Shown piece after piece: positions 1-64,000 of a DNA stretch of 64,000 bases (the stretch's first letter is position 1; every line of letters starts with the position of its first letter). The stretch is from Halorubrum sp. PV6 (GTDB lineage: Archaea; Halobacteriota; Halobacteria; Halobacteriales; Haloferacaceae), in the NCBI RefSeq assembly GCF_003990725.2, contig NZ_CP030064.1, positions 558,001-622,000 of the forward strand, read 5' to 3'. A program made the position numbers and the translations under genes. The notes beneath the pieces are model-generated. The model saw only the letters and a program-made list of their open reading frames with translations. It had not been told where the DNA came from and searched no databases.

Positions 1-100
1 CCACGTCGAGGGCCGCCGCCTCGGTCTCCGCTTCGAGTTCGGTCGCGGCGTCGCTTTCCTCGGTCGTCTCGGTCTCGGTCTCGGTCTTGTCGTTGGCCAT
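1..100 (-). CDS. N-terminus of an acidic protein divergent from bacteriorhodopsin (partial, possibly brp/blh-like)
   Basis: Only the first 33 codons lie in the window; the ATG is at 100 on the minus strand. The visible part is a Thr/Glu-rich acidic tail beginning MANDKTETETETTEE, with no domain. The gene is divergent from bacteriorhodopsin. A decamer upstream of its start (152-143 on the minus strand) is identical to one upstream of bacteriorhodopsin, which suggests shared control. A retinal-synthesis gene (brp/blh) or another opsin-linked gene is plausible from context only. The sequence itself does not show the function. Confidence 0.6.
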   Translation of the reverse strand, partial: MANDKTETETETTEESDAATELEAETEAAALDV

Positions 101-142
101 ACAGTCCCTACGGATTCCAGGGTGGTTTGCTTTCGGGTCACT

Positions 143-152
143 AGTAAGGTAT
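143..152 (-). promoter_or_regulatory. Candidate rhodopsin upstream activating element, copy 1
   Basis: Read on the minus strand this is ATACCTTACT, starting 52 bases before the ATG at 100. It is the exact reverse complement of the decamer at 282-291 and shares ACCTTACT with the palindrome before halorhodopsin. In Halobacterium the Bat regulator acts through an element just upstream of the bop TATA box; assigning this motif that role is inference. Confidence 0.5.
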
Positions 153-281
153 GTGCCCGCACCCTAACGAGCGATCGGTCGGCAAGAAGGCTCGTACTGG
201 CCGATCGATGGCAGATCCTGCGACCCGGGAGCCCCTCTGGCGGTCGGTGAGTGCGGCCCCCCGACGACGAATCGGCGGCGG

Positions 282-291
282 ATACCTTACT
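282..291 (+). promoter_or_regulatory. Candidate rhodopsin upstream activating element, copy 2 (bacteriorhodopsin promoter)
   Basis: ATACCTTACT starts 58 bases before the bacteriorhodopsin ATG at 340 and about 30 bases upstream of the TATA-like TTCAATAG. The halorhodopsin element has the same 58-base spacing to its ATG. The position matches where the Bat-responsive element lies in characterised bop promoters. Confidence 0.55.
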
Positions 292-312
292 ATGCTGTGT
301 CGAAGTTGATGA

Positions 313-320
313 TTCAATAG
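313..320 (+). promoter_or_regulatory. Bacteriorhodopsin TATA-like box
   Basis: TTCAATAG lies about 24 bases upstream of the ATG at 340, the spacing expected for a leaderless or nearly leaderless haloarchaeal transcript. It is a weak match to the TATA consensus, as is usual for bop promoters that need an activator. Confidence 0.45.
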
Positions 321-339
321 TCCATACGATAAGGTGCGC

Positions 340-1116
340 ATGGATCCGACAGTACTACAGGCTGGGTTCGACCTCCTCAACGACGGTCGACCCGAAACGT
401 TGTGGCTAGGCATCGGGACGCTACTTATGCTCATCGGGACCTTCTACTTCATCGCCAAAGGGTGGGGCGTCACCGACAAAGAGGCCCGTGAGTATTACGC
501 GATCACAATCCTCGTGCCGGGCATCGCGTCGGCCGCGTACCTGTCGATGTTCTTCGGTATCGGGCTCTCAGAGGTCGAAGTCGTCGGCCGCGGAACGCTC
601 GATATCTACTACGCACGATACGCTGACTGGCTGTTCACCACGCCGCTGCTCCTGCTCGACCTCGCGCTCCTCGCGAAGGTCGACCGGGTCACCACCGGCA
701 CGCTCATCGGCGTCGACGCGCTGATGATCGTCACCGGCCTCATCGGTGCCCTGTCGCAGACGATGCTGGCGCGGTACACCTGGTGGCTGTTCAGCACCAT
801 CGCGTTCATCTTCGTGCTGTACTACCTCCTCACGAGCCTCCGCAGCGCGGCGAAACAACGCTCCAAAGAGGTGCAGACCACGTTCAACACGCTCACCGTG
901 TTGGTCGCGGTCCTCTGGACGGCGTACCCCATCCTGTGGATCATCGGGACTGAGGGCGCGGGCGTCGTCGGCCTCGGCGTCGAGACGCTCGGCTTCATGG
1001 TCCTCGACGTGACTGCGAAGGTCGGATTCGGCTTCATCCTCCTCCGCAGCCGTGCCATCCTCGGCGACACCGACGCGCCGGAACCGTCTGCCGCCGAGCC
1101 GTCGGCCGCCGACTAA
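340..1116 (+). CDS. bop: Bacteriorhodopsin (archaerhodopsin-type light-driven proton pump)
   Basis: A 258-residue seven-helix retinal protein that exports protons on light absorption. The proton acceptor Asp96 in RYADW (bacteriorhodopsin D85), the donor Asp107 in TPLLLLD (D96), Arg93 (R82) and the retinal Schiff-base Lys227 in DVTAKVGFG are all present, as are two glutamates of the release group (E205, E215). The N-terminus, beginning [13 protein letters not shown], and the C-terminal EPSA repeats match Halorubrum archaerhodopsins. The ATG at 340 is preferred over an in-frame GTG at 334 because it matches the family N-terminus and gives a leaderless start. A small membrane protein follows after 66 bases. 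Confidence 0.97.
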
Positions 1117-1182
1117 GGGATCCCTCCCTCCCTCGCACCGACTACTCGAACTGCGATCACCGTTTTCCGACGTTTCCAACAC

Positions 1183-1407
1183 ATGTCCGACGACGCAAAC
1201 GAAACCGTTGCCGTACTGAACACGGGCTCCGTCGTCGGGATCGTCGTCTGCTTCGTACTCGCGGCAGCCGCGCTGTTCGCGCTGCCGACGCTGCAGCGCT
1301 ACGGTGTCGGCTTCACCGTCGCGTTCTGGTCCGTCTCCGCCGTCGAACTGTTCACGGCCCTCGGGATCATCTACTTCATCCTCAACTTACACGAGGAACG
1401 CGGGTAG
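1183..1407 (+). CDS. Small two-helix membrane protein downstream of bacteriorhodopsin
   Basis: A 74-residue protein with a short polar N-terminus and two hydrophobic segments at about residues 15-37 and 42-66, ending in a charged tail (NLHEERG). The second segment carries aromatic and acidic residues (FWSVSAVELF). It lies 66 bases after bacteriorhodopsin on the same strand, so co-transcription or a linked role such as assembly, stability or retinal handling is possible. I recognise no family and see no catalytic motif. The function is unknown. Confidence 0.7.
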   Translation: MSDDANETVAVLNTGSVVGIVVCFVLAAAALFALPTLQRYGVGFTVAFWSVSAVELFTALGIIYFILNLHEERG

Positions 1408-1533
1408 TTCGGTCCCGAGCCGCCGGCGGCGATCACGAGACGCAGCCGACTCTCCCGGCGCGTTCGCCACGCAAACCCCGACACCGCTCTCAGTCACAGC
1501 CGCCTTTGTGTCCCACCGACCGCGACGTCGACG

Positions 1534-3591
1534 TCACTCCCGCGGCGGCCTCGCCTCCTCGCGCGCGGCCACCGACGGCGTGGTCTCGGCGAGGGCGCGT
1601 TCGAAGTGATCGGCGCTCACGGCGATGTCGTCGCTCGCGGCCGCGCTCCCGTCGACTATCGTCTCCTCTATCGCGAGCATCGCGGCCTCCCGGACCAAGG
1701 CGGCGATGTCGCCGCCGCTGTACCCCTCGGTCCGCGCGGCCAGCGCGCCGAGGTTGACCCCGGCGGCCGTCGGGGTGTTCCGGGTGTGGATCGCGAGGAT
1801 CTCCCGACGCGCCGCCTCGTCGGGCAGCGGGGTTTCGACGGCCTTCTCGATCCGGCCTGGCCGCAACAGGGCGCTGTCGATGGAGTCCGGCCGGTTCGTC
1901 GCGGCGACGACGACCACGTTCGTCAGCGGTTCGAGCCCGTCGAGTTCCGTCAGCAACTGCGAGACCACGCGCTCGCCGGCGCCGGTATCGTCGCCGCGTC
2001 GCTTCGGCGAGATGGCGTCGACCTCGTCGAAGAAGACGACCGCCGGCGCGTTCTCCCTGGCCGTCGCGAACAGGTCCCGGACCGCCTGCTCGCTCGCTCC
2101 GACGTAACGGTTCAGCAGCTCCGGGCCGTTCACTGAGATGAAGTTGGCGTCGCTGAGGCTGGCGGCCGCCCGCGCGAGCAGCGTCTTCCCGGTGCCGGGA
2201 GGCCCGTACAAAAGCACGCCGGAGGGCGGGTCGATGCCGGCGCGCTCGAAGCGGTCGGCGTACTCCAGGGGCCAGTACACCGCCCGAACGATCTCGCGTT
2301 TCGCGGCCGCCAACCCGCCGACCCCGTCCCACGACACCGACGGGAACTCGACGGCGACGTCTCGCAGGCCGCCGGGGTCGATCGACTCCATCGACCGGTC
2401 GAGGTCGGCCTGCCGAACCGCCAGCCGCCCCTCGCGCCGGACGGCGCGCTCCAAGGCGGCGTCGACGAGGACCCCGATGTCGGCGAGCACGAACCCGTTG
2501 ATGCGGGTCGCGGTCTCCGCGAAGTCGACGTCCATCGCGAGGGGGACGTTCCGCGTCGCGCGTTCGAGCGCCGTCTGGCGGTCCTCGACGCTCAGCGGCG
2601 CGAGGTCGACCTCGCGGTCGAACCGCCCGCCCCGCCGGAGCGCCTCGGGGACGCGCTCGGCGTCGGTCGTCACGCCGACCACGACCGTCCCGTCCGTGGC
2701 CCGCAGATCGTCCAGAGTCTTCCTGAAGCGGTCGCCGAGCGCCCCGCTGCCGTCCTCGCCGAGCACTTCGAGGTCGTCGAGCAGGACCACCGCTCGGTCG
2801 GCGTCCTCGGCCGCCCCGACGACCCGGTTGAGCCGTCGCTCGCGGTCACCAGGACTCTCGCCGCGCAGCTGTGCGGCGGAGACCGTCACCAGGCTCGCGT
2901 CGACCGCGGCCGCGACCGACTCGACGAGCGTCGTCTTCCCCGCGCCGCGCGGCCCGCGGAGGAGCAGGCCGAGCGTCGTCGGTCGCCCGGCCGCGGCGAA
3001 CGCCTCCCGGCCGTCGAGCCGCGTCGATGCCGCCTCGCGCAACTCCCGGAACGTCGCCGCCGGCACGGGGTCGTCCCCGTCTCCGGTCGGCTCGCTCACG
3101 ACATCGTCCGTCCTCTCGGTCACGATGTCGATGTCGGTCTCCGCGCCGACGACTCCCGGCGACGACGGCAGCACGTCCTCGACGACGAACGTCAGCGACA
3201 GCGCGCCGCCGAGCAGCGTGGCGCCCACCTCGTCGCCGGCGGAGACGGCCGTCCCGTCGAGGCGCCGCTTGAGGGCCGCCGCCGCGCGAGTGAGCTCCAT
3301 CGTCTCGTCGAGGCGGAGCGTGACCGTCGCCGCCGGCGGGGCGTCGACCGGCTCGACCGTGACCGTCTCGCCGATGTCGGCGGCCGCGTTCCGGCGTAGC
3401 GGTTCGGAGAGACAGGCGCCGCCGGCGTCGGCGTCGACCCGCGAGACGACCGCGGCCGTCGTTCGACCGCCGCGAACGGCGACGGTCCCGCCGGGCTCGA
3501 CGCCGAGCTCCGTCAGCACCGACGGGGTGAGACCGACGCGGCGGTCCCCGGTCGACGCGTGGCCGTCGACGACGGGGAGCCGGACGCTCAT
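1534..3591 (-). CDS. CDC48/VAT-like double AAA+ ATPase
   Basis: A 685-residue protein with a VAT/CDC48-type N-domain (about residues 1-190: [31 protein letters not shown]) followed by two AAA+ modules. D2 is canonical, with Walker A GPPGTGKT, Walker B FFDEVDAI, and the sensor and Arg-finger region [10 protein letters not shown]1 is unusual: its Walker A is GPRGAGKT and its Walker B LLDDLEVL. The role would be ATP-driven unfolding of proteins, possibly for the proteasome whose beta subunit is also in this window. The start at MSVRL (3591) is chosen; MPRM at 3600 is possible. It is probably a paralogue of the main haloarchaeal CDC48 rather than the primary copy. Confidence 0.88.
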
Positions 3592-3732
3592 GCGCGGCAT
3601 GGTCGGGTAACTGCCTCGCCGGCGACGGTCGTGCGATCCATACCGATCGGTAGGGGCGGATCGCACATAGAAGCCACGACGATTCCGACGCGAGGGCGTC
3701 CGGGGGGATCCGGACGCGACCGGGGGCCGGCG

Positions 3733-4146
3733 TTACGCCGACTCCTCGACGACCTCGCCGACCGCGAAGTTGGACTTGACCTCCGTCACTTCGATCTTCA
3801 CGCGCTCGCCGACCTCGGTGTCGGGGACGATGATCACGTACCCCCGCTCGACGCGGGCGATCCCGTCGCCCTGTTTCCCGAGGTCTTCGATCTCGACGTA
3901 GCGCATCTCGCCGGGTTCGACGGGCGGCTGCGGGCCGTCGTCGGCGCGGGACGCCGAGGTGTCGACGGCGGCCTCCGTTCCCTCGCCGTCGGGCTCGCCG
4001 CGTTCGATCAGCGCGACCCGGTACGTTTCGCCCGGCTCCACCGATCCGGTCTCGATCTCGCGTCGCGGGACCGTCACGACGTACTCGTCGTCTTCCTCAC
4101 GAACGTCGGCGCTGAACAGACAAAGGAGCTTCTCTGAGATCTCCAT
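3733..4146 (-). CDS. TRAM domain RNA-binding protein
   Basis: A 137-residue protein with an N-terminal segment MEISEKLLCLFSADV, a Pro/acidic linker, and a C-terminal TRAM beta-barrel (about residues 78-135) containing DLGKQGDGIARVERGYVIIV and the ending VGEVVEE. Small haloarchaeal TRAM proteins are thought to bind structured RNA and have been proposed to act as RNA chaperones. The ATG at 4146 is preferred over ATGs at 4158 and 4161 because family members start MEISEKLL. It is divergent from the aldolase gene that follows. Confidence 0.88.
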   Translation of the reverse strand: MEISEKLLCLFSADVREEDDEYVVTVPRREIETGSVEPGETYRVALIERGEPDGEGTEAAVDTSASRADDGPQPPVEPGEMRYVEIEDLGKQGDGIARVERGYVIIVPDTEVGERVKIEVTEVKSNFAVGEVVEESA

Positions 4147-4338
4147 AGTAGACTCCATCATATTATGGCGACGAACCAGTATAGTTGTACCGTTGGCGTC
4201 GGTGCGGCCGCGACCTGCCAGCCGCCGATTCGCGCCCGAACTGACGGGCGCGTCCCTCTCGCGTTCGGCTCTCTTGCGGGGCGCCCTGCCGTCTGCGTGG
4301 GGAGAAAGCCCTTCTCCGTGGCCGTCGAACCCGGCCAC

Positions 4339-5244
4339 GTGACCCCACCCGAGTTCCGACACGCCGCCGTCTCGCCCCCGATCGTGACCCCGTTCGACGC
4401 CGACGGCGACGTCGACACCGACGCGCTCGCGAGCCACGTCTCGACGCTCGTCGACGCCGGGCTCGACGGGATGGTCCCCTGCGGAACGACCGGCGAGTTC
4501 GCCAGCCTCACAGACGCCGAGCGCCGGGCGGTCGTGGAGGCGACGGTCGAGGCGGTCGGCGGCGACGTGCCGGTGATCGCGGGCGCCGCGGATACGACGG
4601 TCTCGGGCGTGTTAGACCGGCTCCGAGCCGCCGACGCGGCCGGTGCCGACGCCGGGTTGGTCACGCTCCCGTACTATCACGGCTCGACGTCGCCGGCCGG
4701 ACAGCGGGCCTTCTTGGAAGCGGTCGCCGACGACGCGCCCCTCCCGTTCCTCCTCTACGACATCCCGATGACGGTCGGCGAGCCCATCGACACCGAGGTC
4801 CTCGCCGCCGTGGCGGAGCGCGAGTCGATCGTCGGGCTGAAAGACACGAGCGGCGACCTCTCGGCGGTCGACGCTGCGGTCGACCGGACGCCGGACGACT
4901 TCACCGTCTTCCAGGGCGTCGACGCGCTGTTGTATCCGAGCGCGTCGCTCGGCGTCGACGGCGGAATTCACGCGCTCTCGCAGGTGATCCCGGAGGCGTT
5001 CGTCGCGCTCGGCGAGGCGCTGCGGGCCGGCGACGAGGACCGCGCGCTAACGCTCCACCGCCGGGCGATAACCCCCCTCTTCGAGCGCTGTGCGGACCAC
5101 GGGTTCGCGCCCGCGACGAAAGTCGCCGCCGCACACCGCGGGTTCGTGCCGCACCCCCGCGTCCGCCCGCCGCTCACGCTCCCGGACGAGTCGGCGAGCG
5201 AGGCGATCGCCGCCGACGTGGACGCGGCGCTCGACGCCGTTTAA
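4339..5244 (+). CDS. DapA/KDG-aldolase family class I aldolase
   Basis: A 301-residue TIM-barrel protein of the dihydrodipicolinate synthase / N-acetylneuraminate lyase / 2-keto-3-deoxygluconate aldolase superfamily. It has the GTTGEFASLT pyruvate-binding loop, the catalytic Tyr in LLYDIP and the Schiff-base Lys in GLKDTSG. The motifs resemble haloarchaeal 2-keto-3-deoxy-sugar aldolases about as much as lysine-pathway DapA, so the substrate is not assigned. The GTG at 4339 (VTPPEF) starts close to the family N-terminus; another GTG is at 4318. No sugar or lysine operon partners are adjacent. Confidence 0.85.
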   Translation: MTPPEFRHAAVSPPIVTPFDADGDVDTDALASHVSTLVDAGLDGMVPCGTTGEFASLTDAERRAVVEATVEAVGGDVPVIAGAADTTVSGVLDRLRAADAAGADAGLVTLPYYHGSTSPAGQRAFLEAVADDAPLPFLLYDIPMTVGEPIDTEVLAAVAERESIVGLKDTSGDLSAVDAAVDRTPDDFTVFQGVDALLYPSASLGVDGGIHALSQVIPEAFVALGEALRAGDEDRALTLHRRAITPLFERCADHGFAPATKVAAAHRGFVPHPRVRPPLTLPDESASEAIAADVDAALDAV

Positions 5245-5275
5245 AAGGATCTCCGTCCGGCGGTCCGCTCTCCTC

Positions 5276-6037
5276 TCAGTCGCCGTCGACCGGCGTCCCG
5301 TCGACCTCTTTCGGGCCCTCGGAGTCGAAGACGACGGCGTCGCCCGCGGCCCGGTCGGCGGCGGCCGGGTCGTAGCCGTCGCGGACACCGATCGCCTCCT
5401 CCAGTTCGCGGACCGCGCGCTCCTTTAGCGCGGCCGCCAGCGCCTCGGCGTCCTCGCGCGAGATGTCGCGGCCGAGCCCCTCGCACTCGTGGGCGCGGAC
5501 GGCGCCCGACTCGTCGACCGCCTCGCCCATCGGCTGGCTCGTCCCGTCGAGCGCGACGCTGAACGGGTAGGTCTGACAGATGAGCGGCCGCGAGTCGTGG
5601 ACTGCGCAGGCGCCCCGCCCGTCCGTCTCCTCATAAAAGGTGCAGTCGCCGCAGTCGTCGGTCGCGAGCGCCCACTCGAACGTCTCGCCGGCCGGCTCGC
5701 CGTCGTCGCCCTCGGAGAGGCCGAATGGCATTGGGCGGGCGACATCGCGCCAGTCGTACGCCTCGCCGAATCGGTCTTCGGCGGCGTCGGCCACCTCGCG
5801 GACCTCTCCGGGGAAGACGGTGGCCGTGTGGGGTTCGCGGTCGGTCTCGTGACACCCGGACGCGTCCTCGTCGCTGGACCCCGCTCCCGCCGGCGCGCCG
5901 CCGGGCTCGTCCGGGGCGTAGCCGGTACAGCAGCCGCCACAGCGCGTACACTCGAAGCCGATCGACTCGATGGCGTCGGCGAGCTCGGCGGCGTCGAGGT
6001 CGCGGGCGCGGTCGAGGTCGGTTTCGAGCGAGTTCAT
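5276..6037 (-). CDS. YkgJ-type cysteine cluster protein
   Basis: A 253-residue cytosolic protein with the zinc/iron-chelating cysteine cluster: CTRCGGCC near residue 30, then CGDCTFY, GACAVHDSRPLICQTYPF and a late Cys in HECEGLG. The order matches the YkgJ family, whose members bind a metal or Fe-S cluster and whose biochemical role is poorly known. Family members are usually shorter; the extra length here comes from an acidic insert after the first cluster and an acidic C-terminal tail. The gene is convergent with the upstream aldolase. Confidence 0.85.
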   Translation of the reverse strand: MNSLETDLDRARDLDAAELADAIESIGFECTRCGGCCTGYAPDEPGGAPAGAGSSDEDASGCHETDREPHTATVFPGEVREVADAAEDRFGEAYDWRDVARPMPFGLSEGDDGEPAGETFEWALATDDCGDCTFYEETDGRGACAVHDSRPLICQTYPFSVALDGTSQPMGEAVDESGAVRAHECEGLGRDISREDAEALAAALKERAVRELEEAIGVRDGYDPAAADRAAGDAVVFDSEGPKEVDGTPVDGD

Positions 6038-6162
6038 GGGCTGCGTTGCGTCGCGACGGTCATAACCCCTCTCTTCGATCGCCCGGCGCCTCCCGAGAAG
6101 ATAGAGCGGTATATAGGGCTCTTACCAAGAGCCATGTCCGGTCCCTCGCGAGTGGCACACGT

Positions 6163-7227
6163 ATGGCTGCGGAACAACACACTCCCTTCCCGCCGGAGTA
6201 CGACGCGCTCTCTCTGGCGATCGCGATGTACGACGCCGAGGACGCGAGGATCGAGCGAACGAACGGCCGGTTCGAGTCGCTGTTCGGCTACGCGGCGGAG
6301 GAGCTCCGAACGCTGTCGCCGGGTCGGTACACCGCCAACACGTATCGGTTCTCGGAGGCGGACTTCGCCGAGCGGCTCCGCGACGCGGCGGGCGGGGACC
6401 CACAGCAGTTCCCGTGGCGCATCAAGCGCGCGGACGGCGAGCTAACCTGGGTCCGCGTGTCGCTCTCGGCGTGGGACGGCGGGCGGGACGCGCACGTCCT
6501 CGCCGAGGTCCGCGACATCACCGACCACTACGCGGCGAGCCGGCGGGAGACGCTGTTCTGGCGCGTGCTCCGGCACAACCTCCGCAACGAGGCGAACAAG
6601 CTCGTCGGCTACGCCGAAGCGGTCATGCGCGAGACCGACCGCGACGGCCTCCGCGAGGCAGGAAAGAAGGCGCGCGCGACCGCCCTGGACCTCGGCACCA
6701 TCGCGACCTCGGTCAAGGAGATCCAGCAGGCCGCCGCACAGTCCGAAACGCACCGGCCGCCCCGGCCGGCGGCCGACGCCGTTCGAGACGTTATCGCCGT
6801 TCTCGAAGCCTCCTACCCCGACGCCACGTTCCTCCTCGAAGAGCGGCGGCCGATGTGGATACGCGTCGACGCCGCGTTCGACCACGCGCTCCGTCACGCG
6901 CTCGAAAACGCCGTCTGTCACGCCGACGAGTCCGACCCCACGGTCGAGGTGACGGTCGGCCCGTCTCCGAACACCGGTCGCGTCGAGATCCGCGTCTCCG
7001 ACACGAACCCGTACATCCCGCAGGTCGAGGTCGACGCGCTCGACACCGTCTCCGAGCTGACGACCACGCGTCACGGCACCGGCGTCGGCCTGTTCGTGAT
7101 GCAGTGGTGTATCGAGTCGCTCGGCGGGGAGCTGACCTTCGAGCGGCGCGAACCGCGGGGGAACCGCGTTCGGTTCTACCTCCCGCCGCAGCGGCGGCCG
7201 GGGGACCCGCCCTCGTCCGGGTCGTAG
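6163..7227 (+). CDS. PAS domain sensor histidine kinase
   Basis: A 354-residue soluble kinase with one PAS domain (about residues 15-125: GRFESLFGYAAEEL, ADGELTWVRVSLSA, VRDITDH), a dimerisation and phosphoacceptor region with the His in LRHNLRNEANK, and a HATPase domain (N-box HALENAVCHADE, G-box HGTGVGLFVMQWC). There is no membrane segment, so the signal is intracellular. No response regulator gene is adjacent, as is common for haloarchaeal orphan kinases. The ATG at 6163 gives an N-terminus directly before PAS; upstream frame is open but compositionally unlike protein. Confidence 0.92.
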   Translation: MAAEQHTPFPPEYDALSLAIAMYDAEDARIERTNGRFESLFGYAAEELRTLSPGRYTANTYRFSEADFAERLRDAAGGDPQQFPWRIKRADGELTWVRVSLSAWDGGRDAHVLAEVRDITDHYAASRRETLFWRVLRHNLRNEANKLVGYAEAVMRETDRDGLREAGKKARATALDLGTIATSVKEIQQAAAQSETHRPPRPAADAVRDVIAVLEASYPDATFLLEERRPMWIRVDAAFDHALRHALENAVCHADESDPTVEVTVGPSPNTGRVEIRVSDTNPYIPQVEVDALDTVSELTTTRHGTGVGLFVMQWCIESLGGELTFERREPRGNRVRFYLPPQRRPGDPPSSGS

Positions 7228-7293
7228 CGCGCGATCCGCCACGGACGCGCTCGCGCCGAAGGAGCAAAGTGCGAACGGGCCCATCGATCGGGC

Positions 7294-7740
7294 GTGAAGA
7301 AGTACGAACGGAAGGGGCTCCTCGAACGGGTGAACCGCGAGGCCGCGACCGTGGGCGCGGACATCCCCGAGGAGATCGAGGTCCAGGGGGAGTCGATCGA
7401 CCTCCGGTCGTTCGTCTTCGAGATCAAGCGGCGCGACACGATTCCGCCCGGCGAGCGCGACCGCGTCGAACAGGCGAAACGAAACCTCCGCCGAGAGCGC
7501 TTAGCGCGGCTCGAACCCATCGAAGAGAACGAGGTGAGCTACGAGGAGGGCGAGGCGCTCGCGGCGTCAATAATCGGGATCGACCGCGCGCTTGAGGCGT
7601 TAGAGGGGCTCGACGCGGCCGACCCCGAGACCGAAGCGAAGCGACAGGAGGCCGCCGACCGCAAGCGCTGGATGAGCTTCTTAAAAAAGGCGCTCGGCCG
7701 CGACGACGCCGGCGGGGCGAGCGGACGCACGCGCTTTTAA
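7294..7740 (+). CDS. DUF5788 family protein
   Basis: A 148-residue charged, mostly helical protein that starts at GTG 7294 (MKKYERKGLLERVNREAATVG). It contains conserved-looking blocks (IEVQGESIDLRSFVFEIKRR, IGIDRALEALEGL) and ends in a Lys-rich helix (KRWMSFLKKALG). I recall this haloarchaeal family as DUF5788; its function is unknown. It follows the histidine kinase by 66 bases on the same strand. There is no membrane segment or metal site. Confidence 0.8.
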   Translation: MKKYERKGLLERVNREAATVGADIPEEIEVQGESIDLRSFVFEIKRRDTIPPGERDRVEQAKRNLRRERLARLEPIEENEVSYEEGEALAASIIGIDRALEALEGLDAADPETEAKRQEAADRKRWMSFLKKALGRDDAGGASGRTRF

Positions 7741-7770
7741 GTAGGACCGACGAGCCGTCAGGTCTCGGTC

Positions 7771-8241
7771 TCAGTTCCCGGTAAAATCGATCCGCGAGTC
7801 GCCGCTGTCGCCGTCGCGGTTCGCGTGGCCGCGCCGGACGAACTCGTAGGCGTCGTCCGCGAGGTACACGTCGTCGCCGTCGACGGCGACGTCGACGCCC
7901 TCCAACACGGCGCCCTCGCACGGACCGAAGTTGCAGTAGCCGCCGTCGGCCTCGAAGGTGGCGCCGTGCTTCTGACAGAACACCTCGCCGTTCCGGACGA
8001 ACGCCCCGTCGTCCTTGTCGAGGCGCACGTCGGTCCAGTGCTGACAGTAGTTGCGGAACGCGCGCACCTCGCCGGCCGCCCGCGTGAGAATCGCCTCCGC
8101 CTCCGGGGTGCCGTCCTCGGCTTCGCCAACGTCGCCTTCGCCCTCGTCGACGTCGTCCGCGTCGACCGGCCGCAGCGTCACGAGCAGCGTGCTGTCCTCC
8201 GGAACCTCCTCGACCGCGGCGATTCTGCGGTCCGCGTCCAT
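7771..8241 (-). CDS. Rieske-type [2Fe-2S] domain protein
   Basis: A 156-residue soluble protein. Cluster ligands fit the Rieske pattern: CQHW near residue 87 supplies Cys and His, and CQKHGATF about 23 residues later supplies the second pair. A further GYCNFGPCEG follows, and the surrounding beta-strands are typical of Rieske ferredoxins. It could be an electron carrier for an oxygenase or a redox protein; no partner is adjacent. An acidic insert separates the first strand from the cluster domain. A strong TATA element lies about 30 bases upstream of the ATG at 8241. Confidence 0.85.
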   Translation of the reverse strand: MDADRRIAAVEEVPEDSTLLVTLRPVDADDVDEGEGDVGEAEDGTPEAEAILTRAAGEVRAFRNYCQHWTDVRLDKDDGAFVRNGEVFCQKHGATFEADGGYCNFGPCEGAVLEGVDVAVDGDDVYLADDAYEFVRRGHANRDGDSGDSRIDFTGN

Positions 8242-8291
8242 ACGCAGTTGTGGCCCGCAGCGCGTTTGAAGCTTTTTATAAGTAGTCGTGG

Positions 8292-8915
8292 TTACCCGCG
8301 TTCGGTTTCGGTCTCTCGCTCGACGGTGCCGGCTGTCTCTTCTGTCGTCTCGTCCGCCGCACGCTGTGCGTCTTTCCGCGCCCGGTCCGCGGCGAGTTCC
8401 TTGTCGATGTCGTCTTCGACGTACCCCATCGACTCCACGGTGACGACGTTGCCGCCGCCGGGGTCGACGACCATCACCTCCTCGCCCTCCTCGATGGTCC
8501 CCTCTATCGAGCGCGCCGAGTAGTAGGGGTTGAACCCGCCGCCGGCGAGTTTCACCTCGCCGCCGGCGGTAGTCACGGCCTCGGTGACGGTCCCGGTCTT
8601 CCCTTTTAAGGCGTCGCTGTCGCTCGTCTGTTGTTGGCCCTTCCCGCCGTACAGGTCGAACTCGTGGTAGCCGTAGAACGCCGCCGCGCCGATGACGAGC
8701 GTCAGGAGCGCCATCGCCACGATCAGCCCGGCACCAGCGATGAGCGTCGACAGCAGGAGGCCGCCGAGCCCCGCTCCGATCAGCGCGATGCCGACCACGA
8801 TGAAGTTCGCACCCGGCGCGAGCGCCTCCGCCATCGAGAGCAACAGCCCGGCCGTCAACAGAAGCAGGGGGAGCGTGTCCGGCGAGAGGAGCCCGGACTG
8901 CGCGAGCGCGTTCAT
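8292..8915 (-). CDS. NfeD-like membrane protein
   Basis: A 207-residue protein with three or four hydrophobic helices in the first 85 residues and a C-terminal OB-fold NfeD domain (LKGKTGTVTEAV, GGEVKL, IEEGEEVMVVDPGGGNVVTVE), then a charged helical tail. NfeD proteins usually partner with SPFH/stomatin proteins in membrane quality control or microdomains. The SPFH protein of this window is about 39 kb away at 47953-49086, so the pair is not in one operon here. Confidence 0.85.
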   Translation of the reverse strand: MNALAQSGLLSPDTLPLLLLTAGLLLSMAEALAPGANFIVVGIALIGAGLGGLLLSTLIAGAGLIVAMALLTLVIGAAAFYGYHEFDLYGGKGQQQTSDSDALKGKTGTVTEAVTTAGGEVKLAGGGFNPYYSARSIEGTIEEGEEVMVVDPGGGNVVTVESMGYVEDDIDKELAADRARKDAQRAADETTEETAGTVERETETERG

Positions 8916-8999
8916 GCTCGGAGGTACGGCTGCGTCGGTATAAGTGGTTGTGCGGAACGGCGCCGCGCCGAGCGATCAGCGCACGGAGGAACCGGTCGA

Positions 9000-9260
9000 C
9001 TAGAAGCCGAGGAGGAACACGCCGACGGTGAGCGCGACGCCGAGCGCCACGAAGACGGCGTGTTCGGCGTCTATCGCCCCCGGCTCTATCGGCTCGCTCT
9101 CCGGCGTGTGGGTGTTCTCGGTGACGCCGCCCGGCCCGACCTCGTCGACGGCGAACCGCCACTGACGCTCGTCGTCGGTGTCGTCGTCGGCCTCGACCTC
9201 GTTCGCCCGACTCCGAACGTCGTCACGACCGGTCTCGCCGCGGTCGTCGTCGCTGCTCAT
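9000..9260 (-). CDS. Small acidic protein with a C-terminal membrane anchor
   Basis: An 86-residue protein with about 65 strongly acidic, polar residues, including WRFAVDEVG, and one hydrophobic helix at the C-terminus (VFVALGVALTVGVFLLGF). This looks like a tail-anchored protein with a cytosolic domain. The WRFxVDEVG block is seen in a haloarchaeal family that I recall as DUF7312, but the number is from memory. It lies downstream of pyruvate kinase's promoter-distal end with a 51-base gap. The function is unknown. Confidence 0.72.
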   Translation of the reverse strand: MSSDDDRGETGRDDVRSRANEVEADDDTDDERQWRFAVDEVGPGGVTENTHTPESEPIEPGAIDAEHAVFVALGVALTVGVFLLGF

Positions 9261-9311
9261 ATCGCCGAATACGCGGCGCGGTTGTATATGACTGGCGGGT
9301 GGCGAGACGGC

Positions 9312-11069
9312 TTACCGCTCGCGGGCCGCCGCGATCACGTCGCCGTCGTAGACGATGCCGCGCTCGCCGTCGACCGTCACCACGCTCCCGTCGCTCACGC
9401 GCTCCGGGAGCCGGGCGCCCGACACCATCGGCACGCCGAGTTCGCGGGCGACGACGGCCGGATACCCCGTCATCCCCTCGCGCGCGTCGATGATCCCGAC
9501 CACCGCGTCGAGGTCGCCGGTGAACTCGCCCTCGAAGTTGGGGCCGAGCGCGACGATGGAGCCGTCCGGAATCTCGGTCAGATCGCCCGTGTCGGTGTGG
9601 TACACCGGCGCGGCGACGTGGCCCGCGACCGCCGCCTTCCCGGTCACCAGCGTCTCCGCGGCGACGTGGACCTTGAGCGTGTTCGTCGTGTTCGTCCCCT
9701 CGAACTCCGTCAACATTCCGGAGAGGACCACGAGGGTGTCCCCGGAGGCGGCGCCCCCGGTCCCGAGCGCGGCGTCGACCGCGTTGTCGAGGACCGTCTC
9801 CATGTCGTGCGCGTACTCCGTTATCACGGGTCGAACTCCCCACGAGAGCGCCAGTTGTCGCCGAACGCGGTCGTTCGGCGTCGTCGCGACCACGGGGACT
9901 CCGGGCCGGAACATCGCCGTCTTGCGGGCGGTGAACCCGGACTCGGAGACGGCGACGACCGTCGAGGCGCCGATGTCGCGCGCGAGGTAGCGCGCGGACC
10001 GGGCCAGCGCCTCGGTTCGCGACCCCTCCGCGGCGGTCGGCACGCGCTGTTCGCGGGTCTCCGCGTACTCGTCGCTCGACTCGACTTCCCTGACGATCCG
10101 GTCCATCGTCTCGACGACGTTGACCGGGTCCTCGCCGATGGCCGTCTCGCCGGACAGCATCACCGCGTCCGTCCCGTCGAGGACGGCGTTCGCCACGTCG
10201 GACGCCTCTGCGCGCGTCGGCCGGCGCGACGAGATCATCGAGTCGAGCATCTCCGTCGCCGTGATGACGGGTACGCCCTCGTTGACGCACGTGCGGATGA
10301 TCCGCTTTTGGATCACCGGCACGTCTTCGAGCGGGCACTCCACGCCGAGGTCGCCGCGCGCGACCATCACGCCGTCGGCGGCGTCGACGATCCCTTCGAG
10401 GTTCTCGACGGCGCCCGCGCGCTCTATCTTCGCGATGATCGGGATGTCCTCGGCGTCGCGGGCCTCCAGCGCGTCCGCGATCTGGTAGACGTCGGCGGCG
10501 TCGCGCACGAACGAGGCCGCGACGAAGTCGGCGTTCGCCCGCGCCGCGAGGTCGAGTTCCGCCTCGTCAGCCGGGATGATGAGGTCGACGTCGATGGCGA
10601 CGCCCGGCAGGTTGACCCCCTTTCGCGAGCTGAGTTCGCCGCCGGAGACGACGGTGGCGACGACCGACTCGCCGTCGACCCGCTCGACGCGACACTCGAT
10701 CCGGCCGTCGTCGAGGAGGACCGTGTCGCCCGGTCCGGCGGCCGCGATCGAGTGAGTGAGCCCGACGCGCTCCGGCGTCGCGTCGTCGCCCTCGACGAAG
10801 GTCACTTCCGAGTCGGTCGGCAGCGTGATTGGGTCGTCGAGCTCGGCGGTCCGGACCTCCGGGCCCTTCAGGTCGACCATCACCGCGAGCGGGTCGTCGA
10901 TCTCGTCGTCGACGGCGCGGGCGTCCTCGATGACCTCCTCGCGGTGGGCCGTCGTGCCGTGACTGGCGTTCAACCGGACGACGGACATCCCCGCGTTCGC
11001 GAGCTCGCGGATCGTGTCCCGGCCGTCCGAGGCGGGACCGATCGTACAGACGATCTTGGCGTTTCGCAT
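9312..11069 (-). CDS. pyk: Pyruvate kinase with C-terminal phosphohistidine-type domain
   Basis: A 585-residue enzyme converting phosphoenolpyruvate and ADP to pyruvate and ATP, the last step of glycolysis. N-terminal motifs are KIVCTIGPAS, VRLNASHG, VDLKGPEVRT, the catalytic Lys region IAKIERAGA, MVARGDLGVE and the CATEM-equivalent PVITATEMLDSM. After the usual C-domain, about 100 extra residues resemble the swivelling domain of PEP-utilising enzymes (KAAVAGHVAAPVYH, GMTGYPAVVARELGVP), as in other haloarchaeal pyruvate kinases. The ATG at 11069 gives MRNAKIVCTIGPAS. Confidence 0.96.
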   Translation of the reverse strand: MRNAKIVCTIGPASDGRDTIRELANAGMSVVRLNASHGTTAHREEVIEDARAVDDEIDDPLAVMVDLKGPEVRTAELDDPITLPTDSEVTFVEGDDATPERVGLTHSIAAAGPGDTVLLDDGRIECRVERVDGESVVATVVSGGELSSRKGVNLPGVAIDVDLIIPADEAELDLAARANADFVAASFVRDAADVYQIADALEARDAEDIPIIAKIERAGAVENLEGIVDAADGVMVARGDLGVECPLEDVPVIQKRIIRTCVNEGVPVITATEMLDSMISSRRPTRAEASDVANAVLDGTDAVMLSGETAIGEDPVNVVETMDRIVREVESSDEYAETREQRVPTAAEGSRTEALARSARYLARDIGASTVVAVSESGFTARKTAMFRPGVPVVATTPNDRVRRQLALSWGVRPVITEYAHDMETVLDNAVDAALGTGGAASGDTLVVLSGMLTEFEGTNTTNTLKVHVAAETLVTGKAAVAGHVAAPVYHTDTGDLTEIPDGSIVALGPNFEGEFTGDLDAVVGIIDAREGMTGYPAVVARELGVPMVSGARLPERVSDGSVVTVDGERGIVYDGDVIAAARER

Positions 11070-11212
11070 ATCGCCGGATTCGGCGCAGCACCGGAAAAAG
11101 CCACACGGTTGAGTCGCCACTGAGTGAACGTTCGTGATGGTCCTGCGGCGCGCCTCGGCGACCACCTCGACTCGTAGCCTTTTTACCCGCGCTGGCGGTA
11201 GACGGACTCACT

Positions 11213-11479
11213 ATGGCTGAGGACAAGGCACGAAGCACCGGCAGCGCGGGCCGATTCGGCGCCCGCTACGGCCGGGTCTCCCGCAAGCGAGTCCAGGACA
11301 TCGAAGAGGAGATGCAGAACGCCACCGTCGACGGCGACGACGTGAAACGCGTTGGCACCGGCATCTGGGTCAACGAAGAGACCGGCGAGACGTTCACCGG
11401 CGGCGCGTACCGCCCCGAGACGCCCGGCGGTCGCACCGTCCGCCGCTCCATCCGCGCCGCACTCGCCGACGAGGAGTAA
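11213..11479 (+). CDS. rpl37ae: 50S ribosomal protein L37Ae, lacking zinc-finger cysteines
   Basis: An 88-residue large-subunit protein. The family signatures [18 protein letters not shown] and [17 protein letters not shown] are intact. The C2C2 zinc ribbon found in Haloarcula L37Ae is gone: the whole protein has no cysteine, and the ribbon is replaced by [20 protein letters not shown]. It starts a same-strand cluster with RpoP, Pcc1, prefoldin beta and a DUF3194 protein, a conserved archaeal gene order. A TATA-like CTTTTTAC lies about 35 bases upstream of the ATG. Confidence 0.93.
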
Positions 11480-11483
11480 GGCG

Positions 11484-11618
11484 ATGAGTTACAAGTGCTC
11501 CCGCTGTAAACGCGACGTCACCCTCGACGAGTACGGCGGCGTGCGCTGCCCGTACTGCGGCCACCGCGTCCTCTTAAAAGAGCGCGGCGGCGACGTGAAG
11601 GAAGTCAACGTCGAGTAA
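11484..11618 (+). CDS. rpoP: DNA-directed RNA polymerase subunit P
   Basis: A 44-residue zinc-ribbon subunit (archaeal Rpb12) that stabilises the polymerase. Two metal knuckles are present, CSRC and CPYCG, separated by TLDEYGGVR. It starts 4 bases after the L37Ae stop codon and is followed after 15 bases by the Pcc1 gene, so all three are probably co-transcribed. The length and both cysteine pairs are normal for the family. Confidence 0.96.
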
Positions 11619-11633
11619 CGTCGCGCTCCGACC

Positions 11634-11894
11634 GTGACGGCCGACCGGACACACGAGACGGTTCTTTCCTTTCAGTACGCCTCGGAGCGACACGCTCGCC
11701 TCGTCGGCGACGCCCTCGACCCCGAGGTCGGCGAGATAGACGACGCCCGCTCCGGCGCGACCGTCTCCCGCGACGGCGACGCGGTCCGCGTCCGCGTCGT
11801 TGCCGACGACCTCGTCGCGCTCCGCGCCGGGATCAACAGCTGGTCGCGACTCGTCGAGGTGGCCGAGCGAGTCGGCGTTGGCCACCGTCCCTAG
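11634..11894 (+). CDS. pcc1: KEOPS complex subunit Pcc1
   Basis: An 86-residue dimeric alpha/beta protein of the Pcc1/CTAG family, the dimerisation hub of KEOPS, which makes threonylcarbamoyl-adenosine at position 37 of tRNAs. Typical features are LSFQYASERHARLVGDAL and the C-terminal helix ALRAGINSWSRLVEVAERV. It starts at GTG 11634, 15 bases after rpoP. A second Pcc1-like gene occurs at 61733-62062, so the two may be Pcc1 and its archaeal paralogue Pcc2. The orthodox length and genomic position favour this copy as Pcc1. Confidence 0.9.
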   Translation: MTADRTHETVLSFQYASERHARLVGDALDPEVGEIDDARSGATVSRDGDAVRVRVVADDLVALRAGINSWSRLVEVAERVGVGHRP

Positions 11895-11998
11895 TCGGCT
11901 AAACAGCCGATTGCGGCGTTGTCTGTGTCCAAATCGTCAGAATCGCTCGTCGTCGGAGAAGTCGGGGGTTTTTCCGTCCGGGTCGCTTCGTGACGCCT

Positions 11999-12394
11999 AT
12001 GCAAGGGAACATGCCGCCCGAGGCACAGGAGAAGATCGAGGAGCTGCAGGAGCTGCAGGAGACCGCACAGCAGGTCGCCGAGCAGAAAGAGCAGGCCCAG
12101 TCCGCGCTCAACGAGTCCAAGACGGCGCTCGACGCCCTCGAAGACGTCGACGAGGACGCCGGAATGTACCGCGAGATCGGCGAAGTGCTCGTCGAGACGG
12201 ACTACGAGTCCGCCTACGACGACCTCGAGAACAAGGTCGACTCCCTCGAAGTGCGCGCCGAGCAGCTCGAAAAGCAGGAGGAGCGCGTCCAAGAGCAGTT
12301 CGATGACCTGCAGGGCGAGCTGCAGCAGATGCTCCAGGGCGGCGCCGGCGGCGGCCCGATGGGTCCGGGCGGTCCGGGCGCGGGCGGCGCGTAA
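11999..12394 (+). CDS. pfdB: Prefoldin subunit beta
   Basis: A 131-residue co-chaperone subunit. Two long coiled-coil helices (about residues 8-46 and 70-115) flank a short beta hairpin ([14 protein letters not shown]), the prefoldin beta architecture. A Gly/Pro/Met-rich tail ([15 protein letters not shown]) follows, common in haloarchaea. Prefoldin hands unfolded proteins to the thermosome. The ATG at 11999 is chosen over a GTG three codons earlier. The next gene begins 6 bases after its stop. Confidence 0.95.
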
Positions 12395-12400
12395 GCGTCG

Positions 12401-12691
12401 ATGGCCGACGAACTGAGCGACGAATCGCGTGACGTGACTTCCGAAGCCGCCGGCGACGAACCGTCGGACGAGGAGGTCGTCCGGACCGCCGCCGAGGCGG
12501 CCGAAGGCGTCGTCTTCGCCAACTACGACCAGTCGGCGGTGACCGACCTGGACGTGACGGTCACGTTCGACGACGGCGTCCTCGACGTCGACGTCTATCT
12601 GAACGCCCCCGACGACCCCGACCCCGACGCGGTCGCCCGCGAGGCGGCCGAGACCGCGGGCGAGGCTGTCGACGAACTGTTCGGCGCGTAA
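12401..12691 (+). CDS. DUF3194 family protein
   Basis: A 96-residue acidic protein found next to prefoldin beta in many archaea. It has an acidic N-terminal tail and a compact alpha/beta domain (VVRTAAEAAEGVVFANYDQ, LDVTVTFDDGVLDVDVYL, AREAAETAGEAVDELF). The function is unknown; the conserved neighbourhood suggests a link to translation or protein folding. It is separated by only 6 bases from pfdB. Confidence 0.88.
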   Translation: MADELSDESRDVTSEAAGDEPSDEEVVRTAAEAAEGVVFANYDQSAVTDLDVTVTFDDGVLDVDVYLNAPDDPDPDAVAREAAETAGEAVDELFGA

Positions 12692-12777
12692 GGCGTCGCG
12701 CCGGCTTTTGCGGTCTCGATTACCCCAGTACGAGTAGCACGAAAAGCAGATTCGAGTGTACCGGCTCGCAGGAGCTC

Positions 12778-13332
12778 TTACGCCGACTCGCAGATCGCGA
12801 CGAAGTTCTCGAACACTTCCTCGCCGCGTTCGGTGTGGGCGACCTCCGGATGCCACTGGACGCCGTACAGGTTCTCGTCGGTGTTCGCCATCGCCTCCAC
12901 GTCGCACACGTCGGAGGTCGCGGTTCGGACGAACCCCTCGGGGACCTCGGTCACCTCGTCGGCGTGGGAGGCCCAGACGCGCGTCTCGGGCGCCAGCGAG
13001 CCGACGAGCGGGTCCTCGTCGTCGACGATCTCCACGTCGACGTCGGCGTAGCCCCCGTAGTCGCCGCCGCCGACCGCGCCGCCGCGCTCGACCGCGATCA
13101 GCTGCATCCCGAGACAGATCCCGAGGACGGGGACGTCCAGATCGAGGTACGCGGGCGCGTTGCCGACGCGGTCCATGTCGGGGCCGCCCGAGAGAACGAT
13201 CCCGTCGGCGTCGAGGGCTTCGGGGTCCGTGTCCGCCGAGACGATTTCCGTGTCGACGCCCACGTCGCGGAGCGCCCGCCGTTCGAGGTGGGTGAACTGA
13301 CCGTGGAGGTCGATAACGACGATCCGTGTCAT
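12778..13332 (-). CDS. guaAA: GMP synthase glutamine amidotransferase subunit
   Basis: A 184-residue class I glutamine amidotransferase that releases ammonia for conversion of XMP to GMP; archaea encode it separately from the ATP-pyrophosphatase subunit. The nucleophile is Cys73 in GICLGMQ, and the catalytic His161 and Glu163 lie in VQWHPEV. The substrate loop LSGGPDMDR is present. The partner subunit gene is not in this window. The start at 13332 gives the family N-terminus MTRIVVIDLHGQF. Confidence 0.95.
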   Translation of the reverse strand: MTRIVVIDLHGQFTHLERRALRDVGVDTEIVSADTDPEALDADGIVLSGGPDMDRVGNAPAYLDLDVPVLGICLGMQLIAVERGGAVGGGDYGGYADVDVEIVDDEDPLVGSLAPETRVWASHADEVTEVPEGFVRTATSDVCDVEAMANTDENLYGVQWHPEVAHTERGEEVFENFVAICESA

Positions 13333-13436
13333 GGCGCCGATTGACGACTCTCGCACAAAAACGGCTCGGAATGGAGCGCAGTATCGTGGTGGTTTTGCCC
13401 GCCGAAACGCGACAAGTACGCACGAACGCGGATCGA

Positions 13437-14885
13437 TCAGAGGTCGAGCGGGCCGCACTTGGTGAACTCCCGGAGGAGCACCGTCGCGTACGAGCCGCTC
13501 GGGAGCGCGAACGCGAACCGGGGGTCGCCGTCGTCGACCGTCACGTCCAGATCGGTCCGGAGGAGTATCGCTCGCCGCGTCCCAGTCGAGTCGAACTCGC
13601 CGGGGAGCGCGAAGTCGCCGGGTTCGACGCCCGCCTCGTCGAGCACCTCGCGCTCGATGGCGCCGGGTTCGCCGTCGCCGAGTTCGGTCTCGGTCCCGAT
13701 CAGGGGCGCGGTGACGAACGCCCGGCCGCGCTCGCAGTGCCGGGTGACGACGCTGACGCGGTCAGCGTCGACCCGTTGGAGGCGGTCCGTGTCCGGGGCG
13801 TACAGCTCCTCCGAGGCGTCGCCGTCGGCGAAACAGACCACGTCGCCGGCGACCGGCCGGTCGAACGGGAGGCCGCGGCGGAGCCGCTCGCTCAGCATTC
13901 GGTTGAAAAGCGACGACTGCGCGGCGTTGACGAACAGCCGCTGGAGGTTCGAGGGGACGGCCTCCAGCGCGTGCCGCCAGTCGTCGTGGTCCGGCGGCGC
14001 GTCCGGGGAGACGCCGCGGTCGGCGAGCCGGTGGACCATCGACCGCTCGAAGCGGAGCTTGCCCGGAATCGCGTCGAGGCAGGCCGCCCAGTCGCCGTCG
14101 CCGGTGCCGTCGGCGGGGCCTGCGTCGTCCCCCGCGTCGCCTCCGGCGACCCCGAACGCGTCGTCGACGCGAGCGCGGGCGGCCCGCGTGTCGTCCGGTT
14201 CGGTCTCCGAGGGGTTTCCGGCGTACAGCCGCACCGCCTCGCGGAAGTCCTCGCGGACGACCGCGAGCCCGACGCGGTGCGTGACGGGGCGGCGACTCCC
14301 GAACCGCTGCTGGCCGAAGTAGTTGGGGACGCCGACGGCCGCGCCGTCCTCCGCCCCGCCGGCGTCGCCGCCGAACGCCCGCAGGTCGCTCACCACGTCG
14401 GCGACGCGCTCCGGCGCCTCGTCGACCGCGTCGGTGACTCGGATGTCGAAGGCGTTGCCGGCGAGGTCGCCGAACGAGAGGCGCCGGCCGGCCCGCCCAA
14501 GCGGCTCGATGTCGGCGCCGCGGATCGCGGGCAGGTCGCCCGGGTCGACCTCGCGGAGGGTGAACAGCTGGGTGGTGACGGCGCGTTTGTCCTTCGTCCC
14601 CGCCCACGAGACGCGCTCGCGGCTGATTCCGAGCGCGTCGGAGATCCGTCGCGCGAAGTCGTTCGTGTCCCAGTCGCGGAGCGTGACGCGGACGACGAGT
14701 TCGGGGTAACTCCCCGTGTCCGCCCCGAGCGGCTCCGGATCGAACGCCTCCAGTTCGCGGACGCGGAAGTCCTCGGGGGTCTCGCGGAGCCGGCCGCCGA
14801 TGCCGTCGGCGTCGCTGACGTAGTAGTCGATGCCCGCCGCGCGCTCGGTCGGGTGCGCCTCTCGGAGCGTGTCTGACGGCGCCAT
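13437..14885 (-). CDS. truD: tRNA pseudouridine(13) synthase TruD
   Basis: A 482-residue enzyme that isomerises uridine 13 of tRNAs. It has the TruD catalytic block [13 protein letters not shown] (catalytic Asp in TKDKRA) and the conserved [19 protein letters not shown] and [12 protein letters not shown] motifs. An acidic insert around residues 235-250 is a halophilic feature. Its ATG at 14885 directly abuts the stop codon of pth2 (14888-14886), so the two are translationally coupled. Confidence 0.95.
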
Positions 14886-15224
14886 TTAATACAGCGAGAG
14901 GTCGCCGGTCACGCGGTCGACGGTGTCGTCGCGGGCGGGACCGACCGCGAGCGCCGTCACCGTGCCCGGCTCCAGTTGGGTGTGGCCGGCGTCGCGAACG
15001 ATCGCGTACGGGATCCCCTCCGTCTCGGCTTTGTCGGCCAGCGCGAACAGCTGGCTCTCGGAGTCGCCTTTTAAAACCACCTTCTTTTGGCCCTCGCCCT
15101 GCCACTTCTTGCGCGCCCGCCGACCCGCGTCCTGGTACGCCGACAGCGACGCGTGTGCGACCTGCGCGGCGAGTTTCCCCTCGCCCATGCCGATGTCCGT
15201 CCGCGCGACGATCGCTTGCTTCAT
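14886..15224 (-). CDS. pth2: Peptidyl-tRNA hydrolase Pth2
   Basis: A 112-residue archaeal/eukaryotic-type peptidyl-tRNA hydrolase, which recycles peptidyl-tRNAs dropped by ribosomes. Signatures are [26 protein letters not shown], here seen as separate pieces around residues 2-27, and [19 protein letters not shown] near residues 79-97. The length is normal. It is the first gene of a pth2-truD pair, with no gap before truD. Confidence 0.96.
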
Positions 15225-15382
15225 AGAGGGTTCACCGCCGCCGCGGGTTTAGCGCTTGTCTCTCGGCTCCCGTGCCGGCGGCTAGCGGGTGTCGAGACGC
15301 ATAAAAATCCCCGACGGCGGGCCGCGACCGCGTTATCGACCGCGGCCGATCGGCTCCCGTCGACGGTCGGGTTCGCGCGTCC

Positions 15383-16237
15383 TCAGTCGTCGGCCGGCGC
15401 CGCGCCGCCGCCCGAGGCGGCACCGAGCCCCGACGCCATCTTCGCAACCGTGCGCTCGTTCTCCACGACCCACCGCAGGAGGAGGAACGCGAAGAGGTAC
15501 TTCGCGATGATGTCCATCCCGCTGTACGCCCACGAGGTGATCGCGACGTCGAGCACCGCGAAGCCCTCGGCGCCGAGCGCCCAGAAGACCGGGTAGCCGA
15601 TCCAGAGGACCACCGTGAGGATCTTCAGCGTGTTGAATATCTCGGCGGTGCCGGCGATCTCGGCGTCCTGTGCCCACTCAGCGAGCAGGATGTAGAGGAC
15701 GACCACGAAGAACGCACAGCTGATGATGTACCACACCCACCGAAGCATGTAGGAGGAGGTGGTCAGCGCCGCCGCGAGTCCCGTGATACACATGCCGATG
15801 TCGGCCGTGACCGCGGTGAAGAGCTTGGTCATGTTCGTCCCGGCCAGCAGACCGAGCGCGATGAGGATCATCGGCGTCGACAGCGCCCACGTGAGATACC
15901 GACCCCACGGCGTGAACACTTCCTGCCCGGCCAACGCGTGACCGGCCGGCATTTCGAGGAAGCCGACGGTGATTCCGGAGATGAGCCCGGTGTAGCTGGA
16001 AATCGACACCAGCGGTACCATCAGCGTGGCGACGAATATCAACTGCGCGCGGGGGTCCTCTATGTTACGTCCCATATAGACGAAGAGGAGTATCGACAGC
16101 CCCGCGAGGGCGATGTTCACCCAGAGCGACGCGCTCAACAGTGAGTCCGCCTGGATGTACTGGAATATCTCGGTTTGGGTCATTTCAAGCGGGACGGTTC
16201 CCTGCGTGATCAGGCCAGCCGCTGCTGTTTCAATCAT
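15383..16237 (-). CDS. hop: Halorhodopsin (light-driven chloride pump)
   Basis: A 284-residue seven-helix retinal protein that imports chloride on light absorption. The chloride-pump signature is Thr116 in RYLTWALSTP, where proton pumps have Asp, and Ala127 at the proton-donor position. Arg113 and the Schiff-base Lys246 in MDIIAKYLF are present, and the extended N-terminus and B-C loop (GFLEMPAGHALAG) are typical. The start at 16237 gives a short leader from the TATA-like CTTAAG centred near 16268. The palindrome at 16278-16295 lies upstream of that box. Confidence 0.97.
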   Translation of the reverse strand: MIETAAAGLITQGTVPLEMTQTEIFQYIQADSLLSASLWVNIALAGLSILLFVYMGRNIEDPRAQLIFVATLMVPLVSISSYTGLISGITVGFLEMPAGHALAGQEVFTPWGRYLTWALSTPMILIALGLLAGTNMTKLFTAVTADIGMCITGLAAALTTSSYMLRWVWYIISCAFFVVVLYILLAEWAQDAEIAGTAEIFNTLKILTVVLWIGYPVFWALGAEGFAVLDVAITSWAYSGMDIIAKYLFAFLLLRWVVENERTVAKMASGLGAASGGGAAPADD

Positions 16238-16277
16238 ACAACACCTAGGTGTACGTGTCCGACAACTTAAGCGTACT

Positions 16278-16295
16278 AACCTTACCAGTAAGGTT
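16278..16295. promoter_or_regulatory. Halorhodopsin promoter palindrome containing ACCTTACT
   Basis: AACCTTAC-CA-GTAAGGTT is a perfect 8-base inverted repeat with a 2-base spacer. On the minus strand it begins 58 bases before the halorhodopsin ATG and contains ACCTTACT, shared with the elements at 143-152 and 282-291. It lies just upstream of the TATA-like CTTAAG, as expected for an activator site. Confidence 0.6.
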
Positions 16296-16550
16296 CTCTA
16301 GAAGATCCACGTTATTACCGATATTCTCATTCATTTATGCCGTATTTTTGCGTATAAGTGACTATTCGTGTTGGTTTTTCTCGCGGCTCTCGTCCGGTCC
16401 GTGCGCCGTCTCACGGCGTTCGACGGCTCCTGTCGGTGTCGTGCGCCGCCGTCGCGGGGCCTCGCCGCGCACCGACCGACCGCCGGCGACTCGTTCTCAG
16501 TCGACGGTGCCGACCGCGATATTGAAACCGCTCAGGCCCTCAGATACGGT
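16296..16550. other. AT-rich intergenic promoter region between halorhodopsin and halocyanin
   Basis: No gene is seen. The first 80 bases are unusually AT-rich for this genome (for example ATTCTCATTCATTTATGCC). The plus-strand part ends with GATATTGAA at about 16517-16525, a TATA-like box 26-30 bases before the halocyanin ATG at 16551, implying a leaderless message. Confidence 0.6.
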
Positions 16551-16976
16551 ATGCATCGGAGACGGTTCCTTCGGAAGGGCGGCGCCGTCGGGAGCGCGGC
16601 GGCGGCCATCGGCCTCGCCGGCTGTGCGGCCGTCGGCGGCGAACCGGACCACGACGTCGGCATGGTCGCCAGCGGGTACCGCCCGCGGCAGATCACGGTC
16701 GCCGTCGGCGACACCGTCGTCTGGGAGAACACGAGCGCTCGGGCGCACACGGTCACCGCGACTGAAGGAGGGATCCCGTCCGACGCCGAGTTCTTCGCCT
16801 CCGGCGGATTCGACGACTACGCGTCCGCGGAGGCGGCGTGGAACGCCGACTTCGGCGGGATCTTGGAGAGCGGCGACCGATTCGAACACACGTTCACGGT
16901 CCCCGGCGTCTACGAGTACGTCTGTATTCCGCACAGGAAAGGCAATATGTACGGCACCGTCGTCGTGGAGGAGTGA
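16551..16976 (+). CDS. Halocyanin-like blue copper lipoprotein
   Basis: A 141-residue exported cupredoxin. The N-terminus has a twin-arginine motif (RRRFLRKGG) and a lipobox LAGC near residues 22-25, so it is probably Tat-exported and lipid-anchored outside the cell. Type 1 copper ligands are visible: His in ARAHTVTA, then Cys, His and Met in YVCIPHRKGNMYG. It would carry electrons to a terminal oxidase. It precedes the SafE and copper-ATPase genes on the same strand, which fits a copper-protein assembly locus. Confidence 0.92.
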   Translation: MHRRRFLRKGGAVGSAAAAIGLAGCAAVGGEPDHDVGMVASGYRPRQITVAVGDTVVWENTSARAHTVTATEGGIPSDAEFFASGGFDDYASAEAAWNADFGGILESGDRFEHTFTVPGVYEYVCIPHRKGNMYGTVVVEE

Positions 16977-17110
16977 CTCGCCCGTGACGTGTCTCTCTCG
17001 CCGGTCGCGAGGGTCGTCGCGAGGGGGCCTGAAACGACCCGACCGACGGTCCAGCGCGACCCGACGAAACCCATTCGTGCGTGGGCGCCGAACGGGGCGT
17101 GATTGATTCG

Positions 17111-17947
17111 ATGACCCTCTCGTCGCTCCTCGGGACCGACGTCCTGCTGTTCCTCGCCATCGGCCTGCTCGGCGGCGCCCACTGTATCGGGATGTGCGGC
17201 CCGCTCGTCACGGTGTACGCCGGTCGGATGCGCGAGGGGACCGAACGCGCCGACGGCGGGAGCACGGCGACCGACGCGACCGGGGCCGCTCGCCGCGACA
17301 GCCACCTCACGACCTACGAGGTCCGCCAGCACGCGCTGTTCAACCTCGGCCGCGCGGTGAGTTACGCGACCATCGGCGCGGCGCTCGGCGCGCTCGGCGG
17401 CGCCGTCCTCGTGACGACCGCCACGCTGACGGGCGCGGCGGAGGCGGTCCGGGGCGTCGTCGGTCTGGGCGTCGGCGCCGCCGTCATCCTCATCGGGGTC
17501 CGGTACGCGCTCGGCGGCGCGACCGGCGGCGTTCACCTGCCCGGACTCCAGCGGGTCACCGGCTGGCTCACCGGCCACGTCGACCGCCTCGCCAACGGGC
17601 CGGGGATCGTCGGCCTCGGCGCGGTCCACGGCCTGCTCCCCTGCCCGATCCTCTACCCGGCGTACCTCTACGCGTTCGCCAGCGGCTCCGCCGTCGGCGG
17701 CGCGGTCGCGCTCGGCGCGCTCGGCATCGGGACGATGCCCGCCGTCTTCCTGTACGGAACCGTCATCGAGAGCATCGACGCCGTCCACCGCCGGCGGGTC
17801 CACCGGCTGCTCGGGGTCGCCTTCGTGGCGCTGGGCTACGTCCTGTTCGCCCACGGGCTGATGGCGGTCGGCATCCACGTGCCGCACCCGATGTTCCCCT
17901 TCTGGAACCCGCTCGACGTCGCGGCCGCCGGCCACGGGGGGATGTGA
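17111..17947 (+). CDS. SafE/DsbD-like cytochrome biogenesis membrane protein
   Basis: A 278-residue protein with about six hydrophobic helices and the signature GGAHCIGMCGPL near residues 20-31 that marks the COG2836 (SafE, urease-accessory UreH/DsbD-like) family. A second block, HGLLPCPILYPAYLYAF, supplies another membrane Cys-Pro motif. In bacteria these proteins accompany CcoI-type copper ATPases and help assemble cbb3 oxidases. Here the P-type ATPase follows by 1 base and a halocyanin precedes, supporting a role in copper or thiol handling for respiratory proteins. The ATG at 17111 is chosen over a GTG at 17081. Confidence 0.87.
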   Translation: MTLSSLLGTDVLLFLAIGLLGGAHCIGMCGPLVTVYAGRMREGTERADGGSTATDATGAARRDSHLTTYEVRQHALFNLGRAVSYATIGAALGALGGAVLVTTATLTGAAEAVRGVVGLGVGAAVILIGVRYALGGATGGVHLPGLQRVTGWLTGHVDRLANGPGIVGLGAVHGLLPCPILYPAYLYAFASGSAVGGAVALGALGIGTMPAVFLYGTVIESIDAVHRRRVHRLLGVAFVALGYVLFAHGLMAVGIHVPHPMFPFWNPLDVAAAGHGGM

Positions 17948-17948
17948 G

Positions 17949-20474
17949 ATGGGCGCACCGACGCCGTCGGGGCGGAGCGCCGACGAGGCGCCGGGCTGTA
18001 CCCTCTGCGAGTTACCGACCGCCGGCGTCGACGTGACCGACGGCGACGGCAACCGCTTCTGCTGTACCGGCTGTCGCGACGTGTACGAGACGCTCGGCGA
18101 CGTCGACGTCGACGCCGACGCGGTCCGCGAGCGTCGGCAGGACGGCGACGACGACCCGGACGACGCCGCGACGGTTCCCGCCGGCCACGAGGCGACGTTC
18201 TTGGAGGTCGACGGGATGCACTGTGCGACCTGCGAGGCGTTCATCGAGACGGTCGCCACGCAGACCGACGGGGTCAGCGCCGCGAGCGCCAGCTACGTCA
18301 CGGATACGGTACGTATCGACCACGACCCCGAGACGGTCAGCGCCGCCGACCTCTCGGAGGCGGTGAGCGGGCTCGGCTACAGCGCGTACGACCGCGCAGA
18401 CGCCTTCTCGCGCCGTCAGGCGAACAACATGGCGACGGCGCGGCTCGCGGTCGGCGTCCTCGTCGGGATGGCGATCATGCTCCAGTACATCGTCATCATT
18501 TATCCGACGTACTTCGCGTTCCCCTTCTACAACGAGCGCACCTTGGAGTACCTCAACCAGGCGATGGCCTCGACCTCGGGGACGTACTTCTTCATCGTCA
18601 TCGCCGTGTTGACGACCATCGTCCTGTTCGTCACCGGGAAGCCGATCCTCCGGGGCGCGTACGTCAGCGCGAAGACGCGCTCGCCGAACATGGACCTCCT
18701 CGTCGCGCTCGCCGCGCTGAGCGCATACGCGTACAGCACGCTCGCCGTGATTTTCGTCGAGTCGCCGTCCATCTACTACGACGTGACCGTCGCGATCATC
18801 GTGATCGTCACCGTCGGCAACCACTACGAGGACTCGATCAAACGGCGCGCGACCGAACTCCTCTCCGATCTCACGGCGGTACAGGTCGACAGCGCCAGAC
18901 GGCTGGTGAGCGACGGCGGCGACGGCGAGACGGAGGAGGTGCCGCTCGACGCCCTCGAACCCGGCGACCGGCTGCTCGTGCGCGCCGGCGAGCGGGTCCC
19001 GGTCGACGGTGAAGCGATCGCCGGCGACGCCGCGGTCGACGAGTCGGTCATCACCGGCGAGTCGATGCCGGTCCGGAAGACCCCCGGCGACGCCGTCGTC
19101 GGCGGCTCGGTGGTCGCTGACGGGTCGATCACGGTCGCGGTCGGGCCGGACGCCACCTCCAGTCTCGACCGCGTCGCCGAACTCGTCTGGGACCTCCAGA
19201 GCGGGAACCACGGCGTGCAAAAACTCGCCGACCGGCTCGCGACCGTCTTCGTCCCGGTCGTCCTCGCGCTCGCGATCCTCGCGGCGGGCGCCAACCTCGC
19301 GCTCGGCAACGGCGTGACCGAGGCGATGCTCGTCGGCCTCACGGTGCTCATCGTCTCCTGTCCGTGTGCGCTCGGGCTCGCGACCCCACTCGCGGTGGCG
19401 GCCGGGATTCGCGACGCGCTCGAACGCTCCATCGTCATCTTCGACGACACCGTCTTCGAGCGCCTCCGCGGCGCCGACACCGTCGTCTTCGACAAGACGG
19501 GGACACTCACCACCGGCGAGATGCAGCTGGTCGCAGCCGATGTCGACGACGACCTGCTCCGGCTCGCCGCCGCCGTCGAGGAGCGCTCGGCGCACCCGGT
19601 CGGGCAGGCCATCGCCGCGGCGCGCGCCGACGACGGGCGCCTCGCCGGTGACCCGGCTTCGGACGCCGAGGGCGCGTCCCCCGCGGTCGCCGACGGCGGG
19701 GAGACGGCGGCGGCCCCCGCGAACGACGGCCTCGCAGTCACCGACTTCGAGAGCCACGCGCGGGGCGTCTCCGGGGTCGTCGACGGTGTCTCGGTCGTCG
19801 TCGGCCACCCGGACCTGTTCGACGAGCGCGGCTGGTCGGTCTCCGACGCGATCCGCGAGGAGGTGGCGGCGGCCCGCGAAGTGGGGCGCGTCCCGGTCGC
19901 GGTCGGCCGCGACGGCGCCGCGGAGGGGGTCATCGTGGTCGGCGACGAACTTCGCGAAGGGTGGGACGACACGGTGACCGCGCTGGGCGATTCGGGCGTC
20001 GAGGTGGTCGTTCTCACCGGTGACGACGCGCGGGCGGCGACGGTCTTCCGCGAGCACGACGCGGTCTCGTCGGTGTTCGCGGGCGTGCCCCCCGAGGGCA
20101 AAGCCGAGACGGTCGAGCGCTTAAAAACGCGCGGCCGGACGGTGATGGTCGGCGACGGGACCAACGACGCGCCGGCGCTCGCCGCGGCCGACCTCGGCGT
20201 CGCGCTCGGCGGCGGCACCGCGATGGCGGCCGACGCGGCCGACGTGGCCATCGTCGACGACAACCTCGACTCCGTGGCGACCGTCTTCGACCTGTCGCGG
20301 GCCGCGGGGCGGCGCGTGAAGGGGAACATCGGCTGGGCGTTCTGTTACAACGCCGTCGCCATCCCGCTCGCGGTGACCGGATTCTTAAACCCCCTGTTCG
20401 CCGCGGTCGCGATGGGGGCGTCCAGCCTCCTCGTCGTGACGAACTCCTCGCGCCCGCTGCTCGGCGAGGAGTAG
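17949..20474 (+). CDS. CcoI/CopA-type copper-translocating P1B-ATPase
   Basis: An 841-residue heavy-metal ATPase. It begins with a cysteine-rich domain (C17LLC-type pair, then FCCTGC at residues 37-42) like the metal-binding domain of FixI/CcoI ATPases, followed by an HMA domain with MHCATC (Cys92, Cys95). The membrane CPC is Cys471-Pro-Cys473, the phosphorylated Asp is 515 in DKTGT, and TGDD and GDGTNDAPAL complete the P and hinge motifs. CPC and CcoI-like N-terminus indicate Cu(I) export, probably for oxidase or cupredoxin metallation. Translation is probably coupled to the upstream SafE gene. Confidence 0.94.
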   Translation: MGAPTPSGRSADEAPGCTLCELPTAGVDVTDGDGNRFCCTGCRDVYETLGDVDVDADAVRERRQDGDDDPDDAATVPAGHEATFLEVDGMHCATCEAFIETVATQTDGVSAASASYVTDTVRIDHDPETVSAADLSEAVSGLGYSAYDRADAFSRRQANNMATARLAVGVLVGMAIMLQYIVIIYPTYFAFPFYNERTLEYLNQAMASTSGTYFFIVIAVLTTIVLFVTGKPILRGAYVSAKTRSPNMDLLVALAALSAYAYSTLAVIFVESPSIYYDVTVAIIVIVTVGNHYEDSIKRRATELLSDLTAVQVDSARRLVSDGGDGETEEVPLDALEPGDRLLVRAGERVPVDGEAIAGDAAVDESVITGESMPVRKTPGDAVVGGSVVADGSITVAVGPDATSSLDRVAELVWDLQSGNHGVQKLADRLATVFVPVVLALAILAAGANLALGNGVTEAMLVGLTVLIVSCPCALGLATPLAVAAGIRDALERSIVIFDDTVFERLRGADTVVFDKTGTLTTGEMQLVAADVDDDLLRLAAAVEERSAHPVGQAIAAARADDGRLAGDPASDAEGASPAVADGGETAAAPANDGLAVTDFESHARGVSGVVDGVSVVVGHPDLFDERGWSVSDAIREEVAAAREVGRVPVAVGRDGAAEGVIVVGDELREGWDDTVTALGDSGVEVVVLTGDDARAATVFREHDAVSSVFAGVPPEGKAETVERLKTRGRTVMVGDGTNDAPALAAADLGVALGGGTAMAADAADVAIVDDNLDSVATVFDLSRAAGRRVKGNIGWAFCYNAVAIPLAVTGFLNPLFAAVAMGASSLLVVTNSSRPLLGEE

Positions 20475-20535
20475 GTCGCCACCCAGGCCCGCCGCGACCG
20501 CAAGCGACTTTCCCGTCACGCGAGTACTGCTGGCC

Positions 20536-21369
20536 ATGTCACAGCGACAGCAGTCCTTCGACGTTCCGACCCGCGACGGAATGCCCGTCCTCGGCCTCGG
20601 CACGTGGGAAAACGACGACCCCGCGCAGTGTACCGAGTCGGTGACGACCGCGCTCGAATCCGGCTACACCCACGTCGACACCGCACAGATCTACGGGAAC
20701 GAGGCCGCGGTCGGCGACGGTATCGCCGACGCCGACGTCGACCGCGACGACGTGTTCCTCGCGACGAAGGTGTGGATCGACCAGCTCGCGCCCGAGGACG
20801 TGGCGGCGTCGACCCGCGAGAGCCTCGAAAAGCTCGGCACCGAGTACGTCGACCTGCTGTACGTCCACTGGCCGGCCGGCGCGTACGACCCCGCCGAGAC
20901 GCTGCCCGCGTTCGCGGAGCTTCGCGACGACGGCCTGATCGACCGCATCGGCGTCTCGAACTTCGAGCCCGAACACCTCGACGCCGCGACCGATGCGCTC
21001 GGCGAGACGCCGTTCGCGAACCAGGTCGAGATGCACCCGATGCTCCAGCAGGACGACCTGCGTGCGTACGCCGACGCCAACGACATCGAACTCGTCGCCT
21101 ACTCGCCGCTCGCCCGCGGCCACGTTTTCGACGCGCCCGAGATTACCGACATCGCCGAGAAACACGACGCCAGCGCGGCGCAGGTGAGCCTCGCGTGGCT
21201 CCGCGAGAAGGGCGTCACCGCCATCCCGAAGGCGACGAGCGAGTCTCACATCGCCGACAACTGGGCGAGTCTCGGCCTCGAACTCGACGCGGAGGACATC
21301 GAAGCGGTCGACGCCATCGACCGGACCGACCGCCGAGTCGACCCGGACTTCGGCCCGGACTGGGACTGA
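20536..21369 (+). CDS. Aldo/keto reductase
   Basis: A 277-residue NADPH-dependent TIM-barrel oxidoreductase of the 2,5-diketo-D-gluconate reductase group. The catalytic tetrad is visible: Asp in HVDTAQIYGNE, Tyr in the same block, Lys in FLATKVW and His in LLYVHWP. The coenzyme region AIPKATSESHIADNW is present near the C-terminus. The natural substrate cannot be told. It is a single gene between copA and a convergent histidine kinase. Confidence 0.94.
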   Translation: MSQRQQSFDVPTRDGMPVLGLGTWENDDPAQCTESVTTALESGYTHVDTAQIYGNEAAVGDGIADADVDRDDVFLATKVWIDQLAPEDVAASTRESLEKLGTEYVDLLYVHWPAGAYDPAETLPAFAELRDDGLIDRIGVSNFEPEHLDAATDALGETPFANQVEMHPMLQQDDLRAYADANDIELVAYSPLARGHVFDAPEITDIAEKHDASAAQVSLAWLREKGVTAIPKATSESHIADNWASLGLELDAEDIEAVDAIDRTDRRVDPDFGPDWD

Positions 21370-21410
21370 GGAGTCTCCCTGCGTGACGCGCGACAGGGAA
21401 TGGCAGGGCC

Positions 21411-22805
21411 TCAGTCTGACACTCTCGGCAGCCGAATCGTGATCTCGTTGCCGTCGTCGGGGTCCGCCGACACCGCGATGCTCCCGCCGGAGATGTCCAC
21501 ACACCAGTACACCAGCCAGAACCCCAGCCCCGTGCTGTGGTAGACGCTGCTCATGTCGTGGTCGCCCGTGAGCACGTCCGTCTCCGCCGAGGGTATCGGC
21601 GCGTGGTCGTCTCGGACGACGACCACGGCCTCGGTCGGCGTCGCTCGGAGCGCGACGCGGACGCTCGGCTCGCCGTCGGCGGCGTGTTTGATCGCGTTTT
21701 CGATCAGTTCGACGACCGCGAGCTGTAGCTCCGTGCAGGCCTCGACCGTGACCGATTCGAGGGCCGACACCTCGACTGTGGCGTTCGGGTAGCGGTCCCG
21801 GATGTCCGCCACGCACTCGCCGACCACCTGCTCGAGGTCGATGCGCACGCGGTCCTGCTGTTCGGTGATGAGCTTGATGATTCCCCGCTCCTTTTCGGCG
21901 GTCTCGAGGAGCGCCTCGCCCACGCGTCGGATCACCGCGGTGTGTTCGGCCGCGCCCGGCACCTCGGACTCGAGGATGTCCGTCTTCCCGAAGATCACGT
22001 TGAGATCGTTCCGGAGGTTGTGCCGGAGGAGGTTATCCATCACGACGAGTTGGCGCTCGCGCCGGCGGCGGTTCGTGACATCCCTCGTGAACCCCGTGAT
22101 GCGGACCACCTCGCCGTCGACCGTGATCGGCTCGGCCTGCACCCAGACCCAGCTGTGGTCGCCCTCGCTCGGGCTCACCCGGTACTCGATGTCGACGGCG
22201 GTGCCCGCCGAGAGGAGGTCCATCGCCTCCTTGACTCTCGGCGCGTCGGCGTCGTGGATCGACTCGAAGAAGGCCGTCGGATCCTCCTGTAAGGCTTCAC
22301 GCGAGGTCCCGTATATCTCCTCGTAGGCGGGGTTTACGAACAACAGCTCGGACCAGTCGTCGTTGAACATCCAGAGGACGTCGCCGGAGACGGCCGCGAC
22401 CTCCTTGCGGTGCGACTCGCTTTCGGCACGGTCCCGCTCGGCTTCGACCCGGTCGGTGATGTCCCGAGAGCTGACGACGAAGCCGTCGAGCGCGGCGTCG
22501 GTGAGGTTCGACATGCGGCTTTCGACCCACACCCACGACCCGTCCGCGCTCCGGTGGCGGTACTCGACGACCTCTTCGGCGAAGCCGTCGCTCTCTATCG
22601 CCTGGGCGAACGACTGCCGGACCAACGCGCGCTCGTCGGGATGGACGTACGCGAACGCCGACTCGCCGACGAGGTCGTCCGGGGCGAAGCCGAGGATCCG
22701 CCGGGCCGCCTCGTTGACGTAGGTGAACGTTCCCCGTTCGTCGAGGAGGGCGATCTTGTCCTGTGTCCGATCGAGCAGGAGTCCGAGTTGCTCGGACTGT
22801 TCCAT
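21411..22805 (-). CDS. Double-PAS sensor histidine kinase
   Basis: A 464-residue soluble kinase with two PAS/PAC units (about residues 5-125 and 130-250, the PAC ends being SSRDITDRVEAE and FTRDVTNRRRRE), a phosphoacceptor helix with the His in LLRHNLRNDLNVIFGK, and a HATPase domain (ELIENAIKHAADG, HSTGLGFWLVYWCVD). No membrane helix is seen, so it senses an internal signal such as redox or light. It is an orphan kinase without an adjacent response regulator. Confidence 0.93.
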   Translation of the reverse strand: MEQSEQLGLLLDRTQDKIALLDERGTFTYVNEAARRILGFAPDDLVGESAFAYVHPDERALVRQSFAQAIESDGFAEEVVEYRHRSADGSWVWVESRMSNLTDAALDGFVVSSRDITDRVEAERDRAESESHRKEVAAVSGDVLWMFNDDWSELLFVNPAYEEIYGTSREALQEDPTAFFESIHDADAPRVKEAMDLLSAGTAVDIEYRVSPSEGDHSWVWVQAEPITVDGEVVRITGFTRDVTNRRRRERQLVVMDNLLRHNLRNDLNVIFGKTDILESEVPGAAEHTAVIRRVGEALLETAEKERGIIKLITEQQDRVRIDLEQVVGECVADIRDRYPNATVEVSALESVTVEACTELQLAVVELIENAIKHAADGEPSVRVALRATPTEAVVVVRDDHAPIPSAETDVLTGDHDMSSVYHSTGLGFWLVYWCVDISGGSIAVSADPDDGNEITIRLPRVSD

Positions 22806-22861
22806 CGGCCTCCACCTTCCTTGCGACGACGGATAAGGATCCCGCCCGTCTCGGTCCCGTC

Positions 22862-24715
22862 TCAGACGTGTTTGGCGAGGAAATCGACGACCCCGCGGTA
22901 CGCTTCGAGGCGGTTCTCCAGCTTCGAGAAGCCGTGTCCCTCGTCGTCGAAGATCAGTTTCCGGACGGGGACGCCCTGCTCGCGCGCCTGCTCGACGATC
23001 TGTTCGGCCTCGCCGACGGGAACCCGCGGGTCGTTCGCGCCGTGCAGGACGAAGAGGGGCGACTCGATGGCCTCGATGTTGTTGATCGGCGAGATGGATT
23101 CGAGGAACTCACGATCCGCGTCGAGCGAGCCGTACTCGGCTTCCCGCAGTTCGCGGCGCCACTCGCCGGTGTTCTCTAAGAACGTCACGAAGTTCGCGAT
23201 ACCGACGATGTCGACGCCGGCGGCCCACAGCTCGGGGTACTCCGTCAGCGCCGCGAGCACCATGAACCCGCCGTAGGAGCCGCCCATCGCGACGACGCGG
23301 TCCGGGTCGACCTCGGGGTGGTCGTGGAGCCACTCGACGCCGGCCCGGACGTCCGCGACCGAGTCCATCCGCTTTTCCACGTCGTCGAGCGCGGCGTACG
23401 CCTTCCCGTACCCGGCCGAGCCGCGGACGTTCGGCTCGAAGACGGCGTACCCGTTGTTCAGCAGGTACTGCTTGACGGAGGCGAACGACGGCCGGCGCTG
23501 CGACTCGGGGCCGCCGTGGATGTCGACGACGACGGGGTAGCCGTCGGCCGGCGGTTCAGTCTCCGGGACGGAGAAGAAGGCGGGGATCTTCCGGTCGTCG
23601 AAGGTCGGGTAGTGGACCAGTTCGGGCTCGACGAAGGTGTCCCGCGGGATACCCGCGGTCGAGGCGGCGGTCCAGCGCGTCGTCTCGCCGGTCGTCGTCT
23701 CGACGACGTAGACGTTCGCGTTGTGGGTGCTGCCGGTCGCGGTGATGGCGAAGCGGTCCCCGTCGGGGCCGAAGCTCACGCCGCCGGCGACGCCGTCGGG
23801 GAGGTCGGGCGCCGGGTACGGGTCGACTCGGTCGGGTTCGACCAGTTCGCCGACGGTTATCTCGGTGCGGCCGTCGACGTTACGCGAGTAGACGACGCGG
23901 CGGGAGTCCTCGTGGATCGCGACGCCGTCCACGTTCCAGCCGTCGTCGCCGCCGGGCGTCTCGGGGGCGTCCTCGTCGGCGTCCTCGTCGGCTCCGGAGG
24001 CGACGACGGCGAACTCGCCCGTGTCGAGGTCGAGCCGCTCTAAGCGCAGCGTGTCGCTGTCGCGGTCGGTGACGAGGTAGAGCGCGTCGCCGTCCGGCCC
24101 CCACTCCGGGCTCCCGTACCGCACGTCGCCCTCGTGGGGCGTGTGGTGGGTCAGGTCGCCGGAGGCGATGTCGAGGGTGAACACGTCGTGGTCGAACGAC
24201 GAGTGCGCCTCGTGGACGATCAGCCGGTCGTCGCTCGGCGACCAGCCGGCCACGGAGAGCCAGCCGTCGCCCTCGTACACCAGTTCCGCGTCGTTGCCGG
24301 TCGCGTCGCGGGCCTGCACGTACACGTCGAAGACGGCCTCGTCGCGGCGGTTCGAGGCGAACGCGAAGCGGTCGCCCTCGCTGTCCCACCCGCCCCAGCG
24401 GTGTTTCGCGCCGGGTCGCGCCGTGAGGTCGGTTATCACGCCCGACTCGTAGTTGAGCAGGTACAGCTGAGCGCGCTCGTTGCCCCCCTCGTCCATCGCG
24501 AAGACGGCCTCCGCGCGCTTCGGCGAGGAGTCGATAGCGGAGACCGACTCGTCGAAGAAGGTGTGCTGTTCGGGCCATCCGAGCGGCTCGGTCAGCGACC
24601 AGACCTGTCCGGTGCCGGTCGTGTTCAGGAGGAAGGAGAGGCGACCGTCGGGACCCAGGTCCGCGCCGCCGGCGTTCCGTACGTTGAGGTATCGCTCGAT
24701 GTCGTACCGGTGCAT
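22862..24715 (-). CDS. S9 family prolyl oligopeptidase-like peptidase
   Basis: A 617-residue peptidase related to acylaminoacyl-peptidases. An N-terminal beta-propeller (about residues 20-360, repeated W-SP/GPDGDR blades) precedes an alpha/beta hydrolase domain. The catalytic Ser is in MGGSYGGFM (about residue 480), Asp in HGANDPRVP and His in DDEGHGFSKLEN. It has no signal peptide and is probably cytosolic, trimming short peptides. The ATG at 24715 (MHRYDIERYLNVR) is chosen; an upstream in-frame start at 24769 would add a basic stretch that looks non-coding. Confidence 0.94.
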   Translation of the reverse strand: MHRYDIERYLNVRNAGGADLGPDGRLSFLLNTTGTGQVWSLTEPLGWPEQHTFFDESVSAIDSSPKRAEAVFAMDEGGNERAQLYLLNYESGVITDLTARPGAKHRWGGWDSEGDRFAFASNRRDEAVFDVYVQARDATGNDAELVYEGDGWLSVAGWSPSDDRLIVHEAHSSFDHDVFTLDIASGDLTHHTPHEGDVRYGSPEWGPDGDALYLVTDRDSDTLRLERLDLDTGEFAVVASGADEDADEDAPETPGGDDGWNVDGVAIHEDSRRVVYSRNVDGRTEITVGELVEPDRVDPYPAPDLPDGVAGGVSFGPDGDRFAITATGSTHNANVYVVETTTGETTRWTAASTAGIPRDTFVEPELVHYPTFDDRKIPAFFSVPETEPPADGYPVVVDIHGGPESQRRPSFASVKQYLLNNGYAVFEPNVRGSAGYGKAYAALDDVEKRMDSVADVRAGVEWLHDHPEVDPDRVVAMGGSYGGFMVLAALTEYPELWAAGVDIVGIANFVTFLENTGEWRRELREAEYGSLDADREFLESISPINNIEAIESPLFVLHGANDPRVPVGEAEQIVEQAREQGVPVRKLIFDDEGHGFSKLENRLEAYRGVVDFLAKHV

Positions 24716-24850
24716 GCGCTTCGATTCCCGGCGTAGTGGGAAACCGTTTCGGGTGACAACGTGGGACACGCGCCACCGGACGGGCCGTCCGTCGACCCGC
24801 GCCGTCCGGATGCCGTGTCTTTTTGGTTACCCCTGCCGTCCGGTCGGCGT

Positions 24851-25900
24851 ATGCGCGTCGCGTTCGTCTCGCTTTTCGCTCCCGGTCACGGCGACACGCC
24901 GGCGCGGTCGCGGACGCGACGGATCGCCGCGGGGCTCGCGGAGCGCGGCCACGACGTGGTCTGGCTCTGCGCTCGGTGGTGGGGCGGCGACCACGACGCC
25001 TTCGAGGAGGACGGTATCGCGTACCGCTCGGTGACCGCCGACCCGTCGCCGGCGACGTTTTCCGCCCGCCTCCCCTTCGCGCTCCGGCGCGTGGCCCCCG
25101 ACGTGGTCCACGCGGTCAACACCCCGCCGACGCCGGGACTCGCGGCCACGGTCGCGGGCACGCTCTCGCGGACGCCCGTCGTCGTCGACTGGTGGCGCGA
25201 CCACCCCGCGGACTCTCGGCAGCGGTACGGGCTCCTCGCTCGCCGGGCCGACGCCGTCACCGCCCCCTCCCGGACGACCAAGACGCTGGTGCGCGAACAC
25301 GGCGCGGCCGGCGACGACGTGCGAGTGGTCCCGGAGAGCATCGACTTCGACCTCGTCGAGAGCGCCGGCGTCGACGACCGGTTCGACGCCGTGTACGCGC
25401 GCCGGCTGGACCGCCACGCCAACGTCGAGACGTTCCTGCTCGGCCTCGCGGAACTCCGCGGCCGCGACTGGACCGCCGCCGTCGTCGGCGACGGCCCCGA
25501 GCGCGCGCGGATCGAGGCGGCTGCGAGCGACCTCCGGATCGCCGACCGGGTGTCGTTCCTCGGCGACGTGCCGCTGCGCGAGCGGGTCGAACTATTTAAA
25601 GGCACACACGTCGTGGCCGCGACGGCGACGTGGGAGACGTTCCCGACGGACCTGCTGTGGGCGCTGGCGTGCGGCTGCGTGGCGCTCGTCGAGTATCAGG
25701 CGGATTCGAGCGCCCACGAGCTCGTGGAGGGGCGTCGACGCGGGCGACTCGTCACGAGCCCGGCGGAACTCGCCGACGAGTTCGTCGCCGTCGCCGACCT
25801 CGACCGGAAGTCGGTCGAGCGCGACTTCGCCGACTACGACCACGAGGCGGTGCTCGACCGAGTGACGAACCTCTATCGGGACTTGCGAGACGAATCGTAA
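24851..25900 (+). CDS. GT4-type glycosyltransferase
   Basis: A 349-residue GT-B fold enzyme. The N-terminal acceptor domain starts MRVAFVSLFAPGHGDTP and has TRRIAAGLAERGHDVVWL. The C-terminal nucleotide-sugar domain shows VVGDGPERARIEAAA, VSFLGDVPLRERVELFK and TWETFPTDLLWALACGC, the E-x7-E-type region of GT4 enzymes in a slightly varied form. It has no membrane helix. The sugar and acceptor are unknown; protein N-glycosylation or glycolipid synthesis is possible. It stands alone. Confidence 0.88.
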   Translation: MRVAFVSLFAPGHGDTPARSRTRRIAAGLAERGHDVVWLCARWWGGDHDAFEEDGIAYRSVTADPSPATFSARLPFALRRVAPDVVHAVNTPPTPGLAATVAGTLSRTPVVVDWWRDHPADSRQRYGLLARRADAVTAPSRTTKTLVREHGAAGDDVRVVPESIDFDLVESAGVDDRFDAVYARRLDRHANVETFLLGLAELRGRDWTAAVVGDGPERARIEAAASDLRIADRVSFLGDVPLRERVELFKGTHVVAATATWETFPTDLLWALACGCVALVEYQADSSAHELVEGRRRGRLVTSPAELADEFVAVADLDRKSVERDFADYDHEAVLDRVTNLYRDLRDES

Positions 25901-25918
25901 GGCGCGGCGGCCGGCCGA

Positions 25919-26554
25919 CTACTCCTCGTCGGTGATGTCGCCGCCGTACTTCATGAAGATGAACGCGAGCCCCAGCGTGCTCACCATCGCGACGAACGTC
26001 GCGACGCTGAGCGCGCGGGCGCCCTGCGGGACGAACACGGCGTCGGAGCCGCCGCCACCGCCCGTCGATTCGGTCTCGATGTCGCCGCCGACGGCGAGGC
26101 CGGCGTGCATACCGACCGCGGTGTGGGGGACACAGTGGTAGTGGGTGATTCCAACATCGTCCTCGCTCGTCTCGTACTCGTAGGTCGCGCCCTCCTCGCC
26201 GACCGGGTCGCCGCTGTCGAGGGCGGCCGGGCCGCCGCCCTCGACCGTCTGAACGTTGTGGGCGCCGCCGGCGCCCGTCCACTCGAAGGTGATCGTCGTG
26301 CCGGGGTCGACCCAAAGCAGCGTCGCGTCGAACGCGAGCCCCTGGTCGCCGGCGCCGACCTGCACCGTGACCTCGCTCTCGCCGCGAGCGTCCTGATACG
26401 ACCCGACGTTCCCGCTGCTGGCCCCGCTCGGCCAGACCGGCTGTTCCTCCTGTGCCGCCGCGGTCCCCGTCGTCGCCGCCGTCGCTCCCGCGACGCCGGC
26501 CGCGCCGCCGGCGGTCCGGATGAACGTGCGCCGAGAGACGTCGTCCGTGCTCAT
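25919..26554 (-). CDS. Halocyanin domain protein with C-terminal membrane anchor
   Basis: A 211-residue exported blue copper protein. It has a Tat signal (SRRTFIRTAGG) ending near AAAQEEQP, a cupredoxin domain with copper ligands His in GGAHNVQTV and Cys, His and Met in YHCVPHTAVGMHAG, a Gly-rich linker, and a C-terminal helix (VATFVAMVSTLGLAFIFM) that anchors it with the domain outside. Such anchored halocyanins often serve cytochrome bc or oxidase complexes, but no respiratory gene is adjacent here. It is the second cupredoxin of the window. Confidence 0.92.
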   Translation of the reverse strand: MSTDDVSRRTFIRTAGGAAGVAGATAATTGTAAAQEEQPVWPSGASSGNVGSYQDARGESEVTVQVGAGDQGLAFDATLLWVDPGTTITFEWTGAGGAHNVQTVEGGGPAALDSGDPVGEEGATYEYETSEDDVGITHYHCVPHTAVGMHAGLAVGGDIETESTGGGGGSDAVFVPQGARALSVATFVAMVSTLGLAFIFMKYGGDITDEE

Positions 26555-26621
26555 ACACCCCGGTTCGTGACGGCCTGTAGTGAATATGTTGATCCGAGGG
26601 CGGGCCCTTGACTCGCGCGCC

Positions 26622-26657
26622 GCCGCGATGGTCGCAATCGCCGCGATGGTCGCAATC
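26622..26657. repeat. 18-bp perfect tandem duplication upstream of pyrE
   Basis: Two adjacent copies of GCCGCGATGGTCGCAATC occupy 26622-26639 and 26640-26657, followed by a degenerate partial third copy. They lie between the divergent halocyanin gene and the pyrE TATA element (GTTTATAAT at about 26682-26690). They may be a replication-slippage product or paired regulator sites. Confidence 0.75.
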
Positions 26658-26713
26658 GTCGCGGTCGCTCGCGTTTCGACCCGTTTATAATCGCCGCCGC
26701 ACGCCGTGCGAGT

Positions 26714-27262
26714 ATGACAGACGACGAGGGGCGGGCCGAACTCATCGCCGCGCTGCGAGCGGCCGACGCGGTCCAGTACGGGGAGTTCGAGCTCTCACAC
26801 GGCGGCACGAGCGACTACTACGTCGACAAGTACCTCTTCGAGACCGACCCGGACGCGCTCCGGCTGATCGCCGCGGCCTTTGCCGACCGACTCGCCGACA
26901 CCGACGCGACGCTCGCGGGCGTCGCGCTCGGCGCGGTCCCGCTCGTGGCCGTCACGGCCGCCGAGATGGGCCGCCCGTACGTCATCGCCCGCAAGCAGGC
27001 GAAGGAGTACGGCACCGGCAACCGCATCGAGGGGCGACTCGACGAGGGCGAGGAAGTCATCGTCTTAGAAGACATCGCCACGACCGGCCAGTCCGCCGTC
27101 GACGCGGTCGAGGCGCTCCGTGAGGCGGGCGCGACGGTGAACCGCGTCCTGGTCGTCGTCGACCGCGAGGAGGGCGCAGCCGACCTCCTCGCCGACCACG
27201 ATATCGAACTGGAGTCGCTGCTCACGGCGACGGAACTGCTGGCGGAGCGAGACGCGGAGTAG
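26714..27262 (+). CDS. pyrE: Orotate phosphoribosyltransferase
   Basis: A 182-residue enzyme that joins orotate to PRPP, forming orotidine monophosphate in pyrimidine synthesis. The PRPP-binding motif [18 protein letters not shown] is clear, as are the substrate regions [18 protein letters not shown] and [19 protein letters not shown]. This is the single-domain haloarchaeal PyrE type, used elsewhere as a 5-FOA marker. A TATA-like GTTTATAAT lies about 28 bases before the ATG, so the message is probably leaderless. Confidence 0.96.
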
Positions 27263-27276
27263 CCTTTCTCCCGCGA

Positions 27277-28239
27277 TTACGCCTCGGTCGTCTCCACGGT
27301 CGGCACCGCGACCCGATCGAGGACGTCGGCGATCACGTCCCGCTTGTCGGCGTCGTTGACGGCGGCGTCCGGCGTCAACACGAGCCGATGCGCGAGCGCC
27401 GGCTCCGCGACGCGTTTCACGTCGTCGGGCGTGACGAACTCGCGGCCGGCGACGACCGCGGCGGCCCGCGCCGTCTCGAAGAGCCGCTGGGTCCCCCGCG
27501 GCGAGACGCCGACCTCGACGCGGCGGTCTTCCCGCGTCGCGCGGGCGACCGAGGCCGCGTACGAGAGCAGGTCGTCGTCGACGCGGACCGACTCCGGCAC
27601 CGCACGGAGGTCGGCGACGGCGTCCGCATCGAGCACGCGGTCGACGGTCGGCGCCTGTGCGACCCGGCCCGCGCGCCGGCGCAGCAGCTCGACCTCGCCC
27701 GCCTCGTCCGGGTAGCCGATGGCAGTCTTGATCGTGAACCGGTCGAGTTGGGGCTCTGGGAGCGGGAACGCGCCCTCGCTTTCGACCGGGTTCTGCGTCG
27801 CGATGACGTAGAAGGGGTCGGGGAGGTCGTGGGTCTCCCCGTCGACGGTCACCTGTCCCTCCTCCATCGCCTCCAGTAAGGCGGCCTGCGTCTTCGGCGG
27901 GGCGCGGTTGATCTCGTCGGCGAGGACGACGTTCGCGAATATCGGGCCGGGCGAGAAGACGAACGAGCCGTCGCCCTCGTCGAACACGTTCGTCCCGGTC
28001 ACGTCGCTGGGGAGGAGGTCCGGCGTGAACTGGACCCGCGAGAACTCCAGTCCCAGCGCGGCCGCGAACGAGCGCGCAGAGAGGGTCTTTCCGGTGCCGG
28101 GGACGTCTTCCAAGAGGACGTGACCGCGGGCGAGAATGCCCAGCGTGACGCGGTCGAGGAACTCGCGGTCGGCGACGACCGCGCCGCCGACCTCGTCGAC
28201 GACCCGCGAGCAGGCCGCCGCGGCTTCGGGGACGTTCAT
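27277..28239 (-). CDS. MoxR-type AAA+ ATPase
   Basis: A 320-residue AAA+ protein with Walker A EDVPGTGKTLSAR, Walker B VVLADEINRAPPKTQAALLEAM, sensor 1 ATQNPVESEGAFPLPE and the C-terminal helical lid. MoxR ATPases act as chaperones maturing metal- or VWA-domain enzymes, usually next to DUF58 and VWA genes. No such partner is adjacent here: pyrE is convergent and a tRNA gene is upstream. The ATG at 28239 gives MNVPEAAAACSRVVDEV, normal for haloarchaeal members. Confidence 0.93.
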   Translation of the reverse strand: MNVPEAAAACSRVVDEVGGAVVADREFLDRVTLGILARGHVLLEDVPGTGKTLSARSFAAALGLEFSRVQFTPDLLPSDVTGTNVFDEGDGSFVFSPGPIFANVVLADEINRAPPKTQAALLEAMEEGQVTVDGETHDLPDPFYVIATQNPVESEGAFPLPEPQLDRFTIKTAIGYPDEAGEVELLRRRAGRVAQAPTVDRVLDADAVADLRAVPESVRVDDDLLSYAASVARATREDRRVEVGVSPRGTQRLFETARAAAVVAGREFVTPDDVKRVAEPALAHRLVLTPDAAVNDADKRDVIADVLDRVAVPTVETTEA

Positions 28240-28362
28240 ACGGAGTGCACACGATCCGCCGCAAAAAGCGTTGTCAGCGGTCGGGGTCCGCGGGCCGCCC
28301 GCCGACGAATCGTCGCGGACGATCGAAACGCATAACAGCGGAACCGGCCAACCCGAAAGTGA

Positions 28363-28447
28363 GCCGAGGTAGCCTAGCCTGGCCAAGGCGGTAGATTCGA
28401 AATCTACTGTCCATTCGGACACCGGAGTTCAAATCTCCGCCTCGGCG
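28363..28447 (+). tRNA. tRNA-Ser(CGA)
   Basis: An 85-base class II tRNA. The acceptor stem pairs GCCGAGG with CCTCGGC and the discriminator is G. The anticodon arm GTAGA-TTCGAAA-TCTAC carries CGA at 28398-28400, reading the serine codon UCG. A long variable arm (CTGTCCATTCGGACAC region) and the T-arm CCGGAGTTCAAATCTCCGC follow. No intron is seen and CCA is not encoded. Confidence 0.97.
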
Positions 28448-28531
28448 CTTCTCTCGACGACTCTACCGACCAGCGACCGGTCTCGCCGCGAATTCTCCGA
28501 CGGCGCTACTTAAAAGGACTCGCGGTGACCC

Positions 28532-28843
28532 CTACGGCTCCCCGCCGAGCAGTTCCTGCTCGGAGCCGGAATCGCCGCGCAGCCGACGGCGGCGCTTGTC
28601 GTAGGCGGCTTCCAGTTTCGCGTTGGTCGCCCGCGAGAGCAGGTAGAGGTCGGCCTCGTCGTCGTCTCGGGGGTGCGCGCTCGCGACCCAGACGTGGCCG
28701 TCGCCCGCCGACAGGTCGTCGGCCCAGCGCTCCGCGGCGGCGCGGCTCTCGAACGCGTGGCGGGAGCCGTCCTCGAAGACGAGCCGGCCCACCTTCGCGT
28801 TGCGTTTGCGCGCAGAGGGTTTCACCGCGACGACGACGCTCAC
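28532..28843 (-). CDS. Conserved-looking hypothetical protein (103 aa)
   Basis: A basic N-terminal part (SVVVAVKPSARKRNAKVGRL) leads into a small alpha/beta region (FESRAAAERWADDLSAGDGHVWVASAHP) and a charged helix (ATNAKLEAAYDKRRRRLRGD). It starts at GTG 28843, about 25 bases downstream of a TATA element (GTTTTTAAG on the minus strand at 28874-28866), consistent with a leaderless message. I do not recognise a family; the basic character could suggest nucleic acid contact, which is speculation. Confidence 0.75.
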   Translation of the reverse strand: MSVVVAVKPSARKRNAKVGRLVFEDGSRHAFESRAAAERWADDLSAGDGHVWVASAHPRDDDEADLYLLSRATNAKLEAAYDKRRRRLRGDSGSEQELLGGEP

Positions 28844-28902
28844 GGGTCACGTTCGGGCGGCATCGCTTAAAAACCCCGTCAGACGTGAGACGCGCGTCCC
28901 CG

Positions 28903-30585
28903 TCAGTCGTCCGCGACCGCGTCGGGGTCCGCGTCCGTGGCGTCTGCCTCCGCCGCCAGCAGGCGGTCCAGCCCGTCCACCATCGCGACGACGCTGGCGC
29001 GCGTGATGTCCGCGTCCGTCGAGGAGACGCTCACGGAGCGGTCGCCCCGCGAGAGGTCGACCTCGACCGTGACGACGGCGTCGGTCCCGCCCGTGATCGC
29101 GTCGACGTGGTACGAGTCGAGTTCGAAGGAGACGCCCTCTCCCGCCGCGTCGTCCGCGAGTGCGGCCCGGACCGCTTCCAGTCCGGCGTCGACGGGCCCG
29201 GCGCCCGTGCCGGAGGCGACGCGCTTGTCGTCGCCGATGCGGAGCCGGACCGACGCGGTCGGGAGGTTCCCGCCGGAGGTGGCCGAGAGGTCGACGAGTT
29301 CGACGTGTCGGTCGCGCTCGCGGCCCTGCACGTCTTCGGTGATCGCGAGCAGGTCGGCGTCGGTGACGCGCTTCCCGCGGTCGCCGAGCTCTTTCACCCG
29401 GCGGACGACCTCGCTCAACTCGTCGTCGTCGACCGCCACGTCGTGCTCGGCGAGGGCCGCCTTGACGCCCGCGCGCCCGGCGTGTTTCCCGAGGACAAGC
29501 CGTCGCTCGCGGCCCACGCGCTCCGGCGGATACGGCTCGTACATCGTCCCGTCTTTCAGCGTGCCGTCGGTGTGGATGCCCGACTCGTGCGCGAAGGCGT
29601 TGGCGCCGCAGACCGCCTTGTTCGGCGGGAGCGCGACGCCGGTCGCCTCGCTCACGGTCCGGCAGAGCCGGTAGAGCCGTTCCAGATCGACGGTGTCGAT
29701 GTCGTAGGAGCGATTGAGCGCGATGGCCACCTCCTCTAAGGCGACGTTGCCGGCGCGCTCGCCGACGCCCATGACGGTCCCGTGGACCGTGTCGGCGCCG
29801 GCCTTCAGCCCGGCGTGGACGTTCGCCACGCCGAACCCGAGGTCGTCGTGGGTGTGGAGGCTCGTCGGGCCCAGGTCGGCGAGCCGCGAGACGACTTCGG
29901 CGGTCCGCTCCGGATCGGCCGCGCCGACGGTATCGCAGTAGCAGATCCGGTCGGCGCCGGCGTCGAGCCCGGCGCCCAGCAGCCGTTCGAGGTAGTCGAG
30001 TTCGGCGCGCGAGCCGTCCTCCCCGAGCACCTCGACCCAGAGGCCGTGGTCTTTCGCGTACTCGACGAGTTCGACGGTCGTCTCGACGACCGCCTCGCGG
30101 GTCGAGCCGACCTTCGTCTCGACGTGCTTGTCGGAGGCGGGCACGACCAGATTGACGCCGTCGACCCCGCAGTCGAGGGCGTGGTCGATGTCGGCTTGCA
30201 CGCCGCGGGCGAAACTCGTCACGGTGGCGTCGAGCCCCTCGTCGGCCACGCGGCGGATGGCCTCGCGTTCGCCCTCGGACGTGCACGCCGAGCCGGCCTC
30301 GATCAGGTGCATCCCGGCGGCGTCGAGTTCGCGGGCGATGTCGACCTTCTCGCTCGGCGTGAGCGAGACGCCCGGCATCTGTTCGCCGTCGCGCAGCGTG
30401 GTGTCTAACAGCTGTACCTCGTCGAGTGTGGTGAGTGGTGTTCGGGTCAAAAGAGAGTCCGTCGGCTTGTCAGTAGGTTCGGGACCGGTACCGCCGCGGG
30501 GCGGCCGCGCCCCGGAGTCGTTATCGTCGGAGAATTTCGCGGCCAGCCGCCGTGAGGCGACTTCCTCTATCCTCCGAACGATCAC
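28903..30585 (-). CDS. 2-isopropylmalate / (R)-citramalate synthase family enzyme
   Basis: A HMGL-type TIM barrel plus LeuA allosteric domain, 560 residues from GTG 30585. Motifs: LLDTTLRDGEQMPGVSL, the metal-binding HTHDDLGFGVAN, GTVMGVGERAGNVALEEVA, and the C-terminal regulatory domain with SFELDSYHVDAITGGTDA. Haloarchaea usually carry two such enzymes, for leucine and for isoleucine via citramalate; this divergent form resembles the citramalate type, but the substrate is not certain. The first 45 residues are extra and low in conservation. A TATA box (TTTTATC, about 30635-30629 on the minus strand) supports the GTG start, though a TTG at about residue 46 is possible. Confidence 0.9.
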   Translation of the reverse strand: MIVRRIEEVASRRLAAKFSDDNDSGARPPRGGTGPEPTDKPTDSLLTRTPLTTLDEVQLLDTTLRDGEQMPGVSLTPSEKVDIARELDAAGMHLIEAGSACTSEGEREAIRRVADEGLDATVTSFARGVQADIDHALDCGVDGVNLVVPASDKHVETKVGSTREAVVETTVELVEYAKDHGLWVEVLGEDGSRAELDYLERLLGAGLDAGADRICYCDTVGAADPERTAEVVSRLADLGPTSLHTHDDLGFGVANVHAGLKAGADTVHGTVMGVGERAGNVALEEVAIALNRSYDIDTVDLERLYRLCRTVSEATGVALPPNKAVCGANAFAHESGIHTDGTLKDGTMYEPYPPERVGRERRLVLGKHAGRAGVKAALAEHDVAVDDDELSEVVRRVKELGDRGKRVTDADLLAITEDVQGRERDRHVELVDLSATSGGNLPTASVRLRIGDDKRVASGTGAGPVDAGLEAVRAALADDAAGEGVSFELDSYHVDAITGGTDAVVTVEVDLSRGDRSVSVSSTDADITRASVVAMVDGLDRLLAAEADATDADPDAVADD

Positions 30586-30752
30586 GAGCGTCTCGTGTCA
30601 TTCGTATCCGTGCCGACGTATCACACACTGATAAAATCGTCGGGTCGTGACAGCAATACGCAGGCCGGGCGCGCCGTGTGTTCGTTCGATGCCGACAGGA
30701 CCGACGCTCGCCGCGGGGACACGGTTATACGGCCGCCGTCGGACAACCCGGT

Positions 30753-31241
30753 ATGCAGAAAGCCGCTATCGACGACGTCGACGTCGTCGCGAACCCGATG
30801 GGCGTCCACGACGTGCGAAAGCCGGTCTCGAGGGCGCTCGGGACCGAACACGTCGCGATGAACTACTTCGAACTCGCGCCCGGCGAGGCGTTCGCGGGCG
30901 GGCTCCACACCCACGGCGATCAAGAAGAGGTGTTCTACGTCCTCTCGGGGGTCGCCACCTTCGAGGTGGGGCGAGACCACGAGCGCGTCGACGTCGAGGC
31001 CGGCGAGCTGATCCGCTTTGCGCCGGGCGAGTTCCAGTCCGGCTTCGTGCGCGAGGACGCCGACGAGGACGTGGTCGCGTGGGCGTTCGGCGCGCCCGGC
31101 GCGCGTCACGACTGGGACCAGATCGAGTCGCTGATCGAGTGCCGCGAGTGCGACGCGGAGCGCGTCCACGCGACCGAACTGACCGACGCGGGACGGTTCC
31201 GCTTCACCTGCACCGAGTGCGGCACGTCGTTTTCGCCGTGA
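30753..31241 (+). CDS. Cupin domain protein with C-terminal zinc ribbon
   Basis: A 162-residue protein. The cupin barrel shows the metal motif GGLHTHGDQEEVFYVLSG near residues 50-67 and the second motif PGEFQSGFV. The last 35 residues form a zinc ribbon with CRECD and CTECG pairs. The fusion suggests a metal-dependent sensor or regulator rather than a housekeeping isomerase, but the substrate is unknown. A TATA-like GGTTATACG about 26 bases upstream gives a leaderless start. It is divergent from the citramalate synthase gene. Confidence 0.87.
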   Translation: MQKAAIDDVDVVANPMGVHDVRKPVSRALGTEHVAMNYFELAPGEAFAGGLHTHGDQEEVFYVLSGVATFEVGRDHERVDVEAGELIRFAPGEFQSGFVREDADEDVVAWAFGAPGARHDWDQIESLIECRECDAERVHATELTDAGRFRFTCTECGTSFSP

Positions 31242-31278
31242 GGCTGTCGTCCGCTCTGCGTCGGTCCGGGTCGCCGGC

Positions 31279-31935
31279 TCACCCCAGAAGCGACCGGAGC
31301 GTTCGCCGCCCGGTCCCACACCGGTCCCGGTAGTCGCAGGCGGTGCATCGGTCGTCGTCGACGCGCGAGGGCGGCCCGTCGATGGCTCGCGCTGCCCGAA
31401 GCGCCCGCCGGTAGGCCGCCTTCGCCCGCGTCGTGAGCCGCACCTCGCGCACGACGCCGACGCTCGGGTACTCGACGAGCGCGCGCGGCACTTCCCGCTC
31501 TCGCTCCCACGCGAGCGCCTTGGCCACGCCGACGGCCCTGACCGTCTGTGGCTCCCAGACGCCGTTTTCGGGCGGTTCGCCCGGTGAGACGACGGTCGGA
31601 ACCGGTGGGCCGTCGCCGTCGTCGAGAATCTTGTGTACGGTTCCGCGGCAGTCCTTCCCGGCCCGCCCGACGCGCTCGAACTCCGGGTCGACGAGGCGGG
31701 CGTAGTCGTCCCGCTCGCTGAGTCGCGCGAGGTTCCGGCGGTACGCCGCCGGCGAACGTCGGATCGGGAGCCGGCGGAGCGTCGCGTCCGGCGCGCCGGC
31801 GAGCGTCGGGTACCGATAGGCGAGGTCCATCCGAGCCCGCGTCGTCTCGGGCACGTCTCGGTCGCCGTCGCGGCGCGCGTAGTAGAGCTGTCGCGGGCAG
31901 TAGGCCGCGCGAGCGAGGTCGCTGAAGGGTGTCAC
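31279..31935 (-). CDS. Orphan Cas4/Dna2-like Fe-S nuclease
   Basis: A 218-residue protein with the Cas4-like N-terminal Cys in AAYCPRQLYYARR and a C-terminal cysteine cluster CTACDYRDRC, the four ligands of a [4Fe-4S] cluster in PD-(D/E)XK exonucleases. Acidic/Lys candidates in the middle (WEPQTVRAVGVAKAL, RALVEYPSVGVV) are not a clear match to the usual catalytic set. There is no CRISPR array or other cas gene in the window, so this is a solo Cas4-type protein, perhaps for DNA repair. It may be catalytically degenerate. Confidence 0.82.
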   Translation of the reverse strand: MTPFSDLARAAYCPRQLYYARRDGDRDVPETTRARMDLAYRYPTLAGAPDATLRRLPIRRSPAAYRRNLARLSERDDYARLVDPEFERVGRAGKDCRGTVHKILDDGDGPPVPTVVSPGEPPENGVWEPQTVRAVGVAKALAWEREREVPRALVEYPSVGVVREVRLTTRAKAAYRRALRAARAIDGPPSRVDDDRCTACDYRDRCGTGRRTLRSLLG

Positions 31936-32031
31936 GGTGCGTCTGGCCGCGGCTCGGCGGAAAAGCGGGGGGATGGCGGAGGCGGTTCGATCTGACGGTC
32001 CGGCGTCGTGGCCGTGTCGCTCGCCGGCGGA

Positions 32032-33099
32032 CTATCGCCGGATCTGGTCGAGGTCGGCCACCAGCCGCCGCAGCGCCTCCCGCGTCACGTGCGGCATACA
32101 GACGACGCGGAGCTCGCCGCTCGCCGTGCGCGACACCTTCCAGCCCGCCTCCCGGAGGGCGTCGAACTCGGGCTCCGGGACCGCGGCGGCCACGAGCGGG
32201 AGCTCCGGGTCGACCACGTCGTACCCCCGCTCGTCGAGGGCGGCCGCGAGCCACTCGGCGTTGGCGGCCGCGCGGTCGGCCGCCTCCCGGTACCCCTCCC
32301 GCCACAGCGCCTCCATCGCGGCGACCGCGCCGGCGACGCCCGCGCCGCTCCGCGTTCCCGTCAGCGTGGCCTGCGACCGCGTCTCGAGATACGGCGTGTC
32401 GACCGCGAGCGCGTCCAGCGCCGCGGCGTCACGCGCGAGGAGGCCGCCGGCCGGCACCGGCGCCTGTCCGAACTTGTGCGGGTCGATGGTCAGCGTGTCG
32501 ACGGGGGCGTCGGCGAACAACCAGTCTGCGTCGGTAAACGGTAACACGAAGCCGCCCCACGCGGCGTCGACGTGCATCCGGGCCCCGGCGTCGTGAGCGA
32601 TCCGCGTCAACGCCGGAATCGGATCTACGCGCCCGTACTCCGTGCTTCCGGCGACGCCGACGACCAGCGCGGTCGTCTCGTCGACGGCCGCCTCGACGGC
32701 ATCGGTCCGGGCCCGGTACTCGTCGTCGACGGGTACGGTCCGGAGCTCCACGTCGAGCAGCTCCGCGGCCTTATGAAAGGAGAAGTGGCCGCTCTCGGGC
32801 ACGACGACGTTCACGTCGCCCGCGTCGTGGCGGTTTCGCGCGGACCGGACCGCCTGCACGTTCGCCTCCGTCCCGCCCGAGGTGACGTACCCGGTGGCGT
32901 CGGTCGGCGTCGGGTGGTCGGTGACCGTGGCGAGCAGTTCGACCGCGCGTGCTTCCAGCGCCGCTATCGACTCGTAGGTGGCCGGATCGCCCGGATTCGT
33001 CGCGAGGTATCGCTCCGCCGCCTCCCGAGCCGCCGGATGCGGCTCCGTACACATCGAGGAGAGGACCCGGTCGAACGACTGCGGCTCGGGCTGCTGCAT
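32032..33099 (-). CDS. mfnA: L-aspartate/L-tyrosine decarboxylase MfnA family
   Basis: A 355-residue PLP-dependent group II decarboxylase. The Schiff-base Lys is in [17 protein letters not shown], the stacking region is [15 protein letters not shown] and the PLP Asp is in [14 protein letters not shown]. In methanogens MfnA makes tyramine for methanofuran. In haloarchaea, which lack methanofuran, the likely job is aspartate decarboxylation to beta-alanine for coenzyme A (family knowledge). The ATG at 33099 has a GGTGG purine-rich stretch just upstream; an alternative ATG is at 33111. Confidence 0.92.
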
Positions 33100-33172
33100 T
33101 TGACCACCCATTGCCGCGGCGGGGTCTTACCCGTTCCGCTCCGTGACACCGAGTCGCCGCTCCTCGCCCGCG

Positions 33173-35521
33173 TCAGCGGACCGAATCGAGGAGGAGCCGC
33201 TGTTCGGTCCGTTTCACTTCGTGTTGGACGTCCCGCACCGCGTCGATGTTCGCCGAGATAGACGAGACCCCCTCGTCGACGAGGAACTCGACCATCTCCG
33301 TCTTCGATCCGGCCTGCCCGCAGATGCTCGTGTCGACGCCGAGTTCGCGGCAGGTCTCTATCGTGTCGCCGATGAGCTTGAGCACGGCCGGGTGCAACTC
33401 GTCGAAGCGGCCGGCGACGTGTTCGTTGTTGCGGTCGACCGCCAGCGTGTACTGGGTGAGGTCGTTGGTTCCGAAGGAGGCGAAGTCGATGCCGGCGGCC
33501 GCGAGCTCTTCGATCTGTAAGGCGCTCGCCGGCGTCTCGATCATGACGCCCCACCGGCGCGCGTCGGGGTCGATCCCCGTCTCTCGCATGTGCGCTTTGA
33601 TCCCCTCGATGTCGCTCGCGTCGTTGACGAGCGGGAACATCACTTCGAGGTTGTCGTAGCCCATCTCGAAGAGGCGGGCGAACGCGGCCAACTCCTGCCG
33701 GAACGGGTTCGGCTTGTCGAGGCTCCGGCGGATCCCGCGCCACCCGAGCATCGGGTTGTGCTCCGCCGGCTCGCCGTCCCCGCCCTCCAGCTCCCGGAAC
33801 TCGTCTGTCGGCGCGTCGATGGTGCGGACCCTCACCGGCCGGGGGTAGAACTCGTCGGCGACGCGGCGGACCCCCTCGATGAGTTCGTCCTGGTACGCGC
33901 GGGCCCCGTGGTCCTGGATGTACTTCTCGGGCGTCTTCCCGAGCGACAGCACCATGTGTTCGATCCGGAGCAGCCCGACGCCGTCGGCGCCCGTCGCCGC
34001 GGCGCGCTCGGCGGCCTCCGGAATCGAGACGTTCACTTTGACCTCCGTCGCCGTCATCGGCTTGACGGGGGTCTCGGGCCGCGCCGCCTCGACGGGTTCG
34101 AACTCCTCGCCGGCCTCGGCCTCGTCGTCGGCGCCGGCGCGGACGGTTCCCTTGTCGCCGTCGAGGGTGACCTGCTGGCCGTCTTCGAGGAGCCGCGTCC
34201 CGTTTCCGGTTCCGACCACGGCCGGGACGCCGAGTTCGCGAGAGATGATCGCGGCGTGGCTCGTCATCCCGCCCTCGTCGGTGACGATGCCCGCGGCGCG
34301 TTTCATCGCCGGGACCATGTCCGGCATCGTCATCTCCGTCACCATCACGTCGCCCTCCTGGACCTGATCGAGGTGGTCGAGTTTGTGGACGATCCGGACC
34401 GCGCCGGAGACGACGCCCGGACTCGCGCCGAGCCCGTCGGCGAGCACGTCTTCGTCGTCGCCGCCGTTCGAGACGCTCCCCGCGCCGGGCTGGCCCGAGG
34501 ACGCGTCGCCGGCGGTGGACTTCCGTGGGGTGTCGCCGCCGGTTCCGGTCGCCTCCGCGCCGTCATCGGTCTCCTGAATCGTCGTGATCGGGCGCGACTG
34601 GAGCATGTATATCTCCCCCTCGTGGATCGCCCACTCGACGTCTTGGGGGGTCCCGTAGTGCTCCTCGACGCGCTCGCCGAGTACGACGAGGTCATCAATC
34701 TCCTCGTCGCTGAGGACGCGCGCGGTGCGGCGGTCGCCCTCGACGTCGAGTTCGACGGTCTCGCCCGTCTCGGGGTCTTTCACCATCTCCACCTTCTTGT
34801 CCGCGACCGTCACCTTGTCGACGACGCCCTCCTCGCGGTCGTAGACGTAGTTGTCGGGCGACACCGTCCCCGAGACGACCGCCTCGCCGAGCCCCCACGC
34901 CGCCTCGATCGTAATCTGCGGGTCGCCGGTCGAGGGGTGGCTGGTGAACATCACGCCGGACTTTTCGGCGTCGACCATCCGCTGGACCACGACCGCGATG
35001 TCGACGTCGGCGTGCGGGAACCCGCGCTGCTGCCGGTAGTAGATCGCGCGCTGCGTGAAAAGCGACGCCCAGCATTCCTTCACCCGCCGGATGAGGGCCT
35101 GTTCGCGGACGTTGAGGAACGTCTCCTGCTGGCCGGCGAACGACGAGTCCGGGAGGTCCTCGGCCGTCGCCGACGAGCGCACCGCGACGAACGCCTCCGC
35201 GCCGTCTTCGCCCATCGACCGATATCGCTCGACGATCTCCTCGCGCACGTCGTCGGGGAGCGGCGTCTCCATGATGAGCTCCGAGGCGGTCTGCTCGGCC
35301 TCTCGCAGCGCGACGGAGTCCTCCGGGTCGACGTCGACCGCGGCGAACAGCTCCTCGTCGATCCCCGCCTCTTCGATGAACGTGCGGTACGTACCTGCCG
35401 TGACGGTGAACCCCGGCGGAACCGGAAGCCCAGCGCCGATGAGTTCACCGAGCGAAGCCGCCTTGCCGCCGACGGTCCCGACGTCGTCGGCGTTGACATC
35501 CTCGAGCCAGAGTACTGCCAT
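33173..35521 (-). CDS. ppsA: Phosphoenolpyruvate synthase
   Basis: A 782-residue enzyme making PEP, AMP and phosphate from pyruvate, ATP and water for gluconeogenesis. Domains in order: ATP-grasp (VGGKAASLGEL, VRSSATAEDLPDSSFAGQQ), swivelling phosphohistidine domain with the catalytic His in GGMTSHAAIISRELG, and the PEP-binding barrel (GIDFASFGTNDLTQYTL, CGQAGS). In CGQAGS the usual Cys is kept but the normal PS is AG. A Ser/Gly/acidic linker separates the first two domains. The promoter has a TrmB-type box directly upstream of the TATA element. Confidence 0.96.
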   Translation of the reverse strand: MAVLWLEDVNADDVGTVGGKAASLGELIGAGLPVPPGFTVTAGTYRTFIEEAGIDEELFAAVDVDPEDSVALREAEQTASELIMETPLPDDVREEIVERYRSMGEDGAEAFVAVRSSATAEDLPDSSFAGQQETFLNVREQALIRRVKECWASLFTQRAIYYRQQRGFPHADVDIAVVVQRMVDAEKSGVMFTSHPSTGDPQITIEAAWGLGEAVVSGTVSPDNYVYDREEGVVDKVTVADKKVEMVKDPETGETVELDVEGDRRTARVLSDEEIDDLVVLGERVEEHYGTPQDVEWAIHEGEIYMLQSRPITTIQETDDGAEATGTGGDTPRKSTAGDASSGQPGAGSVSNGGDDEDVLADGLGASPGVVSGAVRIVHKLDHLDQVQEGDVMVTEMTMPDMVPAMKRAAGIVTDEGGMTSHAAIISRELGVPAVVGTGNGTRLLEDGQQVTLDGDKGTVRAGADDEAEAGEEFEPVEAARPETPVKPMTATEVKVNVSIPEAAERAAATGADGVGLLRIEHMVLSLGKTPEKYIQDHGARAYQDELIEGVRRVADEFYPRPVRVRTIDAPTDEFRELEGGDGEPAEHNPMLGWRGIRRSLDKPNPFRQELAAFARLFEMGYDNLEVMFPLVNDASDIEGIKAHMRETGIDPDARRWGVMIETPASALQIEELAAAGIDFASFGTNDLTQYTLAVDRNNEHVAGRFDELHPAVLKLIGDTIETCRELGVDTSICGQAGSKTEMVEFLVDEGVSSISANIDAVRDVQHEVKRTEQRLLLDSVR

Positions 35522-35578
35522 TCGTATGTCCGGAGGATTCGGGAGGCACCCTATGAAGGTTCCGGCATACGCAACGGT

Positions 35579-35605
35579 GAATAAAAGATTACTCGCCCAC
35601 GAGTG
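35579..35605 (-). promoter_or_regulatory. ppsA promoter: TATA box and TrmB-type operator
   Basis: On the plus strand, TACT-N7-GAGTG occupies 35590-35605, one base off the TACT-N7/8-GAGTA site of the haloarchaeal sugar regulator TrmB. It lies directly upstream (minus-strand sense) of CTTTTATTC at 35587-35579. In Halobacterium, TrmB activates gluconeogenic genes from sites upstream of TATA, so activation of ppsA when sugar is scarce is predicted. Confidence 0.65.
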
Positions 35606-35877
35606 ATCGAATCGAAACAGCGTCGCGACCGGCCGTGGAGTGACCGCAGTCTCGCCCGGTGCGACGCTGGAACCGTCAGAGAGGGCCGAGGCGGGGAAAG
35701 ACGAACCGACATCCGGCTCGTATCACCACAAACGGTCCGTCTATTGGAATACTTACCTCCCGCGAGAACCACACACCCGAAGACATGTTACAGGGTCTGT
35801 AACAGCGCGCGAGCCAACGCCGGCCGCAGGATACCGTCTCTCCTCCGATCGCTCAGTCGCCTCCCGCGGGTGCCCGT
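35606..35877. other. Intergenic region with an orphan inverted repeat
   Basis: No gene is seen between the ppsA promoter and the end of the next minus-strand gene. The clearest structure is TGTTACA-GGGTC-TGTAACA at 35786-35804, a perfect 7-base inverted repeat. A TATA-like TATTGGAATACTTACC lies 40-60 bases upstream on the plus strand, but no convincing ORF follows it. A short transcript or an operator for an unseen promoter is possible. Confidence 0.5.
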
Positions 35878-36546
35878 TCAGTCACCTCTCGCGCCCGCCT
35901 GCGCCCCCGAAGCGCCCGCGCCCGCCGCCAGCCGCTCTCGCTCCGCGGACAGCAGTCGCTCCCAGAACCCGAACAGCCGACTGTTCAGCCCGTAGCGCTC
36001 GTCGACCCGCCTGACCCACGCGTCGTCGGCGAACAGCAGCCGCTGGAAGCGTCGCACCGGCGGCGATAACTCGTCGCGAACGCCGCCGTAGTACGACAGC
36101 GACTCCGTCCGCGTCTGCTCGACGAGCCCCGCCGGGACCTCGATGCCGTCGGCGGCCGCGGCGTGTTCGAACCACTCCAGGTGCAACAGCGCGTCGGCCA
36201 GCAGAAACCGCTCTCGGAAGCCGGAGACCCGCGCCAGCGCCGGCTTCCCGTCGATGGTCACGTCGCTCGGCCGGGAGAACTGCGGCGCCGTCACGGTCAC
36301 GTCCGCGGCGTCTGCGACCGCGCCGGCGACGCGTCGGAGCCGCCACTCCCCGTAGCGGACCGGCGCTATCAGGCCGAGTTCGTACCACGCCGGGAGCCAC
36401 TCGCAGTACGGCTCGGAGAACCGGCCGTCGGCGAGCAACGTCGCCGCGACGGACCGGGCCGCCGCGGGGGACAGTTCTGAGGGGTTCTCTCGGAGGGCGG
36501 CCGCGACCCCTGCGCCGTCGAGCGCGTCGGCGCCGTCGAACCCCAT
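35878..36546 (-). CDS. Hypothetical protein with unclear start (at least 222 aa)
   Basis: The reading frame from ATG 36546 gives 222 residues, helical, with an Arg-rich C-terminal half and an Ala/Gly tail. I recognise no family. The frame stays open for another 120 bases upstream and reads like real protein (LTTPTDFADWYDASRAY, then TRHVAAG), yet contains no ATG, GTG or TTG before an in-frame TAG at about 36667. Either the gene uses a non-standard start, perhaps the ATC after GGAGGGT, or its true start was lost. It follows the MinD-linked gene on the same strand after about 60 bases. Confidence 0.65.
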   Translation of the reverse strand: MGFDGADALDGAGVAAALRENPSELSPAAARSVAATLLADGRFSEPYCEWLPAWYELGLIAPVRYGEWRLRRVAGAVADAADVTVTAPQFSRPSDVTIDGKPALARVSGFRERFLLADALLHLEWFEHAAAADGIEVPAGLVEQTRTESLSYYGGVRDELSPPVRRFQRLLFADDAWVRRVDERYGLNSRLFGFWERLLSAERERLAAGAGASGAQAGARGD

Positions 36547-36724
36547 TCCCGCGGCGACGTGGCGGGTGTACGCGCGGCTCGCGTCGTACCAGTCGGCGAA
36601 GTCGGTCGGCGTCGTCAGACGGAGAAGGTGGAGGACGGTGATACCCTCCGTAGGAGTCGCATCGACCTAACTGCTGTGACGCTCCGGTCGGCGACTCCGC
36701 CGAGCCGGCCCGCCGCGTCGCCCG

Positions 36725-37327
36725 TCAGGTGAACTCCGCGTCGGCCTCGGCCTCGTCGTCGCCGGCGAGCGCGTCGTCGAGCCCCCACTCGGCCGCTCGC
36801 TCTTCCGCCTCCGAGCGGGCCTGCTCGCGGATCGCTTCGATCCGCTCGTCGTCTTCGAGGAACGCCGCGACCGCGTCGCCGTCGTCGTCGCCGTCGTCCA
36901 GTCGCTCGTCGGGGGCGGCCTCGCGGGTGCGGTCGGCGAGCGCGGGGTCGTCGGCCAGTTCCGTCGCCGCGGCGCCGGGCGCGACGCGGAGCGTCTCCTC
37001 CTCGTGGGCGGTTTCGAGCGCGGCGTCCGCCACCGCGTACAGCTCGACGCGGTAGGGGCCGGGAACCGCGAGCTCGGCGAGCGCGTCGGGGCCGCCGCTG
37101 TCGCTCACCGTGTTGTACGCGAGCACGGGGACGCCGTCGGCGAAGGTGACGACGCCGCGGGCGTCGCCCTCCAAGAGGAGCGTCTCCTGTGGCACGAGCG
37201 TCGCGTACCCGGTCAGTTCCCGGTCGAGCGCCCGCGAGAGCGTCGTCCCCACGTCGGAGACGACGCGGGAGCGCAACAGGTCCCCGCGCGGAATGCGAAG
37301 CGCCGTGCTCCCGGCGCTCTCGGTCAT
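36725..37327 (-). CDS. Acidic hypothetical protein coupled to a MinD-like ATPase
   Basis: A 200-residue protein. The first 110 residues form an alpha/beta domain (GDLLRSRVVSDVGTTLSRAL, GYATLVPQETLLLEGDARGV, VPVLAYNTVS, GPYRVELYAV); the rest is a highly acidic helical tail. The ATG at 37327 overlaps the stop codon of the MinD-like gene (ATGA), so the two are translationally coupled and probably work together, perhaps as effector and switch. I recognise no named family. Confidence 0.8.
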   Translation of the reverse strand: MTESAGSTALRIPRGDLLRSRVVSDVGTTLSRALDRELTGYATLVPQETLLLEGDARGVVTFADGVPVLAYNTVSDSGGPDALAELAVPGPYRVELYAVADAALETAHEEETLRVAPGAAATELADDPALADRTREAAPDERLDDGDDDGDAVAAFLEDDERIEAIREQARSEAEERAAEWGLDDALAGDDEAEADAEFT

Positions 37328-38091
37328 GGCGTGTCCGGGACGACCGCGCTTCGGAAGCGGTCGGCGACGGCCCCTTCGTCCCCGTCGCGGACGTCGAGCC
37401 GCGCGGCGGCCCGCCGGTAGCGGGCGGCGGGGTCGCTCTCGGGAGCGTGCGCGAGCAGCGGCTTGCCGGCGCGTCGCGCGTCTCTCACGGCGTCGCTTTC
37501 GGGCACGGTCGCGAGCACCGGGCCGCCGAAGCGGCGTTCGGCCTGCTCGGTCACGTCGGCGGCGTCGTCGCGGACCTTGTTGAACAGCACGCCCGCCGTG
37601 CCCGTGCCGTACGAGCGCGCGTACTCCTGTACCTTCAGCCCGTCGGAGAGCGCGGGGATCGTCGGTTCCACGACGACGACGATGCGGTCCGCCAACACGA
37701 CCGGTAACACGGCCGACTTCGAGCCGAGCGCGGCCGGCGAGTCGAGCAGCAGAATGTCGGTGTCGCGGGCGAGTTCGGCGACCACGTCGCGGAGCCGCTC
37801 CGGTTCGGCGGCCTCGAAGCCGGCGAGCGACGTGCCACAGGGGACGACGGAGAGCCCGAACCGGTCGTACGTCGCCTCCGAGACGGTCGTCGCGGTTTCG
37901 GCGACGAGCAGATCGTGGAGCGTGACGGCCGCGTCGTCGAGTCCGGCGTGAAAGAGGAGGTTCGCCATCCCCGTGTCGGCGTCGACGACGGTGACGTCGT
38001 GCTCCTCGGCGAGCGCCATCCCGAGCGCGAGCGTGCTCGTCGTCTTGCCCGTGCCGCCCTTCCCGCTGGCGACCGCGAACGCCTCGACCAT
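37324..38091 (-). CDS. MinD/ParA-like P-loop ATPase
   Basis: A 255-residue deviant-Walker ATPase. Walker A is SGKGGTGKTTSTLALG with the signature N-terminal Lys, switch I is VVDADTGMANLLFHAGLDD, and Walker B is DILLLDSPAALGSKSAV. There is no amphipathic membrane-targeting helix at the C-terminus, where classical MinD has one. Archaeal MinD paralogues position structures such as archaella and chemosensory arrays; which structure this one serves is unknown. It is coupled to the downstream acidic gene by a 4-base overlap. Confidence 0.9.
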   Translation of the reverse strand: MVEAFAVASGKGGTGKTTSTLALGMALAEEHDVTVVDADTGMANLLFHAGLDDAAVTLHDLLVAETATTVSEATYDRFGLSVVPCGTSLAGFEAAEPERLRDVVAELARDTDILLLDSPAALGSKSAVLPVVLADRIVVVVEPTIPALSDGLKVQEYARSYGTGTAGVLFNKVRDDAADVTEQAERRFGGPVLATVPESDAVRDARRAGKPLLAHAPESDPAARYRRAAARLDVRDGDEGAVADRFRSAVVPDTP

Positions 38092-38215
38092 GCGCGCACC
38101 TGACCGACCGCTCGGCTAAAACCTGTCCATCGCGGGCGCCGCCGGGCGGGCGACGGAGCGGTCGGGAGTCGATTCCACTGCACAGCGTTTTGCCCCTCGG
38201 TGCCAACTACCACCT

Positions 38216-39538
38216 ATGCCAACCGTCATCGACGCGAACGCGTTCCGCGACATGATAGACGAGCGCCGACGCGGCGAGCGGTCGTTCGCCCTCGTCGACA
38301 CGCGACCGGCGGAGAGCTACGAGAGCTGGCAGATTGCCGACTCCGTCCACTACTTTTATAAGCCGTTTCACGAGTTCGACGTCGACGACTTCGAGGCGGA
38401 GACCGGCGTCGGTCCCGGCGACGCGATCGTGACGACCTGCGCGAAGGGGAAGGCCTCGCTCGACTTCGCCGAGGAGCTGGAGGCGGCGGGCTACGACGAC
38501 GTCACGGTCCTCGCGGACGGGATGCGTGGGTGGTCTGCCGTGTACGACCGGACCGCGGTCCCGCTCCCCGACGCGGGCGACGAACCCCTCGACGTCGTCC
38601 AGATCCAGCGGCGCGCGAAGGGCTGTCTCGGCTACCTCGTGGTGGGCGGGCGGTCGTCCGGGGGCGACGGTGAACGAGATGATCCCGACGGCTCCGACCG
38701 CCTCGCTATCGCTGATTCCGATGGCTCCGACCGCGTCGCCATCGCTATCGACGTCTCCCGACACGGCGACGAGTGGCGGGAGGCGGCGGCCGCACGCGAC
38801 GCGTCCATCGCCGCGGTCCTCGACACGCACGTCCACGCCGACCACCTCTCCGGCGGCCGGGACCTCGCCGACGAACTCGGCGTCCCGTACTACCTCCCGG
38901 CGGCGGCCGAAGCGCGCGACGTGGCGTACGCGTTCGAGTCGCTCGCGCGCAACGAGACGCTCGACGTCGGCGGCGTCGACGTGAAGGCGCTCGCGACCCC
39001 CGGCCACACCGACGACGGCGCGAGCTACCTCGTCGGGCGGTCCGCGCTGCTCACCGGCGACACGCTGTTCACCGACAGCGTCGGGCGGACGGAACTGCAG
39101 TTCGCGGCTGGCGGCGACGGCGGGGACGACGACGCGGGCGACGACCAGAAAGCGACCGCCGGCGCGGCGACCGGCGCAGAGCGGCTCTACGAGTCGCTCC
39201 ACGGAACCCTGCTCGCGGAGCCCGACCGGATCGTCGTCTGTCCGGGGCACTTCGCGGTCGCGAACGACGGGACGACCGGCGACGTCACGCCCGGCGAGCC
39301 GGTGACGACGACGGTCGGCGCGGCTCGACGGGGGCTCGACGTGCTCGACCTCGACCGCGGGGCGTTCGTGGAGCGCATCACGGCGACGCTCCCGGAGAAG
39401 CCGCCGAACTACGAGGCCGTCATCGCGGCGAACCGCGGCGTCGAGTCGCCGCCCGACGAGGTCGCGGCCATCGAGCTAGAGCTGGGTCCGAACCGGTGTG
39501 CCGCCGACGCCGGGGCGGAGCCCGCCGCGGACGACTGA
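38216..39538 (+). CDS. Rhodanese plus metallo-beta-lactamase fusion (persulfide dioxygenase-like)
   Basis: A 440-residue protein. The N-terminal rhodanese domain (about residues 1-115) has an active-site Cys in VTTCAKGKAS. The C-terminal MBL domain has THVHADHLSGG, the second-site His in TPGHTDDGASY, Asp in LLTGDTLFTDSVGRTE and CPGHF, the ETHE1-like pattern for persulfide oxidation or sulfide detoxification. Relative to usual tandem order the rhodanese is first. A near-duplicated insert in the linker (DGSDRLAIAD then DGSDRVAIAI) comes from a short DNA repeat at about 38690-38760. Confidence 0.9.
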   Translation: MPTVIDANAFRDMIDERRRGERSFALVDTRPAESYESWQIADSVHYFYKPFHEFDVDDFEAETGVGPGDAIVTTCAKGKASLDFAEELEAAGYDDVTVLADGMRGWSAVYDRTAVPLPDAGDEPLDVVQIQRRAKGCLGYLVVGGRSSGGDGERDDPDGSDRLAIADSDGSDRVAIAIDVSRHGDEWREAAAARDASIAAVLDTHVHADHLSGGRDLADELGVPYYLPAAAEARDVAYAFESLARNETLDVGGVDVKALATPGHTDDGASYLVGRSALLTGDTLFTDSVGRTELQFAAGGDGGDDDAGDDQKATAGAATGAERLYESLHGTLLAEPDRIVVCPGHFAVANDGTTGDVTPGEPVTTTVGAARRGLDVLDLDRGAFVERITATLPEKPPNYEAVIAANRGVESPPDEVAAIELELGPNRCAADAGAEPAADD

Positions 39539-39618
39539 TATCTCGGTCGTCGGGGTCGTCAGCCCGTGGCGGTCGCTCCGCGTCGAACAGAGAGACGCAC
39601 CGATCCGAGCGCCCGCGG

Positions 39619-39903
39619 TCAGCCGCCGTCCGCTCGGTCCGCGATTCGACTCGCGAGCTCCCGCGCGGCGGCGACGTGGTCGTCGGCCTCCGGATCGCCG
39701 GTCCCGTCGACCGCCGCGAGCAGGGTTCGGATCTCGTCGGCTCGCCTGACGACCGTCGCGTCGTCGACCCCGCCGTCGGCGATCTCCGCGGCGAGCGCCT
39801 GCGCCTCGCCGAGTCGCCAACCGGCCTCGCGCTCCACCGGCAGCTCCTCGGTGGCCGCGAGGTGGTCGTGTAACGCCGCGAGCGGGTCGGAATCGTCGCT
39901 CAC
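39619..39903 (-). CDS. Small acidic helical hypothetical protein (94 aa)
   Basis: A 94-residue protein starting at GTG 39903, almost entirely predicted helix with heptad-like Leu/Ala spacing (LAALHDHLAATEEL, ADEIRTLLAAVDG, HVAAARELASRIADR). It has no cysteine, metal site or membrane segment. It is flanked by the rhodanese/MBL gene and a zinc-ribbon gene and could form a small helical bundle. I recognise no family. Confidence 0.7.
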   Translation of the reverse strand: MSDDSDPLAALHDHLAATEELPVEREAGWRLGEAQALAAEIADGGVDDATVVRRADEIRTLLAAVDGTGDPEADDHVAAARELASRIADRADGG

Positions 39904-39921
39904 TGGTCTATCCCGATCACG

Positions 39922-40194
39922 TCAGTCGTCGTGGATGAACACGAGTCGCTTCGACTCGGTGTTACACAGGCACAGGTCGATCCCGTCGCGGGTCGCGCCG
40001 ATCTGCTGCCAGCCGTGGTCGCTGACGAACAGCGTCTGGAACACCCCGCGGTCGCAGTCGGGGTTCGGGCAGCCGACGCCCGCGGCGTTCTTATAAACGG
40101 TCGTCCCGCCCCCGGAGCTCTGCCGGACCAGTCCGTCTGTCAGCGAGCGGAACTCCTGGGCGGACATCGGGCCTTCCATCTCCTCGTCTGCCAT
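39922..40194 (-). CDS. Small zinc-ribbon-like protein (90 aa)
   Basis: A 90-residue protein with EFRSLTDGLVRQSSGGGTTVYKN, a split cysteine pair GCPNPDCDRG and a second pair in LCLCNTESKRLVFIHDD. The layout resembles a haloarchaeal family I recall as DUF7385, sometimes labelled flagella-cluster protein, but that name is from memory. A strong TATA element (GGTTTATATATG) lies about 25 bases upstream of the ATG at 40194, giving a leaderless start; an upstream in-frame GTG/ATG context at 40218 is less likely. Confidence 0.75.
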   Translation of the reverse strand: MADEEMEGPMSAQEFRSLTDGLVRQSSGGGTTVYKNAAGVGCPNPDCDRGVFQTLFVSDHGWQQIGATRDGIDLCLCNTESKRLVFIHDD

Positions 40195-40258
40195 ACCTTC
40201 GCGTTCGCAGTCCAGCATATATAAACCGCCTGCCTATGTCAGTTCCTGGCACACCGCG

Positions 40259-41125
40259 TCAGCGGCTCCCCGCCGCCTGCGCCTCTCGTTTGACCGCGTC
40301 GGCGTACGCGTCGGCCAGTCGGGTCGGCTCCGGGAGTTTGTACCCCGCACACAGCGCCTCGACGAGGTCGGTCGCCGTCCCGGTCGACACCCGGTGTCCG
40401 GGGCTCACGTACAGGGGATTGACGCGCCGGCTGTTCGGGTACTGTCGGGACTGAAGCGCGTGCCCGATCACGGTTCCCGGCTCGGCGGTCGTCACGCGCT
40501 CGTCGGCGCGGATCGGCGTTCGCCAGCCCGCGGGCCGCTCGTCTGTCGACTCGTCCGGCTCCCCGCACAGCAGGCGCTTTGCGACGCCCACGCTCGGTGC
40601 GTCCACCAGCACGCCGATGTGCGTCGCCAGCCCGGCCTCGCGAAAGTGGATCCGGCCGGAGCCGTCACACACCAACAGATCCGGCTCGGCGTCCAGTGCG
40701 GCGAGCGCCGCCCGTATCGGCCCGCCTTCCCGGAACGCGAGCAGGCCCGGCACGTACGGAATCGACAGCGGCGTGACCGCGCTCGCGTACTCGATCACGT
40801 CGCCGGCGCGGAACGCGACCGCGGCGGAGACGGCCCGCTCCGGCCCCTCGTCGGGCGTCAGAAACGCCTGGTCGACCCCCACGACGACCGGCGCGTCGGG
40901 CGTTGACTGGTCGGGACTCGTATCGGTCCGTGCCTCCGGCAGGCCGTCGGTCAGGTCCGCCGGCTCGTCGATCGCGACGCTCGCCGGGTCGAGGTCGTGG
41001 TCGTCGGCCTCCGTCGCCGCCGCCGCCAGGTCGCGCTGGAGCGACTCCATCTCCGCGCGGGAGAGCGAGGGGTCCGGGAGGAACTCAGGGCGCGCGATGC
41101 TGTCCGGGTCCACGGGCGACGACAT
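40259..41125 (-). CDS. nfi: Endonuclease V
   Basis: A 288-residue deaminated-DNA repair nuclease that nicks near inosine. Catalytic residues line up as Asp85 in GVDQAFL (the usual VDxxY, here with Phe), Glu133 in VPGLLAFREG and Asp154 in LVCDGSGRIH. The downstream HIGVL and VAKRLLCG regions follow. The N-terminus is extended by an acidic segment of about 75 residues. The start codon at 41125 abuts the stop of the upstream rhomboid gene, so the two are cotranscribed. Confidence 0.92.
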   Translation of the reverse strand: MSSPVDPDSIARPEFLPDPSLSRAEMESLQRDLAAAATEADDHDLDPASVAIDEPADLTDGLPEARTDTSPDQSTPDAPVVVGVDQAFLTPDEGPERAVSAAVAFRAGDVIEYASAVTPLSIPYVPGLLAFREGGPIRAALAALDAEPDLLVCDGSGRIHFREAGLATHIGVLVDAPSVGVAKRLLCGEPDESTDERPAGWRTPIRADERVTTAEPGTVIGHALQSRQYPNSRRVNPLYVSPGHRVSTGTATDLVEALCAGYKLPEPTRLADAYADAVKREAQAAGSR

Positions 41126-42085
41126 TTAAAAGCGCCCGCCCGGACCACCGGGACCGCCCGGCCCGCGGGGACCGCTCGCGCCGCCCATCGAGACGCCGCC
41201 CATGCCGCCCGCGGAGCGCGACAGCCCCTCGTATCGCTTGCCGAACGCGAGCCCGATGGCGAAGCCGATCAGGTGCGCGAGGTGTGCGATACCGCCGACG
41301 CCGCCCGTCCCGCTCTGGATCACGAGGACCGCCGAGACGAGCGCGATCCCCCACGTCAGGTACTTGATCTTCATCGGGACGACGAAGAAGAGGAGCACCT
41401 GCATGTTCGGCCGCCAGACGGTGAGCACGCCCAAGATCGCGAAGCCCGCGCCGCTGGCGCCGAGCACACCCGTCGGCGGCGCGCCCGTCGCGATCGCGAA
41501 CAGGACGTGGCCGAGGCCAGCGATGGCCCCCGCGGCGAAGAAGAACCCGACGAACCGCTTCGAGCCGACCGCGCGCTCGACGAGCGGGCCGAAGAAGAAC
41601 AGCACGACGCTGTTCCCGATGATGTGGTAGAGGCCGACGGGGGAGTGAGACAGCACCGAGGTCACCCACGTCCAGACGTTCCCGAGCGCCTCCGACTGGA
41701 GCACGAAGAGGGTGTTGTGGAGCGGCCGGCCGCCGACGGTGAGAGCCACCCACTGCGCGACGAACGTGAGCCACATCGCGAGCAGGAGCGCGTACGTCGC
41801 GTTCCCGCGGAAGTAACTCACGAGCCCGCCGGTGCTGGTCTCGCGGTCGATCCGTCGCTTAATTCGATCGGTGACGCCTGCCGAACCGCCCCCGCTCGAC
41901 CCGGCGTTGGCCTCGACGCTGTCGTCGAAGCCGCTGTCGAACACCCCGCCGGGGTCGTCCCACTCTGCGAGCCCCGGACAGTTGTGGTTCTCGGGAAGGC
42001 GGTGGTCGGCACAGAACGTCTGGCCGCACCGTTTACACTGGTAGGGAAGGTTTTCGTACTCCCCACACACGTCACACGTCGCCAT
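41126..42085 (-). CDS. Rhomboid intramembrane serine protease with N-terminal AN1-type zinc finger
   Basis: A 319-residue membrane protease. Residues 1-36 hold an AN1-like zinc finger (CDVC, CKRC, CADH, HNC). Six membrane helices follow. The catalytic Ser211 in VLGASGAGFA and His271 in HLAHLIGFAIG form the dyad, and Asn158 in HIIGNSV is the oxyanion residue. A Gly/Pro/Met-rich tail ends the protein. The finger probably recruits substrates or partners. The ATG at 42085 is chosen over a GTG three codons earlier. A similar finger occurs as a separate protein at 44362-44697. Confidence 0.94.
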   Translation of the reverse strand: MATCDVCGEYENLPYQCKRCGQTFCADHRLPENHNCPGLAEWDDPGGVFDSGFDDSVEANAGSSGGGSAGVTDRIKRRIDRETSTGGLVSYFRGNATYALLLAMWLTFVAQWVALTVGGRPLHNTLFVLQSEALGNVWTWVTSVLSHSPVGLYHIIGNSVVLFFFGPLVERAVGSKRFVGFFFAAGAIAGLGHVLFAIATGAPPTGVLGASGAGFAILGVLTVWRPNMQVLLFFVVPMKIKYLTWGIALVSAVLVIQSGTGGVGGIAHLAHLIGFAIGLAFGKRYEGLSRSAGGMGGVSMGGASGPRGPGGPGGPGGRF

Positions 42086-42206
42086 TGTCGCCACTTACGG
42101 GGGCGGTGGTAAAGCGGTTTGGCTCTATCCGTGGTCCTTTAACAGGCAGTCGCCGGCCTTCGTGGCGGTTTATGACCGATAGTCGGTGACTCGCCGGAGA
42201 ACACCG
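42086..42206. other. Intergenic region upstream of the rhomboid gene
   Basis: No gene is seen. It holds the rhomboid promoter (a weak minus-strand TATA near 42105) and, on the plus strand, GGTTTATGACC at about 42165-42175, a TATA-like sequence directly before the repeat element that follows. Confidence 0.4.
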
Positions 42207-42350
42207 CCAAAGCCCCACCCGACCGCACAGCCCTGCACCTCACGCCTCCCCAGCCTCGCCGCTCACGCCCTGCGGGCGTTCGCGGCGTCCCTCGCGCGGT
42301 GCTGCTCGGCCGCGAAGCGGCCTCGCAGGCACGCGCCACCGCACCGCCCG
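42207..42350 (+). repeat. GC-rich structured intergenic repeat, copy A
   Basis: Starts CCAAAGCCCCA and contains CCCAGCCTCGCCGCTCAC, then CCCTCGCG and a perfect hairpin GGCCGC-GAA-GCGGCC. The same blocks, in the same order, occur on the minus strand at 57504-57408. The first stem is CGCCGC pairing with GCGGCG around GCCC-TGC-GGGC. TATA-like sequences lie on both sides (about 42168 and 42355). It contains no plausible gene and is probably a dispersed element of this genome. Confidence 0.55.
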
Positions 42351-42399
42351 TTCACTTATAACCGGCCGTCGCGGTCGGTGATCGACGATTTATATCTGG

Positions 42400-43107
42400 T
42401 CACTTACCCGTTCCGTCCTCCCGCAGTCCGTCGACGAGTGCTCTGAGCGTCGCGAGCGGGTACTGTCCGGGCGCCGTGGCGTTCGTGGGGTCGACCGGCG
42501 CGTACCCGATTTTCGACCCGTAGACGGGCGCCACGGCGCGCGTGTGCCGCCCCGGCTCGCCCATGCACATCGTCGCGACGCGGTGGCCCGCCGCGGTCGC
42601 CTCGTGGGTCGCCCGCAGCATCGCGAGCGCGTCGACCGGCGCGGTCGCCGTCGTCGCCAGTTTCCCCACGTCCCCCTCGCTCGCGGCGTCGGCGAGGAGG
42701 TCGACGAGGGCCGCGGGCTCGGGCGTCGACTCGAAGTCGTGAACCGAGGCGACCACGCTCGCGCCCGCCTCGCGGGCCGCCTCGCGAAGCGCCGCCGCGT
42801 GCGACTCCTCCGCAGGGTCCGGGTGCGTGCCGTGCAGCGCGGCGAGTTCCACGTCCACCGCGGCGACCGCCTCGTGACCGATCGCGGTCGAGAGCGCGTC
42901 GTACCGGCCGAGCCCCTCGGCCTCGCCGCCCTCCCACGACGCCCGGTTCGTGACGAGCAGCGGGAGTTCGCCGTCGTACGCCTCCAGCTGGTCGAGCGGG
43001 TCGCTCGCGAGGTCCATTCGGTACTCGACGGCGTCTGCGTGTTCGCGGGCGGCCGGCTCCTCCGAGAGGTCGGCCGTACTCGCGGTCAGAACGAACTCGT
43101 CGAACAT
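42400..43107 (-). CDS. aroD: 3-dehydroquinate dehydratase, type I
   Basis: A 235-residue TIM-barrel enzyme of the shikimate pathway, dehydrating 3-dehydroquinate through a Schiff base. The catalytic pair is His123 in ASVHDFEST and Lys149 in GDVGKLATTA. Further motifs are AVEYRMDLA and the C-terminal GSKIGYAPVD plus APGQYPLATLR, which binds substrate carboxylate. The size is normal. The ATG at 43107 gives MFDEFVLTASTADL. No other shikimate gene is adjacent. Confidence 0.95.
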   Translation of the reverse strand: MFDEFVLTASTADLSEEPAAREHADAVEYRMDLASDPLDQLEAYDGELPLLVTNRASWEGGEAEGLGRYDALSTAIGHEAVAAVDVELAALHGTHPDPAEESHAAALREAAREAGASVVASVHDFESTPEPAALVDLLADAASEGDVGKLATTATAPVDALAMLRATHEATAAGHRVATMCMGEPGRHTRAVAPVYGSKIGYAPVDPTNATAPGQYPLATLRALVDGLREDGTGK

Positions 43108-43195
43108 ACGCGGGCGTTCCGCGGCCGGGGACTTAGGTGTACGCGTCCGGCGAAAAACGGGTCCGACTCGCGGCAAAACGGCGTCCGTCGTCGGT

Positions 43196-44170
43196 TCAGG
43201 CGACGAGTCCGTCTTCGGCCTCTAACAGCTCGTGGTACCGGTTGCGGATCGTGACCTCGCTGATGTCGGCGACCTCGCTGACGGCGGCCTGGGTCGTCTT
43301 CTCGTTCGTGAGGAGGGCGGCGGCGTAGACGGCGGCGGCGGCGAGGCCGACAGGCGACTTGCCGGAGTGGACACCCTTCTCCTTGGCGTTACGCAGGAGG
43401 CTCTTCGCGCGCATCTCGGACTCCTCGGAGAGCTCTAAGTCGGAGGCGAAGCGGGGAACGTACTGCTCGGGATCGGCCGGCTTCACTTCGAGCTTGAGTT
43501 CGCGGACGACGTAGCGGTACGTCCGGGCGATCTCGGCTTTCTCGACGCGGGAGACGTCGGCGATCTCGTCGAGCGAACGGGGGACGCCGGCCATCCGCGC
43601 GGCGGCGTACACACAGGAGGTCGAGACGCCCTCGATGGAGCGGCCGGGGAGCAGGTCCTCGTCGAGCGCGCGCCGGTAGATGACGGAGGCGGTCTCGCGG
43701 ACGTTGTCCGGGAGCCCCTGTGCCGAGGCCATGCGGTCGATCTCGCCGAGCGCCTGCTTGAGGTTGCGCTCCTTCGAGTCGCGGGTGCGGAACCGCTCGT
43801 TCCACTTGCGGAGGCGCTGCATCTTCTGGCGCTGGCGCGCGCCGAGCGACCGGCCGTACGCGTCCTTGTCGCGCCAGTCGATGTTCGTCGAGAGCCCCTT
43901 GTCGTGCATCGTGTTGGTCGTCGGGGCGCCGACGCGGCTCTTCTCGTCTTTCTCGCGAGAGTCGAACGCGCGCCACTCCGGCCCGCGGTCGACGGAGTCG
44001 GCCTCGACGACGAGCCCGCAGTCGGCGCAGACGCTCTCGCCGTGTTCCTCGTCGTTGATGACGTTGCCGTCGCACTCAGGACAACTCAACGTCTCGTCAG
44101 TCTGTTCCGATTCCGTCTCCGTCGTCTCCGTTCGGGAGCGACTCCCCCGCGTGTGTATTCGTTCACTCAT
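43196..44170 (-). CDS. tfb: Transcription initiation factor TFB
   Basis: A 324-residue archaeal TFIIB. The N-terminal zinc ribbon has CPECDG and CADCG (about residues 30-52), followed by the B-reader/linker segment (RGPEWRAFDSREKDEKSRVG, SLGARQRQKMQRLRKWN) and two cyclin-like repeats (about residues 130-225 and 230-320) ending with the recognition helix region ISEVTIRNRYHEL. It recruits RNA polymerase to TBP-TATA-BRE complexes. Haloarchaea have several TFBs; this is a full-length one. A near-palindrome sits around its predicted transcription start. Confidence 0.96.
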   Translation of the reverse strand: MSERIHTRGSRSRTETTETESEQTDETLSCPECDGNVINDEEHGESVCADCGLVVEADSVDRGPEWRAFDSREKDEKSRVGAPTTNTMHDKGLSTNIDWRDKDAYGRSLGARQRQKMQRLRKWNERFRTRDSKERNLKQALGEIDRMASAQGLPDNVRETASVIYRRALDEDLLPGRSIEGVSTSCVYAAARMAGVPRSLDEIADVSRVEKAEIARTYRYVVRELKLEVKPADPEQYVPRFASDLELSEESEMRAKSLLRNAKEKGVHSGKSPVGLAAAAVYAAALLTNEKTTQAAVSEVADISEVTIRNRYHELLEAEDGLVA

Positions 44171-44215
44171 GGCTAAACCCCCTCTCGGTAACTGAACACG
44201 GCCCGAGAGCGATCT

Positions 44216-44231
44216 TACCTCAAAGAGGGTA
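44216..44231. promoter_or_regulatory. Imperfect palindrome in the tfb leader
   Basis: TACCTC-AAA-GAGGGTA lies 46-61 bases upstream of the tfb ATG and just downstream of a minus-strand TATA element GTTTTAAGTTTAG (about 44246-44234). A factor bound here would cover the transcription start, the position of a repressor or autoregulator. The function is inferred. Confidence 0.4.
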
Positions 44232-44361
44232 GAACTAAACTTAAAACGACCGGAACGCATCGGCGAAAAGCCGGCAAAAGAACACGATCTATCACGGGTT
44301 TTCGGGCGTCTCGCGCTCTTGGGCCACACAGCAGACGCCTCTCGCTACGGGAACCACGAGA

Positions 44362-44697
44362 TCACCACGGGAGGAGCCTTCGCCACCATGCTTCTGTAGT
44401 TTCCTCCTTCGAATCATTCTGTTGGGTTCCGGCGATTGAACCGTCGAGAGCTACGTCCGGCGATGATTGACCAATGTCGTCCGGTGTCGTCCCCATCGTA
44501 GTCACATCTTCTGGATCCATCGGCTGTGGACTTCGGTTCTCTGGCGTTTCGTCCGCAGGAAGCCGTTCACCGGTACAGCTGTGGTTTTCCGGAAGCCGAT
44601 GGTCCGGACAGACCGGATCCCCGCAGTATGCGCATCGGTACGCCATCCCGTCAGGGCTGGAAACCGATCCGCAAACGACACACGATACATCACTCAT
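44362..44697 (-). CDS. Small AN1-type zinc finger protein
   Basis: A 111-residue protein. The N-terminal finger has CVVCG, CAYCG, CPDHRLPENHSC, nearly matching the finger of the rhomboid protein (which has CADHRLPENHNC). The rest is a polar, probably disordered stretch ending WWRRLLPW, perhaps an amphipathic membrane-binding tail. GC content and codon use are lower than in neighbours and an IS relic lies just upstream, suggesting recent acquisition. A TATA element near 44730 gives a short leader. Confidence 0.82.
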   Translation of the reverse strand: MSDVSCVVCGSVSSPDGMAYRCAYCGDPVCPDHRLPENHSCTGERLPADETPENRSPQPMDPEDVTTMGTTPDDIGQSSPDVALDGSIAGTQQNDSKEETTEAWWRRLLPW

Positions 44698-44753
44698 AGT
44701 GGTACCTGATTTGTAGCCTACTTATTCATGTTTATAGAGTATCAAGGAGAATA

Positions 44754-45255
44754 CCTGCGGCTTCAGCCGCAGGATGAATCCGACAATTCTGAGCCTGTCC
44801 ACGTAGTGATAGCCGATCAGAGATTTGACAATCCGTGGCTTAAAGTGACAGGCAGCCCTACATACAGACAGGAATCAGACCGGAAATAGAGCGATTCCGA
44901 TCAGTCCTACGATGGCGGCCTGTCCGCCTCAAGCAATGAGACAGTAATCGGAACCAGTCGGGTGAACGGTCGGTTCCTACAATGAACCGATGCAGTGCCC
45001 GACTGCCGTACGCACCACAGAAAGTAACTCCAAGTCCGTCGACATCTGCCGGACTCCCCGAGGCACAAACAACTCTGGGAGTCCGAACACGATGGAGGAT
45101 AGGAGTACCGGGGGCTTGGCACTCCCAGCAGTCCCACCCGCCACAGTCCGTGAACCCCGCACGGATTCTCACCGTGCTGGGGTTCGGTGGAACTGCAAAC
45201 CTGAAATCTCCAACGCTCAGGATTCCTCCGCGTTTACGCGGAGGAGGATGTCAAT
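44754..45255 (+). mobile_element. Degraded IS200/IS605-family-like element (TnpB relic or derived MITE)
   Basis: Bounded by two perfect 8-bp stem, 4-base loop hairpins: CCTGCGGC-TTCA-GCCGCAGG at 44754-44773 and CCTCCGCG-TTTA-CGCGGAGG at 45225-45244, the second followed by AGGATGTCAA. Such subterminal hairpins mark ends of haloarchaeal IS200/IS605 elements. The interior is low in GC and has no intact transposase; a plus-strand frame (about 44982-45257, LPYAPQKVTPSP) could be a decayed C-terminal TnpB tail. The two hairpins may also be right ends of two different elements. No function is expected, though an omega-RNA remnant is possible. Confidence 0.55.
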
Positions 45256-45353
45256 GACTGTATAGGTTCGAGGCCGAGCGCGTGTAGTCGAATAGCTGCT
45301 ACTACTGCCGCCGACCGAAACGCTTGGGCTACCGGCGCTCCGAGTCGACACCG

Positions 45354-46130
45354 ATGACTGCTCCCCGCGTCGTCTCGCTGGCCCCGAGCGCGACAGCGAC
45401 GGTGACCGCCCTCGGCGCCGCCGAACTCCTCGTCGGCGTCACCCACCACTGCGACCGCCCCGCGGACATCGGGTCGGCGCACGGCGAGGAGTTCCCAATC
45501 GCCATCGGCGGGTGGCTGAACCCCGACCTCGACCGGGTTGCAGATCTCGACCCCGACGTGGTTCTCACCAGCGACGGCCTCCAGAGCGACCTGGCCGAGG
45601 ACTGCCGCGAGCGCGGGTTCGACGTCCGCCACCGCGCCCCCGCGACCCTCGACGAGGCGGTCGAGACGTTCGCCGCCCGCGGCGCCGACGTTGGGCGCCC
45701 CGCGGCCGGGGAGCGACTGGCCGCCGACTCCCGGCGACGCCTCGACGATGTTGCCAGCGCGGTCGAATCCCGCCCCCGTCCGACGGTCTACTGCGAAGAG
45801 TGGTCCGACCCGCCGATGGCGGCCGGGAACTGGGTCCCCGACGCCGTGCGCGCCGCCGGCGGCCGATACCCCTTCGTCGACCCCGGCGAGCGCTCCCGCG
45901 AGGTCGACCTCGCCGCCGTCGAGCGCGCCGACCCCGACCACGTGATCGTTCACGTCTGTGGCCACGGCGACCGCGTCGACCCCGAAACCATCGCGAGCCG
46001 CGACTGGGCCGTCGACGCGCCGGTCCACGTGATCGACGACTCGCTGTTAAACCAGCCGAGCCCCGCCCTTATCGACGGGGTCGAACGGCTGGCGGGGCTG
46101 TTCCATCCCGAGACCGAGACGTATTCGTAG
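45354..46130 (+). CDS. BtuF-like cobalamin/corrinoid-binding protein (cytosolic)
   Basis: A 258-residue protein of the helical-backbone metal-receptor family (TroA-like). Motifs: RVVSLAPSATATVTALGAAELLVGVTHHCD, seen in two pieces across residues 5-35, then DLDPDVVLTSDGLQ and VYCEEWSDPPMAAGNWV. Unlike the export-targeted BtuF of cobalamin ABC transporters it has no signal peptide or lipobox, so it may act inside the cell in corrinoid salvage. No transporter genes are adjacent. The ATG at 45354 matches the family start. Confidence 0.85.
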   Translation: MTAPRVVSLAPSATATVTALGAAELLVGVTHHCDRPADIGSAHGEEFPIAIGGWLNPDLDRVADLDPDVVLTSDGLQSDLAEDCRERGFDVRHRAPATLDEAVETFAARGADVGRPAAGERLAADSRRRLDDVASAVESRPRPTVYCEEWSDPPMAAGNWVPDAVRAAGGRYPFVDPGERSREVDLAAVERADPDHVIVHVCGHGDRVDPETIASRDWAVDAPVHVIDDSLLNQPSPALIDGVERLAGLFHPETETYS

Positions 46131-46150
46131 GCCGTTCCCCGAGTACGGGT

Positions 46151-46744
46151 ATGCGAGTTGGCGTCGGCAGCGGGAACCCGGTGAAGCGACGCGCGGTCGA
46201 ACAGGCGCTCGGCACCGCGAGCGACCCCGACTCCGAGGCGGACCGGACCGACGGCGACACCGCAGTCCTCGACGGGCTCGCCGGCGACCCGTCGACGGTC
46301 GCGGTGGATGCCGTCCCGGTCCCCTCCGGCGTGAGCGAACAGCCGACGGGTCACGCGGAGACCATCGCCGGCGCGGAGAACCGCGCCGCGGCGGTCCTCG
46401 ACTCGGAGCCGGACGCCTACGACCTCGGCGTGGGTATCGAAGGCGGCGTCGCGCGGTTCGACGGGGCGGATGGGTTCTTCCTCGTCATGTGGGCGGTAGC
46501 CTCGGACGGGTCCCAAGTCGGTCGCGGGGCGGGCCCCAGCCTCGAACTCCCGACCGACATCGCCGCGCGGATCGCCAGCGGTGAGGAACTCGGCCCGGTG
46601 ATGGATGATCTTCTCGACACGGAGGGTGTCGCCAGACGCGGCGGCGCCGCCGGCGCGCTCACCAACGGACGCGTGGACCGCGCGGACGCCCTCGCGGCCG
46701 CCGTCGCCGGCGCCTTCGGCCCGTTCGTCTCCGACCTCTACTGA
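46151..46744 (+). CDS. DUF84/YjjX-type inosine/xanthosine triphosphatase
   Basis: A 197-residue house-cleaning NTPase fold. It begins VGVGSGNPVKRRAVEQAL, then has SGVSEQPTGHAETIAGAENRA, LGVGIEGGVARFDG and GPVMDDLLDTEGVARRGGAAG, matching the DUF84 family that hydrolyses ITP/XTP or related non-canonical nucleotides. It starts 20 bases after the BtuF-like gene on the same strand and is probably co-transcribed. An acidic insert near residues 25-45 lengthens the protein. Confidence 0.9.
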   Translation: MRVGVGSGNPVKRRAVEQALGTASDPDSEADRTDGDTAVLDGLAGDPSTVAVDAVPVPSGVSEQPTGHAETIAGAENRAAAVLDSEPDAYDLGVGIEGGVARFDGADGFFLVMWAVASDGSQVGRGAGPSLELPTDIAARIASGEELGPVMDDLLDTEGVARRGGAAGALTNGRVDRADALAAAVAGAFGPFVSDLY

Positions 46745-46899
46745 GCCTTCGTCGCCTCGGTTCTGTCGACGGCTGACCGGCGCGCCTGTTTCGGTCCGTT
46801 CGCCGACCGACTCGCCGTTCACGGATCGTACCGAAACCCGGCGTGAGCCGCTCGTCGTGACCGCCCTCTCGGGGAAAAATCGCACGACTGCGGGCTGTT

Positions 46900-46948
46900 A
46901 ACCCGGTCTACCAACCCGGTTAAGTGCCGATACGTCGTGTACGACGTA
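46900..46948 (+). promoter_or_regulatory. Control region of the small winged-helix gene: direct repeat and start-overlapping palindrome
   Basis: AACCCGGT occurs twice, at 46900-46907 and 46913-46920, 13 bases apart. A perfect palindrome TACGTCG-TGTA-CGACGTA follows at 46931-46948, its last base being the A of the ATG at 46948. A protein bound there would block a leaderless start, and the gene itself encodes a winged-helix protein, so autoregulation is a reasonable guess. Confidence 0.5.
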
Positions 46949-47199
46949 TGAGCATGGTACACTCCGATGCGGTCGTCGCCGAGCCGACCGGCCTCTCGCC
47001 GAAACAAGAGCAGATTCTGCGGTACCTCCGCGAGAACGCCGGCGAGCAGACGTACTTCAAATCGCGACTGATCGCCGACGAGCTCGGCCTCTCGGCGAAG
47101 GAGGTCGGAGCGAACATGAGCGCGGTCGCCGACGCCGGCGGCATCGACGTCGAAAAGTGGGGCTACTCCTCGGGAACGACTTGGATGGTCACGGCGTAA
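46948..47199 (+). CDS. Small winged-helix protein (DUF7123-like)
   Basis: An 83-residue single-domain protein. LSPKQEQILRYLRENA, then TYFKSRLIADELGLSAKEVGANMSAVADAGGIDVEKWG (residues about 32-70), reads as a winged helix with recognition helix KEVGANMSAVA. Haloarchaea have a conserved family of this kind that I recall as DUF7123. It is likely a DNA-binding regulator. A palindrome overlaps its start codon. The GTG/ATG choices upstream (46924) would include basic residues and the palindrome, so 46948 is preferred. Confidence 0.82.
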   Translation: MSMVHSDAVVAEPTGLSPKQEQILRYLRENAGEQTYFKSRLIADELGLSAKEVGANMSAVADAGGIDVEKWGYSSGTTWMVTA

Positions 47200-47229
47200 T
47201 CGGCGCGGACGGTCGCAGCCGGCCGCTTT

Positions 47230-47844
47230 TCAGGGGTCGTACGAGACCAGCGACGCCGCGTCGTCCGCCAAGGCGACGGCGGCCGCGTCGAAGGAGTCGG
47301 CGTATCGGACCACGAGCGTGAGCAGCCGCTCCGGTTCGGTCAGCGCGTAGCCGTCGGTCCGGTCGAGGAGACCGGCGGCGGCCAAGTCGGCGGCGGCGGC
47401 GCTCACGCTCGGCCGCGAGACGCCGAGTTCGGCGGCCAACTCCGCGCCGGTCGCCGTCGGGTCGCGCAAGAGCGCGAGGATCATCCCGCGGGGGGTGTCC
47501 CGGCGGAGGTAGCCGAGCGCGCGCTTGTCGCGCTCGTCGAACCGACCGGCCGGGAAAAAGCGGCGGTAGTCGGCGTCCTTGAGCGACTCGACCTCGCCCG
47601 CCTCCTCGAGTTTTCGGAGGTGGTACTGGGCCTCGCCGGTCCCGAGGTGGAGGTCGTCGCGGAGCTTCGAGAAGTGGGCGCCGGGGGTGGTGGGGACGTA
47701 CCCGCGGATGGCCTCGCGCGTCTCGTTGGCCTCCCCTCCGTCCCCGGTGTCGGCGCTCGCGGTTCCGACGAACGGCGCGGCGGCTCCGATGGCGGCGAAC
47801 CGCCGGAGCGTCTCGCGCTTCCGTCCGTCGATTCCGTCTGTCAC
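47230..47844 (-). CDS. Winged-helix transcriptional regulator with a signal-like N-terminus
   Basis: A 204-residue protein starting at GTG 47844. After a segment that resembles a Tat signal (RRFAAIGAAAPFVGTASA, residues about 13-30) come two winged-helix domains: FSKLRDDLHLGTGEAQYHLRKLEEAGEVE and GAELAAELGVSRPSVSAAAADLAAAGLLDRTDGY (each over 20 residues, summarised here by position: about 55-90 and 125-165). The arrangement is like MarR/ArsR repeats of haloarchaeal regulators. Whether the N-terminus really targets the membrane is doubtful for a DNA-binding protein. A short inverted repeat GATAC-N5-GTATC lies 8 bases upstream. Confidence 0.82.
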   Translation of the reverse strand: MTDGIDGRKRETLRRFAAIGAAAPFVGTASADTGDGGEANETREAIRGYVPTTPGAHFSKLRDDLHLGTGEAQYHLRKLEEAGEVESLKDADYRRFFPAGRFDERDKRALGYLRRDTPRGMILALLRDPTATGAELAAELGVSRPSVSAAAADLAAAGLLDRTDGYALTEPERLLTLVVRYADSFDAAAVALADDAASLVSYDP

Positions 47845-47952
47845 GACCGATGATACTCGTCGTATCGAGAAAAACACTTCGCTCGGGTCGCTCCCGGACG
47901 CTCTACCCTGTTTCCAACCGTGACGCCGGTCCGACGGGACGGGCCGACCCGG

Positions 47953-49086
47953 TCACTCGCGTTCGGTCTCGACTTCCCCTTCGACGCCCTCGTCGTCCAT
48001 CTCCTGGATGACCTCGTCGGCCGACTTGATGTCCGCGCCGGCGCCGCCCGCCTTGACCGCCTCCGCCTCCTTCTCTAACTCCTCGACGTCCATCTCCGCG
48101 GACTCCTCGATCTGGCCGAGGATCTCGTCGATGTCGTCGAGCCCGAGCATCTTCCGGGTGTCGCCGTCGAACTCCTTGCCTTCGAGCCCCTCCATCTCCT
48201 GGACGTCGGAGCCGGAGAGCGCCTTGCCGTAGCGCCCGACGAGGCTGGTGAGCTCCTGCGGGAGGACGAACGTCGTCGACTCGCCTTTCCCGATCTCCTC
48301 TAGGGTCTCCATGCCGCGCTCGATGATGGCGCGCTCGCCCATCGACTCGGCGGAGCGGGCGCGGAGCACAGTCGAGATGGCGTCACCCTGCGCTTCGAGG
48401 ATCTGGCTCTGCTTTTCACCCTGCGCGCGGATGATGTTCGACTGCTTGTCACCCTCCGCCTGCTCGACCGCAGAGCGACGCTCACCCTGCGCTTCGAGAA
48501 TCATCGCGCGGCGGCGACGCTCGGCGGAGGTCTGCTGTTCCATCGCCTGCTGGACGTCCTTCGAGGGGTTGACCTCGCGGACCTCGACGCTTTCGACGCG
48601 GATCCCCCACTCGTCGGTGGGCTCGTCTAACTCCTTGCGGATCTTCGCGTTGATCTCCTGGCGCTTGTTCAGCGTGTCGTCGAGCTCCATGTCGCCGAGG
48701 ACGGCGCGGAGCGTCGTCTGCGCGAGATTCGAGACGGCCTTCTTGTAGTCGTCGACCTCCAAAAAGGCCTTCTTCGCGTCCATCACCTTGATGTAGACGA
48801 CCGCGTCGGCGGTCACCGGCGAGTTATCCCGTGTGATCGCTTCCTGTCGCGGGACGTCGAGGGTCTGCGTCCGCATGTCGAACGGGTACGTTCGGGAGAC
48901 GAACGGCGGGATGAGGTTGATACCCGGTTCGAGCAGTTTCCGGTACTCGCCGAAGACGGTGAGCGTCTTCTTCTCGTAGGCGTCGACGATCTCGAACGAC
49001 TGCCAGAGCGTGACGACCACGAGCAGCAAGAAGAGCAGCCCGACGCTCACGAGGCCGAAACCGAGTTGGAGGGCTATCATATCCAT
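47953..49086 (-). CDS. SPFH/stomatin-like membrane protein
   Basis: A 377-residue protein with an N-terminal membrane helix (LVSVGLLFLLLVVVTLW), an SPFH/band 7 domain (EKKTLTVFGEYRKLLEPGIN, LDVPRQEAITRDNSPVTADA, VVYIKVMDAKKAFLEVDDYK) and a long Ala/Glu/Gln-rich helix with QGEK and QGDA repeats, then an acidic tail. These proteins form membrane microdomains and regulate proteases, usually with NfeD proteins. The NfeD-like gene at 8292-8915 is not adjacent. Confidence 0.93.
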   Translation of the reverse strand: MDMIALQLGFGLVSVGLLFLLLVVVTLWQSFEIVDAYEKKTLTVFGEYRKLLEPGINLIPPFVSRTYPFDMRTQTLDVPRQEAITRDNSPVTADAVVYIKVMDAKKAFLEVDDYKKAVSNLAQTTLRAVLGDMELDDTLNKRQEINAKIRKELDEPTDEWGIRVESVEVREVNPSKDVQQAMEQQTSAERRRRAMILEAQGERRSAVEQAEGDKQSNIIRAQGEKQSQILEAQGDAISTVLRARSAESMGERAIIERGMETLEEIGKGESTTFVLPQELTSLVGRYGKALSGSDVQEMEGLEGKEFDGDTRKMLGLDDIDEILGQIEESAEMDVEELEKEAEAVKAGGAGADIKSADEVIQEMDDEGVEGEVETERE

Positions 49087-49180
49087 GACGTTCTCTTCGG
49101 GCTAAGCCGTTGTTAATACTTCGCCCGAACCGCCGCCGTATCCGCCGATTTTCCGCGGAGCGTCGCGCGCCGTACGCGAG

Positions 49181-49621
49181 TCAGCCCGCGTCGCCCCCGA
49201 CTCGATCCGCGACGGCAGCGAGCGTCGCGCGCACCTGTCGCTCGTTGAATCGGCGCACCAGCGGCGCGCCGAGGGCGGTCAGCGCGTTCTCGGGGATGTC
49301 GTACTCGGCCGCGTACGTCAGCTCGGTCCCGTCGGTCGTGGACTCGAAGGTCAGATCGATGGTCCCGGTCAGGCGCCCGCGCAGGTCGAAGGTCATGCGC
49401 TCGTTCGGCTCGTGGACGGTCTGGACGATCTCCCCGTCGATCCCCACGCCCGCCATGCGATAGGTGTACGCGAGGCGCTTCCCGCCGTTCGGCAGCCGGC
49501 GGACGTCTCTCACGTCTTCCAGCCGCGGGGTGACAGCGGCGTGGTTGTGCGGGTCGTCGAGGAAGGCGAACACCCGCTCGACGGGGGCGTCGATCTCGGC
49601 GGCATCTCGTGCGGTGAACAT
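49181..49621 (-). CDS. SRPBCC (START-like) family protein
   Basis: A 146-residue helix-grip fold protein: AEIDAPVERVFAFLDDPHNHA, then RMAGVGIDGEIVQTVHEPNE and TIDLTFESTTDGTELTYAAEY, ending in a long C-terminal helix. Such proteins bind hydrophobic ligands or act as cyclases; the ligand here is unknown. The ATG at 49621 is chosen. It lies downstream of the Bat-like regulator on the same strand with a 60-base gap and could be part of its transcript, which would hint at a carotenoid or retinal ligand, but that is speculation. Confidence 0.85.
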   Translation of the reverse strand: MFTARDAAEIDAPVERVFAFLDDPHNHAAVTPRLEDVRDVRRLPNGGKRLAYTYRMAGVGIDGEIVQTVHEPNERMTFDLRGRLTGTIDLTFESTTDGTELTYAAEYDIPENALTALGAPLVRRFNERQVRATLAAVADRVGGDAG

Positions 49622-49680
49622 CTGCTCTGTGTGTCGTTCCGGCGATGGTCGTCCGTCTGACGGGCGTTCCGTCCGACGGC

Positions 49681-51693
49681 TCAGTCCTGGTCGCCCGGCG
49701 ACCGCGGGTCGACGTACGCTTCGACCAGTTTGCGCTCGGCCGCCCGGAGGTGCTGGTGGAAGGTCTGTCGCGTGATCCCCATCCGCTCGGCGATCTCCGA
49801 GCCGTCGACCGGTCGGGGCCACTCGAAGTACCCGTTCAGCTCGGCCGTCTTCAGCGCCGAACGCTGCCGGTCGGTGAGCTTGTCGTCCACGGCGGACGCG
49901 AACTCGGTCAGGCTCCGGTCGCGGCTCTCACGCTCCACGCGGGACCGGAGTTCGACCCCGTCGTACACCGCCCGGAACACGTCGAGCATCGCTCTGACGT
50001 CCTGCTCGGGCGGCGCCTCGATGGTCAGGCTCGCGCTCGACGCGTCCGCGGTGGCCGTGACGACGACGCCGCCGTATTCCGCAAGCCGCGTCAGCGGCGG
50101 CGACTCGGTGGCGGTCACGGCGATGGTGACGTCGCCGGCCGTCTCGGACACCTGCCGAACCGACTCGACGAACGGGAGCGCCTCGACGGCGCTTGCGTCC
50201 TCGTCCGGGTCCGTCGCCCTGAGGTACAGCTCGCAGGCGTCGTCGTCGAGGCGCGTCGTCCCCAGGTGTTCGATGGGGCCGCCGATCGCGTCCGCGACCC
50301 GCGAGAGCGAGACCGAGGGGTCGCCGATCTCCACTTGTAGCTCCATGACCCGGTCCGTCGTGAGGATGCGGGTCGTCTCGACCGAGTGGAGCCCGTTGGC
50401 GATCATCTTCCCGACCGACTCACACACCTTCCGCTCGCGCCGGTCGAGGGCGTTCCCCTCGCTGCTGTAGATGCCGAGCAGGCCGTACCGCCGGTGGCCG
50501 TAAGTGATCGGGACGACGAGGAGGCGCGCCGCGCCGATCGCGCTCGGCGCGAGGTCGCCGTCGGAGCCGCTCCCGGCCGGCCGGCCGTGTACCTCTTCGG
50601 TCTCGATGGTCTGTTGGACCTCCCGCGGCGTCTCGCTGACGGCGAAAGAGGAGCCCGCCTCGATCGGAATCCCGCTCGTCGCGGTCATGTCCAGCCGCCC
50701 CGTCGCCGAGGAGACCTCGGCGATCCAGCCGCCCATGTACCCCGGCTCGTCGGCGATCTCCTCGCAGACGCGCTCGGCGATGGTCTCCGAGTCGCGGCTC
50801 TCGACGAGGATCCGGCTGATCTCGCTGAGCAGGCCGTTCACCCGGCCGAGAACCCGGTCGAGCGCCTGCCGCTCCGTCGCGAGCTTCTCCGCGCGCTCCT
50901 CGGCCAGCTGCTCGGCCCGCTTCCGGTCGGTCACGTCGTTCTGGAACCCGACGTAGTGCGCCAACTCGTCGTCGTCGTCGTACACGGGCGCGACCGTCAG
51001 CTCGTTCCAGAACGGGGTCCCGTCCCGCCGGTAGTTCCGGATGCCGACCGTCACCTGGTTCTCGTTGGCGATGGCCGTCGAGAGCCGTTCGACGGTCTCC
51101 GGGTCCGTTCCCGGTCCCTGCAGGAACCGCGGGTTTCGCCCGAGCGCCTCCTCGACCGAATACCCCGTGTGGTCCTCCCAGGCGTCGTTGACGTATACGA
51201 GCGGGTAGTCGGGGAGGTCCGGATCGCTGAGGCTGATCCCGACCGGCGCCTCGCTGACGGCTCGGCTGACCCCTTCCGCGGCCGGCTCGTGGCCCGAGAT
51301 GTCCTGTTTGGTTCCCGACGCCCCCTCGACCGAACACACCGTCGACACGTCGGTCACCAGCCGGTCGATGGACGCCGAGCCGTTCTTGTGGAGGAACTCG
51401 TCGACGCCGCTGTCGAAGGCGGCCTCCAAGACGGCGTCGTCGTCCACCGCGGAGAACATCACGATGGGGACCCGAGCGTCCGACTCCGCTATCGCCTCGG
51501 CCAGCGCGATACCGTCGTCTCCTGGGAGCGAGTACTCGCTCACGATACAGTCGTACTCACTCGTGGTCACCTTCGCGACGGCAGCGGTGGCGTTGTTGAC
51601 CGTCGTCACGTCGAACCCGGCGGCGCTGAGCGCCGACGTGATCCGATCACTCCCCTCTTTGGGGTGGACCAACAGTGCCCGAGAACCCGACAT
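49681..51693 (-). CDS. Bat-like bacterio-opsin activator family regulator
   Basis: A 670-residue regulator with domains in the order: degenerate receiver (1-120; the phosphoacceptor Asp is Glu53 in VSEYSLPG and the DD pair is missing), PAS/LOV-like (140-255; GRNPRF where photoactive LOV has Cys, Pro188 here), coiled coil, GAF (285-430), a bacterio-opsin-activator domain and a C-terminal HTH_10 (610-665: LTDRQRSALKTAEL, SEIAERMGITRQTFHQHLRAA). Bat of Halobacterium has PAS-GAF-HTH_10 and activates bop under low oxygen and light. Whether this is the Bat ortholog or one of its many paralogues is not certain; two rhodopsin genes in the window make regulation of them attractive. Confidence 0.88.
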   Translation of the reverse strand: MSGSRALLVHPKEGSDRITSALSAAGFDVTTVNNATAAVAKVTTSEYDCIVSEYSLPGDDGIALAEAIAESDARVPIVMFSAVDDDAVLEAAFDSGVDEFLHKNGSASIDRLVTDVSTVCSVEGASGTKQDISGHEPAAEGVSRAVSEAPVGISLSDPDLPDYPLVYVNDAWEDHTGYSVEEALGRNPRFLQGPGTDPETVERLSTAIANENQVTVGIRNYRRDGTPFWNELTVAPVYDDDDELAHYVGFQNDVTDRKRAEQLAEERAEKLATERQALDRVLGRVNGLLSEISRILVESRDSETIAERVCEEIADEPGYMGGWIAEVSSATGRLDMTATSGIPIEAGSSFAVSETPREVQQTIETEEVHGRPAGSGSDGDLAPSAIGAARLLVVPITYGHRRYGLLGIYSSEGNALDRRERKVCESVGKMIANGLHSVETTRILTTDRVMELQVEIGDPSVSLSRVADAIGGPIEHLGTTRLDDDACELYLRATDPDEDASAVEALPFVESVRQVSETAGDVTIAVTATESPPLTRLAEYGGVVVTATADASSASLTIEAPPEQDVRAMLDVFRAVYDGVELRSRVERESRDRSLTEFASAVDDKLTDRQRSALKTAELNGYFEWPRPVDGSEIAERMGITRQTFHQHLRAAERKLVEAYVDPRSPGDQD

Positions 51694-52144
51694 AGCAACC
51701 GATTCGTCGGCCAACGAATTAAGGCTTGATGGTATCAGATACCACGGAAAGCGTACACAAACGTATGGTGTCATGTTCGATAAACGCCCGTCCGTCCCGA
51801 CGCGGACGCCCGTGACGACGCCGCCGCCGACCTGTGTGACCGAGCGCGACACACCGCCCTCGTCAGGCGATCTCGCACGCGCCTCCCGAACCCGAACCGA
51901 CGAGTCGGCCGTCGGCTCGGGCAGGCGCCGGCGTAGGCGTTCGTGTGCGTCCGCGTGACCCGTCGCGCACCTGTTGGCTTAGTGATTGTTTCGCGCGACT
52001 GATCCGCCGGACCCCTCACCGCCGGACGACCCCCCCGTGACGGCGGGGCCGACGCGCCGCCGACGGCGGCTCCAGCGACGCTCCGCGCCGCCGGCCGCCG
52101 GGCAGATAACAAACCCTAAATCACGCCTCGTCGACCGATCCGAT
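51694..52144. other. Intergenic region with divergent promoters of the Bat-like gene and pssA
   Basis: No gene is seen. The Bat-like promoter holds a minus-strand TATA element CTTAATT (about 51722-51716, 25 bases from a leaderless ATG) and, just upstream, a perfect palindrome GGTATC-A-GATACC at 51731-51743. On the right, CCCTAAATC at about 52113-52121 is a TATA-like box 27 bases before the pssA ATG. The middle 300 bases are GC-rich with no clear signal. Confidence 0.6.
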
Positions 52145-52918
52145 ATGCGTTTCCGGTTCGTCGGTCGGCTCGGGCTCGCCGACGCGGTGACGGTGGCGAA
52201 CGCCGCGGTCGGCTTCCTCGCCGTCGTCGCTGCCGCCGTCGACGTGCGGCTCGCGGCCCGGCTCATCTTGGTCGCCGCCGTCGCCGACGGGCTCGACGGC
52301 GTCGTGGCGCGCCACCGCGGGTCGACCGACGCCGGCCCGTACCTCGACTCGCTCGCCGACGTGGCGTCGTTCGGGGTCGCGCCGGCCGCCCTCGTGGCGT
52401 TCGTCCTCCTCGACGCGCGGTCGTTCGCGGCCGACCCGGCGTTCGTCGGCGTCGGCGTCGGCGTCGCGGCGCTTTTCGTCTCGATGGCGGTCGCCCGCCT
52501 CGGCCTGTACACGGCCTACGACGCCGACGAGCGCGAAACCGTCGGCGTCCCGACGACGCTCGCAGCCACCGTCCTCGCCGCCGCGGTCATCGCCGGCTAC
52601 ACCGCGCCCGCGCTCCTCGTCGCGGCGACGGCCGTCTTCGCCCTGCTCATGGGGTCGACGGTAACGTACCCCGACCTCCACGCGCAGGACGCGCTGGTGA
52701 TGGGCGTCGTGCAGGCGGCCGTGATACTCACGCCGCTCGCTCACGCGGTCACCTCGATGCTTCCGGCGTGGATCGGCGAGGGGTTCGCGTTCGCCCTGCT
52801 CTTCCTCGCCGTCGGCTACCTCGTCCTCGGCCCGCGCTTCTACTGGGGCGACGGCATCCGGTCACCGACGGCGGCGACCGACGGCGACGCCGCCGACGTC
52901 GGTGACCGCGGCGCCTGA
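52145..52918 (+). CDS. pssA: CDP-alcohol phosphatidyltransferase, probable archaetidylserine synthase
   Basis: A 257-residue membrane enzyme with about seven hydrophobic helices. The CDP-alcohol signature DG-x2-AR-x8-G-x3-D-x3-D appears as DGLDGVVARHRGSTDAGPYL followed by DSLAD near residues 49-74. Haloarchaeal members make archaetidylserine, the precursor of archaetidylethanolamine, and some take part in protein lipidation by archaeosortase systems. No archaeosortase or decarboxylase gene is adjacent. A TATA-like sequence about 27 bases upstream supports a leaderless start. Confidence 0.88.
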   Translation: MRFRFVGRLGLADAVTVANAAVGFLAVVAAAVDVRLAARLILVAAVADGLDGVVARHRGSTDAGPYLDSLADVASFGVAPAALVAFVLLDARSFAADPAFVGVGVGVAALFVSMAVARLGLYTAYDADERETVGVPTTLAATVLAAAVIAGYTAPALLVAATAVFALLMGSTVTYPDLHAQDALVMGVVQAAVILTPLAHAVTSMLPAWIGEGFAFALLFLAVGYLVLGPRFYWGDGIRSPTAATDGDAADVGDRGA

Positions 52919-53042
52919 ACCATCGCCTCGACGCGGGTGTCGGAACCGCTGGCTTCCGTGCGCGAGCGACCGCGTCGACGCGAGGGTTCGGAGCGAGGTC
53001 ACTAGCCGAAGCGAAGTCACTGGCCGGGCGCGGCACGCGGTG

Positions 53043-53058
53043 GAAAATAAAAAGGGTC
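53043..53058 (-). terminator. Oligo-T terminator of the proteasome beta gene
   Basis: On the minus strand the sequence CCCTTTTTATTTTCC begins 17 bases after the psmB stop codon. Two T runs are typical of archaeal intrinsic termination. It also ends the region convergent with pssA. Confidence 0.55.
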
Positions 53059-53074
53059 GACGCCGCGTCTCCGT

Positions 53075-53806
53075 CTACAGCAGGTCGTCGAAGTCCTTGT
53101 AGCGGGTGATGTCGACGCCATCGTCGGTGACGACGGCGACGTTGATCCCGTTGCCGGACGCGAGGTCGCGCTCGACGGCGGACTGGATCGCCTTCGCCGC
53201 GATCTCGGTCGCCTCGTCGACGGTCACGTCGTCGTGGTACTCCTGTTCTAAGACACCGAGGGCGTACTGGGAGCCGGAGCCGGTGACGGTGTACTCCTCT
53301 TCGGTGGTGCCACCGAGCGCGTCGATGGAGTAGATGTGGGCGCCGTCGTCGTCGACGCCGCCGAGGATCGGCTGGACGATGTAGAACGCGCCGGAGCGGA
53401 GGAGGTTACCGGTGAGCGTCGACAGCGCCTCCATGGTCATGTCCTTTCCGCGGCGGGTCTCGTAGAGGCTCGTCTCGGCTTTCAGCGTCGAGATGAGGTT
53501 CTGGGCGGCGGAGACGGACCCGGCGATGGTCAGCGCGCCGCGGGGGTGGACCTCCTCGACCTTCTGGACGTCCTTCGAGGAGACCATCCCGCCGAGCGAG
53601 GCGCGCATGTCGGTCGCCATCACGACGCCGTCGGCCGTCTTGATGCCGACCGTCGTGGTGCCCGTCTTCATCTCGCCTTCGCCGTCGGCCTGCGCCGCGC
53701 GGCGCTCGCTGTGTTCGAACTCGCCGATCTCCGGTCCGAAGACGGGCTGATCGCGGCCCAACTCTTCGGCCGGTCCGTCGGAGAGATCGCCAGTCGGTGT
53801 TCGCAT
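53075..53806 (-). CDS. psmB: Proteasome subunit beta
   Basis: A 243-residue Ntn hydrolase. A 49-residue propeptide precedes the autocatalytic cleavage site KTG|TTTVGIK, so Thr50 becomes the catalytic nucleophile. The catalytic Asp and Lys are in TADGVVMATDMRAS and the later GSGSQYALGVLE region is typical. With alpha subunits and CDC48/PAN-type ATPases it degrades unfolded or SAMP-tagged proteins. The start at 53806 is about 30 bases downstream of a TATA-like CCTTTATC; a stronger TATA (CTTTTATAAAC) lies near 53920. Confidence 0.96.
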   Translation of the reverse strand: MRTPTGDLSDGPAEELGRDQPVFGPEIGEFEHSERRAAQADGEGEMKTGTTTVGIKTADGVVMATDMRASLGGMVSSKDVQKVEEVHPRGALTIAGSVSAAQNLISTLKAETSLYETRRGKDMTMEALSTLTGNLLRSGAFYIVQPILGGVDDDGAHIYSIDALGGTTEEEYTVTGSGSQYALGVLEQEYHDDVTVDEATEIAAKAIQSAVERDLASGNGINVAVVTDDGVDITRYKDFDDLL

Positions 53807-53988
53807 TACGCCGTCGTAAGCCCGGCGCGCTGATAAAGGCAACCCTTCGGGGACCGACCGCCGGTTCCGACGGGTCTATGCGTGGCCGAACCGCCCGCTC
53901 CCGATAGCAGTTGTTTATAAAAGGTGTCGCCGGACCGCCTCTCCGTGTCGAATCGATCGCCGCCCCGCCGCGACGGCCTCGGGCGTCG

Positions 53989-54162
53989 TCACTCCTCGGC
54001 GGCCTCGTACACGTCGCCGGTGGTCTCGACGAGCCGACCGACGGGAACGGTGATGCCGAGCTGATCGCGAGCGAAAACGGCCACCGGGAGCAGCGAGATG
54101 CCGATGGCGACTGTCGCCTGGTGCAGCCCGAACAGGGCCGCCGTGCGGATGCGGTCGAACAT
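53989..54162 (-). CDS. Small membrane protein (57 aa)
   Basis: A short frame from ATG 54162 encodes MFDRIRTAALFGLHQATVAI and onward: a basic amphipathic start, one hydrophobic helix (about residues 15-30, ATVAIGISLLPVAVF) and a mixed tail ending TGDVYEAAEE. A TATA-like TTCTTATACC lies about 35 bases upstream (54202-54193), and coding-like composition and an N-in charge pattern support translation. I recall no family name. It is the sort of gene missed by length cut-offs. Confidence 0.72.
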   Translation of the reverse strand: MFDRIRTAALFGLHQATVAIGISLLPVAVFARDQLGITVPVGRLVETTGDVYEAAEE

Positions 54163-54485
54163 GGGTCTTCGAACGTCCCCAACAGCGAGGGGTATAAGAA
54201 TCTTGTGTCGTCGAGTTCGAAGTAACCCCGCCGCAGTCGTGCGGTTTCCGGTTGTAAATTAATCTTCCTGATACATATCGCCGGCGCGGCCGATCCAGGC
54301 ATATCGACGAGGCGTCGAACGCGGCTCGTTCACATAACTTATGAGAATTCACGCGGACTCGTGCGCTTCGCGTTGGCGCTCGTCCGCCCCCGCCCTCGGT
54401 GCCCGTCCGCCCTCGCCCTCGGCGCTTTTCGTCCCGCCGCCGCCCGCGCCGGACCGACGTGATTTAATCGGGCTGGCGCCTACGG
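54163..54485. other. Intergenic region between the 57-aa gene and uracil-DNA glycosylase
   Basis: No gene is seen. The left half is AT-rich (for example TGTAAATTAATCTTCC) and holds the promoter of the small membrane protein; the right half is GC-rich and ends with GATTTAATCG at 54461-54470, a TATA-like box about 21 bases before the glycosylase ATG. Confidence 0.55.
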
Positions 54486-55190
54486 ATGCCCGTGCAGAAC
54501 GTTACGGACCGAACGCGGAACCCCTTCGGGATGCGCCCGGACTGTGAGTCGTTCGTCCCCGGCTACGGCGACGCGAACGCCGACTTCCACCTCGTCGGCG
54601 ACCATCCCGGCGTCCACGGGGGTGTCGACGCCGGCGTCCCCTTCACCGGCGAGCCGTGGTCGCCGACCTTCTTCGAGGCGCTGGCCGACGGCGGACTGAT
54701 AGATCCCCTCGACGAGTCGAGCGCCGAGTCGAGTGCCGAGTTGAGTGCCGAGCCGAGCGCCGAGTCGACCGCCGACGGGAGCGACCCGTTCGTCACCGAC
54801 CGGACGTTCGCGTCGTACCTCCACATGTGCGTCACCGACGAGGCGCCCGACGAGGCGGCGTACGCCGACATGGAGCGGTTCTTCGACGCGGAACTCCGCG
54901 CGATCGCCGCCCACGTCCTCCTCCCGGTCGGCGCTCGGGCGACCGCCCACGTCCTCCGACAGTACACCTCGCGGGCGCACAAGACGCCCGTGGACATGGA
55001 CGCGCTCCACGCCACCGAACTGCTCGGCTCCGGGTGGCTCGTCCTCCCGATCAAAGACCCCGGCGAGTGGACCGACGCCGACGCCGACCGCCTGGTCGCG
55101 GCGCTCCGCGACCTCCAATCGACGGACTTCCGGCGCGAAAGCGACCTCGGCCGCTTCATTCCGGGCAGCGACCCCTACCTCGTCAGGTGA
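54486..55190 (+). CDS. Uracil-DNA glycosylase superfamily protein
   Basis: A 234-residue protein of the haloarchaeal uracil-DNA glycosylase group: GMRPDCESFVPGYGDANADFHLVGDHPG (residues about 15-42) contains the first active-site block, and PVGARATAHVLRQY and the C-terminal FIPGSDPYLVR follow. It excises uracil arising from cytosine deamination. Residues 77-96 are five copies of a four-residue acidic repeat (ESSA-like) encoded by 12-bp units at 54714-54773, an insert that family members need not have. A leaderless start is likely. Confidence 0.87.
   Translation: MPVQNVTDRTRNPFGMRPDCESFVPGYGDANADFHLVGDHPGVHGGVDAGVPFTGEPWSPTFFEALADGGLIDPLDESSAESSAELSAEPSAESTADGSDPFVTDRTFASYLHMCVTDEAPDEAAYADMERFFDAELRAIAAHVLLPVGARATAHVLRQYTSRAHKTPVDMDALHATELLGSGWLVLPIKDPGEWTDADADRLVAALRDLQSTDFRRESDLGRFIPGSDPYLVR
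54714..54773 (+). repeat. Five 12-bp tandem repeats inside the glycosylase gene
   Basis: Units of GAGTCGAGCGCC with one to three changes each at 54714, 54726, 54738, 54750 and 54762, in frame, coding for ESSA, ESSA, ELSA, EPSA and ESTA. Such repeats expand by slippage and may vary between strains. Confidence 0.85.
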
Positions 55191-55323
55191 GGTCGGATGG
55201 ATGTGGAGTTCCGCGGGCGCTGCGCGGCTGCGATCGGCGCTTTCGAAGCCGCCCGGAACGATTTCTGTGCGAACGTCACGTCTCCGCCGGACGGGGGTGT
55301 GATATTTGTCGCTACTCCCCGTA

Positions 55324-55330
55324 TTTTATA
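55324..55330 (+). promoter_or_regulatory. TATA box of a candidate small RNA
   Basis: TTTTATA within CCCCGTATTTTATATC. It lies about 24 bases before the predicted RNA start near 55351 and does not fit any protein gene: the next plus-strand CDS is thousands of bases away. Confidence 0.55.
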
Positions 55331-55350
55331 TCATCCCCGGTAAGCAATCA

Positions 55351-55437
55351 GTAGACGCCCGAGCGTTCGGGCGTCGGCCGTAGGACTGGTACTCCATACG
55401 GCGGCTTGGTCAGCTTCGGCCCTCACGGGCCGTTTTT
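55351..55437 (+). ncRNA. Candidate structured small RNA with its own promoter and terminator
   Basis: About 87 bases with three predicted hairpins. The first pairs GACGCCCGA with TCGGGCGTC around GCGT (55354-55375). The second pairs GCCGTA with TACGGC (55377-55402) and continues GGA/TCC with a bulged A and the loop CTGGTAC. The third is the terminator CGGCCC-TCAC-GGGCCG followed by TTTTT (55417-55437). It lies in the convergent gap before the asparagine-synthase-like gene. The function is unknown; it is not a tRNA, and no C/D or H/ACA boxes are clear. The T run overlaps the stop codon of that gene. Confidence 0.55.
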
Positions 55438-56588
55438 CAGGGCGCCCCCGACTCCTCCAGCAGCGCGTCCAGATACTGCCCGACGTGGTCGTCCATCCGC
55501 CGTTTAAACCCCGCCTGCCGCGCGAGCCGGTCGAGTTCCCGCGAGACGTACGTGCCGTACTGGACCGCCTTCTTGTCCGCCGTCCGGACCGACTCCGGAA
55601 CCCGGCCGCGCGCCGCCCGGCGGAGCGCGATTTTCCGGTCGCCGTCGGCCGCGAGCAGTTCGCCGGGCAGGGCGAGGGCGGCCGCAACCACCCGGTCGTC
55701 GAGCAGCGGCGCGACCGGTTCGACCCCGGCGGCACGCAGCGCGAGCACGTCGCGTTCGAGTTGGTCGGGGAGGCTCCGGACGGTCTCGGTCCGCGCGCCC
55801 CGAACCGTCTCCGCCGCGACCCGGTCGTCGCCGGCGGGAGCGACGACCTTGCTGTAGCCGCCGAACAGTTCGTCGGCGCCCTGCCCCACCGCGAGCCGGT
55901 CGAATCCGTCGGCCGCCGCCGCTTCCGCGGCGAGGTACAGCGGGACGGCGATGGCCACGTCCATCGGGTTTCGGCGGCCGGTCGCCGCGGCGACGGCCCG
56001 GACCGCGCGCAGGAGGTCCTCGTGAGTGATTTCGATGACCCGGAGTTCGAGTTCCATCTCCGCGGCGGCCTCGCGGGCGGCCGTCACGTCGTGACAGCCC
56101 TCGAACCCGGCGACGTAACAGGGTGTGTCTGAGACCGCGGCGGCGACGACCCCGGAGTCGACGCCGCCGGAGAAGGCGATTGCGAGGTCGCCTCCCGGCC
56201 CGTCGGGGTCCACGTCGCCGAGTGCGGAATCGAGCGCGCGGTCGACTGCGGCCTGTCCTGCGTCCGGCTCGACCGGCCCGTCCTCGGGGAGCGACCAGAC
56301 GCGTTCGGTCCCCGTCCCCCACACGACGCTCCCGGCCGGAACGGGTTCCGGGTCGTCGAGGTCGGTCCGGTCGAAACTCCACGCGTCGAGGGGCGTTCGG
56401 TCGCGTTCGACGAACAGCGGCTGGCGGCCGAGCACGTCGCGAACGAGGACCGGCCCCTTGCGGTTCGGGGGGTCACGGAGGCGTCCGGCGAAGCCGCGAC
56501 CGCCGGGAAGCGGGTCGCCGTCGCGAATGGCGTTGCGGACGTGTTCGGGGGACGCGCCGCGCAGGTCGGCTGTGGTATTGGGGTCCAT
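55437..56588 (-). CDS. Asparagine synthase-like protein with a degenerate glutaminase domain
   Basis: A 383-residue protein. The C-terminal part is an AsnB-type ATP-pyrophosphatase: FSGGVDSGVVAA PP-loop near residue 140, GQGADELFGGY and an EKxL-type late region. The N-terminal 110 residues resemble the glutamine-amidotransferase fold (VLVRDVLGRQPLF) but lack the catalytic Cys2 after the initiator Met, so ammonia would have to come from elsewhere or the enzyme has another amide or carboxylate substrate. It begins 5 bases after a PHP gene's stop codon and is probably in its operon. Confidence 0.85.
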   Translation of the reverse strand: MDPNTTADLRGASPEHVRNAIRDGDPLPGGRGFAGRLRDPPNRKGPVLVRDVLGRQPLFVERDRTPLDAWSFDRTDLDDPEPVPAGSVVWGTGTERVWSLPEDGPVEPDAGQAAVDRALDSALGDVDPDGPGGDLAIAFSGGVDSGVVAAAVSDTPCYVAGFEGCHDVTAAREAAAEMELELRVIEITHEDLLRAVRAVAAATGRRNPMDVAIAVPLYLAAEAAAADGFDRLAVGQGADELFGGYSKVVAPAGDDRVAAETVRGARTETVRSLPDQLERDVLALRAAGVEPVAPLLDDRVVAAALALPGELLAADGDRKIALRRAARGRVPESVRTADKKAVQYGTYVSRELDRLARQAGFKRRMDDHVGQYLDALLEESGAP

Positions 56589-56593
56589 CGGCG

Positions 56594-57277
56594 TCAGAAG
56601 AGCGCCTTGATCGTCCGGAGCGCGCGACGCTTGGCGCCGCCGCCGAACTGGCGGAACGAGACGCGCCACGGGGTGCGTTTTCCGACGACGCTGGTGCGCC
56701 CGTCGGCGATGCCCTCGAGAATCGCTGCGGCCGAGCGGTCGTCGGCGCCGACTTCCGTCACGGCCTGGCCGACCATCTCCGAGATGTGGGCGTCGCTGCC
56801 GGCGGTCATCGGCAGCCGGTTTCGGATCGCGAACTTCTCGGCCTGGCGGTTCGAGCGCCCGGTGAACAGCCGGGAGTTGTACACTTCGAGGGCGTCGGCG
56901 CTCGCCAACTGCTCGTCGCTGATGTGGGCGGCGACCCCGTGGCGGGACTTCTGGAAGGGGTGGGGGACGACGGCGATCCCGCCCTGATCGCGGATCCGGT
57001 CGAGCGTCTCGTCGAAGGGGAGCCCGCTCTCGACGCGCTCGTCGATGCCGAACGCGAGAACGTGGCCCGCCGCGCACGTCACCTCCATGCCGACGATGCC
57101 GACGAGCCCGTACTCGGGGGCCTTCTCGGCCGCCTCGATGCTGGCGTCGATCTCGTCGTGGTCCGTGACGGCGAGCGCGTCTAACCCGACTCCGGCCGCC
57201 TGTTCCAAGAGGAGGTCGACCGGGTCGCGCCCGTCGTAGGACAGCGCGGAGTGCGCGTGCAGTTCGACCGATAGCAC
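56594..57277 (-). CDS. PHP domain phosphoesterase
   Basis: A 227-residue metal-dependent phosphoesterase of the PHP family. Motifs are ELHAHSALSYDG, VTDHDEID, GMEVTCAAGHVLAFG, VVPHPFQ and AGSDAHI, supplying the usual His/Asp/Glu metal ligands. It starts at GTG 57277, about 25 bases downstream of a TATA element TTTTTAAG (57308-57301 on the minus strand), so the message is leaderless. The asparagine-synthase-like gene follows by 5 bases. Pairing suggests a shared substrate, for example a nucleotide or phosphoester intermediate. Confidence 0.9.
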   Translation of the reverse strand: MLSVELHAHSALSYDGRDPVDLLLEQAAGVGLDALAVTDHDEIDASIEAAEKAPEYGLVGIVGMEVTCAAGHVLAFGIDERVESGLPFDETLDRIRDQGGIAVVPHPFQKSRHGVAAHISDEQLASADALEVYNSRLFTGRSNRQAEKFAIRNRLPMTAGSDAHISEMVGQAVTEVGADDRSAAAILEGIADGRTSVVGKRTPWRVSFRQFGGGAKRRALRTIKALF

Positions 57278-57407
57278 GCCTCTCTCTTCGAGAGTCGACT
57301 TAAAAAGCGCCCCGGTCCGCGCCAGTTCGGTCCGCTCCGCTCCGGTTCGGTCTGGTCCGGCCCCCCGACACAACTCTGTCGCCGGCGATGCGCTCTTCAC
57401 ACAGACA
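57278..57407. other. Promoter and short tandem-like sequence upstream of the PHP gene
   Basis: Besides the PHP TATA box at 57301-57308 this holds a run of imperfect TCCGGTTCGG-like units (about 57310-57360). I see no gene. Confidence 0.4.
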
Positions 57408-57504
57408 CGTGCGGGGGCGCGCCGCCGAGCGGCCGCCCCCGGCGGCCGCGAGGAGCCCGCGAGGGAGGCGGCGAACGAAGTGAGCCGCGAGGCTGGGGCT
57501 TTGG
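57408..57504 (-). repeat. GC-rich structured intergenic repeat, copy B
   Basis: Read on the minus strand it starts CCAAAGCCCCAGCCTCG, then has a stem GCGGC-N11-GCCGC and CCTCCCTCGCG, and ends in a perfect hairpin GCGGCCGCC-GGG-GGCGGCCGC. Block order is the same as in copy A at 42207-42350, while the first stem uses GCGGC/GCCGC here and GCCGC/GCGGC there, a compensatory difference. Upstream on the minus strand is CTTTTATAAG (about 57556-57547), a TATA-like box. Confidence 0.55.
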
Positions 57505-57574
57505 AGGGATTCAGGTTCGAGGAGTCGGTCACGTGCGACCGAGACTACTTATAAAAGCGAACCGCTCGGATCGG

Positions 57575-57841
57575 TCAGAACGCGCTCTCGCCGACCGTCT
57601 CGCGGTACGTTCCCGTCCCGCGGTGGTCGCTCGCGTCCCACGACGACACGTCGACCAGCACGCGGGTGTTCACGGCGTCGCTCGGCGCGTCCTCGATCCG
57701 GAGGACGGAGTCGCCGATGCGGGCGACGGCCGTGCCGCCCTCCACGCCCGTCACCATCACCTCGATCACGTCGCCGGGCTCGTAGTCGGGCGTCGACGCT
57801 CGGAACGACAGGCCCGCGAGGAACTTCTCGAAGCGGCTCAT
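57575..57841 (-). CDS. Small S1/TRAM-like beta-barrel protein coupled to an NhaC antiporter
   Basis: An 88-residue protein: MSRFEKFLAGLSFRASTPDY, then PGDVIEVMVTGVEGGTAVARIGDSVLRI, a five-strand barrel like TRAM or OB-fold domains, and a polar end. It resembles a haloarchaeal family I recall as DUF7513. The ATG overlaps the stop codon of the NhaC gene (ATGA), so translation is coupled. Nucleic-acid binding is suggested by the fold only. Confidence 0.78.
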   Translation of the reverse strand: MSRFEKFLAGLSFRASTPDYEPGDVIEVMVTGVEGGTAVARIGDSVLRIEDAPSDAVNTRVLVDVSSWDASDHRGTGTYRETVGESAF

Positions 57842-59520
57842 GCGCGCGACACCTCCTCCGAGGTCCGGTCGGGAATGTACTCCCGCCCGAAGCCGGTGAC
57901 CGCGGCGAGCAGGAAGATGATCACGAGGAACCAGCCGTGGAAGACGTACGGCACGACCGCTATCGGATTGACCACCATCTCGGGGCCGTACTCGGCGCCG
58001 AGCCCCTCGGGGCCGACCATCACCTGATAGCCGACGAGGACGCCGCCGGCCCACGGGAAGATGTACCCGAGCGCCGAGGTGTTGGCGTCTAAGATGTTCG
58101 CCCGCCGGTAGCCGTTGATGTTGAACTTCTCGCCGATGCGCGCGACGTAGGGCGCGATCGCGATCTCCGCGGCGGTGTTGATCGTGATCATCCCGTTGAT
58201 CGTCGCCGTGCCGAGGACCATCGTCAGCTCGGCCCGGCGCACGGTGGTCGCGACGGAGTCGAGCAGGAACTCCTGAATCGCGGCGAACCCGCCGCCGCGG
58301 ATCATGATCTGCGCCATCGACACGATGAGCAGCGTCAACACGATGAGCGGGAAGAAGCCGATGGCTCCCGAGTAGAGGCTGCCACCGACGCTCGCCGTCT
58401 CACCGACCGCGACGAACGGGAGCGAGGTGAACGTCCCGGCCTCGGTGACGGTGAAGACGAGCACGTCGCTCACCGACGAGAGCCCGAAGACGAGGTTGAA
58501 GCCGACGGCGACGACGAGGCCCCACGAGATCGCCTCAACGATGTGGCGGCCCGCGACCGCCGTCGCGATGACGACGCCCATCGAGATCAGGTGGACCAAC
58601 CCGATCGCGGTCGCCGACTCGCGGAGCGCGGCCGACCCGTCGAGGCTCGCGCCCGAAAGCACCGACCCCATCACCAGGTACGCGATGAACGCCGGGATCG
58701 CCGCCGCAATGGCGTATTTAAACCGCGAAGCGACCACGCCGCCGATGTCGGCGTCCTGCGTCACCGCGCTCACGATGGTCGTGTCGCTGACGGGCGCGAG
58801 GTTGTCGCCGAAGACGGCGCCCGAGAGGATCGCGGCGAACAGCAGCACGGGGTTCGCGCCGATGAGGACCCCCGCCGGGAAAAAGAGGGTCACGAACGCG
58901 ACGGTGGCGCCGTACCCCGTCCCGATCCCGGTCGCGAGCAGGCCACAGAGGACGAACGCGGCCGCCGGGAAGGTGGCCGCGCCGACGTTCAGCGCGTCGG
59001 CCGCGAAGATGAGCCCCTCGACGAAGCCGCCGACCTGGAGCGTCTCCGCGAACATCCCGGCCCACAGCCACGCGACGATCGCCGTCGCGGCGACGCGCTG
59101 GGTCATCCCCTCGAAGATGGTGTCGGCGTACGCCTTCCAGTCCCCGCGCACGAAGAACATCCCGAGAATCGTCCCGAGCAGCGCCCCGATCACCAGCCCG
59201 TTGGTGTCGCCGATCCCGAGGACGCCGCTCTGGAAGATGGCCCAGACGATAAAAAACGCGATCGGGATCGTGCTGGCCCACTTCCCGCCGTAAAACTGTA
59301 TGCGCGGCTCCGAGCCCGTCTCGGCGTCGAGGCCGCCGTCGGTCGCGAGTTCGCCGTCACCCGCGACCCCGTCGCCGGCACCGACTTCGTCTCCCACCGC
59401 GGACCCGCCGTCGGACGCCCCGGAGCCTCCTCGCCCGCCCCGACACCCGCCGGGTGTCGCACCGTCTGGTGGTTCGTCGCCTGTCCGATCGATCGGGTCA
59501 CCGTCGGAGTCGTCGATCAT
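57838..59520 (-). CDS. NhaC-family Na+/H+ antiporter
   Basis: A 560-residue membrane transporter with about 12 helices after a 70-residue acidic, Gly-rich N-terminal tail. Family blocks include GTGYGATVAFVTLFFPAGVL, AVFGDNLAPVSDTTIVSA, and TTVRRAELTMVLGTATINGM. NhaC antiporters export Na+ in exchange for protons, important in salt-loving cells. The long tail is unusual and could be cytoplasmic; the assigned start at 59520 is an ATG. A small beta-barrel gene is coupled downstream. Confidence 0.93.
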   Translation of the reverse strand: MIDDSDGDPIDRTGDEPPDGATPGGCRGGRGGSGASDGGSAVGDEVGAGDGVAGDGELATDGGLDAETGSEPRIQFYGGKWASTIPIAFFIVWAIFQSGVLGIGDTNGLVIGALLGTILGMFFVRGDWKAYADTIFEGMTQRVAATAIVAWLWAGMFAETLQVGGFVEGLIFAADALNVGAATFPAAAFVLCGLLATGIGTGYGATVAFVTLFFPAGVLIGANPVLLFAAILSGAVFGDNLAPVSDTTIVSAVTQDADIGGVVASRFKYAIAAAIPAFIAYLVMGSVLSGASLDGSAALRESATAIGLVHLISMGVVIATAVAGRHIVEAISWGLVVAVGFNLVFGLSSVSDVLVFTVTEAGTFTSLPFVAVGETASVGGSLYSGAIGFFPLIVLTLLIVSMAQIMIRGGGFAAIQEFLLDSVATTVRRAELTMVLGTATINGMITINTAAEIAIAPYVARIGEKFNINGYRRANILDANTSALGYIFPWAGGVLVGYQVMVGPEGLGAEYGPEMVVNPIAVVPYVFHGWFLVIIFLLAAVTGFGREYIPDRTSEEVSRA

Positions 59521-59919
59521 CTGTCTTTCCCACGGGCTCAGTGTCCCACGACCTACGTAAACCCTCCTGTCTTCCTGCGGTCGGCGCTCGGTCGCTGCCC
59601 GTCTCTGTCCCGACTCCGCCCCGCCGGCGTCACCGACGCAATCCCACCGGAACCGGCCGAGCGGGCCACACGAACACGCTTAAGAACCCCCACGCCGACC
59701 GTTCGAACGGGAACAGCACAGCTGCAGATCCGACGCGCCGGGGTCTTTTCGCCCACGGCTTGGGAATGTAGCAGTGCGCCGACGCCTCCGGCGTCGCGGT
59801 CGGACGAGCCGTTCACGCGGCCGGTCCGGTCGGATCGCTCGCGTTCGCGAGCCGTCCGTCAGCCGCGTCACGCGGAGTCGCGGTCACGTTGCGGTTGTGC
59901 CGTTCCAACCAGATACACA
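59521..59919. other. Long leader/intergenic region upstream of rps15
   Basis: No gene is seen. GCTTAAGAAC at about 59679-59688 is the best TATA-like box on the plus strand, predicting a start near 59705 and a leader of about 215 bases for the rps15 message. Within it are hairpins such as GACGCC-TCC-GGCGTC near 59788 and CGCG-rich stems. The nhaC promoter lies at the left end. A long leader is unusual here, where most genes are leaderless. Confidence 0.45.
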
Positions 59920-60390
59920 ATGGCACGAATGCACACGCGCCGTCGCGGTTCGTCCGGTTCGGACAAGCCGGCGACGGACGAGAACCCGGAGTGGAGCGAC
60001 GTCGACGCCGAGGACATCGAGTCCCGCGTCGTCGAACTGGCAGAGCAGGGCCACGACCCCAGCGTCATCGGACTCAAACTCCGTGACGAGGGCGTCAAGG
60101 GCGTCCCGGTGCCCGACGTGAAGCTGGCCACCGGCAAGAAGGTCACCGAGATCCTCGACGAACACGACGCGGAGCCCGAGCTCCCCGAGGACCTGCGCAA
60201 CCTGATGTCCCAGGCCGTCCGCCTGCGCGAGCACATGGCGGAGAACGGACAGGACCACCAGAACAAGCGTGCGCTCCAGAACACCGAGTCGAAGATCCGT
60301 CGCCTCGTGAACTACTACCGCGGCGACGAGCTCGACGAGGAGTTCACGTACACCTACGAGCTCGCCGCCGAGCTGCTCGAAGACGAGTAA
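59920..60390 (+). CDS. rps15: 30S ribosomal protein S15
   Basis: A 156-residue archaeal S15 (eukaryotic S13 type). The N-terminal extension MARMHTRRRGSSGSDKPA is typical, followed by the S15 fold: VIGLKLRDEGVKGVPVPDVK, then MSQAVRLREHMAENGQDHQN and the rRNA-binding TESKIRRLVNYYR. It begins a same-strand operon with a RecJ-like gene, a Pcc1 paralogue and S3Ae, a conserved haloarchaeal arrangement. The leader may be long. Confidence 0.96.
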   Translation: MARMHTRRRGSSGSDKPATDENPEWSDVDAEDIESRVVELAEQGHDPSVIGLKLRDEGVKGVPVPDVKLATGKKVTEILDEHDAEPELPEDLRNLMSQAVRLREHMAENGQDHQNKRALQNTESKIRRLVNYYRGDELDEEFTYTYELAAELLEDE

Positions 60391-60506
60391 CGATTCGACG
60401 ACGAGTAGCGCCGCGCACCGAGCCGACGAACGACTGACGCGACACCGAGTCGCGACGCACCGACGCACGACGCATCGACCCCACACCGACCCACGACCGA
60501 CTCACC

Positions 60507-61736
60507 ATGACCGAAGCGACATCCGCCACGCCCGCCCCCGACGCCGTCGCCGACGTCCTCGCGGACGCGCCGTTCGTTCGGCTCGTCGCGACCGACGACG
60601 GCGACGCAGTCGCAGCCGCCGGCTTGATCGCCGCGGCGCTCCGGGCGGTCGACACGCCGTTCCAGGTCCGCGTGGCCCGCGATCCGGTCCCCGACGCCGG
60701 CGACGACGCCGTCGCGCTGACCGTCGGCGCCGACCGCGGGCCGCACGCCATCCCCGGCGCCGGACGCCCGGCGAGCACGACCGCGTTCGCGATAGCGCGC
60801 TCGCTCGGCGCCGATCCCGACCCGATAGTCGCCCTCGCGGGCGTCGTCGCGGCGGGCTCGGTCCCCGGAACGGACGGCTCCGGCGACGCGATGGCGGCGG
60901 CCGAGAGTTCGGAGAGCATCCGCCGGCGCCCCGGCGTCGCGCTCCCGACCGCTGACGTGGCGGACGGGCTCGCGGCCTCGACGCTCGTGCGGACGCTCTA
61001 CTCCGGCGACCCCGAGGCCACGAGCGAGGCGCTCGCGGCGCTCGGCCTGCCGGCCGACCTCGACGACGACGCGCACCGGACGCTCGCCTCGCTGGTCGCG
61101 GTCGACGTCGCCGACGCCGAGGACGCGAGCGACAGAGCGGCTTCGACGGTCGAGCGCGCGCTCCGCCCGTACGAGACGGTCGGGGACGCGTCGCCGTTCG
61201 AGACGGTCGGCGGCTACGCCGACGTCCTCGACGCGCTGGCCCGCGAGGCCCCCGGAACGGGGGTCGCGCTGGCGCTCGCGGCCGACCCGAGCGACGCCCT
61301 TCGCACCGCCGCGCTCGACGCGTGGCGGGCCCACGGGCTCGCCGCACACCGAGCGCTCGACGACGCGACGACCGGCCGGTACGACGGCTGTCTCGTCGCG
61401 CGCGTCGACCGTGCAGGCGACGACCTCACGGGCGGCGACGACGCGCCAGACGCGCTCGCCGCCCTCCCGACGGTCGCCCGGCTCGCCCGCGACTTCCGGT
61501 CGCCAGAGCCCGTCGCCGTCGCGGTCGACGAGAGCGCCGGCGAACTGGCGGCCGCCGCGACCGAACCCGTCGGTCTCGGCGACGCCTGCCGCTCGGCGGC
61601 GAGCGAGGTCGGCGCCGACGGCTGGGGGACGACCGACCGCGGCGGGATCGCAGTCGATGCGGACGATACCACGGGAAACAGTGCGACAGACGGCGACATC
61701 ACGAGCGCGCTCGCCGCGCTCAGGGAGGCGCTATGA
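60507..61736 (+). CDS. RecJ-like DHH-family protein with degenerate catalytic motifs
   Basis: A 409-residue Ala/Asp-rich protein located between S15 and S3Ae genes, the position of an archaeal RecJ/Cdc45-like gene. A possible motif I is VRLVATDDGDAVAAAGLIAA, but the DHH motif and the later catalytic Asp/His set are not visible. It is therefore likely a nuclease-inactive RecJ homologue, comparable to Cdc45-like subunits that interact with MCM-GINS. The stop overlaps the next start codon (ATGA). Identification rests on synteny and weak motif matches. Confidence 0.72.
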   Translation: MTEATSATPAPDAVADVLADAPFVRLVATDDGDAVAAAGLIAAALRAVDTPFQVRVARDPVPDAGDDAVALTVGADRGPHAIPGAGRPASTTAFAIARSLGADPDPIVALAGVVAAGSVPGTDGSGDAMAAAESSESIRRRPGVALPTADVADGLAASTLVRTLYSGDPEATSEALAALGLPADLDDDAHRTLASLVAVDVADAEDASDRAASTVERALRPYETVGDASPFETVGGYADVLDALAREAPGTGVALALAADPSDALRTAALDAWRAHGLAAHRALDDATTGRYDGCLVARVDRAGDDLTGGDDAPDALAALPTVARLARDFRSPEPVAVAVDESAGELAAAATEPVGLGDACRSAASEVGADGWGTTDRGGIAVDADDTTGNSATDGDITSALAALREAL

Positions 61737-62062
61737 GCGACGACACCGCAGAACGCGAGGTCGCTCACGGCGACGCGACCCACCGGACGGCGACCGTCCG
61801 GACGCGTCACGCCGACGCCCCCCTCGTCGCCGCCGCGCTCGCTCCGGACGAGACCGACTCGATGACCACCCGCGTCGACGGCGACGCGATCGAGTGCGTC
61901 GTCGAGCGTCCCACGACCGGCGGGCTGCGGTCGACCGTGGACGACCATGTCGTGAACCTCCGCGTCGCAGACCGAATCGTCGAGCGCGCGAGGACGCACC
62001 TCGCGACCGACGACGGAGCGCGCCGCTCCGACACCAACGGCGACACAGACACCAACACATGA
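61733..62062 (+). CDS. KEOPS Pcc1-like paralogue (candidate Pcc2)
   Basis: A 109-residue protein with the Pcc1 fold: THRTATVRTRHADAPLVAAALAPDE, then TTRVDGDAIECVVERP and the helix VVNLRVADRIVERARTHL. It is longer and more divergent than Pcc1 at 11634-11894. An archaeal Pcc1 paralogue, Pcc2, has been described as a fifth KEOPS subunit forming a heterodimer with Pcc1; this gene is a good candidate. Starts and stops overlap the neighbours by 4 bases (ATGA) on both sides, tying it to S3Ae. Confidence 0.8.
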   Translation: MSDDTAEREVAHGDATHRTATVRTRHADAPLVAAALAPDETDSMTTRVDGDAIECVVERPTTGGLRSTVDDHVVNLRVADRIVERARTHLATDDGARRSDTNGDTDTNT

Positions 62063-62706
62063 GCGAACGATCCGTATCCAAGAGCAGAGAACAGAAGCGC
62101 TGGTACACCGTGCTGGCGCCCGAACAGTTCGACCGGCAGGAGATCGGCGAGACCCTCGCCGAGGAGCCCGACCAGGTCGTCGGCCGCACGATTACGACGA
62201 CGCTCGGCGAGCTCACCGGCGACTCCGGCGCGAACAACACGAAGCTAACCTTCAAGATCACCGACGTGGGCAGCGACACGGCCTACACCGAGTTCATCAC
62301 GTACGAGCTCACGCGGGACTACCTGCGCTCGCTCGTCCGCCGCGGCGCCTCGAAGGTCGAGGCGTCGATCACGGTGCTGACGACGGACGACTACCGCATC
62401 CGCGTCCAGCCCGTCGCGCTGACGACGAAGAAGGCCGACCGGTCCCAGGAGAAGGCGATCCGTCGCGTCATGATCGACAAGGTCCACGCGGCCGCCGAGG
62501 ACCGCACCTTCGAGTCGTTCGTCGACGCCATCGTCGAGGGGAACCTCTCGTCGGCCATCTACGGCGAGGCGAAGCTCATCTACCCGCTCCGCCGCGTCGA
62601 GGTCCAGAAACTGACGCTCGAGGCGCGCCCGTCCGAGGTCGCCGCCGAAGAGGAGACCGCCGTCGACGTCGACGCCGACGAAGTGGCCGTCGACGCCGAC
62701 GAGTAA
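62059..62706 (+). CDS. rps3ae: 30S ribosomal protein S3Ae
   Basis: A 215-residue archaeal/eukaryotic small-subunit protein (eS1). Family signatures are KRWYTVLAPEQFDRQEIGET, GRTITTTLGELTGDS, KLTFKITDVG and YPLRRVEVQKLTL; the acidic C-terminal repeat VDVDADEVAVDADE is a halophilic tail. It closes the S15-RecJ-Pcc1 paralogue operon. The ATG at 62059 overlaps the stop codon of the preceding gene. It is convergent with a GNAT gene. Confidence 0.97.
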   Translation: MSERSVSKSREQKRWYTVLAPEQFDRQEIGETLAEEPDQVVGRTITTTLGELTGDSGANNTKLTFKITDVGSDTAYTEFITYELTRDYLRSLVRRGASKVEASITVLTTDDYRIRVQPVALTTKKADRSQEKAIRRVMIDKVHAAAEDRTFESFVDAIVEGNLSSAIYGEAKLIYPLRRVEVQKLTLEARPSEVAAEEETAVDVDADEVAVDADE

Positions 62707-62823
62707 CCTCGCCGAGCGCACCGCCGTTTTCCCGTTTATAAATCGCGTAGCGGCGGCGCCGTTGACTGGGCGTTGGGCGGGGTCTCCCGCCGACTCAGTT
62801 TTAAATAGCTATCACGCACCTCC
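62707..62823. other. Convergent gap after S3Ae
   Basis: Holds T-rich runs on both sides (CCGTTTTCCC, AGTTTTAAATAGC) suited to termination of the two convergent genes, and a TATA-like CGTTTATAAATCG with no plus-strand gene after it. I see no coding sequence. Confidence 0.4.
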
Positions 62824-63363
62824 TCACTCCACGTCCCGCGTCAACTGCTCGCGATACGGCTCGAACCCGTGCTTCGCGTAGAACGCCCGAGCGCGCTCGT
62901 TGTCGACGTCGACGTCGAGCCGGATCTCGCCGCAGCCCTGCTCGCGGGCGTCGGCCGCTGCGCGGTCCAGCAGGCGGTCTGCGAGGCCGGTACCGCGGTG
63001 CGGCTCCGTCACGTATATCTCCCCGACCACGAGCCGGTCCGAGCGGTCGAACGGGTCGGGGCACTCGTCGACGCTCGTCAACAGCAGGCCCGTCAGTTCG
63101 AGGGCTGGGTCCGCGACCGGCGCGGTTGCGGGGTCGACCTCGGCGTCGTCCGCGCCGCTCACCGCCACCCACCCCCGGTTCCCCTCGTCTTCGAGCCGGT
63201 TTCGGGTGAACTCGACGTTGCGCTCGACGAACCGCTCGTCGGGCCAGTCGGCCAGCGCGTGCGCGTCGACTTCGGTCGCGAGACCCCGGTGGTAGGGGAG
63301 CCACAGTTCGGCCGCGTAGCGGCGGAGGGACTCGTCGTCGGTGGGGAGGCGTCGGATCGCCAT
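62824..63363 (-). CDS. GNAT-family acetyltransferase
   Basis: A 179-residue N-acetyltransferase. The acetyl-CoA motif A appears as VGEIYVTEPHRGTGLADRLL, followed by the typical GCGEIRLDVDVDNERARAFY and AKHGFEPYRE. The substrate is unknown. The ATG at 63363 gives MAIRRLPTDDES; an upstream in-frame extension to 63543 would overlap the divergent rpoL promoter. A TATA-like GCTTAAAAGG lies about 25 bases upstream on the plus strand of the next gene. Confidence 0.9.
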   Translation of the reverse strand: MAIRRLPTDDESLRRYAAELWLPYHRGLATEVDAHALADWPDERFVERNVEFTRNRLEDEGNRGWVAVSGADDAEVDPATAPVADPALELTGLLLTSVDECPDPFDRSDRLVVGEIYVTEPHRGTGLADRLLDRAAADAREQGCGEIRLDVDVDNERARAFYAKHGFEPYREQLTRDVE

Positions 63364-63477
63364 GTCGTCGCCTGCGTCCACGTCGCTTAAAAGGCCTGTC
63401 GTGGCGTGCGGACGGTCCGCATCCGCCGATATCCGGGAGACGAAACCTTGAAACGCGCCTCGGGCGAATCGAGGCGT

Positions 63478-63756
63478 ATGGAACTGCGGGTCATCGAGAA
63501 GACCGACACGGAACTCCGCATCGAGATCGCCGGCGAAGACCACACGTTCATGAACGTGCTGAAGGGCGTCCTCTTAGAGACCGACGATGTCGCGGCCGCG
63601 ACCTACGACATGAACCCCGAGCAGTCTGGCGGCCAGACGGAGCCGGTGTTGACGGTGAAAGCCGAGTCCGGCGACCCGCTCGACGTGCTCGCCGACGCCG
63701 CGGCGTCGATCACGGACCGGACGAACGCGCTGCGCGACGCGGTGCAGGCGGCCTGA
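63478..63756 (+). CDS. rpoL: DNA-directed RNA polymerase subunit L
   Basis: A 92-residue assembly subunit (archaeal Rpb11/AC19) that pairs with RpoD. Signatures are [17 protein letters not shown] and the [16 protein letters not shown] block, then the C-terminal helix ALRDAVQA. The length is normal. It is divergent from the GNAT gene. A short T run (GGTTTTTTCC) at about 63784-63791, some 30 bases past the stop codon, could terminate it. Confidence 0.96.
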
Positions 63757-63881
63757 CCTCGCGGGCGTCTCTTTCACTCGGTTTTTTCCTCGCTTTCGCT
63801 CGCGCTGCTCGCCGACGCTCGCGAGTCGCGACCGCGCGGGCGAGGGGCATACCTAAGTGGCGACTCCCGAAACGGGGTGGT
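63757..63881. other. Intergenic region between rpoL and the glycosyltransferase
   Basis: Contains the possible rpoL terminator and GC-rich direct and inverted copies of CTCGC (CTCGCTTTCGCTCGCGCTGC). A TATA-like CATACCTAAG lies about 30 bases before the next ATG at 63882. No gene is seen. Confidence 0.4.
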
Positions 63882-64000
63882 ATGCCACCGAGCGTACTCA
63901 TGCTGGGATGGGGCTACCCGCCGAACATCACCGGGGGCCTCGACGTTCACGTCGGTGAACTGTTCTCCGGGCTCCGCGACGACTTCGGGGTCGACGCCAC
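63882..64000 (+). CDS. Glycosyltransferase family 4, N-terminal fragment
   Basis: The frame from ATG 63882 gives MPPSVLMLGWGYPPNITGGL, then DVHVGELFSGLRDDFGVDA, and runs off the window. The block WGYPPNITGGLDVHVGEL is the acceptor-domain start of GT4 enzymes such as glycogen- or starch-synthase-like transferases, where GG binds the nucleotide sugar. An alternative start is MLGW at 63900. Substrate and partners are outside the window. Confidence 0.8.
   Translation, partial: MPPSVLMLGWGYPPNITGGLDVHVGELFSGLRDDFGVDA

Follow-up and report, generated by a model that had tools for sequence, protein, structure and literature searches.

The plus strand of the window (the whole 64,000-nt stretch of Halorubrum sp. 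PV6 DNA that we analyzed) carries a conserved, structured and apparently non-coding locus equipped with candidate promoter and terminator elements, and this locus is very probably a real non-coding RNA gene. We favor, with moderate confidence, an independently transcribed small RNA gene of the Haloferacaceae whose product would act in trans through a hairpin loop and the unpaired linker that follows it. The predicted RNA spans 55352–55437 (~84–86 nt), its 5′ end being placed by spacing from the TATA box; the ~26 nt between that box and the first stem would suit a start near 55352–55354.

Reading the letters directly, we found every part that a sequence-only reading of the locus had described (a TATA element, a 9-bp stem, a bulged second stem and a terminator hairpin followed by five T residues), each at the position it had given. 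All lie on the plus strand. The TATA element, TTTTATA (55324–55330), belongs to a box, ATTTTATA (55323–55330), that is preceded by a further candidate promoter box, ATATTTGTCGCTACT (55302–55316). Sequence and predicted fold place hairpin 1 (55354–55375) at the 5′ end of the predicted RNA, with GACGCCCGA (55354–55362) and TCGGGCGTC (55367–55375) forming 9 perfect base pairs around a GCGT loop. Hairpin 2 (55377–55402 in the fold) consists of GCCGTA (55377–55382) and GGA, a CTGGTAC loop, then TCC, a bulged A and TACGGC (55397–55402); its conserved apical segment is GGACTGGTACTCC, and the loop segment carries GACUGGUGCUC. After the unpaired linker GGCTTGGTCAG (55403–55413) comes hairpin 3, a terminator-like structure (55417–55437) seen in both sequence and fold, made of CGGCCC (55417–55422), TCAC and GGGCCG (55427–55432) and ending in TTTTT at 55433–55437.

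Comparison of relatives points to a promoter belonging to the RNA itself, with the TATA and upstream boxes conserved in register. The TATA box is nearly invariant in the Halorubrum alignment and TTTTTA-like elsewhere, and the upstream box recurs in about 20 genera as ATATTKG or AATTKG, at a fixed ~20–25 nt before the T-run ends, reaching up to 2 bits per position among 31 representatives. These loci were aligned gap-free on the TATA T-run, whose conservation is thus partly by construction; the upstream box served as a tie-breaker for the anchor in one of two alignments, and the other, made without the tie-breaker, also shows it. A search of the PV6 genome for the upstream box and its flank at up to 2 mismatches returned no second copy. 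Across at most 41 Halorubrum loci, the mean majority-base fraction was 0.89 in the promoter and 0.86–0.94 in the RNA segments, versus 0.59 in the upstream spacer and 0.64 in the downstream DNA (the end of the upstream coding sequence, where alignment gaps lower the value, was left out).

The predicted structure appears to be under selection. Plus-strand 55345–55445 folds into the three hairpins described at −48.2 kcal/mol (z −3.67), and none of 200 dinucleotide-preserving shuffles folded as well. For the 6-bp outer stem of hairpin 2, examined in a 37-column core of 21 distinct sequences, 4 of the 6 pairs are altered on both sides, giving 20 compensatory cells against a shuffle mean of 6.9 (0/500 as high); one of the six pairs is invariant and hence uninformative. 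The covariation score of this stem is 0.227 versus a shuffled mean of 0.137 (0/500), and sliding the partner strand lowers it to at most 0.124. Hairpin 1 and the terminator hairpin vary in sequence between genera, hairpin 1 being a GACGC/GGCGC-type stem of different sequence outside Halorubrum, and most of the 32 representatives are predicted to fold into the same shapes (mean z −2.6); stems 1 and 3 were judged by these recurring predicted folds, the pair-by-pair covariation figures being those of stem 2 alone. The sequence-only reading had staked its proposal on the hairpins being conserved and compensated in relatives, and the proposal came through this comparison, with the hairpins conserved and stem 2 compensated. 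The conserved promoter boxes and hairpins likewise support its suggestion of a small RNA with its own candidate promoter and an intrinsic-terminator-like end.

The least variable parts of the RNA are the hairpin-2 loop segment and the linker GGCUUGGUCAG. The loop segment has the consensus GACURGURCUC, with the variants GUCAGG/GUCUGG in one genus (g40) and AAGGUGCUC in another (g49). The linker is nearly invariant and is replaced only at two AT-rich loci (L192 and L193), where the new linker pairs into an extended terminator stem and the loop stays. An H-type pseudoknot between GACURG in the loop and UYGGUC in the linker looked plausible at first, being kept by variants in several genera; its pairs never vary in the 21-row alignment, which is therefore uninformative on this point, and we rejected it on finding it broken in g40, in g49 and at L192/L193. 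Also set aside was the fold chosen by RNAalifold on the first MAFFT alignment, in which stem 1 was misaligned. At four loci (L053, L058, L054 and L189), the bases separating hairpin 1 from hairpin 2 (for example, GGUAAGGA or GGCA) appear complementary to the 3′ tail beyond the terminator hairpin (UUUCCUU, UGCC). A long-range closing helix is possible at these loci, which are of Halobellus, Salinigranum and Halogeometricum types; it is absent in Halorubrum.

To map the distribution of the element, we combined blastn, covariance models and a pattern scan. With 55300–55445 as query, blastn gave a syntenic match in all 34 other same-genus genomes and, among 24 genomes of other genera, one weak match within a coding gene. 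Covariance model R1, built from the blastn-found elements and resting on the RNAalifold structure from that first MAFFT alignment, recovered the element from 51 of the 52 genomes of the genus and, elsewhere in the family, from 31 genomes belonging to other genera. With model R2, a curated core of hairpin 2 and the linker alone, 20 of the 28 genera in the GTDB family yielded matches that were strong or syntenic; most genomes held a single strong one, indicating a single-copy element. Presence in 51 of 52 genomes of the genus and in 20 of 28 family genera goes far beyond chance. The other eight genera gave no convincing covariance-model match, which argues that the RNA is not essential.

The pattern scan of named genomes matched Haloferax, Halobellus, Halogeometricum, Halogranum, Haloprofundus, Halonotius and Halohasta, as well as Haloparvum, Halalkalirubrum, Halegenticoccus, Halobium, Salinigranum and Natronocalculus; six bacterial matches in the same scan are apparently due to chance. 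L192 and L193 (46–47% GC) fall in the same GTDB genus as Halobellus, and their source is probably Haloquadratum. In other families of the order, R2 found nothing convincing: order-wide weak matches (24.5 bits, model positions 4–23) in another family were rejected as closely similar sequence inside what seems to be one conserved gene, and viral matches of the core pattern were dismissed as chance. Plasmids yielded no match to the element. One Halorubrum genome also holds a 38-nt partial second copy (L036, G009:C19:48999-49036; 90% identity, E 1.4e-6), which covers the 3′ arm of stem 1 and the hairpin-2 loop and is flanked by apparent SurE-like and carA-like genes, the latter by its 3′ end.

We next consider the genomic neighborhood, on which several alternative readings turn. 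At nearly every locus whose stretch is long enough, a UDG-superfamily gene (PF03167; 54486–55190, plus strand, in the window) directly precedes the RNA in the same orientation. This arrangement would fit a structured 3′ untranslated region of the UDG-superfamily mRNA, or a product of its processing, and we consider such an origin very unlikely, as the RNA has its own conserved candidate promoter and persists at three loci near which no UDG gene was found (L091/L184 of Halalkalirubrum, L192 and L193). The UDG tree lacked the resolution to say where the RNA was gained or lost.

On the other side, the convergent neighbor in the window is a minus-strand gene with an Asn_synthase domain (PF00733) and its stop codon at 55437–55439. 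The sequence-only reading had noted that the RNA overlaps this stop codon and had raised antisense control of the convergent mRNA end; the overlap is real, but it amounts to only about one base (55437, the last T of the tract). Nor is the gene a conserved partner of the RNA across genera: among the loci checked, it lies downstream in Halorubrum and, ~1.3 kb away, in Haloparvum, and near the AT-rich L193, but nowhere else, and no opposite-strand gene shows a conserved overlap. Elsewhere, by our reading of the translations outside Halorubrum, the next gene is acyl-CoA synthetase-like, DnaJ-like or MBL-fold when convergent and MBL-fold or rpoL-like when co-directional. Contact between the final T of the RNA and the stop codon is the one feature that speaks for a cis-antisense regulator of the asparagine-synthase-like mRNA, a role that we regard as having next to no chance of being correct.

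The same variation bears on whether the RNA is a leader, attenuator or riboswitch of a downstream gene, as its hairpins followed by a terminator might suggest. The next gene does lie on the same strand in Salinigranum, Natronocalculus and the AT-rich L192, but it is convergent, and of varied identity, in Halorubrum, Haloferax, Haloprofundus, Halogranum, Halobium and Halegenticoccus, and no conserved co-directional gene follows the RNA. Since the downstream genes differ in both identity and orientation, a leader or riboswitch function is highly improbable. Together, the varied neighborhood and the loci lacking UDG argue against cis-antisense control, a leader or riboswitch and a mere 3′ untranslated region.

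We also looked for coding potential and for membership of known RNA families. The predicted transcript contains no ATG or GTG; its single TTG starts a frame that stays open across the terminator, and the length of hairpin 2 differs by single bases among relatives, both pointing to the lack of a conserved protein-coding frame. Searching Rfam 15 at the gathering score detected no family at the locus or at the loci of nine relatives, bearing out the sequence-only statement that no known RNA family fits. As for C/D and H/ACA guide RNAs, no Rfam family matched, and no RUGAUGA was seen on reading the sequence.

How might such an RNA act? Studied haloarchaeal sRNAs pair with mRNAs and change their stability or translation. 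By our proposed mechanism, hairpin 1 would protect the 5′ end of the RNA and hairpin 3 would end transcription, and the hairpin-2 loop (...RGURCUC) and linker would be two exposed, nearly unchanging surfaces through which the RNA acts in trans; the likeliest mode is base pairing with one mRNA or a small number of them, which would change how stable they are or how well they are translated. For base pairing in trans as such, we see the chances as even. Searching for exact complements, we found no other site in the PV6 genome for the loop (12-mer) and one other place for the linker (11-mer), with no gene common to genomes. Matches to the loop complement exceed a reversed control, an excess that probably reflects codon usage (GAG TAC CAG). 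An exact 11–12-mer search neither supports nor excludes mRNA pairing with mismatches.

The main rival to mRNA pairing is that the RNA binds protein or serves as a scaffold, as part of a small RNP or by sequestering an RNA-binding protein, with the loop and linker forming a protein site rather than mRNA seeds. Across 20 genera the loop and linker are nearly constant while the stems drift, strong constraint over unpaired bases also fits protein binding, and exact 11–12-mers revealed no conserved complementary site. Against this, the RNA matches no known archaeal RNP family in Rfam, and the linker is replaced at the two AT-rich loci where the loop is retained; we hold this explanation to be possible but doubtful. 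Rather unlikely, in our judgment, is the broader proposal of a new, family-wide haloarchaeal RNP or housekeeping-type RNA, whose loop and linker would be recognized by a dedicated protein or by core machinery and whose ATATTKG-box promoter would be specialized.

Haloarchaeal sRNAs are a known kind of molecule; the RNA reported here adds one with wide conservation, and main texts yielded no description of it. In Haloferax volcanii, 145 intergenic sRNAs have been reported, most of those tested were not conserved, and of 27 examined, 22 were specific to the species (PMC3956466). The studied sRNA132 and s479 are, like the RNA here, haloarchaeal, intergenic, small and non-coding, and have been linked to transporter mRNAs (PMC6560208, PMC8155600); neither was found in a second haloarchaeal genome (PMC3956466, table 5), whereas the present RNA keeps a fixed architecture across 20 genera. 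Three conserved H. volcanii sRNAs, H225.2R, htsf_359 and hts10, are likewise present in >10 haloarchaeal genomes (PMC3956466). They sit at HVO_1727s2, HVO_2520s and HVO_2213s (PMC3956466) and not beside HVO_1038, the UDG gene of H. volcanii (PMC9997560), directly downstream of which gene order in other Haloferax suggests that the homologue of our RNA lies. HVO_1038 is named in the literature as a UDG, and we found no mention of an RNA there (PMC9997560), supplementary tables aside; such tables may nonetheless list the H. volcanii homologue without further comment.

Comparative target work on H. volcanii sRNAs is hard because these are mostly species-specific. Here, one architecture recurs in 20 genera including Haloferax, together with its candidate promoter and exposed motifs, providing a covariance model and a clear deletion target, and the many genomes with the RNA allow comparative target prediction. 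The cross-genus comparison also argues against the straightforward antisense role to which a single genome's sequence had pointed. Other structured haloarchaeal RNAs conserved across genera are leuA-Halobacteria and S15-Halobacteria (Rfam), cis-regulatory leaders of a fixed downstream gene, unlike the RNA here, which has no such gene and matches neither family. Both families occur elsewhere in the window above their gathering scores, leuA-Halobacteria at 30529–30581 (minus strand) and the S15-Halobacteria leader at 59707–59777 (plus strand).
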